From Leptolyngbya boryana PCC 6306 (lineage in GTDB: Bacteria; Cyanobacteriota; Cyanobacteriia; Leptolyngbyales; Leptolyngbyaceae): a stretch of DNA of 64,000 nucleotides. The translations under genes were made by a program, and so were the position numbers. Shown here one piece after another: positions 1 to 64,000 of this stretch. The stretch is taken from contig NZ_KB731324.1 in assembly GCF_000353285.1 (NCBI RefSeq), positions 3,428,577 through 3,492,576 of the forward strand, in the 5' to 3' direction. The notes under the pieces are model-generated. The model saw only the letters and a program-made list of their open reading frames with translations. It was not told the DNA's origin and did no database searches. Position 1 is the stretch's first letter, and each line of letters starts with the position of its first letter.

Positions 1-20
1 CTTGGGTAGGTGAATGAATG

Positions 21-41
21 TGGGGAGTGGGGAGTGGGGAG
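21..41. repeat. heptamer tandem repeat (STRR type), 3 x TGGGGAG
   Basis: Three perfect copies of TGGGGAG lie just downstream of the acetyltransferase gene. Short tandemly repeated heptamers (STRR) of this composition are known from filamentous cyanobacteria. Looser AGTGGGGAG-like and CTCCCTACTCC-like sequences flank sipA near 19.70 and 20.0 kb. The function is unknown, and the copy number may vary between strains. Confidence 0.75.
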
Positions 42-43
42 AA

Positions 44-691
44 CTAAAGTGTCAATTCTTCAACGACCCCTTCGCGAATTGCATACTGAAGTCCACAGGT
101 CGGACAATCAATATCTGCGTGAAACGTCTTAAGATCGGCTGGGAAGCGCGTCAATAGCTGACCGCATCGGCACACAGCGCCTACTGAGCGAGCAGGATGT
201 CCGATCGCTAAATGGAAATCTGGAACGGATTTTGTGACTAGCGATCCCATACCAACCATTGCGAACCGCCCGATCGACAAATCATTGCCGATCGTGCAAT
301 TTGCTCCGATCGTGGCTCCTGCTTTCACAAGGGTCGGTAAAGTATGCTCATCTGGATCAGAGGGACGCAGGTGTTTGAGATCAGAGGTCGTCGCTCTGGG
401 AAAACGGTCATTGGTGAACACCGTTCCTGCACTAATCATCACTCCATCTTCGATCGTGACTGCATTGCAGATATACACAAAGGCATTGATCTTGACGCGA
501 TCGCCAATCTTCACACCATAAGCAATATAGGTTTTTTCACCAATGATGCATTCTTCGCCAATCTCAGTGTCAAAGCGAATATGAACATTGTCCCAGACTG
601 AACTCCGCGCTCCAATCGAAACATTCGCTTCCACGATTGCCGTTGGATGAATACGCACAGAAGGGCTACTAGAATTGATTTGCAGATTCAT
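44..691 (-). CDS. WlbB/PglD-like left-handed beta-helix sugar N-acetyltransferase
   Basis: A 215-aa hexapeptide-repeat acyltransferase, predicted to N-acetylate an amino group on a nucleotide sugar using acetyl-CoA. Hexapeptide turns ([IV]GxxxxI) run from about residue 14 to 155. The FTNDRFPRA segment (92-100) and the later GATIGAN turn are hallmarks of WlbB/WbpD-type 3-N-acetyltransferases. After the helix come CxC (174/176) and CPxC (196/199), probably a small zinc ribbon. It is the last gene of a minus-strand set with a Gfo/Idh dehydrogenase, a PLP aminotransferase and a glycosyltransferase, the enzyme types that make 2,3-diacetamido uronic acids or similar sugars. The exact sugar is not readable from sequence. 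Family call is firm; substrate is inferred. Confidence 0.85.
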   Translation of the reverse strand: MNLQINSSSPSVRIHPTAIVEANVSIGARSSVWDNVHIRFDTEIGEECIIGEKTYIAYGVKIGDRVKINAFVYICNAVTIEDGVMISAGTVFTNDRFPRATTSDLKHLRPSDPDEHTLPTLVKAGATIGANCTIGNDLSIGRFAMVGMGSLVTKSVPDFHLAIGHPARSVGAVCRCGQLLTRFPADLKTFHADIDCPTCGLQYAIREGVVEELTL

Positions 692-756
692 AGACTCGTT
701 CTAGATTTTTAAACTAAATCCACGCACAGTAGGCTCGATAGTCTCGGTTAAACTTT

Positions 757-800
757 GTTCAACCCGCAGGTTTGAAATTCACTCTCTTTGCGGGTTGAAC
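757..800. repeat. 12-bp inverted repeat containing the ACTTTGTTCAAC motif
   Basis: GTTCAACCCGCA (757-768) pairs perfectly with TGCGGGTTGAAC (789-800) around a 20-nt loop. It lies between the dehydrogenase gene and the acetyltransferase gene. The left edge overlaps ACTTTGTTCAAC (752-763), which recurs exactly at 21706 and 63007. No U-run follows the stem on the operon's strand, so a simple intrinsic terminator is unlikely. It looks like a short member of a dispersed hairpin family. Confidence 0.7.
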
Positions 801-816
801 AGCCAAACCCCAACCC

Positions 817-1872
817 TTACGATGCGCTAGCAAACGCTTTATCGCCATTGGTCGGCGCAGTCGCGAAGCCTAGCACCTTCAGCGAGTCGTAAGATACACC
901 TGTCCACTGAGTTTGATTCATCGACTTGTAAGCCGCTTCGATCACTTCTACAGACGCAATACTGTCTTGCGGAGTGATCAACAAAGCTTCTTGTCCCAAA
1001 ATCGCTTTCGAGAAGTTCTCGATTTGGCTCGTAAATGCTTGAACCTTGTCGTATCCGTTGCCAAACTTGATCCACTCAGGACTAGAAGATTGACGATACT
1101 TCGACTCTTTCCAACCGATCGAAATCGTTCCTTGAGAACCGTAGATCCGAATGTAGCTATCCAACTCTTTGTTGATACTCCAGGACAGATCCACGTTACC
1201 TACAACGCCGCTCGCACTCTTCGCAAAGATTCTCACGGTATCTTCTACATCCAAGCTCTGAATGCGTTTTCCTTCAATCACCTGGACTTCAGCTAGAGCG
1301 CCCAAGAAGTAGCGCATAATATCGATCGAGTGGGTTCCGTTATCAATTAACACGCCCCCGCCACTAATCGCAGGCTTCGAGTTCCAACGCGAGGACATAT
1401 CCACCCGCGAAGTAAACGCATTCTCAAACAAAACAATCTCGCCTAAAACGCCCGACATGACTAAGCTCTTTGCCCGAATTACATCTTCGACATAGCGGAA
1501 CTTCGATGCCATCGTCAAAATTACGCCGTTGCGCGCCGCAGTATCGACCATCTCGATCGCACTGTTCACATCGACACTCAGCGGCTTCTCACACAGCACA
1601 TGAATCTTGCGATCTAAGAAGTAGACGGAAATGTCCCGGTGCGTCACAGGGGGTGTACAGATAATCACTGCATCAAGTTCCAAGCTTTCTGCCATCGTCT
1701 GATAGCTATCAAAGCTCTGGCAGTTCAATCGTTCTGCAAGCGCCTGTGCTGCCTCGGGTCGAACATCAACAACGGCGACTAATTGCGCGATCGTAGATTT
1801 TTCAAACGCCTGTGCATAAGCCTGTGCAATTCCACCTGCTCCAATCAATCCAAACTTCAGCTTCTCAGTCAT
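817..1872 (-). CDS. Gfo/Idh/MocA family NAD(P)-dependent sugar dehydrogenase
   Basis: A 351-aa two-domain oxidoreductase. The N-terminal Rossmann fold starts with GLIGAGGIAQAYA (8-20), and the catalytic EKP triad is at residues 95-97. The middle segment GGGVLIDNGTHSIDIMRYFLG has the conserved Asp/His of the active site. It is expected to oxidise or reduce a sugar hydroxyl/keto group (in WlbA/WbpB, C3 of a UDP-uronic acid). The start has GAGGA 8 nt upstream. It lies between the aminotransferase (about 100 bp upstream) and the acetyltransferase (about 125 bp downstream), consistent with oxidation, then transamination, then acetylation. Substrate is inferred only from that context. Confidence 0.88.
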   Translation of the reverse strand: MTEKLKFGLIGAGGIAQAYAQAFEKSTIAQLVAVVDVRPEAAQALAERLNCQSFDSYQTMAESLELDAVIICTPPVTHRDISVYFLDRKIHVLCEKPLSVDVNSAIEMVDTAARNGVILTMASKFRYVEDVIRAKSLVMSGVLGEIVLFENAFTSRVDMSSRWNSKPAISGGGVLIDNGTHSIDIMRYFLGALAEVQVIEGKRIQSLDVEDTVRIFAKSASGVVGNVDLSWSINKELDSYIRIYGSQGTISIGWKESKYRQSSSPEWIKFGNGYDKVQAFTSQIENFSKAILGQEALLITPQDSIASVEVIEAAYKSMNQTQWTGVSYDSLKVLGFATAPTNGDKAFASAS

Positions 1873-1969
1873 GACATTTCCTCTTCACAGCTACTGATGT
1901 GTATTGATCCGTGGCAAATTTGATTCACCACGGTTCCAATGGCTCTACCGCGTACTTTTCTCGGATGAC

Positions 1970-3187
1970 CTAAGCTAACGACTCATGAATTGCATTCGCA
2001 ATGTAGTCAATATGCTCGTCGGTATAAGCCTCATTCCAAGGCAGTACCAGTACTGCTTCTAAGCCTGCAAATGTTCCCGGAAACTTCTCAGGGCTATAAT
2101 CCACCGCCTCAGGACGCGCCAAAGTAAACGGAAAGCGCGAATTCCCAAACGTCCGCTGTTGCTCAAAAATCATGCACTGAAACGCAGGTTTCTGAATGTA
2201 TCGAGGAGCCGAGAAAATTCCACGCTCTTTGAGTTTCTTCGCTAAACCGACTGCACCATCTGGCACGACCTTGCTATCGACCCGCAAGCAGTACTTCCAG
2301 AACACATGCGTATTGCGCTCATCGCAGTAGGGTGTTTCAATTCCTGCCAAGCCTTGCAGCTTTTGTGTCATCTTCTTCGCTGCAATTCGCCGATGTTCTA
2401 CACAGCCCCAAAGCTTCGACAACTGTGCGACTGCAACTGCGCCTTGAAGCTCACACATCCGCCCATTCAAAGCAATGAAATAGTGATCGGGATTCGGATC
2501 CCCATAACCAAATGCCTTGTTGATGAACAAGAACATCCGACGTGCTAGAGCATCATCGTTCGTGGTGACAATTCCACCTTCACCTGTCGTGATGTGCTTA
2601 CCTTGCTGCAAACTAAAGCAACCAATCTTACCAATGGTTCCTACAGGCTTGTCAGCATGAGTGGCGAGAAAAGCTTGGGCACAATCTTCGATCACAGGAA
2701 TGCCACGAGACTCTGCTAATTCCATGATCGCAGTCATGTCACAAGGATTCCCGAACAAGTGCGTCACAATAATTGCTTTCGTGCGATCGCTGATGCATTT
2801 CTCGATCGTTTCAGCCGTGACGTTCCAAGTTTGCGGATCAACATCTGCAAAGACCGGAATCGCACCTTGATACAGAATGGGTGTCAAAGCCCCCATATCC
2901 GTGATTGAAGTCGTGATAATCTCATCACCTGGCTCTGGATCAATTGCTGCGATCGCAGTATGGACTGCGCCTGAACCGGAAGAGCAGGCATAAGCATACT
3001 TCACGCCTAGCATCTCTGCAAACCGCTTTTCTAGCGTTTTAACAAAAGTTCCTTTCGTGCTTGTCAATGTTCCGCTGCGAATTGCTTCCGACACCAATGC
3101 AATTTCTTCTTCGCCTAATGTCCGACCGCTCGCTTCTTGGTCAGAGGGTAGAACTAAACGAGTTTGTTGTTTCGGTGCTTGTACCAT
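1970..3187 (-). CDS. DegT/DnrJ/EryC1/StrS-family sugar aminotransferase
   Basis: A 405-aa PLP-dependent fold-type I aminotransferase. The Schiff-base lysine is K197 in SLQQGKHITTGEGG, and the PLP-pyridine aspartate is in VIEDCAQ (166-171). The usual family form is S-x-x-K-x-L/I-x-x-GEGG, so QGKHITTGEGG fits with small changes, as in inosose and 3-keto-sugar aminotransferases. The enzyme would transfer an amino group, usually from glutamate or glutamine, to the keto sugar made by the neighbouring dehydrogenase. It is about 30-40 residues longer than the smallest WbpE-type members, mostly near the C-terminus. The glycosyltransferase lies about 100 bp upstream on the same strand. Confidence 0.88.
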   Translation of the reverse strand: MVQAPKQQTRLVLPSDQEASGRTLGEEEIALVSEAIRSGTLTSTKGTFVKTLEKRFAEMLGVKYAYACSSGSGAVHTAIAAIDPEPGDEIITTSITDMGALTPILYQGAIPVFADVDPQTWNVTAETIEKCISDRTKAIIVTHLFGNPCDMTAIMELAESRGIPVIEDCAQAFLATHADKPVGTIGKIGCFSLQQGKHITTGEGGIVTTNDDALARRMFLFINKAFGYGDPNPDHYFIALNGRMCELQGAVAVAQLSKLWGCVEHRRIAAKKMTQKLQGLAGIETPYCDERNTHVFWKYCLRVDSKVVPDGAVGLAKKLKERGIFSAPRYIQKPAFQCMIFEQQRTFGNSRFPFTLARPEAVDYSPEKFPGTFAGLEAVLVLPWNEAYTDEHIDYIANAIHESLA

Positions 3188-3283
3188 GTGTTTTTCTCCT
3201 GTACTGCAAGCAATTCCACGGACTCAGCACAAAGCTGAGAAGGCTTTCTACACAAGCCTTGGAACTGCAAATATTTTCAAGAC

Positions 3284-4399
3284 TTACTTTTCGGAATTGC
3301 GCTTATAAATCGCGGTGCCTAGATAGAACAGTTCTTCAAAATAGCTCTTGTTCTGCACCGATACGATGCCTAAACTAAAAAGCTGAATTGCGAGCATCAA
3401 AGTTGTTCCGCCAATAAAGAAGGTATGCGGAGCCTGAGCGAATGCTAATGCAACTGCTTCTGTCGCATCTGGAAACCGAGTGTCTTGTGCTAAGCGCTGA
3501 TATTGCGTGAAGCAATGCACCAGCACCCAAGCATTGGCATAGAGCGACATCAGAAAAAAGAGCACGCTTGGGACGATAAAAAATATCACAGGGCGTAGTA
3601 GAAAGCCCGAGAAAAAGATTTCCCAAGTATGCCGAAGCAACTTTGCGCTAGAACTCAGGCTCGATTTGCGCTGCTGCGGCTGCGGCTGGCTTTTCTGCAT
3701 TCTCCAATTCAAATGGGCTGGAATCTCTTCTACTTTCGTTCCAAGTAAAAAGGCTTTGTGAATCAATTCAGGATTGATTTCCATACCATTTGAGCGCAGA
3801 TTCAGCGATCGCAGAAATTCCGCATCATAGACCCGAACCATTCCAGTCAACGTCGATAAGTTGCGCTTAGCTGCGATCGATAAAAATCGATTTGCCCACA
3901 CACTTAACTCACGCCGTAACCAAGGGACATTTGAAACTCGTCCTCCACTCATATAAGGTGAAGCAACGACAACCCCAGCTTGAGTGTCCTGAATCTTTTT
4001 CAGCAGCAAGCCGATATGCTCAGGACAATAGCTCAGATCCAGATCAACGACGACGACATAGTCCCCTTTTGCGCCGCTAAACCCGGTCTTTAATGCTTGT
4101 CCGAGTCCTCGATTGACGCGATGATGAAGCACTCGGACATTTGAGTGGGTGCGGGCAAATTCTTGAGCTAACCGACCCGTTTCATCGCGACTGCCATCAT
4201 TCACAATCACAATTTCCCAGTCATACTCCGACTCTAGCGATCGCATGTAGTCGCAGAGAAAAGACAGGTTATCTTGCAGAATCAGTGCTTCATTAAATGC
4301 GGGAGCAATCAATGAAACGAGTGGCTTTTGATCGGATGAAGGCACAATCGAATATGGGCTGTGCCGAGTCGATCGCACAGGTGAAAATTGTTCTTGCAT
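3284..4399 (-). CDS. family 2 glycosyltransferase with C-terminal membrane segments (DPM1/GtrB-like)
   Basis: A 371-aa inverting glycosyltransferase with a GT-A fold. Typical pieces are SLIAPAFNEA (29-38), IVNDGSRDET (65-74) and the metal-binding DLD at 119-121, followed by the acceptor-side segment to about residue 240. Two or three hydrophobic segments follow (about 265-295 and 325-345), the plan of polyprenyl-phosphate mannosyl/glucosyl transferases such as GtrB/DPM1. It probably loads a sugar onto a lipid carrier at the inner membrane. It is the first gene of the sugar operon, and its promoter should lie in the long spacer at 4400-5426. The sugar donor is unknown. Confidence 0.85.
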   Translation of the reverse strand: MQEQFSPVRSTRHSPYSIVPSSDQKPLVSLIAPAFNEALILQDNLSFLCDYMRSLESEYDWEIVIVNDGSRDETGRLAQEFARTHSNVRVLHHRVNRGLGQALKTGFSGAKGDYVVVVDLDLSYCPEHIGLLLKKIQDTQAGVVVASPYMSGGRVSNVPWLRRELSVWANRFLSIAAKRNLSTLTGMVRVYDAEFLRSLNLRSNGMEINPELIHKAFLLGTKVEEIPAHLNWRMQKSQPQPQQRKSSLSSSAKLLRHTWEIFFSGFLLRPVIFFIVPSVLFFLMSLYANAWVLVHCFTQYQRLAQDTRFPDATEAVALAFAQAPHTFFIGGTTLMLAIQLFSLGIVSVQNKSYFEELFYLGTAIYKRNSEK

Positions 4400-5426
4400 T
4401 GGAACACACCTATAGACAAATGATTGATGCAGACTCGATGCAGTCTGATCTCATCAGCTAAAAACTTTTAAAAGCATTCAGGTGCTAGAAAAGCAATATC
4501 GCTTAAATCTTCTACCCGCGTAGGCAATCTTTTTCTCGAAACCTAACCGAAACGTCCTCAATTCTCAGTGCCTAGCTTTTCTAGTCTCTCTACCTAACTT
4601 CTCTCTTCTGCCGTTTTCAATACGAGCAGTACAGATTCACACAGATTCACATTTTCTTAACACGATATCTTAATTGAATGATTTCATCTCAACCGTGCCA
4701 CACCGAGCCATCTATATAAGTAAACGTATTCAATCAGTAAAGTCAAGCACGCATTTTGCGCTTGAACGGATGCACTGGCTACAAGGGATAACTAACTATC
4801 CGGATAACCTAAAGTTCCGTAGAATAAAGATAGCCCCTCTATTTTTTTGGAGCTAGACACATACACAGAGAGACTCGTATCAAAACTCTCGTCAAAGCTA
4901 GAGCGATCGCAGTAAGTTTAGCGCTTGTCCTGCTTAGATGCAGAGTATATTTACTTCTAGTTAACCTCTGTACAAGAAGCGAGTTAAAGCTTAAACATCA
5001 CATTGATACTTACCTTGCGAAAAACCACCTCTCTACTGAACTCCGTTATGCGCTCGATCACTCAGACGAAATTAAAGATTTAAGAAAGTAATCAATATTT
5101 CCTTACTCGATTAGAACTCATCATCATTGATGAGAAGTCCTTTCAAGGGGAAAATTCGTCTCAATTTTTGGATTGGGCATTCTAGGTTCAACCTCTGAAA
5201 AGATATTTGAAAGATTATAAAAAAGCTGTTTCACTTCGATCTGTCTCGCTTTAGGTATTTAACCAGGACTGATGCACGTCTGTGCTATACGAACTGAGCG
5301 CTAGTTTTTTGTTTGTGAATCCTTTTAGTGAACTCACTCTGACTTGCAATCTAGAGATGGTTAGCATTCAACGACGATTTTCAAACTATTTTCAGAGAAA
5401 TCGCTCTATTGTGTCTTGGATTTGAC
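4400..5426. other. 1-kb intergenic stretch, no gene recognised
   Basis: AT-rich spacer between the divergent sugar operon and the orphan gene at 5427. It contains a direct repeat ACAGATTCAC x2 near 4631-4651, a small inverted repeat CAGACT/AGTCTG (4430-4447) and a HIP1 octamer at 4903-4910. The only open frame of note (60 codons at 4674-4856) shows no protein-like features. It presumably carries both divergent promoters; a small RNA cannot be excluded. Confidence 0.5.
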
Positions 5427-6065
5427 ATGTCGTTATCGCCACTTGCCCAATATTGTATTCGGAAACTCTTACGCCAAAGTACCGATAATCTCGCGCAGCT
5501 ATTCATGCCCAATTCTAGAGCGGCGGGTCTCAGCGAAATGAGCCTGGATAAAATCCTGTCGAACTGGTCATGTCAGCTAAACTCCGAAGGCTCAGAGACG
5601 GTAGAACTTGAACTGCTGCTGAAACTCTATCAGCAATTCGAGAAAGCACCTGCTCACTCAGCGAATCTCATTGAAATTAAGCGCCGAATTTTGCAAATTT
5701 TGGGCTTTCAAACCTCGCCTATCCTGCCGACCGAGTTTCCTACGATCATCAAACTTGGCTCGACCCAGCAATTTTCTTTCTTCTACAAGGGGCGAATTCA
5801 AACCGGGATGCGCTACCAAAACGAGCTATTTGGTGCTGTCAAGACATTTTCTTTAACACATCGATTGCAAGCGTATCAGAACGCTTGGGCACTGTCAGTC
5901 GCCAAAGTTCCGATCGTGCTGACATTCAGTACCTCAGAACTGGTCATCTGGATCAATTTACAGTCTCCAACATATGCGGTGTTAGTCCATCAAAATCCAG
6001 CTGTGTTCAGTACCGTTTTAACGCTCAATTCCGCTTTACATAAACGGAAATTCGCGCGCGAGTAA
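5427..6065 (+). CDS. hypothetical protein, 212 aa
   Basis: I do not recognise this protein. It has no signal peptide, membrane segment or catalytic motif. The first half is polar and probably helical (MSLDKILSNWSCQLN, then a heptad-rich EIKRRILQIL segment). The second half looks like mixed beta strands (FSFFYKGRIQTGMRY, KVPIVLTFSTSELVIWINL). The chosen ATG opens the region with family-like composition; an in-frame start 18 nt upstream adds MCLGFD and is less likely. It stands alone between a 1-kb spacer and the convergent Mrp operon. Codon use looks like its neighbours, so it is probably a real lineage-specific gene. Confidence 0.6.
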   Translation: MSLSPLAQYCIRKLLRQSTDNLAQLFMPNSRAAGLSEMSLDKILSNWSCQLNSEGSETVELELLLKLYQQFEKAPAHSANLIEIKRRILQILGFQTSPILPTEFPTIIKLGSTQQFSFFYKGRIQTGMRYQNELFGAVKTFSLTHRLQAYQNAWALSVAKVPIVLTFSTSELVIWINLQSPTYAVLVHQNPAVFSTVLTLNSALHKRKFARE

Positions 6066-6143
6066 CTCTCCTTTAAGCCACAATCCGCACCTAGCAATCC
6101 TGAATCGTGAACTCTCTAGCATACAGAAGGTCAAAGTAAACTC

Positions 6144-6800
6144 TTACAACAATCCCCGATACCGAATGAAGAGCAAAACCACTGCCCAAGACCCTAGCGC
6201 AACTTTAATCGCGACTAGAACATTCAGCAATGGCAAAACTCCACCACTGATCAAAGCTCCCGGTTCTCCATGCGGCAACTCATAGCCAGCTAGCGTGATC
6301 ACTGCCAACACAATGAACACCAAAACCGAAATCTTCTCCCACATCGCAGCTTTCCACTTGTGATACACTGCTTCCAACCATTCTGGCGAAGAAGTAATCG
6401 CAATCAGCCCGATCGCTGTTCCACCCGCAACCCCGGCAGCAAATCCGCCCCCAGGACTCAGATGCCCTCGGATTCCCAATTCAATACTGACCAATGCACA
6501 GATGGTCGCTCCTAATCTTGCCAACACAATGGAAGCTTGATCCGTAAAATGGTGCACTTTACTGGGCGGCTCATTCGATAAGAGATACTTCGCCCCGAGA
6601 ATTGAGATTGTAAACACAATCACTTCAAAAATCGTGTCGTAAAGCCGATTTCTAAAAATAATTCCCGAGACTGCATTAATCACACCACTTTCTTTCACCA
6701 CCGTCTCTGCGATCGAAAACGGCAATTCTGGCGCAGGATTCGGCATAAAAAGAAATTTCACATACAGCGCTAATCCGGCTGCAAGGTAGATCCATTTCAT
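6144..6800 (-). CDS. mrpB: Mrp/Mnh cation:proton antiporter subunit B
   Basis: A 218-aa membrane protein with the MnhB/MbhF domain. Key features are the glycine-rich segment RGHLSPGGGFAAGVAGG (about 110-127), diagnostic of MnhB, and several hydrophobic helices on both sides. The N-terminal part (about 1-70) also resembles the MbhE-like tail that in full-length MrpA follows DUF4040, so this gene may combine both pieces. It is the last gene of the operon and overlaps the preceding gene by 4 bp. Role: structural part of a multi-subunit Na+(K+)/H+ antiporter used in pH and salt homeostasis. Confidence 0.88.
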   Translation of the reverse strand: MKWIYLAAGLALYVKFLFMPNPAPELPFSIAETVVKESGVINAVSGIIFRNRLYDTIFEVIVFTISILGAKYLLSNEPPSKVHHFTDQASIVLARLGATICALVSIELGIRGHLSPGGGFAAGVAGGTAIGLIAITSSPEWLEAVYHKWKAAMWEKISVLVFIVLAVITLAGYELPHGEPGALISGGVLPLLNVLVAIKVALGSWAVVLLFIRYRGLL

Positions 6801-7297
6801 GATTTCTCTCCTTTGTAAGTCAGTTGAGCGAGAGGAAATGCTAGTTCGTTTTGTAAAATTTCATAGAGGCGTGGGATGCGAACTACTGTGTTATAGTTCT
6901 CCGAATCGCGCACACAAGTTGCATGAATTTCTTTTGTCATCAATGCTTGATCTAAATCTTGGCGATCGCGAAAGGGTACTAATTCCACTCGCATATAGTG
7001 CTTGTTCATGATCGATCGCACATTCTCAATCATTGGTTCCAAATTCTCTTCTGTAAGAATTCCTAGCCGCATGACGAATGACGATCGTACTGCTACTGCG
7101 TATAGCATCGTTGCCAGTAAGCTGCCCATCAATGCTTCTGTCAAGCCAACATCTCCCGCTCCTAACACGGCATATAACAAGGCAGCGATAGCCCCTAAAA
7201 TGCCGCGAATGATCAGTGCATGATAGGGATTTGTTTGAAACACTAACATAGCTGCCACAATTGGCAAGAGCACGGCAATGATATTTACCTCAGTCAT
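6797..7297 (-). CDS. mrpA: short Mrp subunit A (DUF4040/MbhD-type)
   Basis: A 166-aa protein starting at an ATG that overlaps the end of mrpG by 8 bp; the longer frame to 7336 would reach deep into mrpG and is less likely. Residues 1-75 are three membrane helices of the MbhD/DUF4040 type, including the conserved GAGDVGLTEALMG stretch. The C-terminal half is soluble (TEENLEPMIENVRSIM onward) and unlike bacterial MrpA. It lacks the large NuoL-like proton-channel domain of classic MrpA. Short MrpA proteins of this kind are known in cyanobacterial mrp operons. Confidence 0.8.
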   Translation of the reverse strand: MTEVNIIAVLLPIVAAMLVFQTNPYHALIIRGILGAIAALLYAVLGAGDVGLTEALMGSLLATMLYAVAVRSSFVMRLGILTEENLEPMIENVRSIMNKHYMRVELVPFRDRQDLDQALMTKEIHATCVRDSENYNTVVRIPRLYEILQNELAFPLAQLTYKGEKS

Positions 7298-7571
7298 AAT
7301 CCGGTTCCTCACTACTCGAACAGTGAGCCAGCACATAGCCCAACATGGTGTTCCAAATCATCAGACAAAAGAGCGCAAGCAGTAACAATGCCCATCGGTT
7401 CGGAATCCTCAGAAACAATCCGAAGATAATCGTCATCGAACCGAGCGTGTCAGCAACGGACAAACTGTGAAGTTTGTAAAGTACCGATCGCTGAGTCGGT
7501 AAGGCTAATGTCCCCCAAAACCAGAGAACAATGCCCGCTCCAATCAAAATATCACTGAGAATATTGATCAT
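7290..7571 (-). CDS. mrpG: Mrp/Mnh antiporter subunit G
   Basis: A 93-aa protein with three hydrophobic helices. The MnhG/PhaG signature is visible in the centre: LYKLHSLSVADTLGSMTIIFGL (about 31-52), the family's RLHAxxKxxTLG-like region. It overlaps mrpF upstream by 4 bp and mrpA downstream by 8 bp, so the subunits are probably translationally coupled. Small integral subunit of the antiporter; no catalytic role is assigned in the family. Confidence 0.85.
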   Translation of the reverse strand: MINILSDILIGAGIVLWFWGTLALPTQRSVLYKLHSLSVADTLGSMTIIFGLFLRIPNRWALLLLALFCLMIWNTMLGYVLAHCSSSEEPDYD

Positions 7572-7819
7572 CCGTCATTCATCCTCTTGAGAATATGTGC
7601 GAGCAGCATCATGCCAGCGTTACCCACACTCAAAATGATCACAGCAACAACGCCAATCATCCAATCGTCTCGAAAGACCGCGATCGTTAAAGCAATAATG
7701 GCGGTCTTGGATGAGACGCTGGCAAATGCAAGCATCGTTTGCCAAATATCTTCATTCTTCCAAGCTTCGTAGAGCGGAATTAACAATGCAATCAGCATTG
7801 CAATCAGCAGGATATTCAT
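7568..7819 (-). CDS. mrpF: Mrp/Mnh antiporter subunit F
   Basis: An 83-aa protein with three predicted membrane helices and little else, the length and plan of MnhF/PhaF. The conserved mid-segment D(D)W at residues about 50-53 (FRDDWMIGVVAVIILSVGN) corresponds to the family's acidic residue before the last helix. It overlaps mrpE and mrpG by 4 bp each. Assigned from size, helices and position in the operon. Confidence 0.82.
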   Translation of the reverse strand: MNILLIAMLIALLIPLYEAWKNEDIWQTMLAFASVSSKTAIIALTIAVFRDDWMIGVVAVIILSVGNAGMMLLAHILKRMNDG

Positions 7820-8196
7820 GAAGCATCCCTCCGCACTTCATGCACTTCATACCAACCTCTATCATCGTGTTTCGTGACGATCGTTTTCGGTGTGAAGGTA
7901 ATCAGAAAGATATCGAGAAAAATCATCCGTGGCGATCGATGAGCGGGAACTCGTTCTTTCACTATCGTTTCATGGCGGTGCGGATGCAGCATAATTTCAA
8001 ACGCTTCTTGATACGCTGCCGGAATCACCATGAGAATTTTTTTCAGCGATCGTAGCCACTCTCTTAAAGTCTCTGGAGCCGTATAGCTCCGAGGTAAGAG
8101 AAAGGCAATACAGAGTCCAATCACAATATTTGCTGCACTGAAATCGGCAGTGAGCAAGAACCAGAGAACGAGTCTGACAAGAACATGTCCAATCAT
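7816..8196 (-). CDS. mrpE: Mrp/Mnh antiporter subunit E
   Basis: A 126-aa MnhE-type protein, shorter than the usual 155-170 aa. Two N-terminal hydrophobic helices are followed by a soluble domain. The LMLHP region (EIMLHPHRHETIVKERVPA, about 65-83) and the final ITFTPKTIVTKHDDRGWYEVHEV match the family's conserved TLTPGT...(L)xVH motif, with SKTI replacing GT. It overlaps mrpD and mrpF by 4 bp. Needed for assembly in other bacteria. Confidence 0.83.
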   Translation of the reverse strand: MIGHVLVRLVLWFLLTADFSAANIVIGLCIAFLLPRSYTAPETLREWLRSLKKILMVIPAAYQEAFEIMLHPHRHETIVKERVPAHRSPRMIFLDIFLITFTPKTIVTKHDDRGWYEVHEVRRDAS

Positions 8197-9620
8197 GCGA
8201 GTGCCATCCAGAACAACAGAATCAAGGTTAAGCCCATCATGCCGACTAGGTGCTCAAACTCTTCAAGCATTCGCGGCAGTTTGACCGTCGCCCGTCGAAA
8301 GATCACCCAATATGCCAACCATCCCCCGCCAATCGTGACGAAGGCTTTCACAATGTTTTCGACGCTATAAGCTTGGATATAGGCAATATTCGCGAACAAC
8401 AAGCCTCCGAGAAGGAGCACGATCGCGGCAATCAATCCCGGACGCACTTTTTCCTCGGTCTTGCCATGTGGCAAAAAGATAAATTTTGCAAAAGAGGTCG
8501 CTGTGCCAACGGCACAAACATTCATTGCGATCACTTGCCAAGGCAGTAGATTCTTCAGGGTAAAAACCTTGGCTCCAAATCCTGCCCACAAAGGCGATCC
8601 AGAAATCGAAAGACTGGCAATCACCAACGCAATCCAAACCGGGGTCGAAATCGTCTTGGTCTGCAATTCCTTAAAGTTCCGACTGGGCAAATTCCCGGCA
8701 AGCAAGAATAGTGAGGATTTCACTAAGCCGTGCGAGAGCGTGTAAAAGCCTGCTGCCTCCGGTGCTGCCAGAATAAATCCCAATTGTGAAACAGTGTGAA
8801 ATGCTAACATCCGTTTCGTGTCTTTCTCAAAGACCGCATAAAACACTCCTAAAAGCGTTGTTGCGACTCCAAAAATTCGTACGATCGTATCGATATCATC
8901 CAAAATCAACGCACATCGCACCAAAGCTAAGAGGCTTGCCTTGACCACGACTCCGGACAATAAGGCAGATACAGGCGTTTCTGCTTCAGAATGTGTCATC
9001 GGCAGCCACAAGCCTGAAATGAATACTCCTGCTTTGACCAGTAAGCCTAGAAACAGAAGCGCGACTGCTTCAGGTGGTGCATTCTGCAATCCTGTAAAAC
9101 TGAAAGAATGATCTGCTTTATAAACCAAAGCTGTCCCAATCAGGTAGAACAGCATGGCGACATTACTGGTAAACAGATAACGTAACCCGACCCAAATACT
9201 GCGATCGGTTCTCGGATAAGCAATTAGCAAAAATGCTGCAATTCCGCTGACTTCTAACGCAATATATAAGCTGAGAAAATCTGAGCAAACAAATGCCGCA
9301 TTAATGCTGGCGTGTAAGAGCAGCGTTTGCGCGTAAAAAAAGGTTAATTTGCTGGTTTGCCAACAGTAAAATAGCACGGCAATCGTGACGATCGCATTCG
9401 TTAAAATAAAGTACGCTGTTAGCGAATCAACCGTTAAGACTACGCCAAAGCTATCTAATAGTTTTAGGTTTAATGCAGGCTCAGTAAATAGTTTCAAAGC
9501 ATAAGCAACAGAAACTAATGTGCCGAACAATGAAAGCTGTTTATCGAGTTTTGGTACTAAATAAATCACAAACCCGAGAAAGAACGGGAATGTAATCCAG
9601 GCAAGTGTAAGAATATTCAT
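8193..9620 (-). CDS. mrpD: Mrp/Mnh antiporter subunit D, NuoM/N-like proton channel
   Basis: A 475-aa polytopic membrane protein of the complex-I antiporter family, with about 14 hydrophobic helices. The buried charges needed for proton transfer are present: E123 in IALEVSGI (TM5 glutamate) and K196 in GLLVKAGVFISGLWLP (TM7 lysine), followed by HSEAETPVSALLSG. It is the only large NuoL/M/N-like subunit in this operon; typical Mrp complexes have two (A and D). It overlaps mrpC and mrpE by 4 bp. Expected to drive cation efflux with the proton gradient. Confidence 0.88.
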   Translation of the reverse strand: MNILTLAWITFPFFLGFVIYLVPKLDKQLSLFGTLVSVAYALKLFTEPALNLKLLDSFGVVLTVDSLTAYFILTNAIVTIAVLFYCWQTSKLTFFYAQTLLLHASINAAFVCSDFLSLYIALEVSGIAAFLLIAYPRTDRSIWVGLRYLFTSNVAMLFYLIGTALVYKADHSFSFTGLQNAPPEAVALLFLGLLVKAGVFISGLWLPMTHSEAETPVSALLSGVVVKASLLALVRCALILDDIDTIVRIFGVATTLLGVFYAVFEKDTKRMLAFHTVSQLGFILAAPEAAGFYTLSHGLVKSSLFLLAGNLPSRNFKELQTKTISTPVWIALVIASLSISGSPLWAGFGAKVFTLKNLLPWQVIAMNVCAVGTATSFAKFIFLPHGKTEEKVRPGLIAAIVLLLGGLLFANIAYIQAYSVENIVKAFVTIGGGWLAYWVIFRRATVKLPRMLEEFEHLVGMMGLTLILLFWMALA

Positions 9621-9952
9621 GGTGTATTCTGTTTTTCAATTTCGTGACTCTCTAACGTTGGATTTTCTTTGGCTAACTTCATGACACCAACCAGCATGAG
9701 TGCCTGAATTGAGAAGCCAATCACAATACCTGTCAAAATCACAGCTTGAGGAACTGGATCAGCAAAAGCTCGTTCTGTTGTTCCAGAGAGAATAGGTGTG
9801 AACGTTCCTTGCCGAGCAGCAATCACGACATAGTAAGCAATCACCCCTGCACTCATCACATCCATTGAAATGATTTTCATGACAAGATTCTTTTTCAGAA
9901 TAATGCCAAAAAAACCGCACAAAACTGTGGCAAAGACACACGCTTCTAGCAC
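9617..9952 (-). CDS. mrpC: Mrp/Mnh antiporter subunit C (NuoK-like)
   Basis: A 111-aa protein with three membrane helices. The NuoK-type glutamate position is replaced in this family; the visible signatures are GFFGIILKKNLVMKIISMDVM (split over helix 1-2) and DPVPQAVILTGIVIG (about 72-86), the latter highly typical of MnhC. It is the first gene of the C-D-E-F-G-A-B operon and overlaps mrpD by 4 bp. A promoter should lie in 9953-10405. Confidence 0.88.
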   Translation of the reverse strand: MLEACVFATVLCGFFGIILKKNLVMKIISMDVMSAGVIAYYVVIAARQGTFTPILSGTTERAFADPVPQAVILTGIVIGFSIQALMLVGVMKLAKENPTLESHEIEKQNTP

Positions 9953-10405
9953 GAAATTTTCCTGTTAAAAACTAGGGTGTTCGATCGTAATTTGATCAAT
10001 AGCGAAAAGTCGTAGCTTTGCACTATTGATTGAATAATATTGATGATCCATTAAAGGATTGATTCGTCTCTATTTGATATTACGAGATAGCTGTCTTAAA
10101 AAAAACTTGAAGAGTATAGAAAACCCCATACCTTACCATAGGTTTCATTCGCTTCAAGTCCTTAATAATTGAGTGGATTCGACCCTAACAACTCGAAATT
10201 TTCTATATAAAGTCCGACTGAAACCGAAAAGACAAACTCGGCTCTGCTGACCATTGTTCTCTTGCAGGACGAGTCTGGTTTGTGTCATCTCGATCGACAA
10301 ATTGAGCCTTTTGGCACAGGTTCAGCAAGACTTGCCGAACTCGTGCCAGGACAAGTTGGAATAACAATATCGGGAGATTCGGAGCAGCGTTCAATCGAGC
10401 GACGA
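9953..10405. other. intergenic stretch between gyrA and mrpC
   Basis: About 450 bp, AT-rich, between the end of gyrA and the start of the mrp operon, both on the minus strand. It must hold the gyrA transcript end and the mrp promoter. I found no convincing hairpin terminator, RNA gene or conserved reading frame. Confidence 0.5.
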
Positions 10406-12982
10406 TTATTCGTTCTCTTCTTCGCTACCAAACAACACAGGTAGACTCACATGGGTAATCCGTTCTGTTTTCGCCAATTTGACAACTCGATCGCCGCGTT
10501 CATCTTTTGCTCTCAGTTCCAAACGATCGACATCGATCCGCGCTAAGTGATTTTCATTTGTCAATAAGAACACTAATGCTTGAGGCAGCACCGCCACGAT
10601 TCCGGCGACTAAATCGGTCTTGTTGTTGAAATGGAACGATTGAGTTCCAAGCTCTCCAGTACTGGCGCGACGCATCGCTGAGACTTCCATATGTTTTGCA
10701 TAGCCCTGCTCGGAAATCATCAGGAAGGTATCATCTTCGTTCGCGATCGCCCATCCAACAATCCGCTCTTTCTTGCCCACGCGCATTCCGGTTTGACCTT
10801 GAGAAGTCCGGCTTGCTACTGGAACCTGCAAATCATTGACTTCAAAGCGTAAGACTCGCCCACTTGAAGTTGCTAACATCACCTGCTCACCCACTTGAAC
10901 TGGGTTAGCAGCTAAGAGTTGATCCCCTTCTTTGAGTTTCAGTGCAGTTAAGCCTCGCCCGGTAATATCCGCAAATTCAGATAGCGGTAGACGTTTAATC
11001 TTGCCTTGCTCGGTTAGAAGTAGAACAAATTGATCGTCTAGAACTTCTGGCAGCATAAAGGTTGCCGCGATCGCATCGGGTTCTGCTTGCGCCGCAGGAG
11101 GTAACAACGTCACAAGGGGCGAACCTTTTGCTTTATTGTTATTCGCTTGCGGAATGTCTCGAACTTTCAACGTAAAGGCTTTTCCATTGCGAGTAAAGAC
11201 AACCAGCGTTTTACCTGTGGTTGTAAAGTCAGTTTGAGTTGCAAAATCATCTCCGTCTTCTAAGTCTTTGGTGACGGTATCATCATTGCGAGTTTTGCTT
11301 AGGCGATCGTAGGTTTTCGGGGTCATGCGCCGCACATAGCCCCGCTGAGTTACTTCTACAACGGTATCTTGCTCTTCTTCCTCAAACTCAAAGGCTAAAT
11401 TGACCGATTTTGCAGCAGTCGTCGCTTCATCTTTATCTTTGACTTCCATCGCTGCAACTTCAGTGGAAGAAAGGATTTTAGTGCGACGATCGTCTCCGTA
11501 TTTCTTCTTCAACGCCCGCAGATCTTTCTTCAATGCTTTGAGCAATTCTTTACGATCGCTAAGCAGCTTGTGCAACTCATCCATTTTTGCCAGCAGCTCA
11601 TCATACTCGGTTTGTAAGCTTTGCCGCTCCATTCCGGTGAGCCGACGTAGTGGCATCGACAGAATGGCATCTGCTTGTCGATCGCTCAAGTCTAAGCGCT
11701 CTTGCAGTTGAATCTTCGCAGTTCCTCCATCGGGTGCATTTCTTAAAATATCAATTACATCATCCAAATTCGCTAGCGCTTTTAAGCGACCTTCGACCAC
11801 ATGAAGCTGGCTATCGGCTTGATCGTATTCATGACGATATTGCCGCGTTAAAGTAGTTTCGCGGAAGTCTAAGAACGCTTGCAGCATTTGTCGGAGGGAC
11901 ATTTGCTTCGGTTGTCCGTTCTCAAGCGCGAGTAAAATTACTCCGAAATTGTTCTGTAAGGGGGTTTGACGATACAGGAAATTGAGAATTTTTTGAGGAT
12001 TCGCATCGCGACGTAGTTCAATCACGACGCGAATACCTTCGCGATCGCTTTCATCGCGCAGATCGCCAATCCCTTCGATTTTGCCAGTGTTGACTAATTC
12101 GGCAATTTTCTCAATCAAGCCAGCTTTGTTGACCTGATACGGTAATTCGGTAATGACGATCGCACTTCTACGATGCTTCCCTCGTCCGGTTTGAATTTCT
12201 TCTAAGTTTGCAATTCCCCGAATCGGAACACTGCCCCGTCCGGTTAAGTAAGCTTCTCGAATTCCATTCGTATCAATGATTTCCCCACCTGTCGGAAAAT
12301 CGGGTCCTGGAATCAACTTGAGCAGTTCTTCATCTGAAAGCGTGGGTCGATCGATTAAGGCAATCAATCCTTCGACCACTTCACCCATATTATGCGGCGG
12401 AATATTCGTTGCCATTCCAACTGCAATTCCTGAACTCCCATTCAGCAGCAGGATCGGGAGTTGGGCAGGTAAAACGGTTGGCTCTTGCTGTGAATTATCA
12501 AAGTTCCCAATAAAATCGACGGTTGATTCGCCAATTTCTGTGAGTAAGGCTTCGTTCCCGATCGCGGAGAGTCGCGTTTCGGTATATCGCATTGCCGCAG
12601 GCGGATCGTTATCAACGGAGCCGAAGTTTCCGTGCCCCCCAAGTAGCGGATAGCGGCTGGAAAAATCTTGAACTAATCGAACTAACGCATCATAAACAGC
12701 TTGGTCGCCATGCGGGTGATATTTACCGAGTACGTCCCCGACGACACGGGCGCATTTCCGATAAGGGCGATCGGGAGTTAATCCCAATTCATGCATTGCG
12801 TATAAAATACGACGATGGACAGGTTTTAAGCCATCGCGCACATCGGGTAGTGCTCGCCCAACGATGACGCTCATGGCATATTCCAAATAAGACTGCTGCA
12901 TTTCTGTATGTAACGCAGTCGGGATGACTTGTCCACTTGGAAGAATGTTTAACTGTTCTGATTGAGTTCGCGTCCGCGCCAT
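10406..12982 (-). CDS. gyrA: DNA gyrase subunit A
   Basis: An 858-aa type IIA topoisomerase A subunit. The breakage-reunion domain has the catalytic tyrosine at Y133 in [10 protein letters not shown], with [13 protein letters not shown] at 87-98 upstream. A coiled-coil segment follows (about 370-480), then a six-bladed beta-pinwheel (about 520-840) with repeated GYVRR/GKIKRLP/GRVLRFE blade motifs, and an acidic tail. It introduces negative supercoils with GyrB, which is not in this window. Instead of Ser at the E. coli S83 position it has Gln (Q94). I see no exact QRRGGKG GyrA box, and cyanobacteria often have a second GyrA/ParC paralogue, so ParC is a minor alternative; the close match to cyanobacterial GyrA N-termini favours GyrA. 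Confidence 0.88.
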
Positions 12983-13140
12983 GAGCCTACTTGTCCTGCT
13001 GAATTTTACAAACTATATGCGGAAATGATCGGTTCGGTGATTTAATTTGATCGCTGTCCTGAAAATACTAATACAGTTGCGTTATCTTACAATCGTTTTA
13101 TTGTGCCGTATCCAGCATCTTGTCGTAAGAGGAATTTGAT

Positions 13141-13539
13141 ATGCAAACCGTCCTAATTGTGGAGGATGATCTGACAAATGCTAGAGTCTTTTCCAAAATT
13201 CTGACAAAACGCGGAGGTCTAGCGGTCAAACATACTGAAAATGTAGATGAAGTGATTGAGATTGCCCAGTCCGGCGAGGCAGACATTATCCTCATGGATG
13301 TCTCTCTCTCTCGTAGTATGTACCAAGGCAAAGCAATGAATGGAATTCAGCTAACTCAGTTGCTCAAGGCAGATGAGAAGACTGCAAGCTTGCCGATTAT
13401 CTTGGTCACCGCTCACGCCATGGAAGGCGATCGCGAAAATTTCCTCAAACAAAGTGGTGCAGATGGCTATATCTCGAAGCCAGTCGTCGATCATCAAGCC
13501 TTTGTCGATCAGATTATGGAACTGCTGCCGGGGGCGTAG
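13141..13539 (+). CDS. single-domain response regulator (DivK/CheY-like)
   Basis: A 132-aa receiver domain with no output domain. Acidic pocket E8/D9/D10 (IVEDD), phospho-acceptor D53 in IILMDVSLS, switch Thr in LVTAHAMEGD and Lys in GYISKPV are all present. An extended loop follows D53 (SLSRSMYQGKAMNG). A good ribosome site AGAGGA precedes the ATG by 8 nt. It stands alone between gyrA (divergent) and the ATPase pair, about 240 bp upstream of the latter. It probably relays phosphate to another protein; no partner kinase is adjacent. Confidence 0.9.
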   Translation: MQTVLIVEDDLTNARVFSKILTKRGGLAVKHTENVDEVIEIAQSGEADIILMDVSLSRSMYQGKAMNGIQLTQLLKADEKTASLPIILVTAHAMEGDRENFLKQSGADGYISKPVVDHQAFVDQIMELLPGA

Positions 13540-13779
13540 CGGCATAACATTTGCCTCAAAGGTTTGCATACATTAGTACTATTTTAGCGCGATTTTGGCA
13601 AGGATTTGGCTGAAAATTCTTGAAAGTGGAGCGACATAAACTAATCTCAGCCGATTGGGATCTGTTGTAAATGCAAAAACAGATCTGCCTTGGCATTTTT
13701 CGACAGAACGTGGAAAATACGGAGGGATGTCATGTAATGCATGATTTGATATCCGTAAATCCATAGCCCGGACACGATT

Positions 13780-14874
13780 ATGTCTTCTCAGACGAATTGC
13801 CCTTTTCTTGCAGATAGAATGCTTACCGAGCGTAAGTTCTTTGTAGGAAGGCGAGATCAGATTCGATTTATTCTGTCGCGGATGACGAATGACCAGCCAA
13901 CAAGTGTCAATGTGGTTGGAGATCGGCGTGTCGGAAAATCCTCACTGCTCTATCACATTTATCAAAGTTATGAAGAGCAGGTAACAGCATACGGGCGACG
14001 AGCAGAAGAATTTGTCGTTGTCTATCTATCACTTCGAGATGGAAACTGTCGGAAACCAGAAGACTTTTATCAGGCGGTAGCTGATCAACTGCTTCAGCGG
14101 CAGAGAGTTTTATCAAACCCGATTTTGGCTCAACCGTTACAGCAGAGCCAATTGAATGGAAGCAAGTTTTTTCGGGCAATGGATGCTTGGAAGCAAGCGA
14201 AAGTGCTGCCTGTCGTGTGTTTGGATAATTTTGAGGAACTGCTTGATCCTGAAAGTCAGTTTGATGATGGATTTTATGACAACTTGAGGGCGCTTCAGGG
14301 ACGGAGTGAGATCATGCTGATTATTGCATCTCGGCGCAAGTTGCGGGAATACAAGCAGAAGGGGCGTACTTCAGAATTTTTTAATGTGTCACAGACAGAA
14401 GTGTTGCAGGATCTTTCTGAGTCAGAAGCGCAGGATCTGGTGCGATTGCCGGATACACAAAATCCTGCATTGAGTGAGGAGCGACAGCAATTAGCTCTCA
14501 AGTGGGCAGACCGACATCCCTATCTATTGCAGTTAGCAGCCCTGTATTTGTGGGAAGCACGACAGTTTGACAAATCAAATGAGTGGGCGCAACGGCGATT
14601 TGAAGAGGACGCGCGAGGAGTGCCGAGGCGGGTGAATCCAGCGAGAATGGTGTTTATGGGAATCGGGCGACTGGGGCAATGGGGACAGCAGTTAGGCGAT
14701 ACAGCCGATGACTGGGGAAATTTTTTGAAGGGAATGGTGACGCTCGTGCTGTTGGGTCTGGCATTAACGGGGGTTGTGAAGTGGAGCAATTTTGGCAGCT
14801 TTATGCAGGATTTTGCAGGAGAGATTTTGAAGAATATGCAGACGCAGCCAGATCAAAAGGGTGAAGGGAAGTAG
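13780..14874 (+). CDS. P-loop ATPase (archaeal ATPase/AAA-like) with C-terminal membrane helix
   Basis: A 364-aa NTPase. Walker A is GDRRVGKSS (47-55), preceded by the FVGRRDQI box seen in this ATPase family, and Walker B is VVCLDNFEEL (about 146-155). An arginine-rich sensor follows (IIASRRKLREY), and the HPYLLQLAALYLW motif (about 246-258) is typical of archaeal-ATPase/AAA_35-like proteins. A single strong membrane helix lies near residues 318-334, so the ATPase is probably anchored with the short C-tail across the membrane. It ends 6 bp before a second, larger membrane ATPase of related type, so the two are likely co-transcribed and may form one complex. Function unknown. Confidence 0.78.
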   Translation: MSSQTNCPFLADRMLTERKFFVGRRDQIRFILSRMTNDQPTSVNVVGDRRVGKSSLLYHIYQSYEEQVTAYGRRAEEFVVVYLSLRDGNCRKPEDFYQAVADQLLQRQRVLSNPILAQPLQQSQLNGSKFFRAMDAWKQAKVLPVVCLDNFEELLDPESQFDDGFYDNLRALQGRSEIMLIIASRRKLREYKQKGRTSEFFNVSQTEVLQDLSESEAQDLVRLPDTQNPALSEERQQLALKWADRHPYLLQLAALYLWEARQFDKSNEWAQRRFEEDARGVPRRVNPARMVFMGIGRLGQWGQQLGDTADDWGNFLKGMVTLVLLGLALTGVVKWSNFGSFMQDFAGEILKNMQTQPDQKGEGK

Positions 14875-14880
14875 AAGATA

Positions 14881-17337
14881 ATGAATCAGCTTTGGCAGTA
14901 TGTTCGAGAGTGCATTCAACTCTTTCACTGGGTTTATTTTCAGCCGTTTACTTTTGTCAGAAAGCTGCGAGAAATCCATCCTGATTTAGAGCCGACTACA
15001 AATCCCTTTTCGTTAAGAGCGGAGTTTGTAGAGTTCCCAAACTTGAAAAGATATGCTGAGCAGATCGGTTGGCTGACCATGCTCACGCCCATCCTCGCTG
15101 CACTCGTAGTCGCTCCGATTTATTCATTCTTCTCAGACACTCCCTTTGATTTTTTGCGAAGTGGTCAGGTTTTACTAGGGTGGATTGTAGGTGTGTGGAT
15201 TGCTAAAGGCGAGTTTCCATCCCTTCAGAAATGGCTCAATTATCTTTTTTACGGATTTGCCATATTCGTAGTTGCGTATGGAATTAGTGAACAATTTAAG
15301 CTCGAAATTTTCACAGCACTTTTGAATGCTCTTCCAGTTTTAAAGCAAGGAGTCAGCGCGATCGCGCCTTTCTACTTGTTCGCGTTTGGTATCGTATTTG
15401 GTGTCGCTTTTGGTGTCGTATTTGGTGTCGCTTTTGGTATCATGGTTGGTGTCGCATTTGGTGTCGCGTTTGGTGTCGCGTTTGGTGTCGCGTTTGGTGT
15501 CGCTAGTGGTATCGTGGTTGGTGTCGCTAGTGGTATCGTGGTTGGTGTCGCTAGTGGTATCGTGGTTGGTGTCACGTTTGGTGTCGCTAGTGGTGTCACG
15601 TTCGGTGTCGCTAGTGGTGTCACGTTCGGTGTCGCTAGTGGTATCGTGGTTGGTGTCGCGTGGATCTTGGGTGCAATCCGAGCCTATTTCTGGATACCAG
15701 AATTCGTCTGGATGTTGGGATTGGGGCTTTTTGCTCGTAATGCCCATGTGAGTGCTTCAACCTTACGGTTCTTACCACCGTACTTTGATCAATTGATTTA
15801 CTTTCCGCTCCCTTTTCTGTCCGAACTCATTGTCGAAGCCCATCGGACAAACCCTGTTGCGGCTGAGTCTACGATCGACTATCTCATCAACTCCACAACA
15901 CAACAAAAAGCAGCAATCAATGCAATGCAGGGGATTGCGTTAGATACTCTCAGTCGATGCAAATATGCCACTGATATTACGCAAGCTTCTCTCATACTCG
16001 ACTGGATTCCTCGGAATGAAGAAGACTTTGGGGCTGTTTTGCTCCAATTGATTGATCTGAGCCAAAGTATTCGCACTGCTTACGATGGAACAACTCCCTA
16101 CCGTAAACTTGAATTGCTCGATCAGCCAATCGCCGAACTCACGAAACTTCAGAAAAAACTCGCAACTCAAGAATTTGCGAAAGACGCAACTTTATACGGT
16201 TCTATCGTTGAGCAATGGCTGACGATTCTTCAAGATAGCCGCATCGCCTTTGCAGAAGCTGCCTCTCAATCTCCTGAAATCCCTGATCGGTATCTTGCAG
16301 GCAATGCACTCGATCCCCTGAGCGCGAAAGGGCGGTTTAAAGGTCGTCAAGAGCTATTTCGTGAGATTGAAAACATTTCTCTCTCTGCCCAACCACCCGT
16401 TCTCCTACTCTACGGCAGACGGCGTACCGGCAAAACTTCCACACTGAACTATCTCCCAGAAAAAGTCAGTGGCGATCTGATCCCACTCTTTGTAGACTTC
16501 CAAGGCGCTTCCAGTTTCCAAACTTTTGAGAGTATTGCTGAATGGATCGCAGAGGAAATTCAGAAAAGCGCTCGGCTCTCTCGAAACGTCATTCTCCCCG
16601 CAATTGATGCCAAAGAGATCGCCCGTGATCCCTTTGCTGCACTTTTGCAATGGATGGCAAAAATCGAACGGCTTGTCCCCTCGAAACGTTTTCTGCTCTG
16701 TCTAGATGAGTTTGAGCGACTCGAAGAAGCGATCGCAGCAAATAATAACAATCGAGCACCGCTCAACTTCCTTCGCTACGTCATGCAAAATCGTCGCCAG
16801 TGGGTGCTTCTATTTAGTGGTTCTCATCGTCTCAGCGAACTGAATCCCTACTGGAGCGATTGCTTAATCAGCACCCAAACTCTGCCTCTAACTTATCTTT
16901 CTCCAACCGAAACTCGCGAACTGATTCAACAGCCTGTTCCCGATTTTCCAGATATCTACGAACTCGAAGCTGTCGATGCCATTAGTAATCTCACCCACGG
17001 GCAGCCCTATCTGGTTCAATTAACGTGTTCGCAAGTTGTCGATCGTCTGAATCAAGAAATTCTCGCTGACCAGCCTCATCGCAAAGCGACTGCAAAGGAT
17101 GTACAGCTTATCATTCCAAAGGTTCTAGAACGAGGTGAAGGTTATTTCAATGAATTTTGGCAAACTCAAACGCCAGAACAACAAGCCATTCTGAAATTAA
17201 TCGTTCAAGGGGAGCACATTACTCAACCGACTCATATACTAGACAAGTTCATTCAAGCAGAGATTTTACATAAACAAGCTGAACAGTATATTTTTCAAGT
17301 TCCGCTAATTCATCACTATATAAACTCTCTGGGTTAG
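14881..17337 (+). CDS. membrane protein with 23-step GxxxG repeat and C-terminal AAA-like ATPase
   Basis: An 818-aa protein. Residues about 60-165 hold several hydrophobic segments. Residues 168-260 are a tetrapeptide repeat [FVS]G[VI][AVTM] repeated 23 times, with glycine at every fourth position. A helical linker follows (about 300-470), then an ATPase with Walker A GRRRTGKTS (512-520), Walker B FLLCLDEFERL (604-614, catalytic E610), the sensor LFSGSHRLSEL and the GQPYLVQL motif found in its upstream neighbour. The C-terminal EQQAILKLIVQGE segment resembles the winged-helix tail of this family. ATG is preceded by GAAG. It is probably a membrane-anchored NTPase; whether its role is signalling, defence or transport cannot be told. 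Confidence 0.78.
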   Translation: MNQLWQYVRECIQLFHWVYFQPFTFVRKLREIHPDLEPTTNPFSLRAEFVEFPNLKRYAEQIGWLTMLTPILAALVVAPIYSFFSDTPFDFLRSGQVLLGWIVGVWIAKGEFPSLQKWLNYLFYGFAIFVVAYGISEQFKLEIFTALLNALPVLKQGVSAIAPFYLFAFGIVFGVAFGVVFGVAFGIMVGVAFGVAFGVAFGVAFGVASGIVVGVASGIVVGVASGIVVGVTFGVASGVTFGVASGVTFGVASGIVVGVAWILGAIRAYFWIPEFVWMLGLGLFARNAHVSASTLRFLPPYFDQLIYFPLPFLSELIVEAHRTNPVAAESTIDYLINSTTQQKAAINAMQGIALDTLSRCKYATDITQASLILDWIPRNEEDFGAVLLQLIDLSQSIRTAYDGTTPYRKLELLDQPIAELTKLQKKLATQEFAKDATLYGSIVEQWLTILQDSRIAFAEAASQSPEIPDRYLAGNALDPLSAKGRFKGRQELFREIENISLSAQPPVLLLYGRRRTGKTSTLNYLPEKVSGDLIPLFVDFQGASSFQTFESIAEWIAEEIQKSARLSRNVILPAIDAKEIARDPFAALLQWMAKIERLVPSKRFLLCLDEFERLEEAIAANNNNRAPLNFLRYVMQNRRQWVLLFSGSHRLSELNPYWSDCLISTQTLPLTYLSPTETRELIQQPVPDFPDIYELEAVDAISNLTHGQPYLVQLTCSQVVDRLNQEILADQPHRKATAKDVQLIIPKVLERGEGYFNEFWQTQTPEQQAILKLIVQGEHITQPTHILDKFIQAEILHKQAEQYIFQVPLIHHYINSLG
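15382..15660 (+). repeat. 12-bp tandem repeat (TTTGGTGTCGCG-like), 23 units, inside a gene
   Basis: A coding minisatellite of 279 bp in the 818-aa ATPase gene. Each 12-bp unit encodes FGVA or a variant (SGIV, VGVA, VGVT). Longer 24-bp subunits repeat in blocks: an SGIV-VGVA block three times, then SGVT-FGVA twice, which suggests recent unequal exchange. The unit length is a multiple of three, so changes in copy number keep the reading frame. Confidence 0.92.
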
Positions 17338-17379
17338 CTGAGGAGAACTTGCAGGAGATATTCGATTCTCACACAAGAT

Positions 17380-18684
17380 CTACAATTGATTTTTGAGTTT
17401 GAGTTGCAAATAGCGATCGACTAATTCATTAGTGATTTGATTCGCAGGCGCATCTAAAACTAAAACGCCTCGCTGCTTCAACGTACTAAATGCCATCTGC
17501 CTCTGAGCGATTAAATCCAATGCCACTGCCCTTTCATAGGTTGCAGGCAGATCTTCAGTAACGGTATGAGCTTGTTGATCGACTTGTGGGTCGCGCAAGG
17601 TGACACAGAAGGGTAAGTATCTTGGCGTTAATCGTCCCAATGCAGCAAGCAATTCCGAAGACGCAGTATTGTCAACAATATCGGTAATGACGACAACTAA
17701 AGCACGTCGGGTTTGTTGATTGACGAGCGTTGTCACTGCACCGAGATAATCTGGTTCTAGCATCTCTGGTTGAATCGGAGTTAACCGCTCGATCAGATGA
17801 TTGAGATGAGCTTGCCCGCGTTCGGGTGGAATCCAGGTTTGAACTTGACGATCGAATACTCCGACTCCGACTCGATCTCCCCGATGCAATCCTGCCAGAG
17901 CCAAAGCTAAAGTTGCATTCAGTCCCCAGTCAAATCGCGTCAATCCCTTTACTTGCGAAGTCATTAACCGACCGCGATCGAGCAAAATAATCAACGTTTG
18001 CTCTTGTTCTGGTTCCAACACTCGAACTAAAGGTTGTCCGCGTCTCGCTGTTGCTTTCCAATCAATGAAGCGTGGATCATCTCCAATCCCATATTCTCGA
18101 AGCTCTGAAAATTCGGTTCCAATTCCCATTCTTCGAGCGCGACGCATTGAGCCAGACGATTCTAGCGTTAGGCGAATTGAGAGCGATCGCAATCCCATCA
18201 AATCTGGATAGACAGCGACTTTCTGTTCTTGCGGAATCTGCCAATTGTGCCAAGCTAAACGCCAAGGGCTTAACTGCCGAACTTGAATGTCTTTCCAAAT
18301 GTACTCGCCTCTCTCACTGGGATGAACCGTGTAAGAAAGCTGTTGCGAAGTATTTGGAGGTAACTTTGCCGCTAAAGGCATCGAAGAGATGCCAAATGAG
18401 ATCGGATATTTGTCATAAATCCGCACCTCTGCCGTTGTCTTGCCTGCTTCAACCGAGAGACTGACTAAGTTGTCTCGCCCGATCGATAAGCGCGATGCGA
18501 CCTGCCGTTCGATTTTGACTCGATGCGGCTTGACGCGCCAGCCATCCCAAATCGTTAAAGCCAAAACAATCAAGTCAAACAGCAACATTCCCAAAATCGC
18601 CAAAGCGGGATTAAAGAAGAATGCAATGACCGCGATCGCACCACCCAGCAATAACAATCCGTAAGTTCGACGTGAAGGCAGCAT
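17380..18684 (-). CDS. DUF58 domain protein
   Basis: A 434-aa protein starting with two membrane helices (about 8-45), then an extracytoplasmic-looking beta domain and the DUF58 signature region around residues 190-215 (EFSELREYGIGDDPRFIDWKA split by short gaps), followed by a von Willebrand A-like fold (LIILLDRGRLM, VVVITDIVDN). It lies 3 bp downstream of a MoxR ATPase gene, the standard MoxR-DUF58 pair. In other bacteria such pairs act as chaperone-like systems in metal insertion or envelope stress; the target here is unknown. Convergent with the ATPase pair. Confidence 0.88.
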   Translation of the reverse strand: MLPSRRTYGLLLLGGAIAVIAFFFNPALAILGMLLFDLIVLALTIWDGWRVKPHRVKIERQVASRLSIGRDNLVSLSVEAGKTTAEVRIYDKYPISFGISSMPLAAKLPPNTSQQLSYTVHPSERGEYIWKDIQVRQLSPWRLAWHNWQIPQEQKVAVYPDLMGLRSLSIRLTLESSGSMRRARRMGIGTEFSELREYGIGDDPRFIDWKATARRGQPLVRVLEPEQEQTLIILLDRGRLMTSQVKGLTRFDWGLNATLALALAGLHRGDRVGVGVFDRQVQTWIPPERGQAHLNHLIERLTPIQPEMLEPDYLGAVTTLVNQQTRRALVVVITDIVDNTASSELLAALGRLTPRYLPFCVTLRDPQVDQQAHTVTEDLPATYERAVALDLIAQRQMAFSTLKQRGVLVLDAPANQITNELVDRYLQLKLKNQL

Positions 18685-18687
18685 AAG

Positions 18688-19638
18688 TTAACGAGGCACA
18701 GCAACTTGATTGAGGACAGCATTGATCACCGCTTCGACTCCAATCCCGTCTAACTGGGCTTCAGGACGCAGAATCAGACGATGACGCAATAGAGGAGATG
18801 CAACAGCTTTAATGTCATCCGGTGTGACATAGCTGCGCCCAGACAGCCAAGCTTGAGCCTTACTGACATTGAGCCATGCGACTGCCGATCGCGGCGATGC
18901 TCCTAAAACTAAGTCTGGATGTTGCCGAGTCTTTTGAACCACTGCGAGTAAATAATCCAGAACACTCTCTTCGACTTTGAGCGATCGAATTTCCCGTCTC
19001 GCCTGCAAAATTTGCTCGACAGATGCAACGGGCTGAATATTATCTAAATCCAATCGCTTACCCTGAAAACCTGCTTGATGATTGAGCAGCATTTTCTTCT
19101 CGGCAACCGGATCTGGATAGACCGCCATTAACTTGAATAAAAAGCGATCGAGTTGTGCCTCTGGCAGCGGATACGTGCCTTCAAATTCCAGCGAGTTCTG
19201 AGTCGCAATTACCCAGAAGAAATCAGGCAACGGTAAACTCTCACCGTCTAAGGTGACTTGCTGTTCTTCCATTGCTTCGAGCAATGCTGATTGAGTCTTG
19301 GGCGGGGTTCGATTGATTTCATCCGCGAGAAGAATCTCAGTAAAAACGGGTCCTTTTTTCAGCAAAAAGCTGCGAGTATTGAGGTCAAAAATATTCGTAC
19401 CGAGAATGTCAGAAGGCAGAATATCAGGCGTAAGTTGCACACGTCGAAACTGCGATCGCACTAACTTTGCCATCACTTTGACAGTTAATGTTTTTCCAGT
19501 TCCAGGCACGCCTTCTAAGATCACATGACCGCCTGAAAGCAACGCAACCAAAAGCTGCTGGATGAGGGCACTTTGACCAACCACAATCTGATCAAGGCTC
19601 TGTCTCAGTTTAGAAAATGTTGTTTGCAGGTCGGACAT
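18688..19638 (-). CDS. MoxR-family AAA+ ATPase
   Basis: A 316-aa AAA+ protein. Walker A GVPGTGKT (about 43-50), Walker B LLADEINR (about 105-112), sensor 1 ATQNSLEFEGTYPLPEAQLDRF (split around 150-171) and the arginine/sensor 2 region GASPRSAVAW (about 244-253) are all in place. MoxR ATPases act as chaperones on VWA-domain partners; the DUF58 gene 3 bp downstream is the likely partner. Confidence 0.93.
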   Translation of the reverse strand: MSDLQTTFSKLRQSLDQIVVGQSALIQQLLVALLSGGHVILEGVPGTGKTLTVKVMAKLVRSQFRRVQLTPDILPSDILGTNIFDLNTRSFLLKKGPVFTEILLADEINRTPPKTQSALLEAMEEQQVTLDGESLPLPDFFWVIATQNSLEFEGTYPLPEAQLDRFLFKLMAVYPDPVAEKKMLLNHQAGFQGKRLDLDNIQPVASVEQILQARREIRSLKVEESVLDYLLAVVQKTRQHPDLVLGASPRSAVAWLNVSKAQAWLSGRSYVTPDDIKAVASPLLRHRLILRPEAQLDGIGVEAVINAVLNQVAVPR

Positions 19639-19717
19639 AGGCGGATGGGGTAACTATGAGCACAACCATCTTAGTGCGGAAGTTTGGGTTTGGATAATTT
19701 AATGAGGAGTGGGGAGG

Positions 19718-19936
19718 TTATTCTGCGTTTGCTTCTAGGTATTGGCTGTCTAGCAGAAATGCTCCTTTCTCGAATCTCACACCCCAGTAGCCACCGGGTC
19801 GGCGATCGAGCACGGTTCCTTCATCCCCGACCTGCAAAATATCCGCCGGACGCAGCATCGGCATTGGATCAGCCGACTTCAAATAAGGCGGCAAAGAAAT
19901 CAAACGAACCTTTGCACCGATCGTAAATTCTTTCAT
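19718..19936 (-). CDS. sipA: SipA-like regulatory protein (DUF3148)
   Basis: A 72-aa basic, beta-rich protein. Conserved family segments are visible: LPPYLKSADPMPMLRP (about 16-31), GDEGTVLDRRPGGYWGVRF and GAFLLDSQYLE. This matches the DUF3148 family, which includes SipA, the small SH3-like activator of the histidine kinase NblS (Hik33), which controls high-light and stress responses, and the plant CRR42 protein. It stands alone with its own start and degenerate heptamer sequences on both sides. Confidence 0.82.
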   Translation of the reverse strand: MKEFTIGAKVRLISLPPYLKSADPMPMLRPADILQVGDEGTVLDRRPGGYWGVRFEKGAFLLDSQYLEANAE

Positions 19937-20069
19937 GACACCGAATCTCTGATATCTGCCAATCGAGCATAGCCTTTAAAGCGATCGACATCCTACTTCC
20001 CATTCCCTCACTCCCTACTCCCCACCCCTTTTTCCAACAAAATTATTCGATTTCTTCCAAACTTTAGGG

Positions 20070-20075
20070 TATACT
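20070..20075 (+). promoter_or_regulatory. possible -10 box of the NTRC gene
   Basis: TATACT matches a sigma-70-type -10 element, though no good -35 is seen 17 bp upstream. A transcript starting about 7 nt downstream would leave almost no leader for the ATG at 20089 but about 28 nt for the ATG at 20110, which supports the latter as the start. Confidence 0.4.
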
Positions 20076-20109
20076 ACTCATAGTCGTTATGAGTTTGTGT
20101 AAAAGTCTT

Positions 20110-21477
20110 ATGGCAAACCCCACTGTCGAAAATTTAGTCATTATTGGCTCAGGTCCTGCTGGCTATACGGCAGCGATTTATGCAGGACGCGCCAACCTCA
20201 AACCCTTAGTTTTTGAAGGCTTTCAGGCGGGCGGGCTTCCAGGAGGTCAGCTAATGACGACAACTGAAGTTGAAAACTTCCCTGGTTTTCCGCAAGGCAT
20301 CACTGGCCCGCAACTCATGACCCAGATGAAAGCGCAGGCTGAGCGTTGGGGTGCAGAACTGGTTACAGAAGATGTCTTATCTGTTGATTTCTCAACTCGC
20401 CCATTCAAGATTCGCGCCGAAACACGAGAGGTTGAAGCGCACAGTGTCGTAATTGCGACAGGAGCAACCGCAAAACGCTTAGGCTTACCGAGCGAGCATG
20501 AATTCTGGAGCCGTGGAATTTCGGCTTGTGCAATCTGTGATGGTGCAACCCCGATCTTTAGAGGTGTCCCTCTCGTGGTGATTGGTGGCGGCGATACTGC
20601 TGCCGAGGAAGCAATTTATCTGACAAAGTATGGCGATCATGTGAATCTCTTGGTGCGAAGCGATGTGATGCGCGCTTCAAAAGCGATGCAAGATCGAGTC
20701 CTGAGCAATCCTCGCATTACGGTTCACTGGAATTCAGAAGCGATCGATGTTGTCGGCGATGAGAAGCACATGACGGGTGTAAAAATTCGCAATCGTCAAA
20801 CAGGCGAAGAAAGCATCATCGAAGCGAAAGGCTTGTTCTATGCGATCGGACACACTCCCAATACAGCTTTGTTTAAGGGTCAAATCGAACTCGATGAAGT
20901 AGGCTACATCAAAACGCATGGTTCTGTCGAAACCAATTTGGAAGGAGTCTACGCAGCAGGCGACGTGCAAGATCACGAGTTTCGGCAAGCGATTACCGCT
21001 GCAGGAACGGGCTGTATGGCAGCGATGTTGGCAGAGCGCTGGTTATCCGCCAATGGCTTAGTGCAAGAATTTGAGCGCATTGAAGCGGATGTTCCCAACG
21101 AAGAAAATACGGCGCATCCAGCTTCTGAACAAGTGATCGAATTCAGTTTGGAACATACTCGCCATGTCGGTGGCTTAGCGTTGCGGAAGTTGTATCACGA
21201 AAGCGATCGCTTAATCTTGGTCAAGTATGCTTCTCCAAGTTGTGGTCCTTGTCACACGCTCAAGCCAATTTTGAATAAAGTTGTCGATGAGTTCGATGGC
21301 AAAATCCACTATGTCGAAATTGACATTGAGGAAGATCCCGAAATTGCAGAAGCAGCAGGCGTGATGGGAACTCCGACCATTCATCTTTTCAAAAATAAAG
21401 ACAAGGTGGCAGAAGTCAAAGGTGTCAAGCAAAAGAGCCAATATCGTGAATTGATTACCACTCATATCACCGATTAA
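20110..21477 (+). CDS. ntrC-type NTRC: NADPH-dependent thioredoxin reductase fused to thioredoxin (NTRC)
   Basis: A 455-aa protein from the chosen ATG (MANPTVENL); an ATG 21 nt upstream adds MSLCKSL and is disfavoured by the likely -10 box. The reductase part has the FAD site [17 protein letters not shown], redox CAICDG (about 141-146), the NADPH site [12 protein letters not shown] and the AAGDVQD motif near 290. A linker leads to a thioredoxin domain with active site CGPC (about 382-385). NTRC reduces 2-Cys peroxiredoxin and other targets with NADPH in the dark and in low light. It is distinct from the nitrogen regulator of the same letters. A strong terminator follows. Confidence 0.95.
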
Positions 21478-21504
21478 AGACTTGGCATATCAATGCTGAA
21501 ATTC

Positions 21505-21540
21505 AAAAGCTCCGGGTTTTTCAAAAAACTCGGAGCTTTT
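21505..21540 (+). terminator. intrinsic terminator after NTRC
   Basis: AAAAGCTCCG (21505-21514) pairs with CGGAGCTTTT (21531-21540), and the inner GGTTTT/AAAACT part extends the stem to about 16 bp with a 4-nt loop. The stem ends in TTTT on the plus strand and AAAA on its left side, so it could act in both directions between convergent NTRC and scpB. Confidence 0.8.
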
Positions 21541-21567
21541 GCGTCTGGTGAAGTCAAAACTCGCTTT

Positions 21568-21779
21568 AGAGGATGTTTGCAACGTATCAACAGGTTTCTC
21601 ACTTCGTTCTAGCTCGCCCTGGAATGGAATTCCAAGGCTAACGGTGCTAAGTCCACTAAAGGGACTGAAGATCTGATTCTGCTTGGCTGTTAGTCCCTTT
21701 AGTGGACTTTGTTCAACTAGCCCGGAATTCCATTCCAGGGCGGGGGAACGCGATGAACGATACGTTGCAAACATCCTCT
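21568..21779. repeat. 212-bp palindromic element with three nested perfect stems
   Basis: Three nested inverted repeats: 21568-21588 with 21759-21779 (21 bp, perfect), 21615-21633 with 21724-21742 (19 bp, perfect) and 21650-21666 with 21692-21708 (17 bp, perfect), with short unpaired parts between. It carries AGTCCACTAAAGGGACT arms, GGAATTCC and the ACTTTGTTCAAC 12-mer (21706-21717). There is no reading frame. It sits between convergent genes and looks like a MITE-like or REP-like non-coding repeat related to the one at 25387. Confidence 0.88.
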
Positions 21780-21804
21780 CAGAGATGCTTCGATCGTACA
21801 CATC

Positions 21805-22443
21805 TCAACCAACAGAACTAACTTCCACCTCATTAGGCTCTTCCAGCACAGAGTTCTCTGAAACTTTCTTCACGGTCTCTGGCGCAACAGATTCCTCGAT
21901 GATAGAGTCTTCTGAAACCTTCTCTACGGTCTCTGCCGCAACAGATTCCTCGGGTTTCGGCTTCTTCTGAATCAACTGCCCAATATCTTGATTAATCTGA
22001 AAATACTGATGGAACTTATCTGTCACCTGTACTAACGACGATCGACCATCTGAATTTTTCCGTTTCCGCACAAATCCCAATTCCACCAGTTCAGGAATAT
22101 GTTGATAGACTCCCGATCCCCGAATTTCAACTAATTCTGTCTGGCTGATCGGGCCTTTCAGGGCAATCACCGCCAAAGTCCTCAGCGCCCCAACTCCCAA
22201 ATCTGCTGGAATCAGCGCATTAATCAAATTCTGATACGTTTCGCGAAGTTGCAAACTGTACCCTGAATCTGTTTCAGCGATTTCCAGTGCCCCGTCGCGG
22301 TGAGCATAATCCGACATCAACTCCATCAATCCCTCTTCGGTGGTTTGCCGATCGAATCCTGCTAATTCAGCGAGTTGCGCGATCGTCATCGGTTGCGCTT
22401 TGAGATAAAGAATTGCTTCAAGCGTAGTGGTCAGACGAGTCAT
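21805..22443 (-). CDS. scpB: segregation and condensation protein B
   Basis: A 212-aa protein. Residues 1-160 form the two winged-helix domains of ScpB, with signatures LEAILYLKAQPMTIAQLA near the start and ALKGPISQTELVEIRG (about 113-128). It partners with ScpA and SMC in chromosome compaction; neither is in the window. The C-terminal tail (about 165-212) is acidic and holds two copies of an EESVAxETVxKVSExS unit, beyond the usual family length. The palindromic element begins 26 bp past its stop. Confidence 0.9.
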   Translation of the reverse strand: MTRLTTTLEAILYLKAQPMTIAQLAELAGFDRQTTEEGLMELMSDYAHRDGALEIAETDSGYSLQLRETYQNLINALIPADLGVGALRTLAVIALKGPISQTELVEIRGSGVYQHIPELVELGFVRKRKNSDGRSSLVQVTDKFHQYFQINQDIGQLIQKKPKPEESVAAETVEKVSEDSIIEESVAPETVKKVSENSVLEEPNEVEVSSVG

Positions 22444-22545
22444 GAGAATCGCATCAGAAAAAGAATGACTAATAGAGTAGCAAACTTCAGCAAAGGCGCT
22501 GAACTTGTTACATTAGAAATTGCCTTTCATCATGTATCAGTTCTC

Positions 22546-22737
22546 ATGACGGATCTTCCCGAAACCCCAACTTCTGAAACCCCAATTTCTGAAACCCCAA
22601 AAGAGCCGCAGCCTAGCTACGTCAAACTGGCAATGCGGAATATGGTTCGCAAACGCGGGACATCGATTTTTCACTTTGCCCTCACCACGATTGGCTTATT
22701 GGGCACGCTTGTCGTTCTTTCGTATTTGACCCGCTAA
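22546..22737 (+). CDS. DUF3285 small membrane protein
   Basis: A 63-aa protein, starting at an ATG well inside a longer open frame; the region upstream of it overlaps the scpB start and lacks protein character. The N-terminus is a short [10 protein letters not shown] repeat. The core [20 protein letters not shown] is the conserved DUF3285 part, followed by one membrane helix ([16 protein letters not shown]). The family is widespread in cyanobacteria and uncharacterised. Its stop overlaps the ybeY start (TAATG), so the two are translationally coupled. Confidence 0.82.
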
Positions 22738-23231
22738 TGCAAGTCGAATTAAGCGTTCAGGATTGCTGTCCTCAAAACTCGTCCATTCAGCCCGAAACCT
22801 GGGAAATTTGGTTTCGGCAGTGGCTTGATCTCCTAAAACCTGAACTCGATGGAGCGCCGCTTCATCCCCAGGAAAATTATGAACTGAGCTTACGATTAAC
22901 CGACGATCGCGAAATTCAGTCTCTCAACCAAAACTATCGCCACAAAGATCAGCCAACTGACGTACTCGCCTTCGCATCCCTAGAGGTAGACTGTCCACAG
23001 ATTGATGAATTAGAGACAGAACCGCTTTATTTAGGGGACATTGTCATTTCGGTTGAAACTGCCGAACGACAAGCCGCTCCCCACAATTTAGAAACGGAAC
23101 TGGCTTGGCTTGCTGCGCATGGACTGCTTCACCTTCTTGGGTGGGATCATCCCGACGATGCAAGTTTGCTACGAATGTTAGATCAGCAGCAGATTTTACT
23201 GAATGCAGTGGGATTGGACGCAAAACGGTAG
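22737..23231 (+). CDS. ybeY: endoribonuclease YbeY (16S rRNA maturation)
   Basis: A 164-aa protein of the UPF0054 family. The zinc-binding signature [11 protein letters not shown] (about 129-139) is complete, and the upstream TDVLAFAS and YLGDIVIS segments are conserved. It acts in 16S rRNA 3' processing and ribosome quality control. It overlaps the DUF3285 gene by one base. A diacylglycerol-kinase-like gene follows after about 190 bp, the conserved order ybeY-dgkA in many bacteria. Confidence 0.94.
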
Positions 23232-23419
23232 AAAATGTTGAGAAATGCAACCCAGGACTATTCTCTCTGAGCAATTGTATTTTTCAGATTTATTTTCTCA
23301 GGTCGAGCTTTACCTTTCCTAACAATGTTGTAATACTGTGTTTACTGTGATCTGATGCGATAGCCGCGCCATGAGGGTATTGCTAAAGTATCTTCACTGG
23401 TTTCTCACCTGGTCTGCGT

Positions 23420-23866
23420 ATGTCTCAAGAAGTCCCCACTCAGTCCCCAAAACGTCCCAAAGTCGTCCCTCTGGTCAAACCTGAACGGGATCTGGCTTGG
23501 CAAGTTGCACCTACTCTCTTCACGAGCTTTCGCTATGCCTGGATGGGGGTCAGCTATGCATTTCTGACTCAGCGAAATTTCAGAATTCATGTCTGTTTGG
23601 GATCAATCGCGATCGGATTAGGGTTGCTTCTCCATGCCAGCGTCGTTGAACTGGCTGTGATTGGTTTAACAATCGGCTTAGTTCTCGCGATGGAATTATT
23701 GAATACTGCGATAGAATCTGTGGTCGATTTAACCGTTAAACAGACCTATCACGAACTCGCAAAAATCGCCAAAGACTGTGCAGCAGCAGCGGTTTTAGTG
23801 TCAGCGATCGCAGCAGTTTTAGTCGCAGGCTGCATTTTATTGCCAAAACTTTGGTTAGTCTTGTAG
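23420..23866 (+). CDS. dgkA: diacylglycerol/undecaprenol kinase family protein
   Basis: A 148-aa membrane protein of the prokaryotic DGK family. A soluble, Pro/Lys-rich N-terminus (1-35) precedes SFRYAWMGVSYAFLTQRNFRIH, and the catalytic signature ELLNTAIESVVDL (about 93-105) is complete, followed by KDCAAAAVLVSAI. Gram-positive members phosphorylate undecaprenol, proteobacterial ones diacylglycerol; cyanobacterial substrate preference is not readable. Three hydrophobic helices fit the trimeric membrane enzyme. Confidence 0.88.
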   Translation: MSQEVPTQSPKRPKVVPLVKPERDLAWQVAPTLFTSFRYAWMGVSYAFLTQRNFRIHVCLGSIAIGLGLLLHASVVELAVIGLTIGLVLAMELLNTAIESVVDLTVKQTYHELAKIAKDCAAAAVLVSAIAAVLVAGCILLPKLWLVL

Positions 23867-23920
23867 GTAATTTTCTAGAATTTCTGAGAAACTGAAAAGA
23901 CTGATTCAAGGCAGTCTTTC

Positions 23921-24517
23921 ATGATTCTGGTCATTGATAATTACGACAGTTTTACGTATAACCTCGTCCAATACTTGGGAGAATTGGGCGAAGAATTCGC
24001 GATCGCATCTGACATCCAGGTCTATCGCAACGATCAAATTACACTGGATCAAGTGCGCGCATTACAACCGGATGCGATCGTCATTTCACCCGGACCCGGA
24101 CGACCTGAAGATGCCGGAATCTCGATGGAACTCATTCGGCAATTGGGAGCCAACACTCCGATTCTAGGTGTTTGTCTGGGACATCAAAGTATCGGGCAAG
24201 TTTTTGGCGGCGAGATTGTATCCGCGCCTGTATTAATGCATGGCAAGACTTCGGAAGTGAAGCATACAGATACCGGAGTGTTTGAAGGACTCGACAATCC
24301 GATGACCGCAACTCGGTATCATAGTCTGGTGATTGATCGATCGAGTTGTCCAGCAGTGCTAGAGATTACGGCTTGGGTCGAGGATCAAACGATTATGGGC
24401 GTTCGCCATCGCGAGTATCCGCACATTCAAGGGGTGCAGTTTCATCCAGAAAGCGTGTTGACCAGTTCTGGCAAGCAACTGTTACGGAACTTTTTGCGAT
24501 CGATTCAAGGTCAATAA
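23921..24517 (+). CDS. pabA/trpG: glutamine amidotransferase, anthranilate/aminodeoxychorismate synthase component II
   Basis: A 198-aa class I glutamine amidotransferase. The nucleophile Cys is in [11 protein letters not shown] (about 84), the oxyanion [10 protein letters not shown] motif is at about 57-66, and the His-Glu pair is in GVQFHPES (about 175-182). It provides ammonia to TrpE or PabB. No synthase large subunit lies nearby, so one cannot say which; many bacteria use one subunit for both. About 55 bp follow dgkA. Confidence 0.9.
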
Positions 24518-24540
24518 TTCAAAACTTGGTGTGAGGGAGT

Positions 24541-25287
24541 ATGAAACGCAGGCAGTTTATTCAGTACGCAGGTGCGGGCTTGGTTGCGGGCGCAGTTCCA
24601 ATTGCAGCGCAAGCACAGTCGGGCGGATTAACCGTGCAGTATTTAGGTCATATGTGTTTCCTGTTTACCGGGGGTGGAAGGCGCATCTTAGTGAATCCTT
24701 TCCGAAGTGCAGGCTGTACTGCTGGCTATCGCGCACCGAAGGTTGCAGCTGATTTAGTCATGATTAGTAGCCAAATTCTCGATGAGGGTGCGATCGATGT
24801 TGTGCCTGGGAATCCAAAGCTGTTAGTGGAATCAGGTGCCTATGACATTAACGGATTCAAAGCGCAGGGAATTGCAATGGATCACGATCGCGTCGGTGGA
24901 AAACGATTCGGTCGCAATATCGCTTGGCGTTGGTCGCAGGGTGGTCTGAATGTGGTGCATTTAGGTGGGGCTGCGGCTCCGATCACGTTAGAGCAAAAGA
25001 TTTTGATTGGCAGTCCAGATGTCGTGTTTCTGCCTGTTGGGGGCGGAGCGAAAGCGTATGACCCACAAGAGGCAAAACAGGCATTGCAGGTACTGAATGC
25101 CAAGATCATCGTGCCCATGTACTACCGGACGGCAGCAGCAAAAGAACAGTGTGATATTGGCGGATTGGATGCGTTTCTGAGCGTGATGAGTGGGACGCCT
25201 CTGAGAAAGGGCGGAAGCTCAATTTCCTTAACTAAGGCAAACTTGCCGAAGGAGGGATCGGTGATTCAGGTTATGACTTACGCCTAA
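24541..25287 (+). CDS. Tat-exported MBL-fold (UlaG-like) protein with degenerate metal site
   Basis: A 248-aa protein with a twin-arginine signal (RRQFIQYAGAG, residues 3-13, cleavage likely after AQA near 28). The mature part starts with VQYLGHMCFLFTGGGRRILVNPF, the beta strands of UlaG-like MBL proteins. Where the family has HxHxDH the sequence reads SSQILDEGAID, without histidine. Later IAMDHDRVGG and VVHLGG keep single histidines, as does a terminal PMYYR strand. It may have lost hydrolase activity or bind another ligand in the thylakoid lumen or periplasm. GAGGGAG precedes the ATG. Confidence 0.8.
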   Translation: MKRRQFIQYAGAGLVAGAVPIAAQAQSGGLTVQYLGHMCFLFTGGGRRILVNPFRSAGCTAGYRAPKVAADLVMISSQILDEGAIDVVPGNPKLLVESGAYDINGFKAQGIAMDHDRVGGKRFGRNIAWRWSQGGLNVVHLGGAAAPITLEQKILIGSPDVVFLPVGGGAKAYDPQEAKQALQVLNAKIIVPMYYRTAAAKEQCDIGGLDAFLSVMSGTPLRKGGSSISLTKANLPKEGSVIQVMTYA

Positions 25288-25623
25288 CGAATTTAGGGAG
25301 TTCGCGCTCCGCATCTACTCTGGGATTTTCACCTTGCACGATTGAGCTATTTAGTTAGACTTCCTGCATAAATCATTGCGCCTTGGCGAATGGAATTCGC
25401 GGCTAAACGAACAAAGTGTGCGAAGGCACACTAACAGCCCTTTTCGCGGTTAGTCCACAGCGGTGGACTTTGTTTGTATAGCATCGAATTCTATTCGGAG
25501 AGCATTCTCAATGGCTCGACAACTTGAGTCAATTCTGATCGCTGAATCTTGAATTTGTTTTTACACTAGATTTTGTGACAGTAAACCCTCGTGCTGTAAG
25601 TAGCACTTGTAACGAGTAAAGCC
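25288..25623. other. intergenic stretch holding a cloverleaf repeat
   Basis: About 335 bp between the MBL-fold gene and the DUF2805 gene. The hairpin repeat at 25387-25497 fills its centre. Apart from that I see no gene or clear promoter. Confidence 0.55.
25387..25497. repeat. 111-bp cloverleaf-type hairpin repeat
   Basis: Outer arms 25388-25417 and 25467-25496 pair at 24 of 30 positions (GAATGGAATTCGCGGCTAAA... with its complement). Inside are two perfect short hairpins: GTGTGC-GAAG-GCACAC (25416-25431) and AGTCCAC-AGCG-GTGGACT (25452-25469). The AGTCCAC/GTGGACTTTGTT part and the GGAATTC arms resemble the palindrome at 21568, so both look like members of one dispersed family. The compensatory pattern suggests selection for structure or recent inverted duplication. 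Confidence 0.85.
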
Positions 25624-25881
25624 GTGAAATTACCAGACTTAGACTCCGAAACAATCGACAGAATTCTTGAAATGGCATGGGAAGATCGCACTCCCTTTGA
25701 AGCGATCGCACTGCAATTTGGTTTGGATGAGCCACAGACGATTGCACTAATGCGACGAGAAATGAAGCGATCGAGCTTTGAGATGTGGCGGAAACGAGTG
25801 ACAGGACGCAAAACCAAGCATTTGAAACAGCGAGATTTTGTAGAAGGACGGTTTCGCTCTCAGAATCAGAAAGGCTCCTAG
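25624..25881 (+). CDS. DUF2805/TIGR03643 family protein
   Basis: An 85-aa basic protein with a GTG start. The conserved core DRILEMAWEDRTPFEAI (12-28) and LMRREMKRSSFEMWRKRV (about 42-59) define this family, which looks like a small helix-turn-helix and is widespread in bacteria without a known role. The C-terminus is rich in Lys/Arg, which fits nucleic-acid binding. It stands alone, about 80 bp upstream of pepP on the same strand. Confidence 0.85.
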   Translation: MKLPDLDSETIDRILEMAWEDRTPFEAIALQFGLDEPQTIALMRREMKRSSFEMWRKRVTGRKTKHLKQRDFVEGRFRSQNQKGS

Positions 25882-25960
25882 AAGACGTACCAGATTAGAG
25901 AGCCGTCCTAAAATAAAAGCTGTGTGGCAACACTCGTTTATCCTTCATCCTTCTAGATTC

Positions 25961-27271
25961 ATGCTCCATTCCGAATTTCAGCAAAGACGCGATCGCTACT
26001 TGGCAAAAATTGGTAACGGCACAGCAATTTTTCGCAGTGCGCCGATGGCAGTGATGCACAACGATGTGGAATACAATTTCCGCCAAGATAGCGACTTTTA
26101 CTATCTGACGGGATTCAACGAAGCTGATGCAGTCGCAGTCTTTGCACCCTGGCATGAAGAACACAAATTTATTCTATTTGTGCAGCCAAAGGATCGAGAT
26201 AAGGAAACCTGGACAGGTTATCGCATCGGAGTCGAGGCAGCGAAAGAACTCTATGGAGCGGATGAAGCTTATCCGATTACTGAACTCAATGAGAAATTAG
26301 GGCAGTATGTCACGAAAGCTGAAAAACTTTACTATCACTTTGGACGAGATCGCACGTTTAACGATCTCGTTCTCAGACTTTGGCAGCGCTGTGTCGCTTT
26401 ATATGAACGCAATGGAGTAGGGCCTACGTCGATCGAAGATCCAAGTTTTACCCTGCACCCTATGCGACAAGTGAAAAGCGAATACGAGCTTTCCGAGATG
26501 CGGCGGGCGGTTGAAATTGCGGCGGAAGCGCATAATCTGGCTCTGAAAATTCGCAAGCCTGGAATGTATGAGTATGAGATTCAAGCCGAAATGGAGCATT
26601 TATTTCGGCTCAGAGGTGGGCAAGGCATTGCTTATCCTTCGATCGTCGCATCCGGCAAAAATTCTTGCATTCTGCACTACACCGAAAACGATCGCCAAAT
26701 GCAAGACGGCGAGCTTTTACTCATTGACGCAGGCTGTTCTTACAACTATTACAACTCAGACATTACCCGCACCTATCCGGTCGGCAATCAGTTTACTGAG
26801 GAGCAGCGGATTTTGTATGAATTGGTGTTGAAGGCGCAACTTGCTGCGATCGAACAAGTCAAACCTGGCAAGCCGTGGAATGAATTTCATGATGCATCGG
26901 TTCGAGTCATCACGGAAGGATTGCTGGAATTAGGCTTACTACAAGGTGATATCGAAGAAATCATCAAAGAGGAAAAATACAAAGCCTTTTTCATGCATGG
27001 AACAGGACACTGGCTCGGCTTAGATGTACATGACGCAGGCGCGCGAAAAGTCGGAGAAACCTGGTTGAATTTTCAACCGGGACAAGTCGTGACAGTTGAG
27101 CCGGGAATTTATATTCGCGAGGACTTCCAACCGCTCGAAGGACAGCCGGAAATTAGCGATCGCTGGCGAGGAATTGGCATTCGGATTGAAGATGATGTCT
27201 TAGTGACAGAAACGTCCAATGAAATCCTGACCGCAGCAGTTCCGAAATCACTTGAAGCAATGGAGCGATAA
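25961..27271 (+). CDS. pepP: Xaa-Pro aminopeptidase (aminopeptidase P)
   Basis: A 436-aa M24B metallopeptidase, from ATG (MLHSEFQQRRDRYLAK); a GTG 39 nt upstream is less likely. The N-terminal domain (QDSDFYYLTGFNE, about 35-47) is the aminopeptidase P N-domain. The catalytic domain has metal ligands in LLIDAGCSYNYYNSDITRTYP (split around 247-267), HGTGHWLGLDVHD (about 347-359), VEPGIYI and IRIEDDVLV. It removes N-terminal residues before proline, using two Mn ions. A 9-bp hairpin follows the stop. Confidence 0.94.
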   Translation: MLHSEFQQRRDRYLAKIGNGTAIFRSAPMAVMHNDVEYNFRQDSDFYYLTGFNEADAVAVFAPWHEEHKFILFVQPKDRDKETWTGYRIGVEAAKELYGADEAYPITELNEKLGQYVTKAEKLYYHFGRDRTFNDLVLRLWQRCVALYERNGVGPTSIEDPSFTLHPMRQVKSEYELSEMRRAVEIAAEAHNLALKIRKPGMYEYEIQAEMEHLFRLRGGQGIAYPSIVASGKNSCILHYTENDRQMQDGELLLIDAGCSYNYYNSDITRTYPVGNQFTEEQRILYELVLKAQLAAIEQVKPGKPWNEFHDASVRVITEGLLELGLLQGDIEEIIKEEKYKAFFMHGTGHWLGLDVHDAGARKVGETWLNFQPGQVVTVEPGIYIREDFQPLEGQPEISDRWRGIGIRIEDDVLVTETSNEILTAAVPKSLEAMER

Positions 27272-27277
27272 GAAATT

Positions 27278-27310
27278 CGCACTGTGCAGCGCATCGACGC
27301 ACACAGTGCG
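27278..27310 (+). terminator. hairpin after pepP
   Basis: CGCACTGTG (27278-27286) pairs with CACAGTGCG (27302-27310) around a 15-nt loop, 6 bp after the pepP stop. No U-run follows, so it may be a weak or factor-assisted terminator or an mRNA-end stabiliser. Confidence 0.45.
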
Positions 27311-27366
27311 ACAAAGATTAAAATCAGGTGTACTATAACAAGCTGTAGCGTGAACCAGAGAAACTC

Positions 27367-27672
27367 ATGGGATCAACGGCACAATTTGGACTGATCTGCT
27401 TTGTCATTTTTTTCATCTTCTCCCAAGCGTTTGAATGGGCAAGCGAGATCAAATTACCTCTGCCAATTTTTATCTTAGGCGGCGCATTTCTCGCGATCGC
27501 ATCTAACTTTGATCGCCGCGCCGGCTTTCCCTTTAATCTGCTCAACACGGTTCCGCCTCCTGAAGAACCCCTCATCCCTAGCGCACCTCCGACGATCGCG
27601 CAATCCTCCACACCGAAATTTCCTCAGGAAGTTTCTTTCACCATTCGCAAGCCGGAAAAACTCGATCAGTGA
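27367..27672 (+). CDS. conserved small membrane protein, function unknown
   Basis: A 101-aa protein with two hydrophobic helices close together (about 7-23 and 32-47: ICFVIFFIFSQAFEWA and LPIFILGGAFLAIASN), then a proline-rich soluble tail (TVPPPEEPLIPSAPPT). I do not recognise the family by name, but the plan is common in cyanobacterial hypothetical membrane proteins. It is followed closely (58 bp) by a thioredoxin-like lumenal gene, so the two may be co-transcribed. Confidence 0.65.
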   Translation: MGSTAQFGLICFVIFFIFSQAFEWASEIKLPLPIFILGGAFLAIASNFDRRAGFPFNLLNTVPPPEEPLIPSAPPTIAQSSTPKFPQEVSFTIRKPEKLDQ

Positions 27673-27729
27673 GATGCGCCCGTCTTCCGTCACAATGAGA
27701 TATGAGTGACGTTTTTTCTCCTGACCCTT

Positions 27730-28284
27730 ATGTTGAACCGTTTAGTCTCTGTTTTTATCGCCGTTTTCATCGTCTGTTTTACGATCGCTCAACCGGCTTG
27801 GGCAAGTCTGACCGACGATCGATATGATGGCGAGATCTTCGCACTCTATGCTGGAAATGGCTCACTCGTTCCCCCCAAAGTCACTTTAGCCGACTCTTTC
27901 AACCAAAAGAAACCTGCACTGCTTGTGTTCTACACAGACGACAGCAGCGACTGCAAACAATACACCAACATCGTTTCTCAAACTCAAGCCTTCTATGGGC
28001 GCGTCATCGACATTCTCCCAATTCGAGTCGATTCGCTCCCCATCAAAGCCAAATTTGATCCCAAAGAACCAGGCTACTACTACAAAGGCTTCGTTCCTCA
28101 AACTGTCTTATTTGACCAAAACGGAAAAGTGCGCCTCAACGAAATTGGCTCGATTCCTTACGAAAAAATCGATGACGAATTTCGCAAAGTCTTTGATTTG
28201 CTACCTCGATCAGAATCGGTCATTCTCAAACGTCGCCCAGTCAACGAAATCAATTCCGAACTCGTTCCTCAATCAAAATCTTAA
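27730..28284 (+). CDS. thioredoxin-like protein with signal peptide (possible PSI accumulation factor)
   Basis: A 184-aa protein from the ATG MLNRLVSVF; a GTG 24 nt upstream is possible. The first 27 residues are a signal peptide or anchor (FIAVFIVCFTIAQPAWA). The rest is thioredoxin-like (ALLVFYTDDSSDCKQYTNIV), but the CxxC is replaced by SDCK, so one cysteine remains and disulphide exchange is unlikely. The strand-turn FVPQTVLFDQNGKV has the cis-Pro position. I associate this plan with cyanobacterial proteins annotated as thylakoid PSI accumulation factor; that name is from memory and tentative. Confidence 0.68.
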   Translation: MLNRLVSVFIAVFIVCFTIAQPAWASLTDDRYDGEIFALYAGNGSLVPPKVTLADSFNQKKPALLVFYTDDSSDCKQYTNIVSQTQAFYGRVIDILPIRVDSLPIKAKFDPKEPGYYYKGFVPQTVLFDQNGKVRLNEIGSIPYEKIDDEFRKVFDLLPRSESVILKRRPVNEINSELVPQSKS

Positions 28285-28362
28285 GAATCAGATCAGAAAA
28301 GCCCACGGCTCTAGATTTACTCGGTACTATGACGGATAGGACACCTAGCCCCTTTGCCTGAG

Positions 28363-28974
28363 ATGCCCCAAATCTATAGCACTGAGGAACTAATCCAAAT
28401 CCTGTCACGAGAGCGGCACGCCTGCATGAATGGGCAACGCCTCAATCTTGCGGCAATGCCCTCTGGCATTAATCCCCTGCTTGATCGCTTCGTCAACTCG
28501 GACGGAATTCAGCGATTTACTGCCTACCGAGACTTCCGCACAGCAATTCATCATTACCAGATCGAGCATCAGGTTTCAGGCATTGTCTGGTCATCTATGA
28601 CAATTAATGGAAGAACCTGCACCTGTCCCAAAATTCATGAACACTTAATCAGTCTGCCTTCTGATCTGGCAATTCTCAGAGCCGAGAAACTGAAAATTGT
28701 TCAGTTCTGGCAAGATATCACCACTGAATTAGATCTCTATCTCAGTATGAACAGCGGTAAACTGTACCAGCTGATTGCTCAAGAAGATATCGATCGCATT
28801 TTGCACCGCTCAGAATGGGCTGTCCTTAGCCAGCAAGGAAAAGACGAAACTCTAGAACTGATCTTGCAACTCGGCTGGGGCAAACCCGAAGAAGCTGTCT
28901 ACCGTCGTGGGTTTCCCGAATCTGGCAGTGAGTACATTCATGCTGTGCAACCTGGCTATGTTCCAATCGGATAG
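28363..28974 (+). CDS. conserved hypothetical protein, 203 aa
   Basis: I do not recognise a named family. The start chosen is the ATG giving MPQIYSTEEL; a TTG 9 nt upstream is possible. The protein is soluble, and contains a TSEELIQILSRERHACMNGQRLNL-like helical start, a central SGIVWSSMTINGRTCTCPKIHEHL part with two close cysteines (CTC) and a C-terminal region with a conserved-looking LGWGKPEEAVYRRGFPE. No signal peptide or membrane helix. It stands alone between the thioredoxin-like gene and the hybrid kinase. Confidence 0.65.
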   Translation: MPQIYSTEELIQILSRERHACMNGQRLNLAAMPSGINPLLDRFVNSDGIQRFTAYRDFRTAIHHYQIEHQVSGIVWSSMTINGRTCTCPKIHEHLISLPSDLAILRAEKLKIVQFWQDITTELDLYLSMNSGKLYQLIAQEDIDRILHRSEWAVLSQQGKDETLELILQLGWGKPEEAVYRRGFPESGSEYIHAVQPGYVPIG

Positions 28975-29215
28975 CACGCTATTTTCGATGCAAAAGATTT
29001 CTGTTGAAATTAGACTAGAATAATAAACACTTCAGAGCATGATTTTCCAACGTTTTATGTAGGGTATAGTCTATCTTTTAACCCTGCATAAATGAGTTCT
29101 GTTTTTCAATAATAAGTAGCATTTTATACATCTAGGTGCATCAATTGAGTTCCTAATTTAGTGAAAGAATGTGCTTGTGAAATCATCACTTTCAACCCAG
29201 GCAGGTGAGCAAAAA

Positions 29216-30379
29216 ATGGTGGGTGAAAAGATCGCCATTATTGAAGATGAAGGCATCGTTGCGCTAAATCTTTGCTCACGCCTAGAAGCTGCAGATTATG
29301 CGGTTACAGGTATCGCGAACTCTGCAAAATCTGCTTTGGCTCTTGTTGCAAATACAGCACCTGATCTCGTTTTGATGGATATTGGACTGAAAGGTCAGCA
29401 AACGGGGATTGAAGTTGCCCAAACCATCCACGATCGCTGGAAAATCCCGGTCGTATTTCTCACCGGGTATACCGATGCAAGTACTTTGAATTCAGCCCAA
29501 CAAGCTGAGCCTTTTGGCTTTTTATTAAAGCCGATCGAGCCGAGTGAACTGTATAGCGCGATCGCAATTGCCCTGCAACGTCACCAAGACCAACAACAAC
29601 TCGAGCGCCTCGTCCAGGAACGCACTTGTGAATTAGCCTTAGTCAACGCGCGGCTTCAGATTGAAATCGAAGAGCGTGAACGATCGGCTACGGAAGTTAC
29701 ACAAGCTTTAGACGAACTGAAAGAGCTGAAATCTCGGTTTATCACAACGACTTCGCACGAATTTCGGACTCCATTGGCGATCGTACTGACCTCTGCCGAA
29801 CTTTTAGAACGACTAGGAACAGACTGTTCCGAAGAACGTCGATCTCGCTATTTCCAAAAAATCCGCGAAGCCGTTCGATCAATGACAACGATTCTCACCA
29901 ATGCGCTTACGTTCCGAAAAACAGAGGCTGAAGGCATCGAATTGCAGCTGCATACATTTGACCTACATCGATTTTGCAGCAGCTTACTGTCAGATATTCA
30001 AGGCGAAATCGAATTGAACTATGTTGGCAATTGCACTCAGGTCATGCTTGATCCAGAATTGCTGACCTTAATTTTGCATCATCTTTTGAGCAATGCCCTC
30101 AAATTTTCTCCTGCACACCAACCGATCAACTTAAAAGTGCAATGCTCTGGCGATCACGTTGTGTTGACAGTCAGCGATCAAGGTGCGGGCATTCCAGAAC
30201 AAGATTTACCCTTAATTTTCGAGCCATTTCACCGTGCGAAAAACGTAGATACAATCGCAGGTGGTGGCTTAGGATTATCGATCGTCAAACAATGTGTCGA
30301 ATTACAGGGCGGTACGATCGAGATCAAAAGTAAAGTGGGACAGGGCACAACCGTGCAGGTTCAACTTCCACTCACCTAG
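29216..30379 (+). CDS. response regulator-histidine kinase hybrid
   Basis: A 387-aa protein; the ATG at 29216 has AGGTGAG 6 nt upstream, better than an in-frame GTG at 29171. Receiver domain at 1-120 with phospho-acceptor D55 (LVLMDIGLKG), switch T83 (FLTGYTD) and K105 (LLKPIEPSE). A coiled coil (125-170) leads to HisKA with H181 in TTSHEFRTPL, then HATPase with NALKFSP, DQGAGIPEQDL and GGGLGLSIVK. A soluble sensor kinase probably gated by phosphorylation of its own receiver. It ends 4 bp before a convergent Ser/Thr kinase gene. Input signal unknown. Confidence 0.92.
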   Translation: MVGEKIAIIEDEGIVALNLCSRLEAADYAVTGIANSAKSALALVANTAPDLVLMDIGLKGQQTGIEVAQTIHDRWKIPVVFLTGYTDASTLNSAQQAEPFGFLLKPIEPSELYSAIAIALQRHQDQQQLERLVQERTCELALVNARLQIEIEERERSATEVTQALDELKELKSRFITTTSHEFRTPLAIVLTSAELLERLGTDCSEERRSRYFQKIREAVRSMTTILTNALTFRKTEAEGIELQLHTFDLHRFCSSLLSDIQGEIELNYVGNCTQVMLDPELLTLILHHLLSNALKFSPAHQPINLKVQCSGDHVVLTVSDQGAGIPEQDLPLIFEPFHRAKNVDTIAGGGLGLSIVKQCVELQGGTIEIKSKVGQGTTVQVQLPLT

Positions 30380-30383
30380 CCGT

Positions 30384-32255
30384 TTAGTAAATCTCAAATC
30401 CAAGGGCAAATTCTTCTGGCTTGTCCGAAATAATTTCGATCGTATATTCGCCATCCATGGGCAAACGTCCCTGCCAATTCTGCGACTCAGTCGAACTGCC
30501 GCCAATGCGCTGCCCATTTGGTGCAAGAACTGTTAGGAGCGATTTCCCTTTCAGAACGCGTACTGCCATCACTTGGCGACCAGATGCTTTTAACAAATAT
30601 TTGCGACTTTGATTAGGCTGAAGCTTTCCAGTGACTACTGTCTGCGTCTTGTTGCGTGGGAATCGAACATGCTGAATATTTGAATCGATAAATTGCGAAA
30701 TGGGCGTGATTGCCACATCTAGCGAATATGAGCCTACTCCTGTTACCTGAATCGTATACCGATCGTTCTTTGGCAACTGACCTGTCCAATTCCGAGTCTG
30801 ATGAGACGAACTATCAATTGCCTGCCCATTCGATTGCAGCAAATTCATCAACACCCCTGTTCCTTCAACCGTCACAGTCATAATCTGCCCCTGTGCAGCT
30901 TCAACAGTATAGGGTTGAGAGGTTTGCTCCAGTAAGTTTCCTTGCAGCACAGCCGAAATTTCTCCCGCTGGGATGACAATCCGCTGCGGCTCTCCATTAC
31001 TCACAGTTCCGGAATTCCGAAAAGGAGCAGCTGTCCTGATCTGTTGGGTACTTGGTAAGGGATCTGTGATCCGAAACAGATGCAATCCAATTCCTGTAGA
31101 AACCAGTAGGCTGGTTGCGATCGCGGTCGGAACTGCGAATCTGCTCATCGTTGAAGTCTTTCTAGATACTGAAGAACTTCTAGAGAGTCCTGATCTTGAC
31201 CTACCCGAAGCCTCATCCTCAGTGTTGCTGCTCATCGATAATCGCGTCCTAATTGTCGTCGTGACCTGCTTCAAGCTGGTATCTCTTGCTGCGGGTGCAA
31301 TCTCTCGTTCAATCAACTGAAGCGGCTGTGACATCGGATTCAGTAGGGTGCTTTTTACCGATTCCTCTATCAAGGGCTGTAGGTCTGCCCATGCTTCGCG
31401 TGCAGATTGATAGCGATCGCTCGGATGCAGCGACAGCATTTTCTGAAATATCAATGCCAACTCATCACTGATCTGACTATAAGGCTGCCATTGCCATGCC
31501 AACGTCTGGCTATCCAGAAGATTTTGAGGCTCTCGACCTGTCAGGAGTACTAGACAGGTTGCTCCTAACGCATAGAGGTCACTATGTGGAGAAACATTCC
31601 CCGTTTGTAGCTGCTCGGGAGGAGCATAACCCACCTTTCCTACCCGAGTAATCGTCGAAATAATCGGCCAATGACTTGCTGCTTCCTTCACTGCGCCAAA
31701 ATCAATTAATATCGGCAAGCTTTGGTTCGTCGTTGGTGTCACGACAGCCGGAATCACCCTTTCACGCACTTCAGCGGCTCTCAAGATGATGTTTTCCGGA
31801 GAAATATCTCGATGAATAATATCTCGATCGTGCAAATAAGCTAGAACAGGCAATAAATGATTCAGCAAATGTAAAATTTCGGCTTGAGAAAATGCTTCTC
31901 CGTTCTGCCGTCGAGCCTGCAATAAATCCCGATACGTTTGCCCTTGCACAAAATCTTGAACGAGAAACAGCCGCTGTTCACTCTCAAATGCTGCCCAAAA
32001 CCGAGGAATTTGCGGGTGCTGAATCTGATAAAGCGTACTTGCCTCACGCTGGAACAGTGCTTTCGCCTTCTCCACTAAGCTGTCATCTTGATATGGAACA
32101 GTAAATTCCTTAATAACGCACAGCTCATCAAACCGTTCTTGGTCAACGGCTAAATAGGTTCGTCCAAATCCGCCTTGACCTAAGATTTGCTTGATCAAAT
32201 ACCGTTGCCGGAGCAGCGTTCCTGATGCGATCGAAGATACCATAGTGGGATGCAC
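30384..32255 (-). CDS. membrane Ser/Thr protein kinase with two PPC-like C-terminal domains
   Basis: A 623-aa protein. Kinase domain at 20-290: glycine loop GQGGFGRTYLA (26-36), ATP lysine K49 (CVIKEF), catalytic HRD at 148-150 and DFG at 185-187. The catalytic loop reads HRDISPEN instead of HRDIKPEN; D and N are kept, the usual lysine is serine. A linker of Ser/Arg leads to a single membrane helix (about 370-390), then two beta-rich repeats each ending in NW(T/Q)G(Q/R)LP and a YTI(Q/E) strand (about 430-520 and 540-623), resembling bacterial pre-peptidase C-terminal domains. The outside part may sense ligands. Confidence 0.9.
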   Translation of the reverse strand: MHPTMVSSIASGTLLRQRYLIKQILGQGGFGRTYLAVDQERFDELCVIKEFTVPYQDDSLVEKAKALFQREASTLYQIQHPQIPRFWAAFESEQRLFLVQDFVQGQTYRDLLQARRQNGEAFSQAEILHLLNHLLPVLAYLHDRDIIHRDISPENIILRAAEVRERVIPAVVTPTTNQSLPILIDFGAVKEAASHWPIISTITRVGKVGYAPPEQLQTGNVSPHSDLYALGATCLVLLTGREPQNLLDSQTLAWQWQPYSQISDELALIFQKMLSLHPSDRYQSAREAWADLQPLIEESVKSTLLNPMSQPLQLIEREIAPAARDTSLKQVTTTIRTRLSMSSNTEDEASGRSRSGLSRSSSVSRKTSTMSRFAVPTAIATSLLVSTGIGLHLFRITDPLPSTQQIRTAAPFRNSGTVSNGEPQRIVIPAGEISAVLQGNLLEQTSQPYTVEAAQGQIMTVTVEGTGVLMNLLQSNGQAIDSSSHQTRNWTGQLPKNDRYTIQVTGVGSYSLDVAITPISQFIDSNIQHVRFPRNKTQTVVTGKLQPNQSRKYLLKASGRQVMAVRVLKGKSLLTVLAPNGQRIGGSSTESQNWQGRLPMDGEYTIEIISDKPEEFALGFEIY

Positions 32256-32642
32256 AACTTTGAAAACAGCGCAAGGGATGACTTGCTGTAATAATTGTTA
32301 CTCAGACTTCGGTATTATTCCTATGGGGTGAAACCCCTCACCGCGACGGCAAAATTTCAATCGGTTGCCTTCTATCGGGATCACTCCGTTGATAGAGGAA
32401 GGCATGAGTTGACCAAATGCATACTTATGTAAAGCATTTCACTGGTGTTTTGGCTTGACTCTCTTAGGAAGTTAAGCGAAACTGACAGATAATCAGAAAC
32501 CACTCTTATTAGCTGCTAAGTTCTGTAACGTTTTAAAGTGAAATTGCTGGAACTTTGAATAGAAGTAACTTTCGACTTTGTTTGACAAGCCTTCCATTCC
32601 CAGACATTTTGCTAAGTACCTTCTAGACATTGGGCAAAGCGC
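32256..32642. other. divergent intergenic region with two hairpins
   Basis: About 390 bp between the Ser/Thr kinase gene (minus) and the DUF2997 gene (plus). It must hold both promoters. The only structure I can point to is the hairpin pair at 32325-32404. No reading frame stands out. Confidence 0.55.
32325..32404 (+). other. two adjacent hairpins, possible structured leader or small RNA
   Basis: First hairpin GGGGT-GAA-ACCCC (32325-32337). Second: TGCCTTCTATC (32366-32376) pairs with GATAG-AGG-AAGGCA (32391-32404) with one three-base bulge and a 14-nt loop. Between them lies an unpaired CTCACCGCGACGG stretch. The layout recalls small cyanobacterial RNAs, but I can match no known family. Confidence 0.35.
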
Positions 32643-32852
32643 ATGGAGACGTTAGAGTTCATCATCTATCCAGACGGTCGGGTGCAAGAGAAAGTAACCG
32701 GAATTATTGGGACTTCTTGCGAAGAAGTCACTGCCGCGATCGAAGCTCAGTTGGGTCGAGTTATCGCCCAAGAACGCACCTCTGAATACTTTGCCCAAAC
32801 GGTTCAGCAATCCGAAACGGTAAAGACCCAAGCAACGTACAGCGATTGGTAA
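32643..32852 (+). CDS. DUF2997 family protein
   Basis: A 69-aa protein with the family's characteristic start EFIIYPDGRVQEKVTGI, followed by CEEVTAAIEAQLGRV and a polar tail. One conserved cysteine is present in GTSCEEVT. It is the first gene of a trio with DUF1257 (Ycf35) and a ferredoxin, an arrangement conserved in cyanobacteria and some other bacteria. Function unknown; a role with the ferredoxin is inferred only from this context. Confidence 0.88.
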   Translation: METLEFIIYPDGRVQEKVTGIIGTSCEEVTAAIEAQLGRVIAQERTSEYFAQTVQQSETVKTQATYSDW

Positions 32853-32894
32853 GTTCGTATAGACCCCTTACAATTCGATTCGTAACCATTTGCC

Positions 32895-33281
32895 ATGTCA
32901 CATTTTAGTCAAATCAAAACTCAAATCCGCAATCTCACTTCCTTACAATCTGCGCTCTCGGATTTAGGAATGGACTGGAAAACCGGTCCTCGAGACGTTC
33001 GGGGATATCGCGGTCAGACTCAATCTGCAGAAGTTGTGATCGAACAAAACAACGGTTACGATGTCGGTTTTGCCTGGAACGGTCACGAATATGAGCTGGT
33101 TGCCGACCTTCAGTTCTGGAGTTTGGATAACTCCGTCGATCGTTTCTTGAGTAAGGTAACGCAGCGCTACGCTTATCACACAATTGTGAATGAAGGTGCT
33201 GACAAAGGCTTCCAGGTTGCCGAGCAGCAAAAGAACGAAGATGGTTCGATTCGTCTAGTTTTACAACGCTGGAGCGCGTAA
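32895..33281 (+). CDS. ycf35: Ycf35 family protein (DUF1257)
   Basis: A 128-aa protein of the Ycf35/DUF1257 family, also encoded in red-algal plastids. Conserved pieces are MSHFSQIKTQIRN at the start, VRGYRGQTQSAEVVI in the middle and KVTQRYAYHTIVNE near 90-103. No catalytic motif or membrane helix. It lies 42 bp after the DUF2997 gene, and its stop TAA is followed directly by the ferredoxin ATG, so the three are probably one operon. Confidence 0.92.
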   Translation: MSHFSQIKTQIRNLTSLQSALSDLGMDWKTGPRDVRGYRGQTQSAEVVIEQNNGYDVGFAWNGHEYELVADLQFWSLDNSVDRFLSKVTQRYAYHTIVNEGADKGFQVAEQQKNEDGSIRLVLQRWSA

Positions 33282-33761
33282 ATGGCTGACTCCTTCCAAC
33301 TACCCGAAGGTGATAATTCTCTCTCTGGGGTTGACCCCGAACGGTCTGGACTGGAACCCGAGTTGGGTGGGTTTCTTCGTGAGACAGAAGGGCGATCGGG
33401 TTTTGAGCCTGAGTTGGGAGGAGTTTTCCGACAAAAGGGTGTGTACGTCGATGAAATTACTTGCATCGGCTGTAAGCATTGTGCTCACGTTGCCCGAAAT
33501 ACTTTCTATATTGAGCCAGACTACGGCCGATCGCGTGTGATTCGCCAAGACGGGGACGCTGAAGAACTCATTCAAGAAGCGATCGAGACCTGCCCTGTCG
33601 ATTGTATTCACTGGGTCAATTACGCTGAGTTAAAACGACTGGAAGAGGAGCGTAAGTATCAAGTCATTCCAGTTGCAGGTTTCCCAGTTGACCATGCCAT
33701 GATTGCGGTAAGTCGCCGACACCAGAAATCAAGACTCAAACGTAGGACTCAAGATAGCTGA
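33282..33761 (+). CDS. ferredoxin, single 4Fe-4S type, with duplicated N-terminal extension
   Basis: A 159-aa protein. The iron-sulphur site is CIGCKHC (62-68) plus a later CPVDC, the pattern for one 4Fe-4S cluster of the Fer4-type found with Ycf35. The first 52 residues are an extra acidic part with a tandem duplication (RSGLEPELGGFLRETE, then RSGFEPELGGVFRQKG). The C-terminal tail (115-159) is basic. It abuts ycf35. It probably carries electrons at low potential for an unknown step, perhaps linked to photosystem biogenesis. Confidence 0.88.
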   Translation: MADSFQLPEGDNSLSGVDPERSGLEPELGGFLRETEGRSGFEPELGGVFRQKGVYVDEITCIGCKHCAHVARNTFYIEPDYGRSRVIRQDGDAEELIQEAIETCPVDCIHWVNYAELKRLEEERKYQVIPVAGFPVDHAMIAVSRRHQKSRLKRRTQDS

Positions 33762-33806
33762 ATTGAAAAAATCTCTTGATCATTAAGTTGAAAGGTTTTT
33801 TAATCG

Positions 33807-34385
33807 TCATTCTTCAGGAGCCAGAGAGTCGGATGCTTCCTCTAACTCAGAGCGATCATTGCTTGCGCCTTGCAGGGTAAAGGGCAGATGCGCGCCTTTC
33901 AAGCCGCGTATAATCCGTTCAGGTGTCTCTTCAAAGACGACAAATAGAGGGTATATTTTGTCAGCCCCATCATTCAGGATGTGCTGGTGACGAGGTGGCA
34001 TCACCCACTCATAATCTTTCTCTAAAATAATCTGTGTCCGTCGCCAACGACTTAACAGATCAGAAAAATCTTCATCGGGTTGATGAATAAAGATAAAGAT
34101 TTCTTTTCCGGTTTTGATTTTCCACTCTGGATCACACATCAAGATTGCTAATTCACACGGCAAAAGATGAGATTCAAGTGTTGTGATGTTGGTTCCATTG
34201 GCTGCCATTGTTGTATGGCGAATTCGCACGATCGGCAATGGAATCGTAAGCACACTCTCCTCTGCCCGTCGCATACTTGGAATCATTTCTAGATAGGCGC
34301 GGTGGCATTTTAGAAGCTCGATCGCTTCTGTGGAATGACTATATGTGGCGAGTAATTCTTCGTATTGAACTTTTTGAGCGGACAT
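33807..34385 (-). CDS. conserved hypothetical protein, 192 aa
   Basis: Start chosen at ATG (MSAQKVQYEELL); a longer frame to 34541 would run over the end of pilC and the terminator, which is unlikely. The protein is soluble and has no motif I recognise. Notable parts are YLEMIPSMRRAEESVLTIPLPIVRIRHT, a segment LLPCELAILMCDPEWKIKTG with two cysteines and a C-terminal acidic tail. It lies downstream of pilB-T-C but a strong terminator separates them. Convergent with the ferredoxin gene. Confidence 0.65.
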   Translation of the reverse strand: MSAQKVQYEELLATYSHSTEAIELLKCHRAYLEMIPSMRRAEESVLTIPLPIVRIRHTTMAANGTNITTLESHLLPCELAILMCDPEWKIKTGKEIFIFIHQPDEDFSDLLSRWRRTQIILEKDYEWVMPPRHQHILNDGADKIYPLFVVFEETPERIIRGLKGAHLPFTLQGASNDRSELEEASDSLAPEE

Positions 34386-34423
34386 TGCGACGGCTTTGGG
34401 ATCAACAATAGATGAACAACAAA

Positions 34424-34461
34424 GGTCAGATGCGGTGAACTTGTGCCCCGTACATCTGACC
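34424..34461 (-). terminator. intrinsic terminator of the pilB-pilT-pilC operon
   Basis: GGTCAGATG (34424-34432) pairs with CATCTGACC (34453-34461), and CGG/CCG extends the inner stem. Read on the minus strand the stem is followed by TTTGTTGTT, a usable U-tract, about 35 bp after the pilC stop. Confidence 0.75.
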
Positions 34462-34494
34462 CGAATTTGTGAATTAACGGAATGTGATTGCACA

Positions 34495-35718
34495 TTAACC
34501 GAGTTTTTCAAAGATGGCAAACATCGGTAAGTACATTGCAACGAGAATACTGCCGACCATGCCGCCCAAAAATAGAATCATAATCGGTTCCATAATGCTT
34601 GTTAGGGCTTTCACAGCTTGCTCAACTTCATCCTCGTAAAAATCTGCAACTTTCATCAGCATTTTGTCGATCTCGCCGGTTTCCTCACCAATGCTGATCA
34701 TTTGAATTGCCATTGCTGGAAAAACTTGCTCTTTTTGTAACGCAATACTGATCATGCCGCCTGTCTGAATTTCTTTGCGGGCTTCATCAATCGCGTTTGC
34801 GACAATCTGATTTCCCGAAGTGTCCCGGACAATTTCCAAACAGGTCAAAATTGGAACGCCCGATCGAGTCAATGCCCCAAAAGTCCGACAGAACCTCGCA
34901 GTTGCCGTTTTCTGAATGAGATCACCAAATAATGGCATCTTTAAGAAGAAGCGATCCATTGTTTCGCGGCCAACGCGAGTTTTGTAATACTGCTTGTACG
35001 CGAAAACCATTGATGGAACAATAATAAAAAGGCTAAACGCTGATGGACTGGTTAGAAAAGCACTGATATCCAGCATGAGTTGAGTAAATGCTGGCAGATC
35101 GCCCCCCATTTGTTTAAAGATATTTGCAAAGATTGGGATTAAGAAGATCGTCATTCCCAAGAAAATTAGTGTTGCAAGCACCCCAACTACAACTGGGTAG
35201 CTCATCGCTGATTTAATTTGGTTCTGCAGACGGGCAACATCCTCAAGCAGTTTTGCCAAGCGATTGAGCACTTCATCGAGTACTCCACCCGTTTCCCCAG
35301 CTTGCACCATACTGACATATAAGCCATCAAAGCATTGAGGATGTTTTCTCATCGCCTCAGACAGGTTGACCCCTTGCTGAACATCTGAGCTAATTTCCAT
35401 CAGTGCTTTCTTCAATTTGGGATTGGTGCACTGATCCGCCAATACACCTAATCCTCGAACTAGGGCAACCCCTGCGTTTACAAGTGCTGCAAACTGACGC
35501 GAAAATACTGCTCTGTCTTTGACCGTGACAGAAACCATTGAAGTTTGGAAATTGGCAAAGCTCTTATTGATATCAAAGGCTTCGTTTTCTTTCAGTTCTT
35601 GCACAAACAGTCCTTGTTCACGCAAGGCAGACCGCGCATCACTTAGAGAATCCGCGATAATTTTTTCCTTTTTGGCGTTTCCTTTAGCGTCTCGGACGCG
35701 GGCAACATAGGTTGGCAT
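34495..35718 (-). CDS. pilC: type IV pilus platform protein PilC
   Basis: A 407-aa inner-membrane protein of the GspF/PilC family. Two copies of the T2SSF domain are separated by membrane helices: the first about 70-195 (FSRQFAALVNAGVAL... GGVLDEVLNRLA), the second about 272-400 (FCRTFGALTRSGVPI... GEIDKMLMKVADFYEDEV). Three helices near 170-190, 215-235 and 375-400. It links the PilB/PilT motors to the pilus. It follows pilT by about 110 bp and is the last gene of the operon. Pili serve twitching, phototaxis and DNA uptake in cyanobacteria. Confidence 0.95.
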   Translation of the reverse strand: MPTYVARVRDAKGNAKKEKIIADSLSDARSALREQGLFVQELKENEAFDINKSFANFQTSMVSVTVKDRAVFSRQFAALVNAGVALVRGLGVLADQCTNPKLKKALMEISSDVQQGVNLSEAMRKHPQCFDGLYVSMVQAGETGGVLDEVLNRLAKLLEDVARLQNQIKSAMSYPVVVGVLATLIFLGMTIFLIPIFANIFKQMGGDLPAFTQLMLDISAFLTSPSAFSLFIIVPSMVFAYKQYYKTRVGRETMDRFFLKMPLFGDLIQKTATARFCRTFGALTRSGVPILTCLEIVRDTSGNQIVANAIDEARKEIQTGGMISIALQKEQVFPAMAIQMISIGEETGEIDKMLMKVADFYEDEVEQAVKALTSIMEPIMILFLGGMVGSILVAMYLPMFAIFEKLG

Positions 35719-35829
35719 AGATTTTCGGTAAGAGGTAGAAAAAATGGAAGATGCGGATTCCGCAAAGTGATCGATCTAAAAAATCACCTTCTCACTAAGA
35801 TGTTGAGTAGAAGGTGTGAGTAATTTGAG

Positions 35830-36939
35830 TTAGCGCTTCACTGCTGTGCCTGCTGCACCATTCGGAACTCCACCAATTAAGCGCTGAAGTTCATCAGGAC
35901 GAGAAGTTTTGGAGGCGGCGGCTTCAAATGTAATCAGTCCAGCTTTGTATTGATCAGCTAGCACTTTTTCAAGGGTTTGCATTCCCAATTTTCCGCCTGT
36001 CTGAATTGCTGAGTAAATTTGGGCGGTTTTCCCTTCACGAATCAGGTTGGCGATCGCAGGGGTGACAATCATAATTTCCTGAGCCATGACTCGCCCATAT
36101 TCACCCGGTTTGGGATTCTTCTTCGGCACCAGCGTTTGGCTGAAGACTGCAACGAGTGAGTTGGAAAGCTGCACCCGCACTTGCGTTTGACGCTCGGATG
36201 GAAAGACATCAATCATCCGGTCAACGGTTTGTGCCGCAGAACTCGTATGGAGCGTGCCGAAAACTAAGTGACCTGTTTCTGCCGCAGAAATTGCTAGTGA
36301 GATAGTTTCCAAGTCCCGCATTTCCCCAACCAGAATAATATCTGGATCTTCCCGGAGAGCTGCTTTTAGAGCATTTGCAAAGCTCTTTGTATCTTCATGA
36401 AGCTGGCGTTGGTGAACCAAACTTTTGATAGGTTCGTATACAAATTCGATCGGATCTTCGATCGTCAAAATATGTTCTGCACGAGTGCGGTTGATCAAAT
36501 CAATCATTGCAGCTAAAGTCGTTGTCTTACCTGAACCGGTAGGACCTGTAACTAGGATTAAGCCTCTTGGCTTTTCGGACATTTCTCGAACGACATCGGG
36601 AAGATTCAGTTTTTCAAAATTTGGAATTTTGGAACTGAGTGCCCGTAGACATGCAGCGTAAGTTCCGCGATCTTTGTAGACATTGACCCGAAAACGAGCT
36701 AATCCGCGCACACCATAAGAGCAGTCAAGCTCCCAGTTTTGCTCTAGTGTTTTGCGCTGAGTGTTATTCAGCATACTGAAAATCAAACGCTGACATTCTT
36801 CTGCACTGAGAACATGATCGCTGACGGGTTGAAGATGTCCGCTGATGCGAAAATAAGGCGGCAGTCCTGCGGTCAGGTGCATGTCAGAACCGCCCATTTC
36901 GATGAGTTGTTCCATCAAGTCTTCGATCATCATTTCCAT
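35830..36939 (-). CDS. pilT: twitching motility retraction ATPase PilT
   Basis: A 369-aa secretion ATPase of the GspE superfamily. Walker A is VTGPTGSGKTTT (about 131-142). The Asp box IEDPIEFVYEP, Walker B DPDIILVGEMRDLET and His box GHLVFGTLHTSSAAQTVDR are complete, and the PilT-type AIRNLIRE-like element appears as AIANLIREGKTAQI. It drives pilus retraction. Order pilB-pilT-pilC on the minus strand, 53 bp after pilB. Confidence 0.95.
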   Translation of the reverse strand: MEMMIEDLMEQLIEMGGSDMHLTAGLPPYFRISGHLQPVSDHVLSAEECQRLIFSMLNNTQRKTLEQNWELDCSYGVRGLARFRVNVYKDRGTYAACLRALSSKIPNFEKLNLPDVVREMSEKPRGLILVTGPTGSGKTTTLAAMIDLINRTRAEHILTIEDPIEFVYEPIKSLVHQRQLHEDTKSFANALKAALREDPDIILVGEMRDLETISLAISAAETGHLVFGTLHTSSAAQTVDRMIDVFPSERQTQVRVQLSNSLVAVFSQTLVPKKNPKPGEYGRVMAQEIMIVTPAIANLIREGKTAQIYSAIQTGGKLGMQTLEKVLADQYKAGLITFEAAASKTSRPDELQRLIGGVPNGAAGTAVKR

Positions 36940-36992
36940 GTGAGTTGCTCCTTAAGAGATAAGAACGAGTGCAAATGAGTTAAGGTCAAGGA

Positions 36993-38993
36993 TTAATCTT
37001 GGAAGCGCGGAGTCGTGCAATAGTGGCAGTCGAGCCAATCCTGCTGCATTTCTGCTCCACAAGTCCGGCAGGTGAGCGAAGTCTTACGCTTTGCCTTGAG
37101 TTCGGCTTCGAGTCCAGTGTCAGTGAAGGTGACCCGCTCAATTTCTTCAAGCGTGCAAAGTCCTTTGCGAACAAGATCCAAGCTGTAAGCGAGTAGGGTT
37201 TGCATTCCTTCTTCCACAGCTACTTCTTTAATTCGTTCAGTCGGAGCGCCCTCTGTAATTAAGGTCTGAAGCGCTTCTGTTACTCGCATCACTTCATAAA
37301 CCCCGAGTCGTCCTTTATAACCAACCCCGCTACATTTCTGACAAAGTTGATTTTTCGAGCGAGCTTCCTGAATTTCCTGGGGACTTAAAGTGTTGGCTTT
37401 ATATAACGTCAGTTGGGCATCACCCGCACTGGTTAATCCGAAGCGAGCAAGTTCTTCGGGGGAAGGTTGGTAAGGGATTCGGCATTCGTCACAGACTTTC
37501 CGAACCAAACGCTGAGCAACAACACCCAGCAATGCGCCGGACACCATGAAGGGTTCAACTCCCATTTCATCGAGTCGAGCGATCGCACCTGCGGCATCAT
37601 TGGTGTGGAGAGTGGTCAAAACCAAGTGACCCGTCAGAGCAGCTTCGATCGCGGTTTTTGCTGTTTCTTTGTCGCGGGTCTCACCGACCAGAATGACGTC
37701 CGGATCTTGTCGTAGGAACGCTCTCAAAATTGCAGCGAAGTCCATCCCTTTTTCCCGGATGACCTGAACTTGGGTAATTCCAGGGAGAGAATACTCGATC
37801 GGGTCTTCAGCCGTACTAATGTTGACTCCAGGTTCGTTACGTTCAGCCAAAGCTGAGTACAGTGTTGTGGTTTTTCCGGACCCCGTGGGGCCAGTTACTA
37901 ACATGAGACCGAAAGGACGTTTCACCATTTCTTGAACGATTCTCAAAGAAGTTTCGTCCGTAATCAACTTATCGAGTCCAAGCTGTGTCGCCGAATTATC
38001 TAGAATCCGAAGGACAACTTTTTCGCCATAGCGACTGGGGAGTGTGTTGACTCGGAAGTCTACTTTGCGACCGTCATAAATCCGGCGAATCCGGCCATCC
38101 TGCGGCGCTCGACGTTCTGCGATATCGAGTTGAGAAATAATTTTGAAGCGTGCTACAACTGCGGGGATAATCTTCTTCGGAAAAGGTTCAAACGCTTCTC
38201 GTAAGACTCCATCTTTACGAAATCGGATGCGGAGAGATTCTTCTTGCGGTTCGATGTGAATATCAGAGACTGCCATTTGCAGTGCTTTAATCAGAATTTT
38301 ATTCACCAGCGCAATGATCGGAGCGGCATCAGCCTCAGCACCAGCATCGAGATCCATTTCTGCGCTGTCATCTTCTGATAGCTCGGCAAGGGATTCTAAC
38401 CCTTCGAGATCTGAGCGCACATCTACTCTAGATTGGGCTTCAAGCTGCTTCTCCTGCTCAAGCCGAGCATCCATGTAGGTAGAAATCAGCCGCTGATAAT
38501 CATCGATCGTAATGACTAATCGCTGCAATCCAATGCCTTTTGGACGTAAGATGCGATTTAATTCATCCTGCGCTGCTAGATTGTCGGGATCCACCATTGC
38601 CACAAGCACAAAAGGTGGATCGGTCTCGCTTTGAGAAAGGGGAATGAGATTATAACGACGGCAAAGCTCAATTGGAATCAACGTGTCGATTAACTGCCCG
38701 ACTTGAGCGGAAGAAACCTGATTGAGTTCAGGATCAAGAGATTCAACGCCGTAAAGAATCTTCAACTCAAACAGTTGCTGCCGTTTATATTGGCGAATCA
38801 AATCCGGTGACAGCTGCTGCCCGGTCAGCGCTTCTAGCACAGCAGTCAGCGGTCTACCTGACTTTCGACATTCAATCAGAGCCTGCTGCATTTGCTCGTT
38901 ATTGACGTAGCCAGATTGAATCAATTTATTGCCAAACGGCGAAAAATTGTTTTGAACAACAAGGGCGCGCCGCTGAGAAGAAGAGTTTGTCAT
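36993..38993 (-). CDS. pilB: type IV pilus extension ATPase PilB with C-terminal zinc ribbon
   Basis: A 666-aa GspE/PilB ATPase. The N-terminal region (20-180) is an MshEN-type domain, a fold that binds c-di-GMP in some homologues. The core has Walker A VTGPTGSGKTTT (about 370-381), Walker B DPDVILVGETRDKET and His box GHLVLTTLHTNDA. A tetracysteine site CDECRIPY...CQKCSGVGYKG is as usual in PilB. The very C-terminus adds CRTCGAEMQ...CHYC, a second zinc ribbon that is not in typical proteobacterial PilB. It powers pilus assembly. Confidence 0.94.
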   Translation of the reverse strand: MTNSSSQRRALVVQNNFSPFGNKLIQSGYVNNEQMQQALIECRKSGRPLTAVLEALTGQQLSPDLIRQYKRQQLFELKILYGVESLDPELNQVSSAQVGQLIDTLIPIELCRRYNLIPLSQSETDPPFVLVAMVDPDNLAAQDELNRILRPKGIGLQRLVITIDDYQRLISTYMDARLEQEKQLEAQSRVDVRSDLEGLESLAELSEDDSAEMDLDAGAEADAAPIIALVNKILIKALQMAVSDIHIEPQEESLRIRFRKDGVLREAFEPFPKKIIPAVVARFKIISQLDIAERRAPQDGRIRRIYDGRKVDFRVNTLPSRYGEKVVLRILDNSATQLGLDKLITDETSLRIVQEMVKRPFGLMLVTGPTGSGKTTTLYSALAERNEPGVNISTAEDPIEYSLPGITQVQVIREKGMDFAAILRAFLRQDPDVILVGETRDKETAKTAIEAALTGHLVLTTLHTNDAAGAIARLDEMGVEPFMVSGALLGVVAQRLVRKVCDECRIPYQPSPEELARFGLTSAGDAQLTLYKANTLSPQEIQEARSKNQLCQKCSGVGYKGRLGVYEVMRVTEALQTLITEGAPTERIKEVAVEEGMQTLLAYSLDLVRKGLCTLEEIERVTFTDTGLEAELKAKRKTSLTCRTCGAEMQQDWLDCHYCTTPRFQD

Positions 38994-39196
38994 AACGGAT
39001 GAACGAAGATCACCTTATTGAGCATTCCCAAAATGTTTTTTGAAGAACGCTTGGATTGAATGAGATCGAGCTTCAAACCGAAGGCAGTGCGATATGATGC
39101 TTAACGGTTGTAAGCAGTGCGGCATCTGAGGACTCATTCGCTAGGATGGAAGAAGTTTGCTTAAGCCAGCGTTCTATACAGGGGAATTAGCGCACG

Positions 39197-39880
39197 ATGA
39201 TCGACGAACAAAATCAACAAGTAGACGAAACTCAAGTTTCAGCCAGTGAATCTTCTGAACCAACTTCTACTCCGTCTGAGCCAGCGAGTGAAGCCGTGGA
39301 AACGGAAGTTGCTGCAACAGCTTCTGAATCTGAAGATGAAACGGATTATGAAGCGGCATTTATGGAATTGCGATCGAATTATGCTGCGAAAGAGCGAGAA
39401 ATTGAAGGTCTGAAAAAGCAAGCAGATGAACTCAACAATCAGTACATGCGGATTGCCGCCGATTTTGAGAATTTCCGTCGTCGCACTCAGCGGGAAAAAG
39501 AAGAGTTAGAAACTCAAATTAAATGCAGCACCGTGAAAGAGTTGCTTCCGGTTGTAGACAACTTTGAGCGAGCACGATCGCAGATTAAGCCGCAAACTGA
39601 TGGTGAAGCGAACATCCATAAGAGCTATCAGGGTGTCTATAAGGATATGGTCGATCGCTTGAAGAAAGTCGGTGTTGCACCAATGCGAGCAGAAGGGAAA
39701 GAATTTGATCCGAATCTGCACGAAGCAGTCATGCGCGAACCGACCAGTGAACATCCAGAAGGAACCGTGATTGAAGAACTGATGCGGGGATACATGCTCG
39801 AGGATAAAGTTCTGCGTCATGCCATGGTCAAAGTTGCAGCACCTCCTGAAGATGGCGATAGTGCCGAGACTGAAGGCTAA
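39197..39880 (+). CDS. grpE: nucleotide exchange factor GrpE
   Basis: A 227-aa protein. An acidic low-complexity N-terminus (1-55, rich in Ser/Glu/Thr) is followed by a long coiled coil (about 60-110, [30 protein letters not shown] across several heptads) and the beta domain with [17 protein letters not shown] and [22 protein letters not shown]. It releases ADP from DnaK. First gene of a grpE-dnaK-dnaJ cluster; no CIRCE element was found upstream. Confidence 0.94.
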
Positions 39881-40064
39881 GTCTGTTCGTGAAAGTACCG
39901 AGGATAGAGCGACTGGATCAGGTTGCCTGTCAGCGCAGCGTTAAAAAATTTCTGCAATAGGGAATCATTCGGAAAGTTAGTTCAAAGATATCCGTATGGT
40001 ACGGAGAACTAACTTAGAACTTTATGTTCTGCGTTCACCTCGCGTACTTTCGGCAGCGCTAGTT

Positions 40065-42014
40065 ATGGGAAAAGTCATCGGCATCGACTTAGGAACAACC
40101 AACAGTTGTGTGGCTGTGTTGGAGGGCGGTCAGCCCTTAGTCATTACCAATTCTGAGGGCGGGCGAACCACGCCAAGTATGGTCGGATTTGGCAAGGCGG
40201 GTGATCGCCTAGTCGGTCAATTGGCAAAGCGACAAGCTGTCACTAATGCGGAAAACACTGTATTTAGTATCAAACGGTTTATTGGTCGGCGATGGGATGA
40301 TACACAGGTCGAACGCTCACGGGTTCCCTACAACTGCGTCAATGGGAAAGATGCGACCGTAGATGTGAGGATTCGCGATCGTAATTACACAGCTCAAGAA
40401 ATTAGTGCCATGATCCTGCAAAAACTGAAGCAGGATGCAGAAAATTATCTGGGCGAAGAAGTCACCCAAGCGGTGATTACGGTTCCTGCATATTTTAGTG
40501 ATGCTCAGCGTCAAGCGACGAAAGACGCTGGCACGATCGCAGGATTAGAAGTTCTCAGAATTATTAACGAGCCAACTGCGGCTGCACTTGCGTATGGGTT
40601 AGAGAAACAAGATCAAGACCAATGCGTTTTGGTCTTTGACCTGGGTGGTGGAACGTTTGACGTGTCGATTTTGCAGTTAGGCGATGGCGTTTTTGAAGTC
40701 AAAGCGACCTCTGGCAATAACCATTTGGGTGGAGACGATTTTGATGCTTGTATCGTAGATTGGTTGAGCCAAACGTTCCTACAACAAGAAGGAATTAATC
40801 TTGCAGAAGACAAGATGGCGCTTCAACGCCTGAGAGAAGCTGCCGAGAAGGCAAAAATCGAACTTTCTGGAACCCTCAGCACATCGATTAATTTGCCGTT
40901 TATTACTGCCGATGAATCGGGACCGAAGCATTTAGAGACAGAACTGACTCGCGCTAAGTTTGAAGAGCTGGCAAACGAGTTGATTCAAGCGACGCTCAAT
41001 CCGATGGAGCAAGCGTTGAAAGATGCGAATCTGACGACAGAAGATATCGATCGCATTATCCTCGTCGGCGGTTCGACTCGAATTCCAGCCGTTCAAGATG
41101 CACTCAAGAAATTTTTCAACGGCAAGACTCCTGACCGTTCCGTCAATCCAGATGAAGCAGTGGCACTCGGCGCAGCGATTCAGGCGGGCGTATTGGGTGG
41201 AGAAGTCAAAGATTTGCTGTTGTTAGATGTCACGCCGCTTTCGTTGGGGATCGAGACATTGGGGGAAGTCTTTACGCGGATTATCGATCGCAATACTACG
41301 ATTCCCAGCAGCAAAACTCAGGTGTTCTCAACTGCAACGGATGGACAAACCTGCGTTGAAATTCATGTGTTGCAAGGTGAACGGGCAATGGCTCGGGATA
41401 ATAAGAGCCTAGGTAAATTTCAACTCACGGGCATTCCACCTGCACCGAGAGGTGTGCCTCAAATCGAGGTTGCCTTTGAAATTGATGCAAACGGCATTCT
41501 CAAAGTATCAGCGCTTGACAAAGGGACAGGACGCGCTCAGAGCGTTGAAATTTCCAATACGGGTGGATTGAGCGAGGGTGAGATTGAACGGATGCGTCAA
41601 GAGTCAGAACTCTTCGCAGAAGAAGATAGTCGGCGAATGCAGTTGGTTGAATTGAAAAACCAGGCAGATAGCCTCTATCACAGTTATGAAATGACTCTCA
41701 AAGAGAATGGTGAAGTCATCAGCGACACTTTGAAATCGCAAGCGAATGAGAAAATTGTTCAACTTAGGAGCGCGATCGCCGATCCAAAGGTTAGTATCGA
41801 TGAGGTGAAATCGTATCTTGATGGGTTGCAGCAACTGCTGTATACCATTGGTTCAGCAGTTTATGAACATGCTCAACCTGTCGCAAGCTCTCCTTTTGAA
41901 ACTGATACCAGTTCTCGGATGAGTTTTGAAGATGACACCGTTTCTGCTGATATGAGTGGGTTCACCTTTGAGGCAGATGCAACCGTGACTGCGGATTATG
42001 AAACAGTCGATTAG
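40065..42014 (+). CDS. dnaK: chaperone DnaK (Hsp70)
   Basis: A 649-aa Hsp70. The start chosen is the ATG giving [18 protein letters not shown]; an in-frame ATG 69 nt upstream would add a basic stretch outside family norms. ATPase motifs [25 protein letters not shown] and [13 protein letters not shown] are intact, and the substrate domain begins near 390 ([15 protein letters not shown]). The C-terminal tail is about 40 residues of Ser/Asp/Thr without the EEVD-like end. Cyanobacteria carry several dnaK genes; this one sits in the classic grpE-dnaK-dnaJ order. Confidence 0.94.
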
Positions 42015-42110
42015 TTCGGCGTTAGGGTAGTAAGATAGGGAGTCTAGACCGTTACCTTAACGCCTTGTATATCCCTTTATTAGCCCTCTTACCCCCTGAA
42101 TCTCTACCCT

Positions 42111-43247
42111 ATGGCTCGTGATTACTACGAAATTCTTGGCGTTTCCCGTGATGCAGACAAGGAAGAAGTCAAGCAAGCCTTTCGTCGTCTCGCCCGTAAA
42201 TATCATCCGGATGTGAATAAAGAGCCTGGAGCAGAGGAGCGATTTAAAGAGATCAATCGCGCCTATGAGGTGATTTCTGATCCGGAGGCACGGGCAAGAT
42301 ACGATCGCTTCGGTGAGGCTGGTGTTTCTGGTGCTGGTGCTGCTGGTGGCTATCAAGATTTCGGCGACATGGGTGGTTTCGCGGATATCTTTGAAAGTTT
42401 CTTTAGCGGATTTTCAGGTGGTGCTCCAGGCGGCGGACAGACTCGACGAAGAGGCGGCCCGGTTCGAGGGGATGACCTCCGACTCGACCTGAAATTAGAC
42501 TTCCGAGAAGCGGTTTTCGGAGGCGAGAAAGAAATTCGGATTAGCCATTTGGAGACCTGCACAAACTGTAATGGCAGTGGTGCAAAACCAGGGACTCGTC
42601 CCAGAACTTGTACAACTTGTTCTGGAGCGGGTCAAGTTCGTCGGGCGACTCGTACCCCCTTCGGGAGTTTCACTCAAGTTTCAGTTTGTCCGACCTGTAA
42701 TGGAACAGGGCAGATGATTGAAGAGAAGTGCGAAGTGTGTAGCGGAAACGGACAGCGCCAAGAAACGAAGAAACTGAAAATTACCATTCCGGCAGGGGTG
42801 GATAATGGCACCCGATTGAGAGTTTCAGGTGAAGGCGATGCGGGTCAGCGCAGTGGACCTGCGGGTGACTTGTATGTTTATTTGTTCATCAACGACGATC
42901 CTGATTTCCAGCGCGATGGCATTAATGTCTTGTCTGAAGTCAAAATCAGCTACTTGCAGGCAATTTTAGGATCTCGCATTGAGGTGAAGACCGTTGATGG
43001 TGAGGAAGAATTGACCATTCCAGCAGGCACACAGCCAGGAACAGTTCTGACCTTGGAAAATAAGGGAGTTCCTAAACTTGGAAATCCAGTCAGCCGAGGC
43101 GATCATTTGATCACGGTGTCAGTGGATATTCCAACGCGGATTACTCCTGAGGAGCGCGAATTGCTGGAGAAACTTGCAAAGATTCGCGGCGATCGTGTGG
43201 GAAAGGGCGGTGTTGAAGGTTTTATTGGGAAGATTTTTGGCGGATGA
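42111..43247 (+). CDS. dnaJ: type I J-domain chaperone DnaJ
   Basis: A 378-aa full-length DnaJ. J domain at 1-68 with HPD in [10 protein letters not shown] glycine/phenylalanine region (75-125) contains [17 protein letters not shown]. Four zinc-finger repeats [24 protein letters not shown] and CEVCSGNG lie at about 149-210. The C-terminal substrate domains end with GFIGKIFGG. It stimulates DnaK. Its last four bases overlap the start of a TusA-like gene (ATGA), so translation is coupled. Confidence 0.95.
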
Positions 43248-43477
43248 GTCAAGCAGAAGAAGCACTACAAATGGATTTACGCGGGACACCTTGCCCGATC
43301 AATTTTGTGCGGACGAAGTTGAAGTTAGAACAAATGGCAGAGGGAGCTTTGCTCGAAGTTTGGCTTGATCCGGGTGAGCCGATCGAGCAAGTTCCTGATA
43401 GCCTGACGATGGAAGGCTATACGGTTGAGAGCATCGAAGATCGATCGAGCTTTTTTGCGGTCAAAATTCGTCGCTGA
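43244..43477 (+). CDS. TusA-family sulfur-carrier-like protein
   Basis: A 77-aa protein with the TusA/SirA fold. The signature [22 protein letters not shown] includes the active CP dipeptide (Cys about residue 15), and the strand [11 protein letters not shown] follows. TusA proteins carry persulfide sulfur for tRNA thiolation or other uses. It overlaps dnaJ by 4 bp and lies 4 bp before rsgA, a linkage seen in cyanobacteria. Role here unknown; a redox or sulfur link to chaperones is speculation. Confidence 0.88.
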
Positions 43478-43481
43478 TCTT

Positions 43482-44579
43482 ATGAGTTCTGATGACAAGG
43501 TTTTGGAAGAGGATCAGCCTGATCAGGAGCCATTAACAGGTACAGTTCTAGCAGTTCAAGCTAATTTTTATTGGGTACGGCTTCATCAAAAGAGCCTGCC
43601 TAAATCTCTGCTGCTCTGTACTCGACGCACTCGGTTAAAGAAAATCGGGCAACGCGTTATGGTGGGAGATCGGGTTTTAATTGAGGAACCAGATTGGAAT
43701 GGCGATCGCGGCGCAATTTCTCAAGTCTTGCAAAGACAATCAGAATTAGACCGTCCGCCGATTGCCAATGTGGATCAGATTTTGCTCGTCTTTGCATTAG
43801 CATCTCCCACGATCGAGCCATATCAATTGAGCCGATTTTTGGTGAAGGCTGAATCGACAGGATTAGCCGTTAGCTTGGCGTTAAGTAAAAGCGATTTAGT
43901 TTCGCAGGATGAGCAGCAAGGATGGAAAGAACGTCTAGCTGAATGGGGCTATCAACCAATATTTATTAGCGTTCGTCAAAAATCTGGTTTAGATGAATTA
44001 AAGCAGTATTTAAACAACAAAATTACAGTCGCATCGGGTCCATCGGGTGTTGGAAAGTCGAGCTTAATTAATCAGATTATTCCAAGCGTTGATTTACGAG
44101 TTAATGCTGTTTCTGGCAAGTTAGAGAAAGGTCGGCATACTACGCGCCATGTCGAACTCTTTGAGTTACCAACGGGCGGATTATTAGCAGATACACCAGG
44201 ATTTAATCAGCCTGATTTGTTTTGTTTGCCCCAGGAATTAGCACAATATTTTCCAGAGATACGGCAGAAATTAGCAGGAAAAAGCTGTCAGTTTAGTGAT
44301 TGTTTACATCGAGATGAACCTGGATGTGCTGTGCGCGGGGATTGGGAGCGATATGAGCACTATTTAGATTTTTTGGAAGATGCGATCGCGTATGAAATTC
44401 AGGTTCATCAGCAAACTGATCCTGATGAAGCTTTAAAGCTTAAATCGAAAGGAAAAGGAACGCAGTTTGAGCCGCGTTTAGAAGCGAAGAAGTACCGTCG
44501 TGAATCGCGCAAAAATCAACAACAATCGCTGAGAAAATTAGACATTGAGAAATTAATGAAAAGTGAGGAAGACGAATAG
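43482..44579 (+). CDS. rsgA: ribosome small-subunit GTPase RsgA
   Basis: A 365-aa circularly permuted GTPase; the ATG chosen (MSSDDKVLEED) lies 4 bp past the TusA-like stop, and the upstream extension would overlap that gene. An OB-fold N-domain (20-95) precedes G4 (LALSKSDL, about 149), G1 (SGPSGVGKSSLIN, about 186-198) and G3 (ADTPGFNQ, about 237). The zinc knuckle is CQFSDCLHRDEPGC. It checks late 30S assembly. The C-terminus is a basic helix for rRNA binding. Confidence 0.94.
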   Translation: MSSDDKVLEEDQPDQEPLTGTVLAVQANFYWVRLHQKSLPKSLLLCTRRTRLKKIGQRVMVGDRVLIEEPDWNGDRGAISQVLQRQSELDRPPIANVDQILLVFALASPTIEPYQLSRFLVKAESTGLAVSLALSKSDLVSQDEQQGWKERLAEWGYQPIFISVRQKSGLDELKQYLNNKITVASGPSGVGKSSLINQIIPSVDLRVNAVSGKLEKGRHTTRHVELFELPTGGLLADTPGFNQPDLFCLPQELAQYFPEIRQKLAGKSCQFSDCLHRDEPGCAVRGDWERYEHYLDFLEDAIAYEIQVHQQTDPDEALKLKSKGKGTQFEPRLEAKKYRRESRKNQQQSLRKLDIEKLMKSEEDE

Positions 44580-44725
44580 TTGAGTTCGTTCAAGATTGAA
44601 ATCCAGACTGATGATACGAAGTCTCCCTCGATAAACTGCATCATCTCGTTTCCTAGCTGACTGATTTTAAGTGATCGAGATTAAATTCTTGGGCACTCTG
44701 GCAAGGCAATGCTTGAGAGAAAAAA

Positions 44726-45919
44726 ATGCAGTGGATTGACTTTCAGAAAACAATGCATCAGAGGTCGATTTTTTCAGAGCTAGATGAGACCCAGAAGCAG
44801 GCAAGGAATTTCAATCTTCGAGGGCATTCTTTAATCCGAGGTGTAGCTGGTTCTGGTAAATCTTTGGTGCTGCAACAAAGAGTGAAGAAATTGGTAGAAG
44901 AGAAGTTCGATCGTATTCTTGTTCTTTCCTACAATCGCTACATGCAAGGATGGATTGAATCAAACTTAACTTATCCTGTTGAATGTAGTACATTCCATCG
45001 TTGGGCGTTTCAAAATTTTCAATATCGCTATGTATCTGATCGAGCAAGAGAATCGAGACAAAAGTTGATTGAATTGGCACATCAATCGGATTTGAATTAT
45101 CAAGCAATTCTAGTTGATGAAGCGCAAGATTTTTATGATGAATGGTTTCAAGCATTATTGAAAGTTCTCGATCGTCAAACGAATTCTCTATTCTTTGTTT
45201 ATGACAATACTCAATCTATATATGGGCAGGAACATCGTCGGAGAAGCGGCTGGAGTTGGGCAAAACTAGGAATTGATGTTGTAGGACGATCGCAAATCTT
45301 TGATCTCAATTACCGCAATTCGCCCGAAATTCTAGAACTGGCTTGGAAGTTTATTCAACCTGCCTTGGCGAAAGCAGAGATTAAAATCGAAAAACGCGAA
45401 AATAGTCCGTCGATCGATAAACTGATTGAACCGAAAAAGAAAGCATCTCGGAGTTCTGGAATTTCTCCTCTTTTAGTTCAGATTGAATCAGAAAAAATTG
45501 CGATCGAGATTGCAAATCAAGTCAAGACTGCTCTAGAAAGTTGTGCAAAATCCTCGATCGGAATTCTATTTCATTCAGGTGATGAAAAGGCAAGAGCCAT
45601 AAAAACTCAACTCAGCAAGGAGTTATTTCGCTTAGGCGTGAGTCATCATGCACCGATGACCTCGTCAGAACGAGATAAGAATTTTACGGCTCGATCTTCG
45701 GTTTTGATTGATTCTTGGAATGCAGCCAAAGGCATTGAATTTGATGCTGTGATTATCGTACTAGCTGAGATTTCCGAGGAATTTGAAGAACAAGCAGGGC
45801 TTTATACTGCAATGACTCGTGCGAAAGATCATCTCGTGTTTGTCTATGAGAATAGAAGCGGAATTGTTGATATTTTAGAAGATATTTTGACCTCACCTGA
45901 TCAGCTTAGCGAATCATAA
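44726..45919 (+). CDS. compact UvrD/SF1-like helicase or NTPase
   Basis: A 397-aa P-loop protein. Walker [16 protein letters not shown] (about 38-52), motif II VDEAQDF (about 130-136), motif III-like [13 protein letters not shown], motif IV-like [12 protein letters not shown], and motif [21 protein letters not shown] and [11 protein letters not shown]. It thus has all SF1 core motifs, but at under 400 residues lacks room for the 1B and 2B insertions of UvrD/Rep. It may act on nucleic acid with a partner, or be an NTPase switch. It stands alone and converges with the DUF445 gene (they overlap by 14 bp). Confidence 0.82.
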
Positions 45920-47135
45920 GAGAAACAGATTGAAGCGCTCCGATGATTAGCCCTAGAATTCCACCTAGATTGACGATCGCTTGTAATTCGCTGCGCACAA
46001 TTCCATTAATTGCAGCTTCTAAATCAGCAGGAGAAGTCGCTTTTACTCGATCCGTGATCACTTGATCGATATTGAGGATTGGAATTGCTTGAGCGACAAT
46101 TTTCTCCAAATCTTTCTCCAAATAACGCTCTAAAATGAGCGCTAATTCTTCGCTAACTAGATCTAGAGAAGAAAGAACTGCTTCTGAGTTTTGTAAGCGA
46201 TTCAGAACAACAGATGCGACATTTTCCCAATCGACAGATTGGCTCAATCCTTGCAAGACATCTGAGCCACGATCTTGAAGATAGTGACGAACACTATCCC
46301 GCATGGTTTTGCGAAGTTGTCTCACTGTTGCAACAGGAAGATTTTGTAACGATAGATTCTGTAGCCATTCTTTAAATCGCTGCTTGACTCCTAACGAGAA
46401 AGTCAACTCTGCTAGAACGGCATTGCTATTTTCTTTCTCATCTAAACAAAACGTTCTCAGACGAGTTAGAGTATTCCGTACTCCAAATAAATTAGCAACA
46501 ACCCAGTAAGTTCCGCTTGTTTTTTCTCGGAAACCTTCGTCGATGACTTGAATATTACGATCGGTCAAAAAATCGATTAATGTCTGCCGCAAGACATCAG
46601 GTGGAATGACAATTTCGATTAACCATTCTGACAGCTTCTCTGCTTGTTCTTCACTCAGCTGAAACTCTAAAATGACTTGATCAAAAATGTGATTTAACTG
46701 ATCCTCAAGAAATTCTTCTTGTCTGGCTACAACCTTCAGCAATCGAGGCAAAGACTGCCCAAATAGATCTCTCAGAATACTTCCTAAGATTTTTGCAGTT
46801 TTTTGTTCTTTGCTTTCTTGAAGTTGTTCGATCGATAGTTTTAACAACCAAAGAATTGCAGCCTGCACACGTTCTGTTTGCAACAGTCGTCGCGCCAAAT
46901 TTTGTAATTCTTCGGGCGTTAATAGCGATCCCATAATCGTGTCAGAGATTCGCTTCGCCAGTCGTTCTTGATTTCTTGGAATCAAACCCGGCGTAAACGG
47001 AATTCGCCGTCGCCCGATATAAACTGCTCGATAAGGGCGAAACAGCATCTTAATTGCGATGTCATTGGTGAAATAGCCAATCACACCGCCAACTACAGGA
47101 GGTCCAACAAATAGCCAGAGCGTCGAGAGATCCAC
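45906..47135 (-). CDS. DUF445 family membrane protein
   Basis: A 409-aa protein. It starts with a hydrophobic segment [31 protein letters not shown] (split around 7-37), the DUF445 hallmark TNxxAIxxLFxP, followed by [16 protein letters not shown] long helical middle contains several amphipathic stretches, and the end is a second membrane helix ([19 protein letters not shown]). The family is found across bacteria and of unknown function, possibly envelope related. Its 3' end overlaps the helicase gene by 14 bp. Confidence 0.9.
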
Positions 47136-47159
47136 AGGGCTTCAGGAGAGGCGATCGCC

Positions 47160-47852
47160 TCATTTCGTAATAACCAATACTCCCATCGTACCGCCCGCGA
47201 TCGGGTAATGGGTGGCAGTTGTAAAACCTGCTTGCTCGGCAAGGCGAACTTGCTCGCGACCCGTTGGAAATTTATCAAGACTGGGCGCGATATAGGCGTA
47301 TTCTTCGGTAAAGCCCATGCGTTGAGCCGCCGGAACTACGACTTCATCGAGATACCACTGTTGAAAAGTTCTGACGAACGCACTGTCAGGACGGTGCATA
47401 TCGAGAATTGCGGCCTTTGAGCCAGGTTTGAGAACACGATGGATTTCTTTCAAACTGCTTAAGATGTCAACCACGTTGCGTAAGCCATAGCCCATCGTGA
47501 TGCAGTCAAATTGATTGTCTGAAAGTGGAAGATTTAAGACATCGGATTGAATCCAGTGAATCGGAGGCTTGATGCAGCGGCGTTCACTGCGATCGCGTGC
47601 GACCTCTAACTGAGCCGCTGAGAAATCAACTCCGTAAACTTGTCCGGTTCTGCCTGCCTTTTCTGATAGCATTTGAGCCAGATCGCCACTTCCGCAGCAC
47701 AAATCCAGACAGGTATCTCCGGGTTTTGCACCGCTCCACTTGACTGTCATTTGTTTCCAGATGCGGTGCATTCCGAAACTTAGTCCGTGATTCAGCTCAT
47801 CGTAGACGGGAGCAATACGATCGAATAAAGCTTGAATATGATCAGAATTCAT
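47160..47852 (-). CDS. menG: demethylphylloquinone/ubiquinone C-methyltransferase (MenG/UbiE)
   Basis: A 230-aa class I SAM methyltransferase. UbiE signature 1 YDELNHGLSFGMHRIWK is at 18-34, the SAM site LDLCCGSGDLA at 49-59, and signature 2 RVLKPGSKAAILDMHRP at about 141-157. In cyanobacteria this family makes phylloquinone for photosystem I. The C-terminal GGTMGVLVITK is typical. It precedes the DUF445 gene by 24 bp on the same strand. Confidence 0.93.
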   Translation of the reverse strand: MNSDHIQALFDRIAPVYDELNHGLSFGMHRIWKQMTVKWSGAKPGDTCLDLCCGSGDLAQMLSEKAGRTGQVYGVDFSAAQLEVARDRSERRCIKPPIHWIQSDVLNLPLSDNQFDCITMGYGLRNVVDILSSLKEIHRVLKPGSKAAILDMHRPDSAFVRTFQQWYLDEVVVPAAQRMGFTEEYAYIAPSLDKFPTGREQVRLAEQAGFTTATHYPIAGGTMGVLVITK

Positions 47853-47945
47853 TAAGATAAGCGCTTCTCTAAAATGGGTCTCTCTAAAATTTTAAGTTTC
47901 GAGAGGTGTAGTTGCGACAGGGATTTTAGAGAAACGCTGATTTGG

Positions 47946-48863
47946 CTATACTGCGACTGCAATATAAGCGGAGCGGCTACAAGTGATGGCTAATGCCACT
48001 TGTTGAGCTGAGAGGTGCAGCAGCAGCAGTTCGTCTTCTCTCAGGCTTTGCGGGTGTTTCCATTGCAGGCAGAGAACGGCTAATACTTCGCCTCGGAGTG
48101 TGACTGGGACGACGAGATGTGCGCCGAAACTGGGATCTTCTGTTTCGGTTGCGACTTGCATACTTTGAGATGCGATCGCTTCTTTCACTAATGAAGATGC
48201 TGCTATATCGGAGGTACCACTTGCACCATAGGTTGCACTATTCGTAAATGCACCATTTTCAATTAATTGAATGGTACAGAGATCGGCAAGGAAGTTTTGA
48301 CCAAAGGCGGTAGCGATTGGCTCTAATGTACTTTCAACGCTGGTTGCGCTTTGGGCGACTCCAACAATCGAGGATAAGAGCGCCGTTTGCGATTGCGATC
48401 GACGCAGTTCTTCTGTGCGCTGTTTCAATAATTCATAAGTTTCGGCTGCTCGTTGGACAACGGCTTTTAACTCGTTGGGATCCCAAGGTTTGGTGATGTA
48501 TTTATAAACTTGTCCAGAGTTAATGGCTTCGACTAAATCTTCGACATCGGTGAAGCCTGTAAGGATAATCCGCATGGTGTCGGGGAAGTTCGGCACTGTG
48601 CGGCTGAGGAACTCGGTTCCTTTCATTTCGGGCATCCGTTGGTCAGAAATGATCACAGCGACTTCGCCTTCTTCGGAGAGCAATTTCAGCGCGTGGATGC
48701 CGCTTTCTGCTTTCAGGACGTTAAAATCGCGACGGAATGTCCGGTAGAGCAGATCGAGGTTGTCGGGTTCATCATCGACGACGAGCATTTTCGCTTTTTT
48801 GGGTCGATCGAGATTCATCAGTTGGCGGCTAATCGGTTCTAGTTCTGGAATTGCATATTCCAT
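47946..48863 (-). CDS. response regulator with C-terminal GAF domain
   Basis: A 305-aa protein. Receiver domain at about 25-145 with D30/D31, phospho-acceptor D74 (IISDQRMPEMKG), switch T in ILTGFTD and K in YITKPWDP; this type of receiver (SDQRMPxMxGxEFL) is usual for HD-GYP and similar regulators. A coiled coil (about 145-170) leads to a GAF domain (about 170-300, FLADLCTIQLIE... HLVVPVTLRGEVLAVLCLQW). No DNA-binding or enzyme domain. The output could be protein interaction or ligand-gated phospho-relay. Alone on the minus strand. Confidence 0.88.
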   Translation of the reverse strand: MEYAIPELEPISRQLMNLDRPKKAKMLVVDDEPDNLDLLYRTFRRDFNVLKAESGIHALKLLSEEGEVAVIISDQRMPEMKGTEFLSRTVPNFPDTMRIILTGFTDVEDLVEAINSGQVYKYITKPWDPNELKAVVQRAAETYELLKQRTEELRRSQSQTALLSSIVGVAQSATSVESTLEPIATAFGQNFLADLCTIQLIENGAFTNSATYGASGTSDIAASSLVKEAIASQSMQVATETEDPSFGAHLVVPVTLRGEVLAVLCLQWKHPQSLREDELLLLHLSAQQVALAITCSRSAYIAVAV

Positions 48864-48970
48864 CGATCGTCACTCCTTCGCAGCTTGGGAACAGTGAGTT
48901 TGAGTACTTCTAGTCTTGCCACTTTGAGCGAATTTGTAACAAATACCTTTGGTTTAGATGAGATCTCTAA

Positions 48971-49540
48971 TCATTCATGTCGCAATTTGAGCGCATGAAC
49001 AATGCTCAAAACGTCACATGTCCAAGCAGGCAGGATGAATGTCATGGCAATTTCTTCCAAACTATTGATCCAACAGAGGACGATCGCGCCCCAAAGTGTC
49101 GGAGCATAACCGAATCCGAACAGTGCGATCGCTGCCACGAGTAAAGCTAATCCCCAAGCCTTTGCGGTGTAAGTATGAAAACTGGGAAGCTTCCTAAACT
49201 TAATCAAGCTAATTGAAAATAGAAGAAATTGCGCCGCAACAGCAATTAATAAGGGGATTTTAAAATCAAGAATAACCGTTGGATAAACGAGCCAGGTACT
49301 CAAAGCAAGACAGAGAAATAAACAGATGTCTGCCCAACTATCTGCTTGACGAAGTTGAGGGGTGCTCACTTTTAATTTACGAGCAATAATGCCATCGAAA
49401 ATATCAGAAACGATCGCGAGAATATAACCGCAAAGAAACCAATTTGTAACTGCTCCATCGAGAGCATCTAATAGGAGAAAGGGCGCGATCGCAAATCGAA
49501 ATCCTACTAAAATTGCGGGGAGATAAGTAAGTTTGATCAT
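48971..49540 (-). CDS. CDP-alcohol phosphatidyltransferase family protein
   Basis: A 189-aa membrane protein with about six helices. The catalytic signature is SDIFDGIIARKLKVSTPQLRQADSWAD (split around 42-68): the four aspartates of D-x2-DG-x2-AR-x8-G-x3-D-x3-D are present, but the second glycine is leucine (L58-region). The family transfers an alcohol headgroup to CDP-diacylglycerol, for example for phosphatidylglycerol. Substrate is unknown. The glycine change may alter CDP binding. Confidence 0.85.
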   Translation of the reverse strand: MIKLTYLPAILVGFRFAIAPFLLLDALDGAVTNWFLCGYILAIVSDIFDGIIARKLKVSTPQLRQADSWADICLFLCLALSTWLVYPTVILDFKIPLLIAVAAQFLLFSISLIKFRKLPSFHTYTAKAWGLALLVAAIALFGFGYAPTLWGAIVLCWINSLEEIAMTFILPAWTCDVLSIVHALKLRHE

Positions 49541-49637
49541 TTTCTTAGTATGAAAACTTACTCGTTAGATACGAATTGATTTTCAAAAATCCGGAAGTTC
49601 AAATTGCTAACTATTTAAAAGTGATTGTTCTTCAATC

Positions 49638-50063
49638 TCAGTTTTGAGCATCTTCTACCTGATTTCTCAAGACATTAGGAGATAACACTTGGATTGCTGA
49701 ATCTGTAAAGCCTGAAACATCACGAGTGACGATCGCATCTAAACTCAGGGCGATCGCACAAGCAATCTGGACGGCATCCTCGAAGTCACTCTGATTTGAA
49801 AGGATTGCTTGCTCTAAAACATTACGATCGACGGTACAAATTTCCATGATGGCAAGAATATCAGTTACAGCATTTCTCGCCATTTCAGCGCTTTTTGTCT
49901 GCCGTTTCACCACATAGTAGACATCTGTTAGAGTAGTCGCTGAGACAAATCCTTTAATTTGATCTGCTCCAACTGCCCTGATCAAAAACGCTGCATCTGC
50001 TGTAAATGGCTCTCGGCATAAAATCGCGTCCAACAAAATATTGGTATCAAAAAGGACTCGCAT
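49638..50063 (-). CDS. PIN-domain toxin (VapC-like ribonuclease)
   Basis: A 141-aa PIN-domain protein. The acidic active-site residues are D6 (FDTNILLD), D93 or D96 (SDFEDAVQIACA) and D115 (IVTRDVSGF), and the EPF...ADAAFLI helix is typical. PIN toxins cleave RNA. Start and antitoxin stop overlap (TAATG). Type II toxin-antitoxin pairs of this kind are common in cyanobacterial chromosomes. Confidence 0.9.
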   Translation of the reverse strand: MRVLFDTNILLDAILCREPFTADAAFLIRAVGADQIKGFVSATTLTDVYYVVKRQTKSAEMARNAVTDILAIMEICTVDRNVLEQAILSNQSDFEDAVQIACAIALSLDAIVTRDVSGFTDSAIQVLSPNVLRNQVEDAQN

Positions 50064-50290
50064 TACAGGTATTTCTGGGCCAAACGTTCATCTAACATTG
50101 CTGCCACTTCCTCATCTGAAGGAGGTGGGGCATCTGTTTGTGCCATTCCGATTAATCGCTCAGCTATCTCCTGACGTTTGGTAACTGGTCTAGGAGTAGG
50201 TTGAAGCGATCGCATAAGAACATTTGCTAACTGCAATCGTTCTTCAGGAGACAGTTTCAAAGCTTGGTCTTGAATTTCATCTAGTTGCAT
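50063..50290 (-). CDS. antitoxin of the PIN toxin, addiction-module component type
   Basis: A 75-aa protein. LKLSPEERLQLANVLMRSL (about 12-30) is a helix typical of addiction-module antitoxins (RelB/ParD-like or CHP02574 type). The C-terminal part is acidic and would block the toxin. It sits directly upstream of the toxin with one base overlap, so the order is antitoxin-toxin, as usual. Confidence 0.85.
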   Translation of the reverse strand: MQLDEIQDQALKLSPEERLQLANVLMRSLQPTPRPVTKRQEIAERLIGMAQTDAPPPSDEEVAAMLDERLAQKYL

Positions 50291-50455
50291 AAGCGATGCT
50301 CGTCAAGAGATTGCCATCTTTATTATCGCCAATTTGTTCAGCTAGGCTTCAGAACGATGAGCTGTATCCATTTAGCGATCGACAAATTGTTTATCGAAGA
50401 ATACGCACCTTCGATTGGAGCATCAAGAGAGGAAAAGTATAGAATTCAGAAACTT

Positions 50456-50983
50456 CTAGTCAAATGAGTAGCCAGCGAAGAAAATTTCAGTTGGTTCTCC
50501 TTCCTGATAGAGAACGATATAGCGCCCGGTTCCGCGATCGATGCTATCCCAAAACATTTCAAAAGGCTGCCAATTATCGATGGCTTCTTCACCTAGTAAA
50601 AGAGACTCAATCAATTCTCGCGTTGGCTGAGTTGTTTGCAATATTTCTCGAATTTCGTGCTCAGAAAGCGGGCAAACCGCAAAGTCTTCTGGTTGATTCG
50701 ATACGTGAGTCATATCGAGAATTGATTGGGTTCCATCTGGCATCGATTGATCAAGAAGGGCTTCTATTGCTTCATGCACACTGCCATACTGCTCAATCAA
50801 TTCATTTGCAGGGCGATTTGATTGATTGAGAGTTACACCAATCTGCATATTAGTTGACATTTGATTGAACCAGTAATCAAACCCGTAACGTCCCATCCTG
50901 AATTCTTGCTCTCTCAAGTTTTGAAGTGCTTCATTAATATCACGTTGGTAGGGAGTGAAGTAATGCCAAGGATTTCCGCCCAT
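50456..50983 (-). CDS. conserved hypothetical protein, 175 aa
   Basis: I do not recognise a named family. The start MGGNPWHYFTPYQRDINEALQNLREQEF looks like a conserved module in small bacterial proteins. The body is acidic with no cysteine pair, signal peptide or membrane helix, and ends RGTGRYIVLYQEGEPTEIFFAGYSFD, a beta hairpin. It lies between the toxin-antitoxin pair and rbcS, and could be an immunity-like or regulatory protein, but that is a guess from position and composition. Confidence 0.6.
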   Translation of the reverse strand: MGGNPWHYFTPYQRDINEALQNLREQEFRMGRYGFDYWFNQMSTNMQIGVTLNQSNRPANELIEQYGSVHEAIEALLDQSMPDGTQSILDMTHVSNQPEDFAVCPLSEHEIREILQTTQPTRELIESLLLGEEAIDNWQPFEMFWDSIDRGTGRYIVLYQEGEPTEIFFAGYSFD

Positions 50984-51046
50984 ATCGTTGTTGAGTAAAT
51001 CATCTCTCTCAACCCATTTTTCCCTTTTTTATTGTATGCAACAAAA

Positions 51047-51071
51047 AAGGAGATGGGTAATCCATCTCCTT
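51047..51071 (-). terminator. intrinsic terminator of the rbcL-rbcX-rbcS operon
   Basis: AAGGAGATGG (51047-51056) pairs with CCATCTCCTT (51062-51071) around a 5-nt loop. On the minus strand the stem is followed by TTTT, about 40 bp after the rbcS stop. On the plus strand it would serve only weakly. Confidence 0.78.
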
Positions 51072-51107
51072 AAAAATGATCGCGAAACTAAGTCTGCGAA
51101 TCAAAAA

Positions 51108-51455
51108 TTAGTAGCGGTAGCCGCTTCCACCAGAACCTGGTTTGTGAACGATGAAGCTCATCACTTGGCACTGTTTGATGTTGTCGAATGCTACGACGCG
51201 GATGTAGCAGTTCGAGTACTCAGAACGGCACTGTTGAACTTCGTTCAGAACTTCTTGAGGAGAAGTTGCGTTGAACAAAGGCAACTTCCACATTGTCCAG
51301 TAGTACTGCTCAGGAGCAGACGACTCGCTGAACTCGATACAAGGGAAGAAGCCGTTCTCGATCGTGTATTGGATTTGACGAGCGATTTGAGCATCGGTCA
51401 AAGGAGGCAAGTAGGAGAACGTTTCAAAACGCTGCTCTTTAGGGAGAGTTTTCAT
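51108..51455 (-). CDS. rbcS: RuBisCO small subunit
   Basis: A 115-aa form IB small subunit. The sequence begins [19 protein letters not shown], with the typical [10 protein letters not shown] near the start and [11 protein letters not shown] in the middle, and ends with the GSGYRY tail of cyanobacterial proteins. GAGGA precedes the ATG. It is the last gene of rbcL-X-S, 15 bp after rbcX. With eight large subunits it makes the L8S8 enzyme inside carboxysomes. Confidence 0.97.
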
Positions 51456-51470
51456 GAAATCCTCAATAAA

Positions 51471-51851
51471 TTAACTAGGTTCAGGATCAGAATCTTCAGT
51501 TGTGGTCGTCAAATCGAGTTGCGTCATTCGTTCTAGCTGCTTGCGGCGTTGCTCCATGTTCGCTTGCTGCATTGACGATCGCAGCATTTCGGGCAGCACA
51601 TCGGCAATCTCTTCAGCAAGATGCTCTCGCACCGTCAGAATTCGGAAAGCCAAATCCTGACGTTCGCGAAACAAAGCCTCCATAAATGCTTCACCGTCTG
51701 TAATGCTTTCTCTGGAAGAAAACTTGTGCAGCCAGTAAGCCTTCTTTGGATCAGTTTCGTCTAGCTGAGCATAAACAACCCGGACAGCCTGATACGTCAA
51801 ATAGCTTGTCAGCGTTTTTGTCGTATCTTTCGCAATTCGCTTCAGATCCAT
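51471..51851 (-). CDS. rbcX: RuBisCO assembly chaperone RbcX
   Basis: A 126-aa four-helix protein. Conserved parts are KDTTKTLTSYLTYQAVR near the start and WLHKFSSRESITDGEAFMEAL (about 41-61) that binds the RbcL C-terminus. No clear Shine-Dalgarno precedes the ATG, so translation may depend on rbcL. It lies between rbcL (86 bp upstream, with a hairpin) and rbcS, the classic cyanobacterial order. The tail after residue 105 is short and acidic, and probably disordered. Confidence 0.96.
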   Translation of the reverse strand: MDLKRIAKDTTKTLTSYLTYQAVRVVYAQLDETDPKKAYWLHKFSSRESITDGEAFMEALFRERQDLAFRILTVREHLAEEIADVLPEMLRSSMQQANMEQRRKQLERMTQLDLTTTTEDSDPEPS

Positions 51852-51872
51852 AAGTTGAGTTTTGAATAATAG

Positions 51873-51934
51873 ATTTTAGATCTTGGGTTTTGGCTTATTG
51901 TGCAGCCTAAAACCCAAAATCCGCAATCTAAAAT
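51873..51934. repeat. inverted repeat in the rbcL-rbcX spacer
   Basis: ATTTTAGAT (51873-51881) pairs with ATCTAAAAT (51926-51934), and the inner TTGGGTTTTGGCT pairs with AGCC(T)AAAACCCAA with one bulged base. The composition (TTTTAGATTTTGG-like) matches a repeat common between genes in filamentous cyanobacteria. In mRNA it would form a stable hairpin between rbcL and rbcX that could stabilise the rbcL part or limit read-through. Confidence 0.75.
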
Positions 51935-51937
51935 TCA

Positions 51938-53368
51938 TCAGACGGTATCAACAGCTTCGAACTCGAACTTGATTTCTTTCCAGAGTTCGCAAGCAGCTGC
52001 CAAGTCAGGCGACCAGCGGCAAGCTTCACGGATGATGTCTCCACCTTCACGCATCAAGTCGCGACCTTCGTTACGAGCTTGGACGCAAGCTTCGAGCGCA
52101 ACACGGTTAGCCGTTGCACCAGGTGCGTTACCCCATGGGTGACCCAAGGTTCCACCACCGAACTGCAATACAGAGTCGTCGCCGAAGATTTCAACCAACG
52201 CAGGCATGTGCCATACGTGGATACCACCAGAAGCAACTGCCATGACACCAGGCATGGAAGCCCAGTCTTGGGTGAAGTAAACACCACGGGAAGGATCGCG
52301 CTCAATGTAGTTCTCACGCAGCAAGTCGATGAAACCAAGGGTGATCGCCTTGTCACCTTCGAGCTTACCAACGACGGTTCCGGTGTGAATGTGGTCACCA
52401 CCAGACATTCTCAAGCACTTCGCCAAGACGCGGAAGTGGATCCCGTGGTTCTTCTGACGGTCGATAACTGCGTGCATTGCGCGGTGAATGTGCAACAGAA
52501 CGCCGTTATCACGACACCAATGAGCCAAGGAGGTGTTTGCTGTGAAACCACCGGTCAAGAAGTCATGCATGATGATCGGCATTTCGAGTTCTTTCGCGAA
52601 CTCTGCACGCTTCAGCATTTCTTCGCAGGTTGCAGCGGTTACGTTCAGGTAGTGACCTTTGATTTCGCCGGTTTCAGCTTGTGCCTTGTGGATTGCATCT
52701 GCAACGAACAAGAAGCGATCGCGCCAACGTTGGAACGGCTGCGAGTTGATGTTTTCGTCGTCTTTGGTGAAGTCCAAACCGCCGCGCAGACATTCGTAAA
52801 CTGCACGACCGTAGTTCTTAGCGGACAGACCCAGTTTCGGTTTGATCGTACAACCGAGCATCGGACGACCGTATTTGTTGATTTTGTCGCGTTCAACTTG
52901 AATCCCGTGAGGAGGACCTTGGAAGGTCTTCAAGTATGCAACCGGAATGCGAAGGTCTTCGAGGCGCAGCGCTTTCAACGCTTTGAACCCGAATACGTTA
53001 CCGACCAAAGAGGTCAGCAAGTTGGTAACAGATCCTTCTTCAAACAGGTCGAGAGGATATGCAATGTAAGCAATGAATTGGCTATCTTCGCCACGGACAG
53101 GCTCGATATCGTAGCAGCGTCCTTTGTAGCGATCGAGGTCGGTCAGCAAGTCCGTCCAAACGGTCGTCCATGTTCCCGTTGAGGATTCAGCAGCAACAGC
53201 AGCAGCAGCTTCTTCGGGCGGAACGCCAGGTTGAGGAGTCACCCGGAACGCTGCCAAAATATCGGTGTCTTTAGGCGTGTAGTCTGGGGTGTAGTACGTT
53301 AAGCGGTAATCTTGTACCCCAGCCTTATACCCAGCTTTCGACTGGGTTTTGGTTTGAGCGTAGGACAT
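51938..53368 (-). CDS. rbcL: RuBisCO large subunit, form IB
   Basis: A 476-aa large subunit. Catalytic K176 in GCTIKPKLG and carbamylated K202 in GLDFTKDDE are present; [16 protein letters not shown] and the loop-6 region are intact. Length and sequence fit cyanobacterial/green form IB. It fixes CO2 onto ribulose bisphosphate in the carboxysome. A strong ribosome site AGGAAGGGAG precedes the ATG. A 630-bp spacer upstream holds the promoter region. Confidence 0.98.
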
Positions 53369-54002
53369 ATCTCCCTTCCTGTAATGAAAAACGATGGAAA
53401 ACCTTATAAGCAGACATCACCAACAGTGACCAGAGAAATCCTCTGACCGAATTGGTTGGCATATTGCCCTAGTCACTGGGGATCAGTTTGCCACAACATG
53501 ATCCCATGTTTGGAGTCAGTTTCTTTAATCTCGACTGATTCCGGTGCATAGGCGCAGACTTTCAGAATCATATCAGGATTTCAATAAGCCTTACTTTAGA
53601 GAATCTATGTTCGTTGATAAAAAAATGTTATCAGACATGTCCAATTATTACGTTTGCCATATTAAAGCTTAAGAAAATTGGAACTGCCTCATCTGCTTCA
53701 GAAAATGCGATCGCTGTCAAGAGGATGAGCATTCTGATTTGCCCGAAAATCGCCCAATTTATAATAAAAAATCTGAACTAAATCTTAACTAACTACAAAA
53801 ATTAGAAGCGAATGATTCGTGAAACCATAGAATTATGCCTTACCAAAAAATAGATGCGTCTGAGCAGAGATGTCCGTAGTTTCATCTAGGTTCCAACAAA
53901 GCTCGATCATTTTATCCCGGCGGTAGTTTATGTCCTTGTACTATGAATATACTGCTGAGACAATTTTTTGGTTTTATAGAATACTAAAGCGAGGCTTAGT
54001 TT
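53369..54002. other. rbcL and aqpZ divergent upstream region
   Basis: About 630 bp between rbcL (minus) and the aquaporin gene (plus), AT-rich. It must hold the rbc promoter, whose 5' leader is often long in cyanobacteria, and the aqpZ promoter. A TATGAT-like -10 on the minus strand near 53571 is possible but lacks a good -35. No gene or clear operator is seen. Confidence 0.55.
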
Positions 54003-54782
54003 ATGTCTCTTTTAAAACGATGTGCAGCAGAGTTTCTAGGCACATTATGGCTGGTCTTTGGGGGATGCGGAAGTGCAGTCTTGGCAGCAGCTTATACAGC
54101 AGATACAGCCAAGATTGGTGAGAATACGACGTTTCCGCTAGGAATTGGTTTGGTTGGCGTGTCGTTAGCATTCGGGTTGACGGTGCTGACGATGGCTTAC
54201 GCGGTCGGTGGAATTTCAGGTGGACACTTTAATCCGGCGGTTTCGTTTGGATTATTTGCGGCGAAGCGGTTTCGCGGTGGACAAAACTTGCTGGCGTACA
54301 TTGTGGCGCAGGTTTTAGGCGGAATTGTGGGGGCTGGAGTTCTGTATTTGATTGCGTCTGGAAAGCCTGGGTTTGCGCTAACGGGATCGAATCCTTTAGC
54401 GACGAATGGATTTGACGCACATTCGCCGGGAGGGTACGGATTAGTCGCTTGCTTTTTGGCAGAGGCGTTTTTGACATTCTTCTTTTTGCTGATCATTTTG
54501 GGCGTGACTGATCGACGAGTTGCAAGTGGATTTGCGCCTGTTGCGATCGGGTTTGCGTTAACTTTGATTCATTTGATCAGCATTCCAGTCACCAATACTT
54601 CAGTGAATCCAGCACGGAGTCTAGCTCCTGCGGTATTTGTCGGTGGAGAATTGTTGGCACAGGTTTGGTTATTCTGGGTGGCTCCGATACTCGGCGCAGT
54701 TTTAGCTGGATGGGTCTATTCATCCTTGTTTGAAGATGCGCATACTTCGGATGAGCCGGAGCGGATTGAGGAAATGGTTTAG
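54003..54782 (+). CDS. aqpZ: aquaporin Z
   Basis: A 259-aa membrane channel with six helices and two half-helices carrying NPA boxes: HFNPAVSFG (about 75-83) and [11 protein letters not shown] (about 199-209). The start [29 protein letters not shown] is typical of AqpZ, and the acidic C-tail is short. It moves water across the membrane in osmotic change. GCGAGG lies upstream of the ATG, and a strong terminator follows the stop. Confidence 0.95.
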
Positions 54783-54791
54783 CGAATTGGG

Positions 54792-54819
54792 AGCGGAGGT
54801 AAAAGCCTCCGCTTTTTTT
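54792..54819 (+). terminator. intrinsic terminator after aqpZ
   Basis: AGCGGAGG (54792-54799) pairs with CCTCCGCT (54806-54813), loop of 6 nt, followed by a run of Ts to 54819. It ends the aqpZ transcript just before the convergent exbD stop. Confidence 0.88.
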
Positions 54820-55261
54820 AGGGCTGACGAGTTGCGATCGCGAGGCGAATGTTGGGAATCGATCTCAGCCGATCCATAACAGTAATGACTTGCCCGTGAG
54901 GGACTTTCTCGTCGGCATTGATCACAACAACGGCTTTAGGATTTCGGCTAAGAATTTCTCGCACTGCAGCAGGGAGAGTGCTGATATTCATTGGTTTTTT
55001 ATCGAGAGCAAGCTCGCCGTTCGGAGTGATAGTAATCACGACTTGAGAAACTTTTTGAGATTCAGCGGTTACAGCCTTGGGAAGAGCGACGGGTAAGCCT
55101 TGCGATCGCGTGAGAAACAGCGTAGACATGATGAAGAACGTCAGGAGCGCAAAGATTACGTCGATCAGGGGTGCAAGGTAGATTTGGGGAGGTAGATCTG
55201 GGTCTTCGGGCAAGCGCATAATAGAAAATCCTGGATTTGATCGTGTGGGGTTCAGGCTCAA
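54818..55261 (-). CDS. exbD: ExbD/TolR family energy-transducing protein
   Basis: A 147-aa protein. A short N-terminus and one membrane helix (about 28-48) include the functional aspartate in LAPLIDVIFALLTFF (D33-region). A periplasmic domain follows with VVITITPNGELAL and VVINADEKVPHGQVITVMDRL. With ExbB it forms a proton-driven motor for TonB or Tol systems. It lies 63 bp after exbB. Confidence 0.9.
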   Translation of the reverse strand: MSLNPTRSNPGFSIMRLPEDPDLPPQIYLAPLIDVIFALLTFFIMSTLFLTRSQGLPVALPKAVTAESQKVSQVVITITPNGELALDKKPMNISTLPAAVREILSRNPKAVVVINADEKVPHGQVITVMDRLRSIPNIRLAIATRQP

Positions 55262-55324
55262 CCTTTCCTACAGTTGATTAATTTCACTGAGCTACTGATC
55301 ACGAGCGACCGATTAACTCACGAC

Positions 55325-55948
55325 TTAGAAAGTGTGCCGACGACGATAGAGAAGTTCTAACTGTCCGCCGTACTCTTGAATCAGCGCAATCTGGCGCGCG
55401 TACAAACCTCGGAACAGATTGGCAAACAAGAGGGTGAAGATGGCGACAACCAGACCCGAAGCAGTAGAAATCAGAGCTTCACTGATCCCGCCTGTGACTC
55501 CCAGTGTATTCGTCCCCCCAACATCTCCAAGCCGTAGGGAAGCAAACGAGTTAATCAGTCCGGTGATAGTTCCTAGCAATCCCAGCAGGGGAGAAAGACC
55601 GACGATCGTGTCAAAGACCGTATTAAAGCGTTTGAGCAAAGGAATCTCTGCGAGTCCGGCGCTTTCGAGAGCGAGGCGAAATTCTTCAGGCGTAGCTTGC
55701 TCTAATTCTAGGGCGGCAAGGAAGATCCGAGCGATCGGTAAATCGGCGTTCTTTTCTAACATTTGGAACGCGGCAATTTGGTTGCGTTTGTAGACGCTGA
55801 GCACTTCTCGTGCCACTCTTTGATGACGTTGGGAGACTTTGCCCCAGAAAAGAATTCGCTCTAGAATCAGCGCGACTGCCAGGATTGAGAAAAGCAGAAG
55901 CGGATACATGACAAGTCCGCCAGCAATAAACCAGTTAGGCATGAGCAA
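55325..55948 (-). CDS. exbB: MotA/TolQ/ExbB proton channel family protein
   Basis: A 207-aa protein with three membrane helices. The channel signature LIGLLGTITGLINSF-like appears as PLLGLLGTITGLINSF (about 119-134), followed by GGISEALISTASGLVVAIFTLLFANLF. It is the partner of ExbD downstream. No TonB gene is visible nearby; the alpha-E gene lies upstream, 93 bp away. Confidence 0.9.
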   Translation of the reverse strand: MLMPNWFIAGGLVMYPLLLFSILAVALILERILFWGKVSQRHQRVAREVLSVYKRNQIAAFQMLEKNADLPIARIFLAALELEQATPEEFRLALESAGLAEIPLLKRFNTVFDTIVGLSPLLGLLGTITGLINSFASLRLGDVGGTNTLGVTGGISEALISTASGLVVAIFTLLFANLFRGLYARQIALIQEYGGQLELLYRRRHTF

Positions 55949-56041
55949 TGGGCAATCTTTGGACGATTCATTATTATCGATGACTTTGAGTACGATCGTG
56001 GGAATTTCGGAGCGTGTTTGAGGCGTAAGCGCTGATTCAAT

Positions 56042-56989
56042 TTATACAGGTTGGACTGCAAAAAAGGTTTCAGAGAGTCTAATACCGACATCATTCATGC
56101 GCTGTTGCAAGCTGTCTAAGAATTCATGCAGTCCGGATTCCATCACATCTTCGATCGTTAAATAATCTAAATCCGATCGCAGTTTTCCGAGCGATCGCTC
56201 AACGGATGTATTCCAAGCGCCTTCAGGCGTTCCGGTGATTTGATGCAGCGATCGCTCAGTTTGGCGAATACAATATCGAATCGATCGCGGAAATTCTCGA
56301 TCGAGCACTAAAAACTCAGCGACCGAAGTTGGGGTGATGCGATGCACGCCACGTTTGCGATACATCTCATACGCACTTGCAGACCGCAACAATGCCATCC
56401 ACTGCAATTGATCTAACGTTGTGCCCACATCTCGAATCGAAGGAAGCAAAATAAAGTACTTCACATCGACAATTCGACTCGTTTTATCGGCTCGTTCCAG
56501 CCAGCGACCCATCAGTCCAAAATGCCAGCCTTCGCTATGGGTCATCGTGGCACTGGCAACTCCCGCAAACAGATGGCTTGCAAGTTTGACTTCACTAAAA
56601 AATGTAGGAAAATCAAGCCGATCCGCGACTGCTGCATCATTGACAAAGTGATAGAACGCATTGATCTGTTGCCACATCTCAGACGAAATAATTTCACGTA
56701 CCGATCGCGCATTCTCACGGGCAGCATTCAAGCAGGAAATGATGGAGTTGGGATAAGTGCGATCGAAGGTCAAAAACCGAATTACATTATCCGCAGTGGC
56801 TTCTCCATACTTCTCTTGAAAGATAGCTAAATCTCCAGTCGTCCGGATCAATGGCTCCCATTGCTGAACAACCCCGATCGGTGAATCGAGAGATAAATTC
56901 AAATTCACATCAATGAAGCGCGCAATATTCTCAGCACGCTCAACATAGCGATTCATCCAGTAGATCGAATCTGCAACTCTACTTAGCAT
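56042..56989 (-). CDS. alpha-E domain protein (DUF403)
   Basis: A 315-aa mostly alpha-helical protein. The start MLSRVADSIYWMNRYVERAENIAR is the family signature, and the end SLQQRMNDVGIRLSETFF is typical. The family occurs next to circularly permuted ATP-grasp enzymes and often transglutaminases, and has been proposed to work in peptide modification or synthesis. Here the ATP-grasp gene is 15 bp upstream. No transglutaminase gene is in this part of the window. Confidence 0.92.
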   Translation of the reverse strand: MLSRVADSIYWMNRYVERAENIARFIDVNLNLSLDSPIGVVQQWEPLIRTTGDLAIFQEKYGEATADNVIRFLTFDRTYPNSIISCLNAARENARSVREIISSEMWQQINAFYHFVNDAAVADRLDFPTFFSEVKLASHLFAGVASATMTHSEGWHFGLMGRWLERADKTSRIVDVKYFILLPSIRDVGTTLDQLQWMALLRSASAYEMYRKRGVHRITPTSVAEFLVLDREFPRSIRYCIRQTERSLHQITGTPEGAWNTSVERSLGKLRSDLDYLTIEDVMESGLHEFLDSLQQRMNDVGIRLSETFFAVQPV

Positions 56990-57004
56990 TGTTCTTTCCT
57001 CTAG

Positions 57005-58435
57005 CTAGCTAACCACCCAAGTATCTTTATATCCGCCGCCTTGCGACGAGTTGACGACTAATGAGCCGCGCTTCAACGCAACGCGAGTCAGGCCTCCTGG
57101 CGTGATGTAGATATCTTCGCCATACAAAATATAGGGACGTAAATCCACATGACAGCCTTCAAACTCATCGCCCATTAAGGCAGGCACACGCGATAAGCAG
57201 AGGGTCGGTTGAGCAATGTAATTGCGAGGAGCAGCTTTGATTTTTTCTGCAAATTCTGCTCGTTCTGCTTCAGTCGATTGTGACCCAATCAACATGCCAT
57301 AGCCCCCCGACTCATTCGCCGCTTTGACCACGAGCTTATCTAAGTTGGCGAGCACATAGCTCAATTGTGAAGGCTCCCAGCAGAGGTAAGTTGGAACATT
57401 CGACAGAATCGCATCTTCGCCGAGATAGTAGCGGATCATTTCTGGAACATACGCATAAATCACTTTGTCGTCTGCAATTCCAGTTCCCAAAGCATTGGCT
57501 AAGCCTAATCGACCCGATCGATAAACATCCATCAGTCCTGGTACTCCCAGCAGTGAGTCTGGGCGGAATGCTAACGGATCAATGAACTCATCATCAATGC
57601 GTCGATAAATCACGTCGACTCGCTTCAATCCTTTCGTGGTTCTCATTTGCAAGTAACCGTCTGCAATCACAAGATCGCGACCTTCGACGAGTTCAACGCC
57701 CATCTGCTGAGCCAAGTAAGAATGCTCGAAGTAAGCAGAGTTATAAATGCCTGGGGTCAGTAGTACAACAGTGGGATTCTCAATGTAATCAGGAGCGAGA
57801 TTCAGCAACGTTTCGAGTAAATAGCTTGGGTACTCTTCGACCGGCTGAATGTTCATGCGATTAAAGACGAGCGGCAGTGTGCTTTTCATAATCCGCCGAC
57901 TTTCGAGGACATACGACACGCCAGAAGGACATCTGAGATTGTCTTCTAGGATGTACCATTCTCCAGTGCGATCGCGAACTAAATCCATCCCGCTAATATG
58001 TGACCAAATTCCTTTCGGGGGCTTCAATCCCATACAGGGCTTGAGAAAGCCTCGCGAAGAAAACACAATCTCGGATGGAATCACGCCATCTTGAATGATC
58101 TTTTGGTCGCCGTACACATCGGCTAAAAACTCATTCAGTGCGACGATTCGCTGCTTCAGTCCCTTTTCTAAAATCTGCCATTCTGCAGCCGCGATCGTCC
58201 GAGGCAGAATATCGAACGGAAAAATTTTCTCGGTGCCCTGCTCATCGCCATAGACGTTGAAAGTTACGCCCATTTTGAATAGTGCAATCTGAGCGGCTTG
58301 CTGACGATGTTGAATTTCTTCGATCGATAAAGAATTAATCCGGTCAATGAGCGGAGTCACTTCTGGACGAGGACGACCCGGCGCATCAAACAGTTCGTCG
58401 TAAAAATGTCCAGGATCATAGTTTGCTAACTTCAC
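57005..58435 (-). CDS. circularly permuted type 2 ATP-grasp protein (DUF404/407)
   Basis: A 476-aa protein. Segments such as GVTFNVYGDEQGTEKIFPFD, WYILEDNLRCPSGVSYVLESR and VVLLTPGIYNSAYFEHSYLA fit the CP-ATP-grasp family, and VVKAANESGGYGMLIGSQ carries the ATP-binding loop near the C-terminal half. ATP-grasp enzymes join carboxylates to amines; the family is predicted to add amino acids to a peptide or protein, but its substrate is unknown. First gene of the unit ATP-grasp-alpha-E-ExbB-ExbD. Confidence 0.92.
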   Translation of the reverse strand: MKLANYDPGHFYDELFDAPGRPRPEVTPLIDRINSLSIEEIQHRQQAAQIALFKMGVTFNVYGDEQGTEKIFPFDILPRTIAAAEWQILEKGLKQRIVALNEFLADVYGDQKIIQDGVIPSEIVFSSRGFLKPCMGLKPPKGIWSHISGMDLVRDRTGEWYILEDNLRCPSGVSYVLESRRIMKSTLPLVFNRMNIQPVEEYPSYLLETLLNLAPDYIENPTVVLLTPGIYNSAYFEHSYLAQQMGVELVEGRDLVIADGYLQMRTTKGLKRVDVIYRRIDDEFIDPLAFRPDSLLGVPGLMDVYRSGRLGLANALGTGIADDKVIYAYVPEMIRYYLGEDAILSNVPTYLCWEPSQLSYVLANLDKLVVKAANESGGYGMLIGSQSTEAERAEFAEKIKAAPRNYIAQPTLCLSRVPALMGDEFEGCHVDLRPYILYGEDIYITPGGLTRVALKRGSLVVNSSQGGGYKDTWVVS

Positions 58436-58576
58436 AACAAATCACCATAGTGCTCTCTGATTAATAGGATTGAGTGAACTGCTTAAGCTGTAAAGCTGAA
58501 TACTAAATCCATCATCTTAGGAATCAAGAAATATAACGAAGTCAATCTATTCTCTGAATGAAATTGCAAGGTAGAG

Positions 58577-59137
58577 ATGGAATTCTGCAAAGTTTGGCAA
58601 TTCATGATGTACGCAGCAGATTTGGGAAACGGACAACGGTTAACGATCGAGAATGTTGGAACACAGACTGTGCTGACTTGGACAAGCCAGAGTTCTGGTC
58701 AGCAACAAAGCCAGCAAATGAGCCTCTCGCTTGGCGCTTGGTCAAGTATGCCGAAGTTGTTTAAATCACATTCCAGCTTTATTTTGCAGATCGAATCTCA
58801 ACGCACGTCTTACATTCGATTGCAGGCAAACGGAATTAGTCTGTTGAGCGAAGTGCCGCTGATGCTTGGTTCTGAAGAGGTTTTGTTGCAGCGTGTCACG
58901 ACTCCTAGTAGTCCCAAAATGCCAGAAATGAAGCCATTAGAACCCCTGCGGATGGGCAATATGACCATGCGAATGGAACCGATGGAGATGAGCATGGGCA
59001 ATATGAATCTCCGATTCGAGACTGAGACATCTTCATCTGCCAATGCTTCAACGGCTCACTTCTGTTCGCAATGTGGAACGAAAGTGCAAGAGAACGATCG
59101 TTTTTGTGCGCACTGTGGAACAAGGCTAAAAAGTTAG
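58577..59137 (+). CDS. Met-rich zinc-ribbon protein
   Basis: A 186-aa protein. Start chosen at 58577 (MEFCKVWQF) because AAGG sits 5 nt upstream; MMYAADLG at 58604 is an alternative. Residues 10-110 form a probable beta domain (RLTIENVGTQTVLTW, SYIRLQANGISLL). Residues 115-143 hold ten methionines in 29 residues (GNMTMRMEPMEMSMGNM). The end is a zinc ribbon FCSQCG...RFCAHCG (162-181). It may bind metal, perhaps copper by the methionines; no family name is known to me. Confidence 0.72.
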   Translation: MEFCKVWQFMMYAADLGNGQRLTIENVGTQTVLTWTSQSSGQQQSQQMSLSLGAWSSMPKLFKSHSSFILQIESQRTSYIRLQANGISLLSEVPLMLGSEEVLLQRVTTPSSPKMPEMKPLEPLRMGNMTMRMEPMEMSMGNMNLRFETETSSSANASTAHFCSQCGTKVQENDRFCAHCGTRLKS

Positions 59138-59206
59138 CAACTAAATTCCCCGAATCCGAGGAATTTAGAAGGCGATAGTATGGCTAGCTATGTTCAAAAG
59201 TCTGGC

Positions 59207-60244
59207 TCAAGGCGTGGGCGGAAAAGTTGCAGACCCTAAATCACCCGCCGCACCCATGACTTTGGCTTCGCCATTGTTGTACGACAGCGAAACTCCTCCC
59301 GCGTTTCCCGTATTGATCTCGACAGATTTACCACTCCAAGTTCTCTGGGTTCCTTTTGTCAGTGTGCCTTCGTAAACAGAAGTTCCATCAACGAGGACTT
59401 CTACCCAGCTTTCCTCAGTGATATTCATTTTGACATTGACAGCCCCTGGAGACGGTGAAGCAGGAGTCGGGCTACTTGGGGTAGAAGCGACTGGAGCAGA
59501 ACTGCCGGGTGTAGGCGCTTGAGAGGGTTGTACAGTCGGAGAAGTTGCAGCACTAGGATTCGATCGCTCTGGCTGACGATTGACAAACGTTGAAGCGAGA
59601 ACGCCGATTACGCCTAATCCGATTGCAGCCGCTAAAGCAATCAGTGGCAGACGAGCAGGTGGCTCACTGGTGCTGATGCGAGGAGGCGTAGGAACGGAGT
59701 CGCGGACGGCAGTAGGCTCGAGTTTTTGAGCAGGCTGAGGATCACGAATGGCAGCAGGTTCAGAAGCTTTGGGTGTGGGAAGTGGAGTCGGAGCTTCGCT
59801 ATGCACGACCTGAGGAGGCTCAGCAGCCCTGGGGATGGAAGGTTCAGGTGCTTTGGGAACAGCAGGCTCAGATGCTTTAGGGAGAGCAGGCTCAGGCGCT
59901 TTGGGGATAGAAGATTTGAGAGCAGTTGGCTTCGGGGTTTGAGGCTCGATCGTATTCGAGATCAAAGAAGCCGTCGCTGGAGCAGGCAGGGGGGAAAGAT
60001 CAACAGTGAACTCTTTCGACAGTGCGATGCCGTCAAGCCCAATCGCATCCGCAAAACGCCGAATGAAGCCTTGAATGAATACAGGCTCGGGAAGCCGATC
60101 GAGATTTGCATCTTCGAGCGCAATCAGTAATCGTTGCGGAATGTAGGTTTTCGCGGCAATTTCTTCGAGCGACATCGATTTTTTCTGACGCTCCTGACTG
60201 AGCCGCGTTGCGATCGCTTTAAGTTGTTCTTTTTGTGCCGACAT
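59207..60244 (-). CDS. RodZ-like membrane protein with HTH and DUF4115
   Basis: A 345-aa protein; the ATG giving MSAQKEQLK is chosen, with AGGA 9 nt upstream (MGMSAQ is also possible; the frame extends further upstream). Residues 1-80 are a cytoplasmic HTH_25 domain (EEIAAKTYIPQRLLIALED). A long proline-rich part with PKA(P/S)EPA(L/V) repeats follows, then one membrane helix (about 212-232, LIALAAAIGLGVIGVLA), a Ser/Pro linker and a C-terminal DUF4115 domain (VNVKMNITEESWVEVLVDG). RodZ links MreB to cell shape. Confidence 0.88.
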   Translation of the reverse strand: MSAQKEQLKAIATRLSQERQKKSMSLEEIAAKTYIPQRLLIALEDANLDRLPEPVFIQGFIRRFADAIGLDGIALSKEFTVDLSPLPAPATASLISNTIEPQTPKPTALKSSIPKAPEPALPKASEPAVPKAPEPSIPRAAEPPQVVHSEAPTPLPTPKASEPAAIRDPQPAQKLEPTAVRDSVPTPPRISTSEPPARLPLIALAAAIGLGVIGVLASTFVNRQPERSNPSAATSPTVQPSQAPTPGSSAPVASTPSSPTPASPSPGAVNVKMNITEESWVEVLVDGTSVYEGTLTKGTQRTWSGKSVEINTGNAGGVSLSYNNGEAKVMGAAGDLGSATFPPTP

Positions 60245-60430
60245 ACCCATAAATCCTACGACTTTCTTTAGCCTTGCATCATGACAAAAGCACTTTAGAT
60301 CGAGCCTAGCTGCTTGAGTCAAGCGTATCGTGTTTCAGCCCCGTGTACAAAATCACGATCGCTTTTCAGTATGATGGGGAAGCTAAAATTCTGTAAAGCG
60401 TTTTGGCGGAGAGTTCTGATTGTATAACTT

Positions 60431-60904
60431 ATGCTGCGCCGCCCTGATATTGCGTTTATTCCCACCCCTGAAGCCGCGATCGAAACTTTGCTCGAAGTTT
60501 TACAAGTCAATGATTCTGATGTAATTTACGATCTCGGATGTGGCGATGGACGAATTTTGATCAGTGCCGCATTACAGTTTGGGGCGCGGGGCGTTGGGAT
60601 CGACCTTGATCCCCTTCGAGTCAAAGAAGCTCAAGCGAAAGCAGATGAGTTAGGAATTCGCGATCGCGTTAAGTTTCAAGAAGCGGATTTGTTTACAAGT
60701 CGATTTGAAGATGCTTCGATCGTCGTGCTATATCTTCTGCCACATCTGAATTTGAGGCTTCGACCTGCTTTGTTTGAGCAGCTTAAACCGGGAACGCGGA
60801 TTGTCTCGATCGATTTTGATATGGGGGATTGGTTACCTGAAAAAGTGATTAAACTCGATATCGAAGAAGAATCGACCTTGTACTTCTGGACAATTCCAGC
60901 CTAA
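60431..60904 (+). CDS. class I SAM-dependent methyltransferase, short
   Basis: A 157-aa protein. The SAM-binding loop is YDLGCGDGRILISAA (about 35-49), followed by VGIDLDP with the acidic residue for ribose, and ADLFTSRFEDASIVVLYLLPHLN. It resembles the small methyltransferase class common in cyanobacteria (DOT1-like in fold but short). Substrate is unknown. It is divergent from the RodZ-like gene. Confidence 0.85.
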   Translation: MLRRPDIAFIPTPEAAIETLLEVLQVNDSDVIYDLGCGDGRILISAALQFGARGVGIDLDPLRVKEAQAKADELGIRDRVKFQEADLFTSRFEDASIVVLYLLPHLNLRLRPALFEQLKPGTRIVSIDFDMGDWLPEKVIKLDIEEESTLYFWTIPA

Positions 60905-60931
60905 TAAAAACCTCCTTGCTCTCAGGGAAGC

Positions 60932-61915
60932 TTAAAACATCTGCCAATCTGGAGATCGAAGCCGGCGCAACTGCTCGGCTCGTTTGCGGAAAAATGAATC
61001 GTCCAAACGGCTGTAATTGTGGCGCAGGGCATAGGTTAGACTAATTGACCAAACCCAAATATGAGCCGTTTGAGTAAAAGCAGAAATTGCTTTCAGTTCA
61101 AAAGCTTCCAGCGGAGTGACGGATTGATATCCCGCTAAAAATGCCTCTCGAACTCGACGGCTAATGCCTGTATTGAGCGCAATCTGCCGAAACTTACCCA
61201 AATCAAACGCTCGCCAACCCAATCCACATTGATCAAAATCAAATAGAGTGGGTTGATCAGTCTCTGTAAAATGAGCATTACCACTGTGCGGATCGCCCCA
61301 ACAAATCCCCCAATAAGGAGCCGATCGCGGAAATGTCTGCAACTCTGATTTGATTTGCAAAATTGCAGTTTTGAGATAATCCCGATCACTACTTTGCAAA
61401 AACGGAGCGATCGCATCCCAGGATTCATCGAGCAAATACTTCAGCGTCAAAGGCTTGCGATCGAACTTACATTCAAATGCTTCTCCAGCTTGGTGCATTT
61501 TTGCGATCGTTTCTCCTAATTTCGTCGCCTGCCGAACGCTCAAATCCCCAAGCGGAATTGCACCAGGCGCATAGATAAACAAAGCCGCATAGCGATCTCC
61601 CTCCGGGGCTTTGATCACAATTGACAATTTGCCAGAGGTTGTAGGCAAGGGATAAGCAACTGAAATCCCTTTCTTTTGCAGAAAATCGAGCAACGCTAGT
61701 TCAAAATCGATATCTGCTTGCGATCGCCAACCCCAATGGGAAACTCTCAGCACATACGATGCTTGATCGGTTTCAACCAAATAGACATCACTTAAACCAC
61801 GGCACCAAAATTCGCACGATCTGACCGTTCCAATGTCATAGCACGACAGCACCCTAGACACGATCGCGCTTGGATCGATCGTAGAATAAAGAACGGGCAA
61901 AGAAACAACTGTCAT
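60932..61915 (-). CDS. aminoglycoside phosphotransferase-fold kinase (homoserine kinase type II-like)
   Basis: A 327-aa protein of the APH/choline kinase fold. The catalytic loop is CWGDPHSGNAHF (about 219-230, HGD replaced by WGD) and the metal site is LFDFDQCG (about 238-245). The N-terminal strand DVYLVETDQASYVLRVSHWG contains the ATP-binding Lys-like position. Members phosphorylate small molecules (antibiotics, choline, homoserine, Ser residues); I cannot tell which. Convergent with the methyltransferase gene. Confidence 0.86.
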   Translation of the reverse strand: MTVVSLPVLYSTIDPSAIVSRVLSCYDIGTVRSCEFWCRGLSDVYLVETDQASYVLRVSHWGWRSQADIDFELALLDFLQKKGISVAYPLPTTSGKLSIVIKAPEGDRYAALFIYAPGAIPLGDLSVRQATKLGETIAKMHQAGEAFECKFDRKPLTLKYLLDESWDAIAPFLQSSDRDYLKTAILQIKSELQTFPRSAPYWGICWGDPHSGNAHFTETDQPTLFDFDQCGLGWRAFDLGKFRQIALNTGISRRVREAFLAGYQSVTPLEAFELKAISAFTQTAHIWVWSISLTYALRHNYSRLDDSFFRKRAEQLRRLRSPDWQMF

Positions 61916-62024
61916 GAACTGTTAACGATTTTGTCAACCTCTATACTGGGCTAGAACGACCTCGCTAACGGTTAGATGTGATACGAAACCCGTAAACTTG
62001 AGAATGAAGATTTAATTACAAAAG

Positions 62025-62032
62025 GCGATCGC
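62025..62032. repeat. HIP1 octamer inside the bvdR ribosome-site spacer
   Basis: GCGATCGC occurs many times in the window; this copy is noteworthy because its first G is the last base of AAAGG (62021-62025), the likely Shine-Dalgarno, and it ends 1 nt before the GTG start at 62034. Confidence 0.8.
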
Positions 62033-62033
62033 T

Positions 62034-62993
62034 GTGATTCGAGTCGGAATAGTTGGAACTGGGTATGCCGCAAAACTGCGGGCAGAAGCTATCAATCAAG
62101 ACGATCGCGCGAAGTTAGTGGGAGTAGCTGGACATCGAGCGGATAAGACAACTGAATTCGGACATACCCATCAAACTCAAGCATTTAATGCTTGGCAAGA
62201 GTTACTCGGTGCTGTTGATTTGGTGATCATTTGCGGTGTGAATTCAGAACATAGCTCGATCGCTCAAACGGCGCTTGAATCGGGCAAGCATGTGGTTGTG
62301 GAATATCCTTTAGCCATCGATCTTGAATCTGCGACAACTGCGATCGAGACGGCTCGTGCTCAGAATCGATTACTTCATGTTGAACATATCGAACTACTCG
62401 GGGGAGTCCATCAGGCATTTTTGCGATCGCTTTCCCAAATTGGCACGCCTTTTTATGCCCGCTATGCGACCGCCACACCTCAACATCCTGCACCTGCTAA
62501 ATGGACTTACAATCCCTCTGTTTTTGGGTTTCCACTTGTAGGAGCATTGTCTCGGCTCCATCGGCTTGTTCACGTCTTTGGACAGGTCGAATCTGTGAGT
62601 TGTCAGAATCGATATTTGAACTTACAGAGCGATCGTTTTTTGGGCTGTATGTGTAAGGCGCAACTGAACTTTCAGAATGGCGTCATTGCGGATGTTGTAT
62701 ATAGCAAAGGTGAAACAGCATGGAGCGCAGAACGCAAGTTAGAAGTTCAAGGTGATCAAGGCGCATTAGTCTTTGAGGGCGATTCAGGTGTGTTGATCAA
62801 TTCTGAAGGTGCAACGCCGATCGAGATTGGTGCGCGCCGAGGTTTATTTACCAAAGATACCAGTGCAGTTTTAGATTATTTGTTAGACGGCAAGCCCCTC
62901 TATGTCCAACCTGAAGAAAGTTTGTATACCTTGAAAGTTGCGATTGCTGCTCAGCGATCGGCAGAATCCGGACAAACGATTCGCATCGATTAA
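62034..62993 (+). CDS. bvdR: biliverdin reductase-like Gfo/Idh protein
   Basis: A 319-aa protein with GTG start. The Rossmann fold starts VGIVGTGYAAKLRAE. Instead of the sugar-dehydrogenase EKP triad it has EYP (E90-Y91-P92, in VVEYPLAID), as in mammalian biliverdin reductase A and the cyanobacterial BvdR. Other shared pieces are LLHVEHIELLGG and FGFPLVGALSRLHRLVHVFGQV. This enzyme reduces biliverdin to bilirubin and in cyanobacteria influences phycobiliprotein levels. The name rests on motifs, not a search; another Gfo/Idh role is possible. Confidence 0.78.
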   Translation: MIRVGIVGTGYAAKLRAEAINQDDRAKLVGVAGHRADKTTEFGHTHQTQAFNAWQELLGAVDLVIICGVNSEHSSIAQTALESGKHVVVEYPLAIDLESATTAIETARAQNRLLHVEHIELLGGVHQAFLRSLSQIGTPFYARYATATPQHPAPAKWTYNPSVFGFPLVGALSRLHRLVHVFGQVESVSCQNRYLNLQSDRFLGCMCKAQLNFQNGVIADVVYSKGETAWSAERKLEVQGDQGALVFEGDSGVLINSEGATPIEIGARRGLFTKDTSAVLDYLLDGKPLYVQPEESLYTLKVAIAAQRSAESGQTIRID

Positions 62994-63000
62994 GCACTTC

Positions 63001-63053
63001 GTTGCAACTTTGTTCAACTCTTGTCGATGCTGTAAGTCGAGCAAAGTTGCAAC
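63001..63053. repeat. 12-bp inverted repeat with the ACTTTGTTCAAC motif
   Basis: GTTGCAACTTTG (63001-63012) pairs perfectly with CAAAGTTGCAAC (63042-63053) across a 29-nt loop, between convergent bvdR and the EndoU-like gene. The 12-mer ACTTTGTTCAAC (63007-63018) also occurs exactly at 752 and 21706. It may end both transcripts, though no T-run follows. Confidence 0.75.
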
Positions 63054-63066
63054 ACATCCTACTTCC

Positions 63067-63960
63067 CTAGCGATCGCAAGCCGCCTCTCGTTGGCTCGGC
63101 GTTGCATCTGGATAAAATGTCACAATTCCGCGTGCCGCTTTCACAAACACCGCTTTAAAAGGAACCCTTGCTTCTGGATCTCGTACCGTAAACAAACAAA
63201 CGGACTTACTACTCGAAGTCGATCGCGAAGTTTTAAACGCGATCGTGGCATCTGTCAAAAGCTCCTCAGCATTACTCACATAGGAATATCCCTTTTTCGC
63301 ATCTCTAGAGATCACCTGATTGCCCCGACGCACCTCAACGCCTAAGGTATAGATTTTCCCTTCGACCACCTCTTCTGCTTGAGCATTATTCGGCAATCGT
63401 CCTGCAATTCCGGCTTGCTGCAACTGCCAGTAACGCCCTACATAATGCAATCCTCCAATTTGCTGTGAGCCTCGCAGTTCACCACAGAAGATATGCTCAA
63501 ACCCTTTTCGATTTGACCAAATCGTCAGCAGATCATCTTGAAACTGCTGATCACTTCTGCGACCTGGAAAAATCTCACCCCCTACTGCGGTTTTAATCCT
63601 TTGCACAACATCAGGCGATTCTGCAAACAATCGACGCAATCTAACGGTTCCAACCGGGCTACCAAACTCTCCGCAAGTTGCAAGTACTTTGCGATCGAAC
63701 TCATTCAATTGCGGTGCAGGCGGAGTAATGTCTACTAAGCGATCGCGAGGAATGCCGACTTGCGCTGGATTATTTTCTTGATCAAAAAATGGCAAAAGTG
63801 CTGACCTAGCTGAAATCGCGCGAGTTGGTTTGGGTTTCTTCTGTCTCGCTTGGTATTCAATTCGGGGACTAGATTGAGCCAATGCAGAGGAGTAAACCGT
63901 TGTTACACCGAGTAAGAGAAGTCCAGAGCCTACTAGCCCAACTTTGAGAAATTGTTTCAT
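63067..63960 (-). CDS. secreted EndoU-like endoribonuclease domain protein
   Basis: A 297-aa protein with a signal peptide (1-29, hydrophobic VGSGLLLLGVTTV, cut near ALA-QS). A basic linker precedes a domain (about 85-290) that matches the EndoU fold: FEHIFCGEL with H156, GGLHYVGRY with H172, and K269 or K274 in the final VPFKAVFVKAARGIVTFYP strand. In XendoU two His and one Lys in these motifs catalyse RNA cleavage after U. Bacterial EndoU domains occur in toxins, but this one has no delivery domain. The function outside the cell or in the lumen is unknown. Confidence 0.75.
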   Translation of the reverse strand: MKQFLKVGLVGSGLLLLGVTTVYSSALAQSSPRIEYQARQKKPKPTRAISARSALLPFFDQENNPAQVGIPRDRLVDITPPAPQLNEFDRKVLATCGEFGSPVGTVRLRRLFAESPDVVQRIKTAVGGEIFPGRRSDQQFQDDLLTIWSNRKGFEHIFCGELRGSQQIGGLHYVGRYWQLQQAGIAGRLPNNAQAEEVVEGKIYTLGVEVRRGNQVISRDAKKGYSYVSNAEELLTDATIAFKTSRSTSSSKSVCLFTVRDPEARVPFKAVFVKAARGIVTFYPDATPSQREAACDR

Positions 63961-64000
63961 CGCTCACCATCTACGAATGTCATGCCAAAAATTGGGCACT

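Follow-up and report, generated by a model that had tools for sequence, protein, structure and literature searches.

A hypervariable glycine-zipper array in a predicted membrane segment of a two-gene, STAND-type NTPase locus of cyanobacteria

Conflict systems built on STAND NTPases, among them those of the nSTAND1 and NACHT types, were described by Kaur et al. 2020 (PMC7159879), and the antiphage STAND systems Avs and bNACHT are described in PMC10907252, as far as the excerpts of both papers go. The excerpts of the latter also present DGR-diversified STAND antigen sensors, in which a hypervariable part lies within a STAND-linked protein. Glycine zippers are described in toxins: in its excerpted text, PMC5380434 presents CdzC and CdzD as glycine-zipper toxins, of which CdzC aggregates, with a zipper contained in a 24-25-aa span, and PMC12744356, likewise in its excerpted text, states that EsxX depolarises and TelE destabilises membranes. 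Among the matches listed in a full-text literature search, no title or abstract start dealt with such arrays in STAND NTPases, nor was the two-gene STAND system itself encountered there, and a search with peptide words of the array described here gave no match.

The window, i.e. the whole stretch of 64,000 nucleotides of Leptolyngbya boryana PCC 6306 that was analysed, carries a long GxxxG array in the second of two STAND/AAA+ NTPase genes that form an operon (13780-17337) and are separated by 6 nt. The features concerned are the following:

13780-14874, + strand: upstream partner, a 364-aa nSTAND1-type P-loop NTPase (nSTAND1 match; similar ORF in 79 of 97 family members)
14881-17337, + strand: array-bearing 818-aa NTPase gene, whose product has an N-terminal half of membrane type (AAA_22, family alignments, AlphaFold2)
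14881-15285, + strand: conserved N-terminal part, with an LFHWVYFQPF helix and hydrophobic helices at residues 53-85, 91-109 and 113-135 (AlphaFold2)
15334-15669, + strand: predicted variable membrane segment, residues 152-263, helical in AlphaFold2 at low confidence
15388-15654, + strand: GxxxG array, residues 170-258, 23 glycines at period 4, made of 12-bp units and 24-bp super-units
16336-17337, + strand: C-terminal STAND/AAA+ NTPase, with Walker A GRRRTGKTS at 512-520 and Walker B LCLDE at 606-610

In the array, glycine occupies residues 170, 174 and so on to 258, i.e. 23 glycines and 22 GxxxG steps, in units that are mostly G-[VI]-[AVT]-[FSV]; between the glycines stand chiefly V, I, A and F, and in places S and T. 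The sequence-only reading had announced 23 steps over residues 168-260; its exact four-residue spacing stands, whereas its limits and count of steps have to be adjusted. When the whole protein was shuffled 20,000 times, at most 6 glycines followed each other at period 4; as many shuffles of residues 170-258 alone brought at most 8 glycines into register. At the DNA level, Tandem Repeats Finder delimits the repeat at 15380-15658, with 11.6 copies of period 24, 87% matches and 0% indels, which agrees with the 12-bp units and 24-bp super-units proposed earlier. The longest exact internal repeat of the array reaches 56 bp at an offset of 24, and the codon GGT specifies all 23 array glycines versus 10 of the 28 glycines elsewhere in the gene. 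This exact repeat and this uniform codon usage suggest that the array DNA was recently homogenised. The encoded segment contains no D, E, K, R or H between K155 and R267 (residues 156-266, 111 residues), and the array has a mean Kyte-Doolittle value of 2.0; both run counter to a soluble region, and insertion of the array segment into the membrane is likely from its hydropathy. The array thus shows the GxxxGxxxG pattern with hydrophobic x that characterises glycine-zipper toxins, with 23 glycines in register; its carrier is an 818-aa NTPase and not a small secreted or LXG-type effector.

Antisense frames across the array are open (15340-15747 and 15372-15623, both on the - strand); a stop-free 12-bp repeat should give just this, and these frames were discarded as genes. 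Read on the opposite strand, the 12-bp repeat gives Asp/Thr/Lys or Thr/Pro/Ala repeats, both in window frames and at the locus L241, where a similar repeat seems to encode a Pro/Thr-rich linker; one DNA repeat may therefore underlie both GVAx arrays and TPxA linkers, according to how it is read. Other tandem repeats of the window include 21850-21952 (period 54) and 59816-59913 (period 24). An RNA element at the locus was rejected, since no Rfam match was obtained at the gathering score in window positions 12900-18700. A DGR target was likewise rejected for this locus, since the 7 RVT_1 matches of the genome all lie on two other contigs and none on contig C1, which holds the window.

Both products carry NTPase signatures. 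The partner matches the nSTAND1 domain of Pfam at 34.7 bits (cut-off 27.1) and displays, by eye, one C-terminal hydrophobic segment. The 818-aa protein matches AAA_22 at 28.2 bits, just over the cut-off of 27, and nSTAND1 at 17.0, under 27.1; the label of ATPase that it had been given holds for its C-terminal part. In this part, G512, R514, R515, G517, K518, D609 and E610 are invariant in 12 aligned relatives, and G512, R514, G517, K518, D609 and E610 also in 46. In the N-terminal part, Q61 is invariant in the alignment of 46 relatives, with Y19, F20, P22, P34 and Y58 nearly so. The Pfam matches and AlphaFold2 elements of the 818-aa protein include no C-terminal repeat or sensor domain, and Pfam and NCBIfam up to E 1 revealed no LXG or bacteriocin domain in it. 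The layout of Avs and bNACHT, with effector, STAND domain and variable C-terminal sensor in one protein, is absent, the STAND domain being itself C-terminal. A known defence family was rejected for the window pair, for which PADLOC gave no convincing match (best E 0.0016 and 0.00044). Directly downstream, on the - strand (17380-19638), lie genes named by eye as encoding DUF58-like and MoxR-like ATPases.

The family was assembled from 121 ORFs at 150 bits or more, 102 of which passed 400 bits and 700 aa and lay clear of locus ends; 97 distinct full-length proteins were left after identical ones had been dropped. Its distribution is patchy. In the seven genomes of the same genus that were searched, no ortholog turned up; what they have are distant ATPases of about 660-716 aa. 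A 12-member profile matched 96 of 388 class-mates at E <= 1e-20; 64 (row count) reach 1e-100, the remaining matches being mostly to the ATPase part alone. Named genomes provided 63 loci, mostly, by their titles, from Nostoc, Calothrix and other filamentous cyanobacteria; beyond these, there are single loci titled Magnetococcales, Ardenticatenia and Anaerolineales, two titled Desulfobulbaceae and a weak one titled Flavobacteriales. Judged by equal scores and lengths, the proteins of the class-mates G075, G148 and G183 are the same as those of named Limnothrix, Cylindrospermum and Leptolyngbya records, which agrees with a cyanobacterial window.

In 79 of the 97 members, window included, the gene is preceded on its own strand, at -150 to 500 nt, by a partner-type STAND ORF; among the 18 for which this rule gives no partner, two sit at contig ends, another has a TIR-like fusion, and in one more the partner is 804 nt away. 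Four upstream partners scanned with Pfam gave one TIR_2 (6.5e-14), one Trypsin_2 (1.1e-15) and two with NTPase domains only; more TIR-like, trypsin-like and helix-turn-helix-like N-termini were recognised on partners by eye only. In Mastigocoleus testarum BC008 (L143:3515-11250), the two-gene system occurs in two tandem copies. The Leptolyngbya genome itself harbours a paralogous pair 1.7 Mb away (contig C1, about 5.133-5.138 Mb; L006:2068-6867):

L006:4039-6867: paralog of the array gene, 942 aa, with broken glycine-zipper runs, the longest of 12 steps
L006:2068-3234: its partner, a TIR-STAND protein, 804 nt upstream (TIR_2 6.5e-14; PADLOC ThsB 4.6e-57)

Comparison of close relatives indicates that the predicted membrane segment is the most variable part of the gene, both its length and its sequence shifting while the rest stays more alike. 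In 19 close pairs, non-overlapping in that neither member had been used before and not strictly independent, the median DNA identity is 0.872 for the N part, 0.764 for the variable segment (columns aligned with residues 104-266, aligned positions only) and 0.912 for the C part. The segment is below the C part in 18 of these pairs (Wilcoxon p 1.9e-5) and below the N part in 16 (p 1.3e-4). The exception is L056/L057 (segment 0.898 versus C part 0.868); L199/L206 was kept, its C part being at 0.776 by global alignment and at 0.906 by BLAST over a shorter stretch. Segment length differs in 18 of the 19 pairs, in four of them by just 1-4 aa, differences that may be partly due to where the alignment sets the ends.

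The clearest case is L174/L201, two genes that are 99.7-99.9% identical outside the segment, with a single mismatch in each end part, namely the first 353 nt and the last 1,657 nt, and that carry 21 versus 9 steps. The DNA flanking these genes is 97.5% and 99.3% identical. Their middle parts measure 477 versus 309 nt, and the stretch that precedes the array is only 50-58% identical in 60-nt windows. Because the middle differs in this way between near-identical flanks, the segment appears to have been replaced and not merely expanded; it looks like the product of replacement by recombination plus turnover of units, beyond slippage alone. Copy number is thus far from constant among close relatives, as the sequence-only reading had anticipated; its idea of in-frame copy-number change is borne out by the differences in length and is incomplete, since in L174/L201 the whole segment was exchanged.

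Across the 97 members, the longest GxxxG run varies between 0 and 31 steps, with at least 6 steps in 42 members, at least 10 in 24 and at most 2 in 32. As these 32 have almost no run, the array is not needed for the function of the family. The 32 members with arrays of at least 8 steps share one consensus, G-V-A-[F/V/G/L/S]: in their 471 units, where slot 1 is G by definition of a run, slot 2 is V in 423 and slot 3 is A in 338, and slot 4 is F in 112, V in 96, G in 83, L in 83 and S in 41. The lag-4 identity reaches significance (p <= 0.01, 300 shuffles) in 76 of 95 members, L065 (TIR-like fused) and L188 (which holds an X) having been left out of this set and of that used for segment lengths; it is so in 31 of 31 members with long runs, 30 of 32 with middle ones and 15 of 32 with short ones (at most 2 steps). 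The glycine slot is filled by Ser in L123 and by Ala in L185, with the four-residue period kept and significant. A 96-row tree built from the C parts only implies a minimum of 19 switches between long and short runs, with long runs defined as at least 8 steps and short ones as at most 3, rows with 4-7 steps uncounted and L065 left out; it is a quick tree with long-branch warnings, some long branches meeting. Segment lengths look spread continuously from 60 to 303 aa, and the idea of lengths quantised in pairs of transmembrane helices was dropped.

Comparable arrays are found in another class of NTPases. Six NACHT NTPases (Pfam) of relatives, L069-L071 and L073-L075, bear GL[IV]x-type tetrad arrays, with runs of 12-13 steps between charged stretches in L070, L071 and L074 and of 6-7 steps in the other three; L072 gave no Pfam match. 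These arrays would fit transmembrane hairpins with about 6 units per crossing. A search with the array only matched 18 of 194 genomes. In the ten array-only loci inspected, L226 and L235 are NACHT-like by eye and have GL[IV][FG] tetrads, as the six do, and L222, L223, L227, L229, L234, L236, L238 and L241 were set aside by eye as other repeats, some of them antisense readings. In genome G182, a 410-aa frame (L229:617-1846) has a GLQQ tetrad repeat near its end, i.e. a soluble-looking four-residue glycine repeat.

The AlphaFold2 model of the 818-aa protein has a mean pLDDT of 78.6, with a confident C-terminal and a fairly confident N-terminal part; helices run through the array at pLDDT 33-47, and any structural claim for the array from this model was dropped at such values. 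Foldseek matched it weakly, at E 7e-5 to 6e-4 and a query-based TM-score of ~0.2, to ORC, RuvB, the NRC3 resistosome and entry 8bob. On the Hessa scale (approximate scale values), 21-residue sums over the array lie between -0.8 and +5.1, uncorrected, i.e. marginally inserting, and the best stretches average -0.12 in array-bearing versus -0.88 in array-less members, so that arrays are no better. The tightly packed membrane core or oligomer that had been suggested for the array is not shown by the model or by the insertion scale.

From these data, the array gene may code for the membrane component of an NLR-like conflict system made of two STAND genes, with the zipper module acting as an oligomerising, membrane-perforating effector, a proposal that we make tentatively and would stop short of calling probable. 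The hypervariable glycine-zipper module would perhaps be a membrane-permeabilising effector. A sensor or adaptor role would fall to the upstream NTPase, the N-terminus of which varies from relative to relative, and the downstream one would hold a multi-helix membrane domain with a small-residue tetrad zipper (Gly, sometimes Ser or Ala) as its core. NTP-driven assembly would gather several membrane domains, the zippers of which would pack into an oligomeric helical bundle; on triggering, this bundle would depolarise or perforate the cell's own membrane, as glycine-zipper toxins do. The zipper DNA is a 12-bp minisatellite that stays in frame, and its variability, apparently driven by unit gain and loss and by segment-swapping recombination, may perhaps be selected for.

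Several lines of evidence point towards such an effector. They comprise the partner found in 79 of 97 members, the TIR_2 and Trypsin_2 domains on two of the four scanned partners, and the STAND/AAA+ motifs, Pfam matches and fold of the C part; the consensus common to 32 arrays and the lag-4 period; the lower conservation of the segment in 18 of 19 pairs and the at least 19 long/short changes; the tetrad arrays of six NACHT NTPases, which in L070, L071 and L074 are set between charged stretches like transmembrane hairpins; and the glycine-zipper proteins stated to depolarise or destabilise membranes in the excerpted texts of PMC12744356 and PMC5380434. Counted against the effector are the low pLDDT of the array, its marginal Hessa values, the lack of a good PADLOC family match, the near-equality of nonsynonymous and synonymous changes in each slot, the 32 members with runs of at most 2 steps, and the 18 members for which the upstream rule gives no partner.

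The chief alternative is that of a length-tolerant filler: the segment would be a generic hydrophobic anchor, for which any small-residue helix would do, and an unchecked 12-bp minisatellite would generate variability devoid of function. We regard it as a serious possibility, if a rather doubtful one. The remainder of the protein is preserved in relatives that lack the array, and one of them, L137, is modelled with helices at 94-111, 116-134, 146-166, 168-187 and 206-238 (pLDDT about 40-80), the last three in the same place as the array of the window protein. The continuous spread of segment lengths also suits a filler, as does a per-slot test of selection, in which no clear excess emerged. 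Slot 4 of the 7 youngest arrays, which include the near-identical L174 and L201, underwent 17 nonsynonymous versus 9 synonymous changes, but over 32 arrays the nonsynonymous versus synonymous changes per site are 18/18 for slot 2, 36/33 for slot 3 and 51/47 for slot 4 (with the site numbers of young arrays, slot-1 replacements being excluded by the choice of runs), and positive selection was dropped for this reason. However, a filler should drift to any hydrophobic sequence, whereas V-A is retained at slots 2-3 across separate clades and the four-residue periodicity persists in 76 of 95 members; moreover, replacement of a whole segment between almost untouched flanks is not slippage.

Alternatively, the membrane segment could be a sensor or target face that detects membrane damage or binds membrane proteins of invaders, its variability reflecting an arms race. 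Hypervariability within an otherwise conserved gene of conflict type would be expected of such a face, Pfam finds no C-terminal sensor domain in the 818-aa protein, and STAND proteins usually have a variable sensor according to the excerpts of PMC10907252. This reading is nevertheless improbable: a zipper of low complexity that faces lipid has few specific contacts to offer, and the recurrence of one consensus in separate clades fits packing better than ligand recognition. Finally, an artefact, in which collapsed or mis-assembled repeats would give apparent differences in length, is very hard to believe, and was already disfavoured: although many relatives are draft or MAG assemblies and G238, the source of L201, is in 160 contigs, G208, the source of L174, is a one-contig genome, the window genome is in 5 contigs, and repeat mis-assembly could not produce the differences of L174 and L201 in their non-repetitive pre-array stretch.

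Polytopic membrane domains are usually expected to accommodate little change in length, since this would invert their topology. Here, a segment of 60-303 residues, probably located in the membrane, is resized and replaced within conserved flanks. If functional, it would be the membrane equivalent of the variable sensors that immune NTPases carry. To return to the effector proposal, its broadest form, unlikely as we judge it, is that NLR-like systems hold a membrane-embedded variable region, in which the zipper, through minisatellite turnover and allelic segment exchange, would re-draw pore size, threshold or specificity between strains and leave the NTPase untouched. By analogy, such a region would resemble the variable region of an antigen receptor or of MHC, but within the lipid bilayer. 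The family also provides a natural insertion/deletion series, from 0 to 31 steps, for studying the insertion, packing and oligomerisation of repeated GxxxG steps.

Compared with known systems, the partner of the paralogous system has a TIR that matches Thoeris ThsB (PADLOC) but, unlike ThsB, combines it with a STAND domain in one protein and has a predicted membrane NTPase as its companion. Like the DGR-diversified STAND antigen sensors of PMC10907252, as its excerpts present them, the locus has a hypervariable part in a STAND-linked protein, whereas its variation consists of length changes and segment replacement. The array has GxxxG repeats with hydrophobic residues between the glycines, as do CdzC/CdzD, EsxX and TelE; unlike these secreted toxins, as the excerpted sources describe them, it extends to up to 31 steps, varies in length and lies inside an NTPase. 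With the STAND conflict systems of PMC7159879 and PMC10907252, as their excerpts present them, the locus shares a STAND-type P-loop NTPase, TIR or trypsin-like domains on some partners, occurrence in filamentous cyanobacteria and a patchy distribution. It differs from what these excerpts describe in that one operon encodes two NTPases, one of them with a predicted multi-helix membrane domain, and in that, with no C-terminal sensor recognised, the membrane segment is the most variable part.
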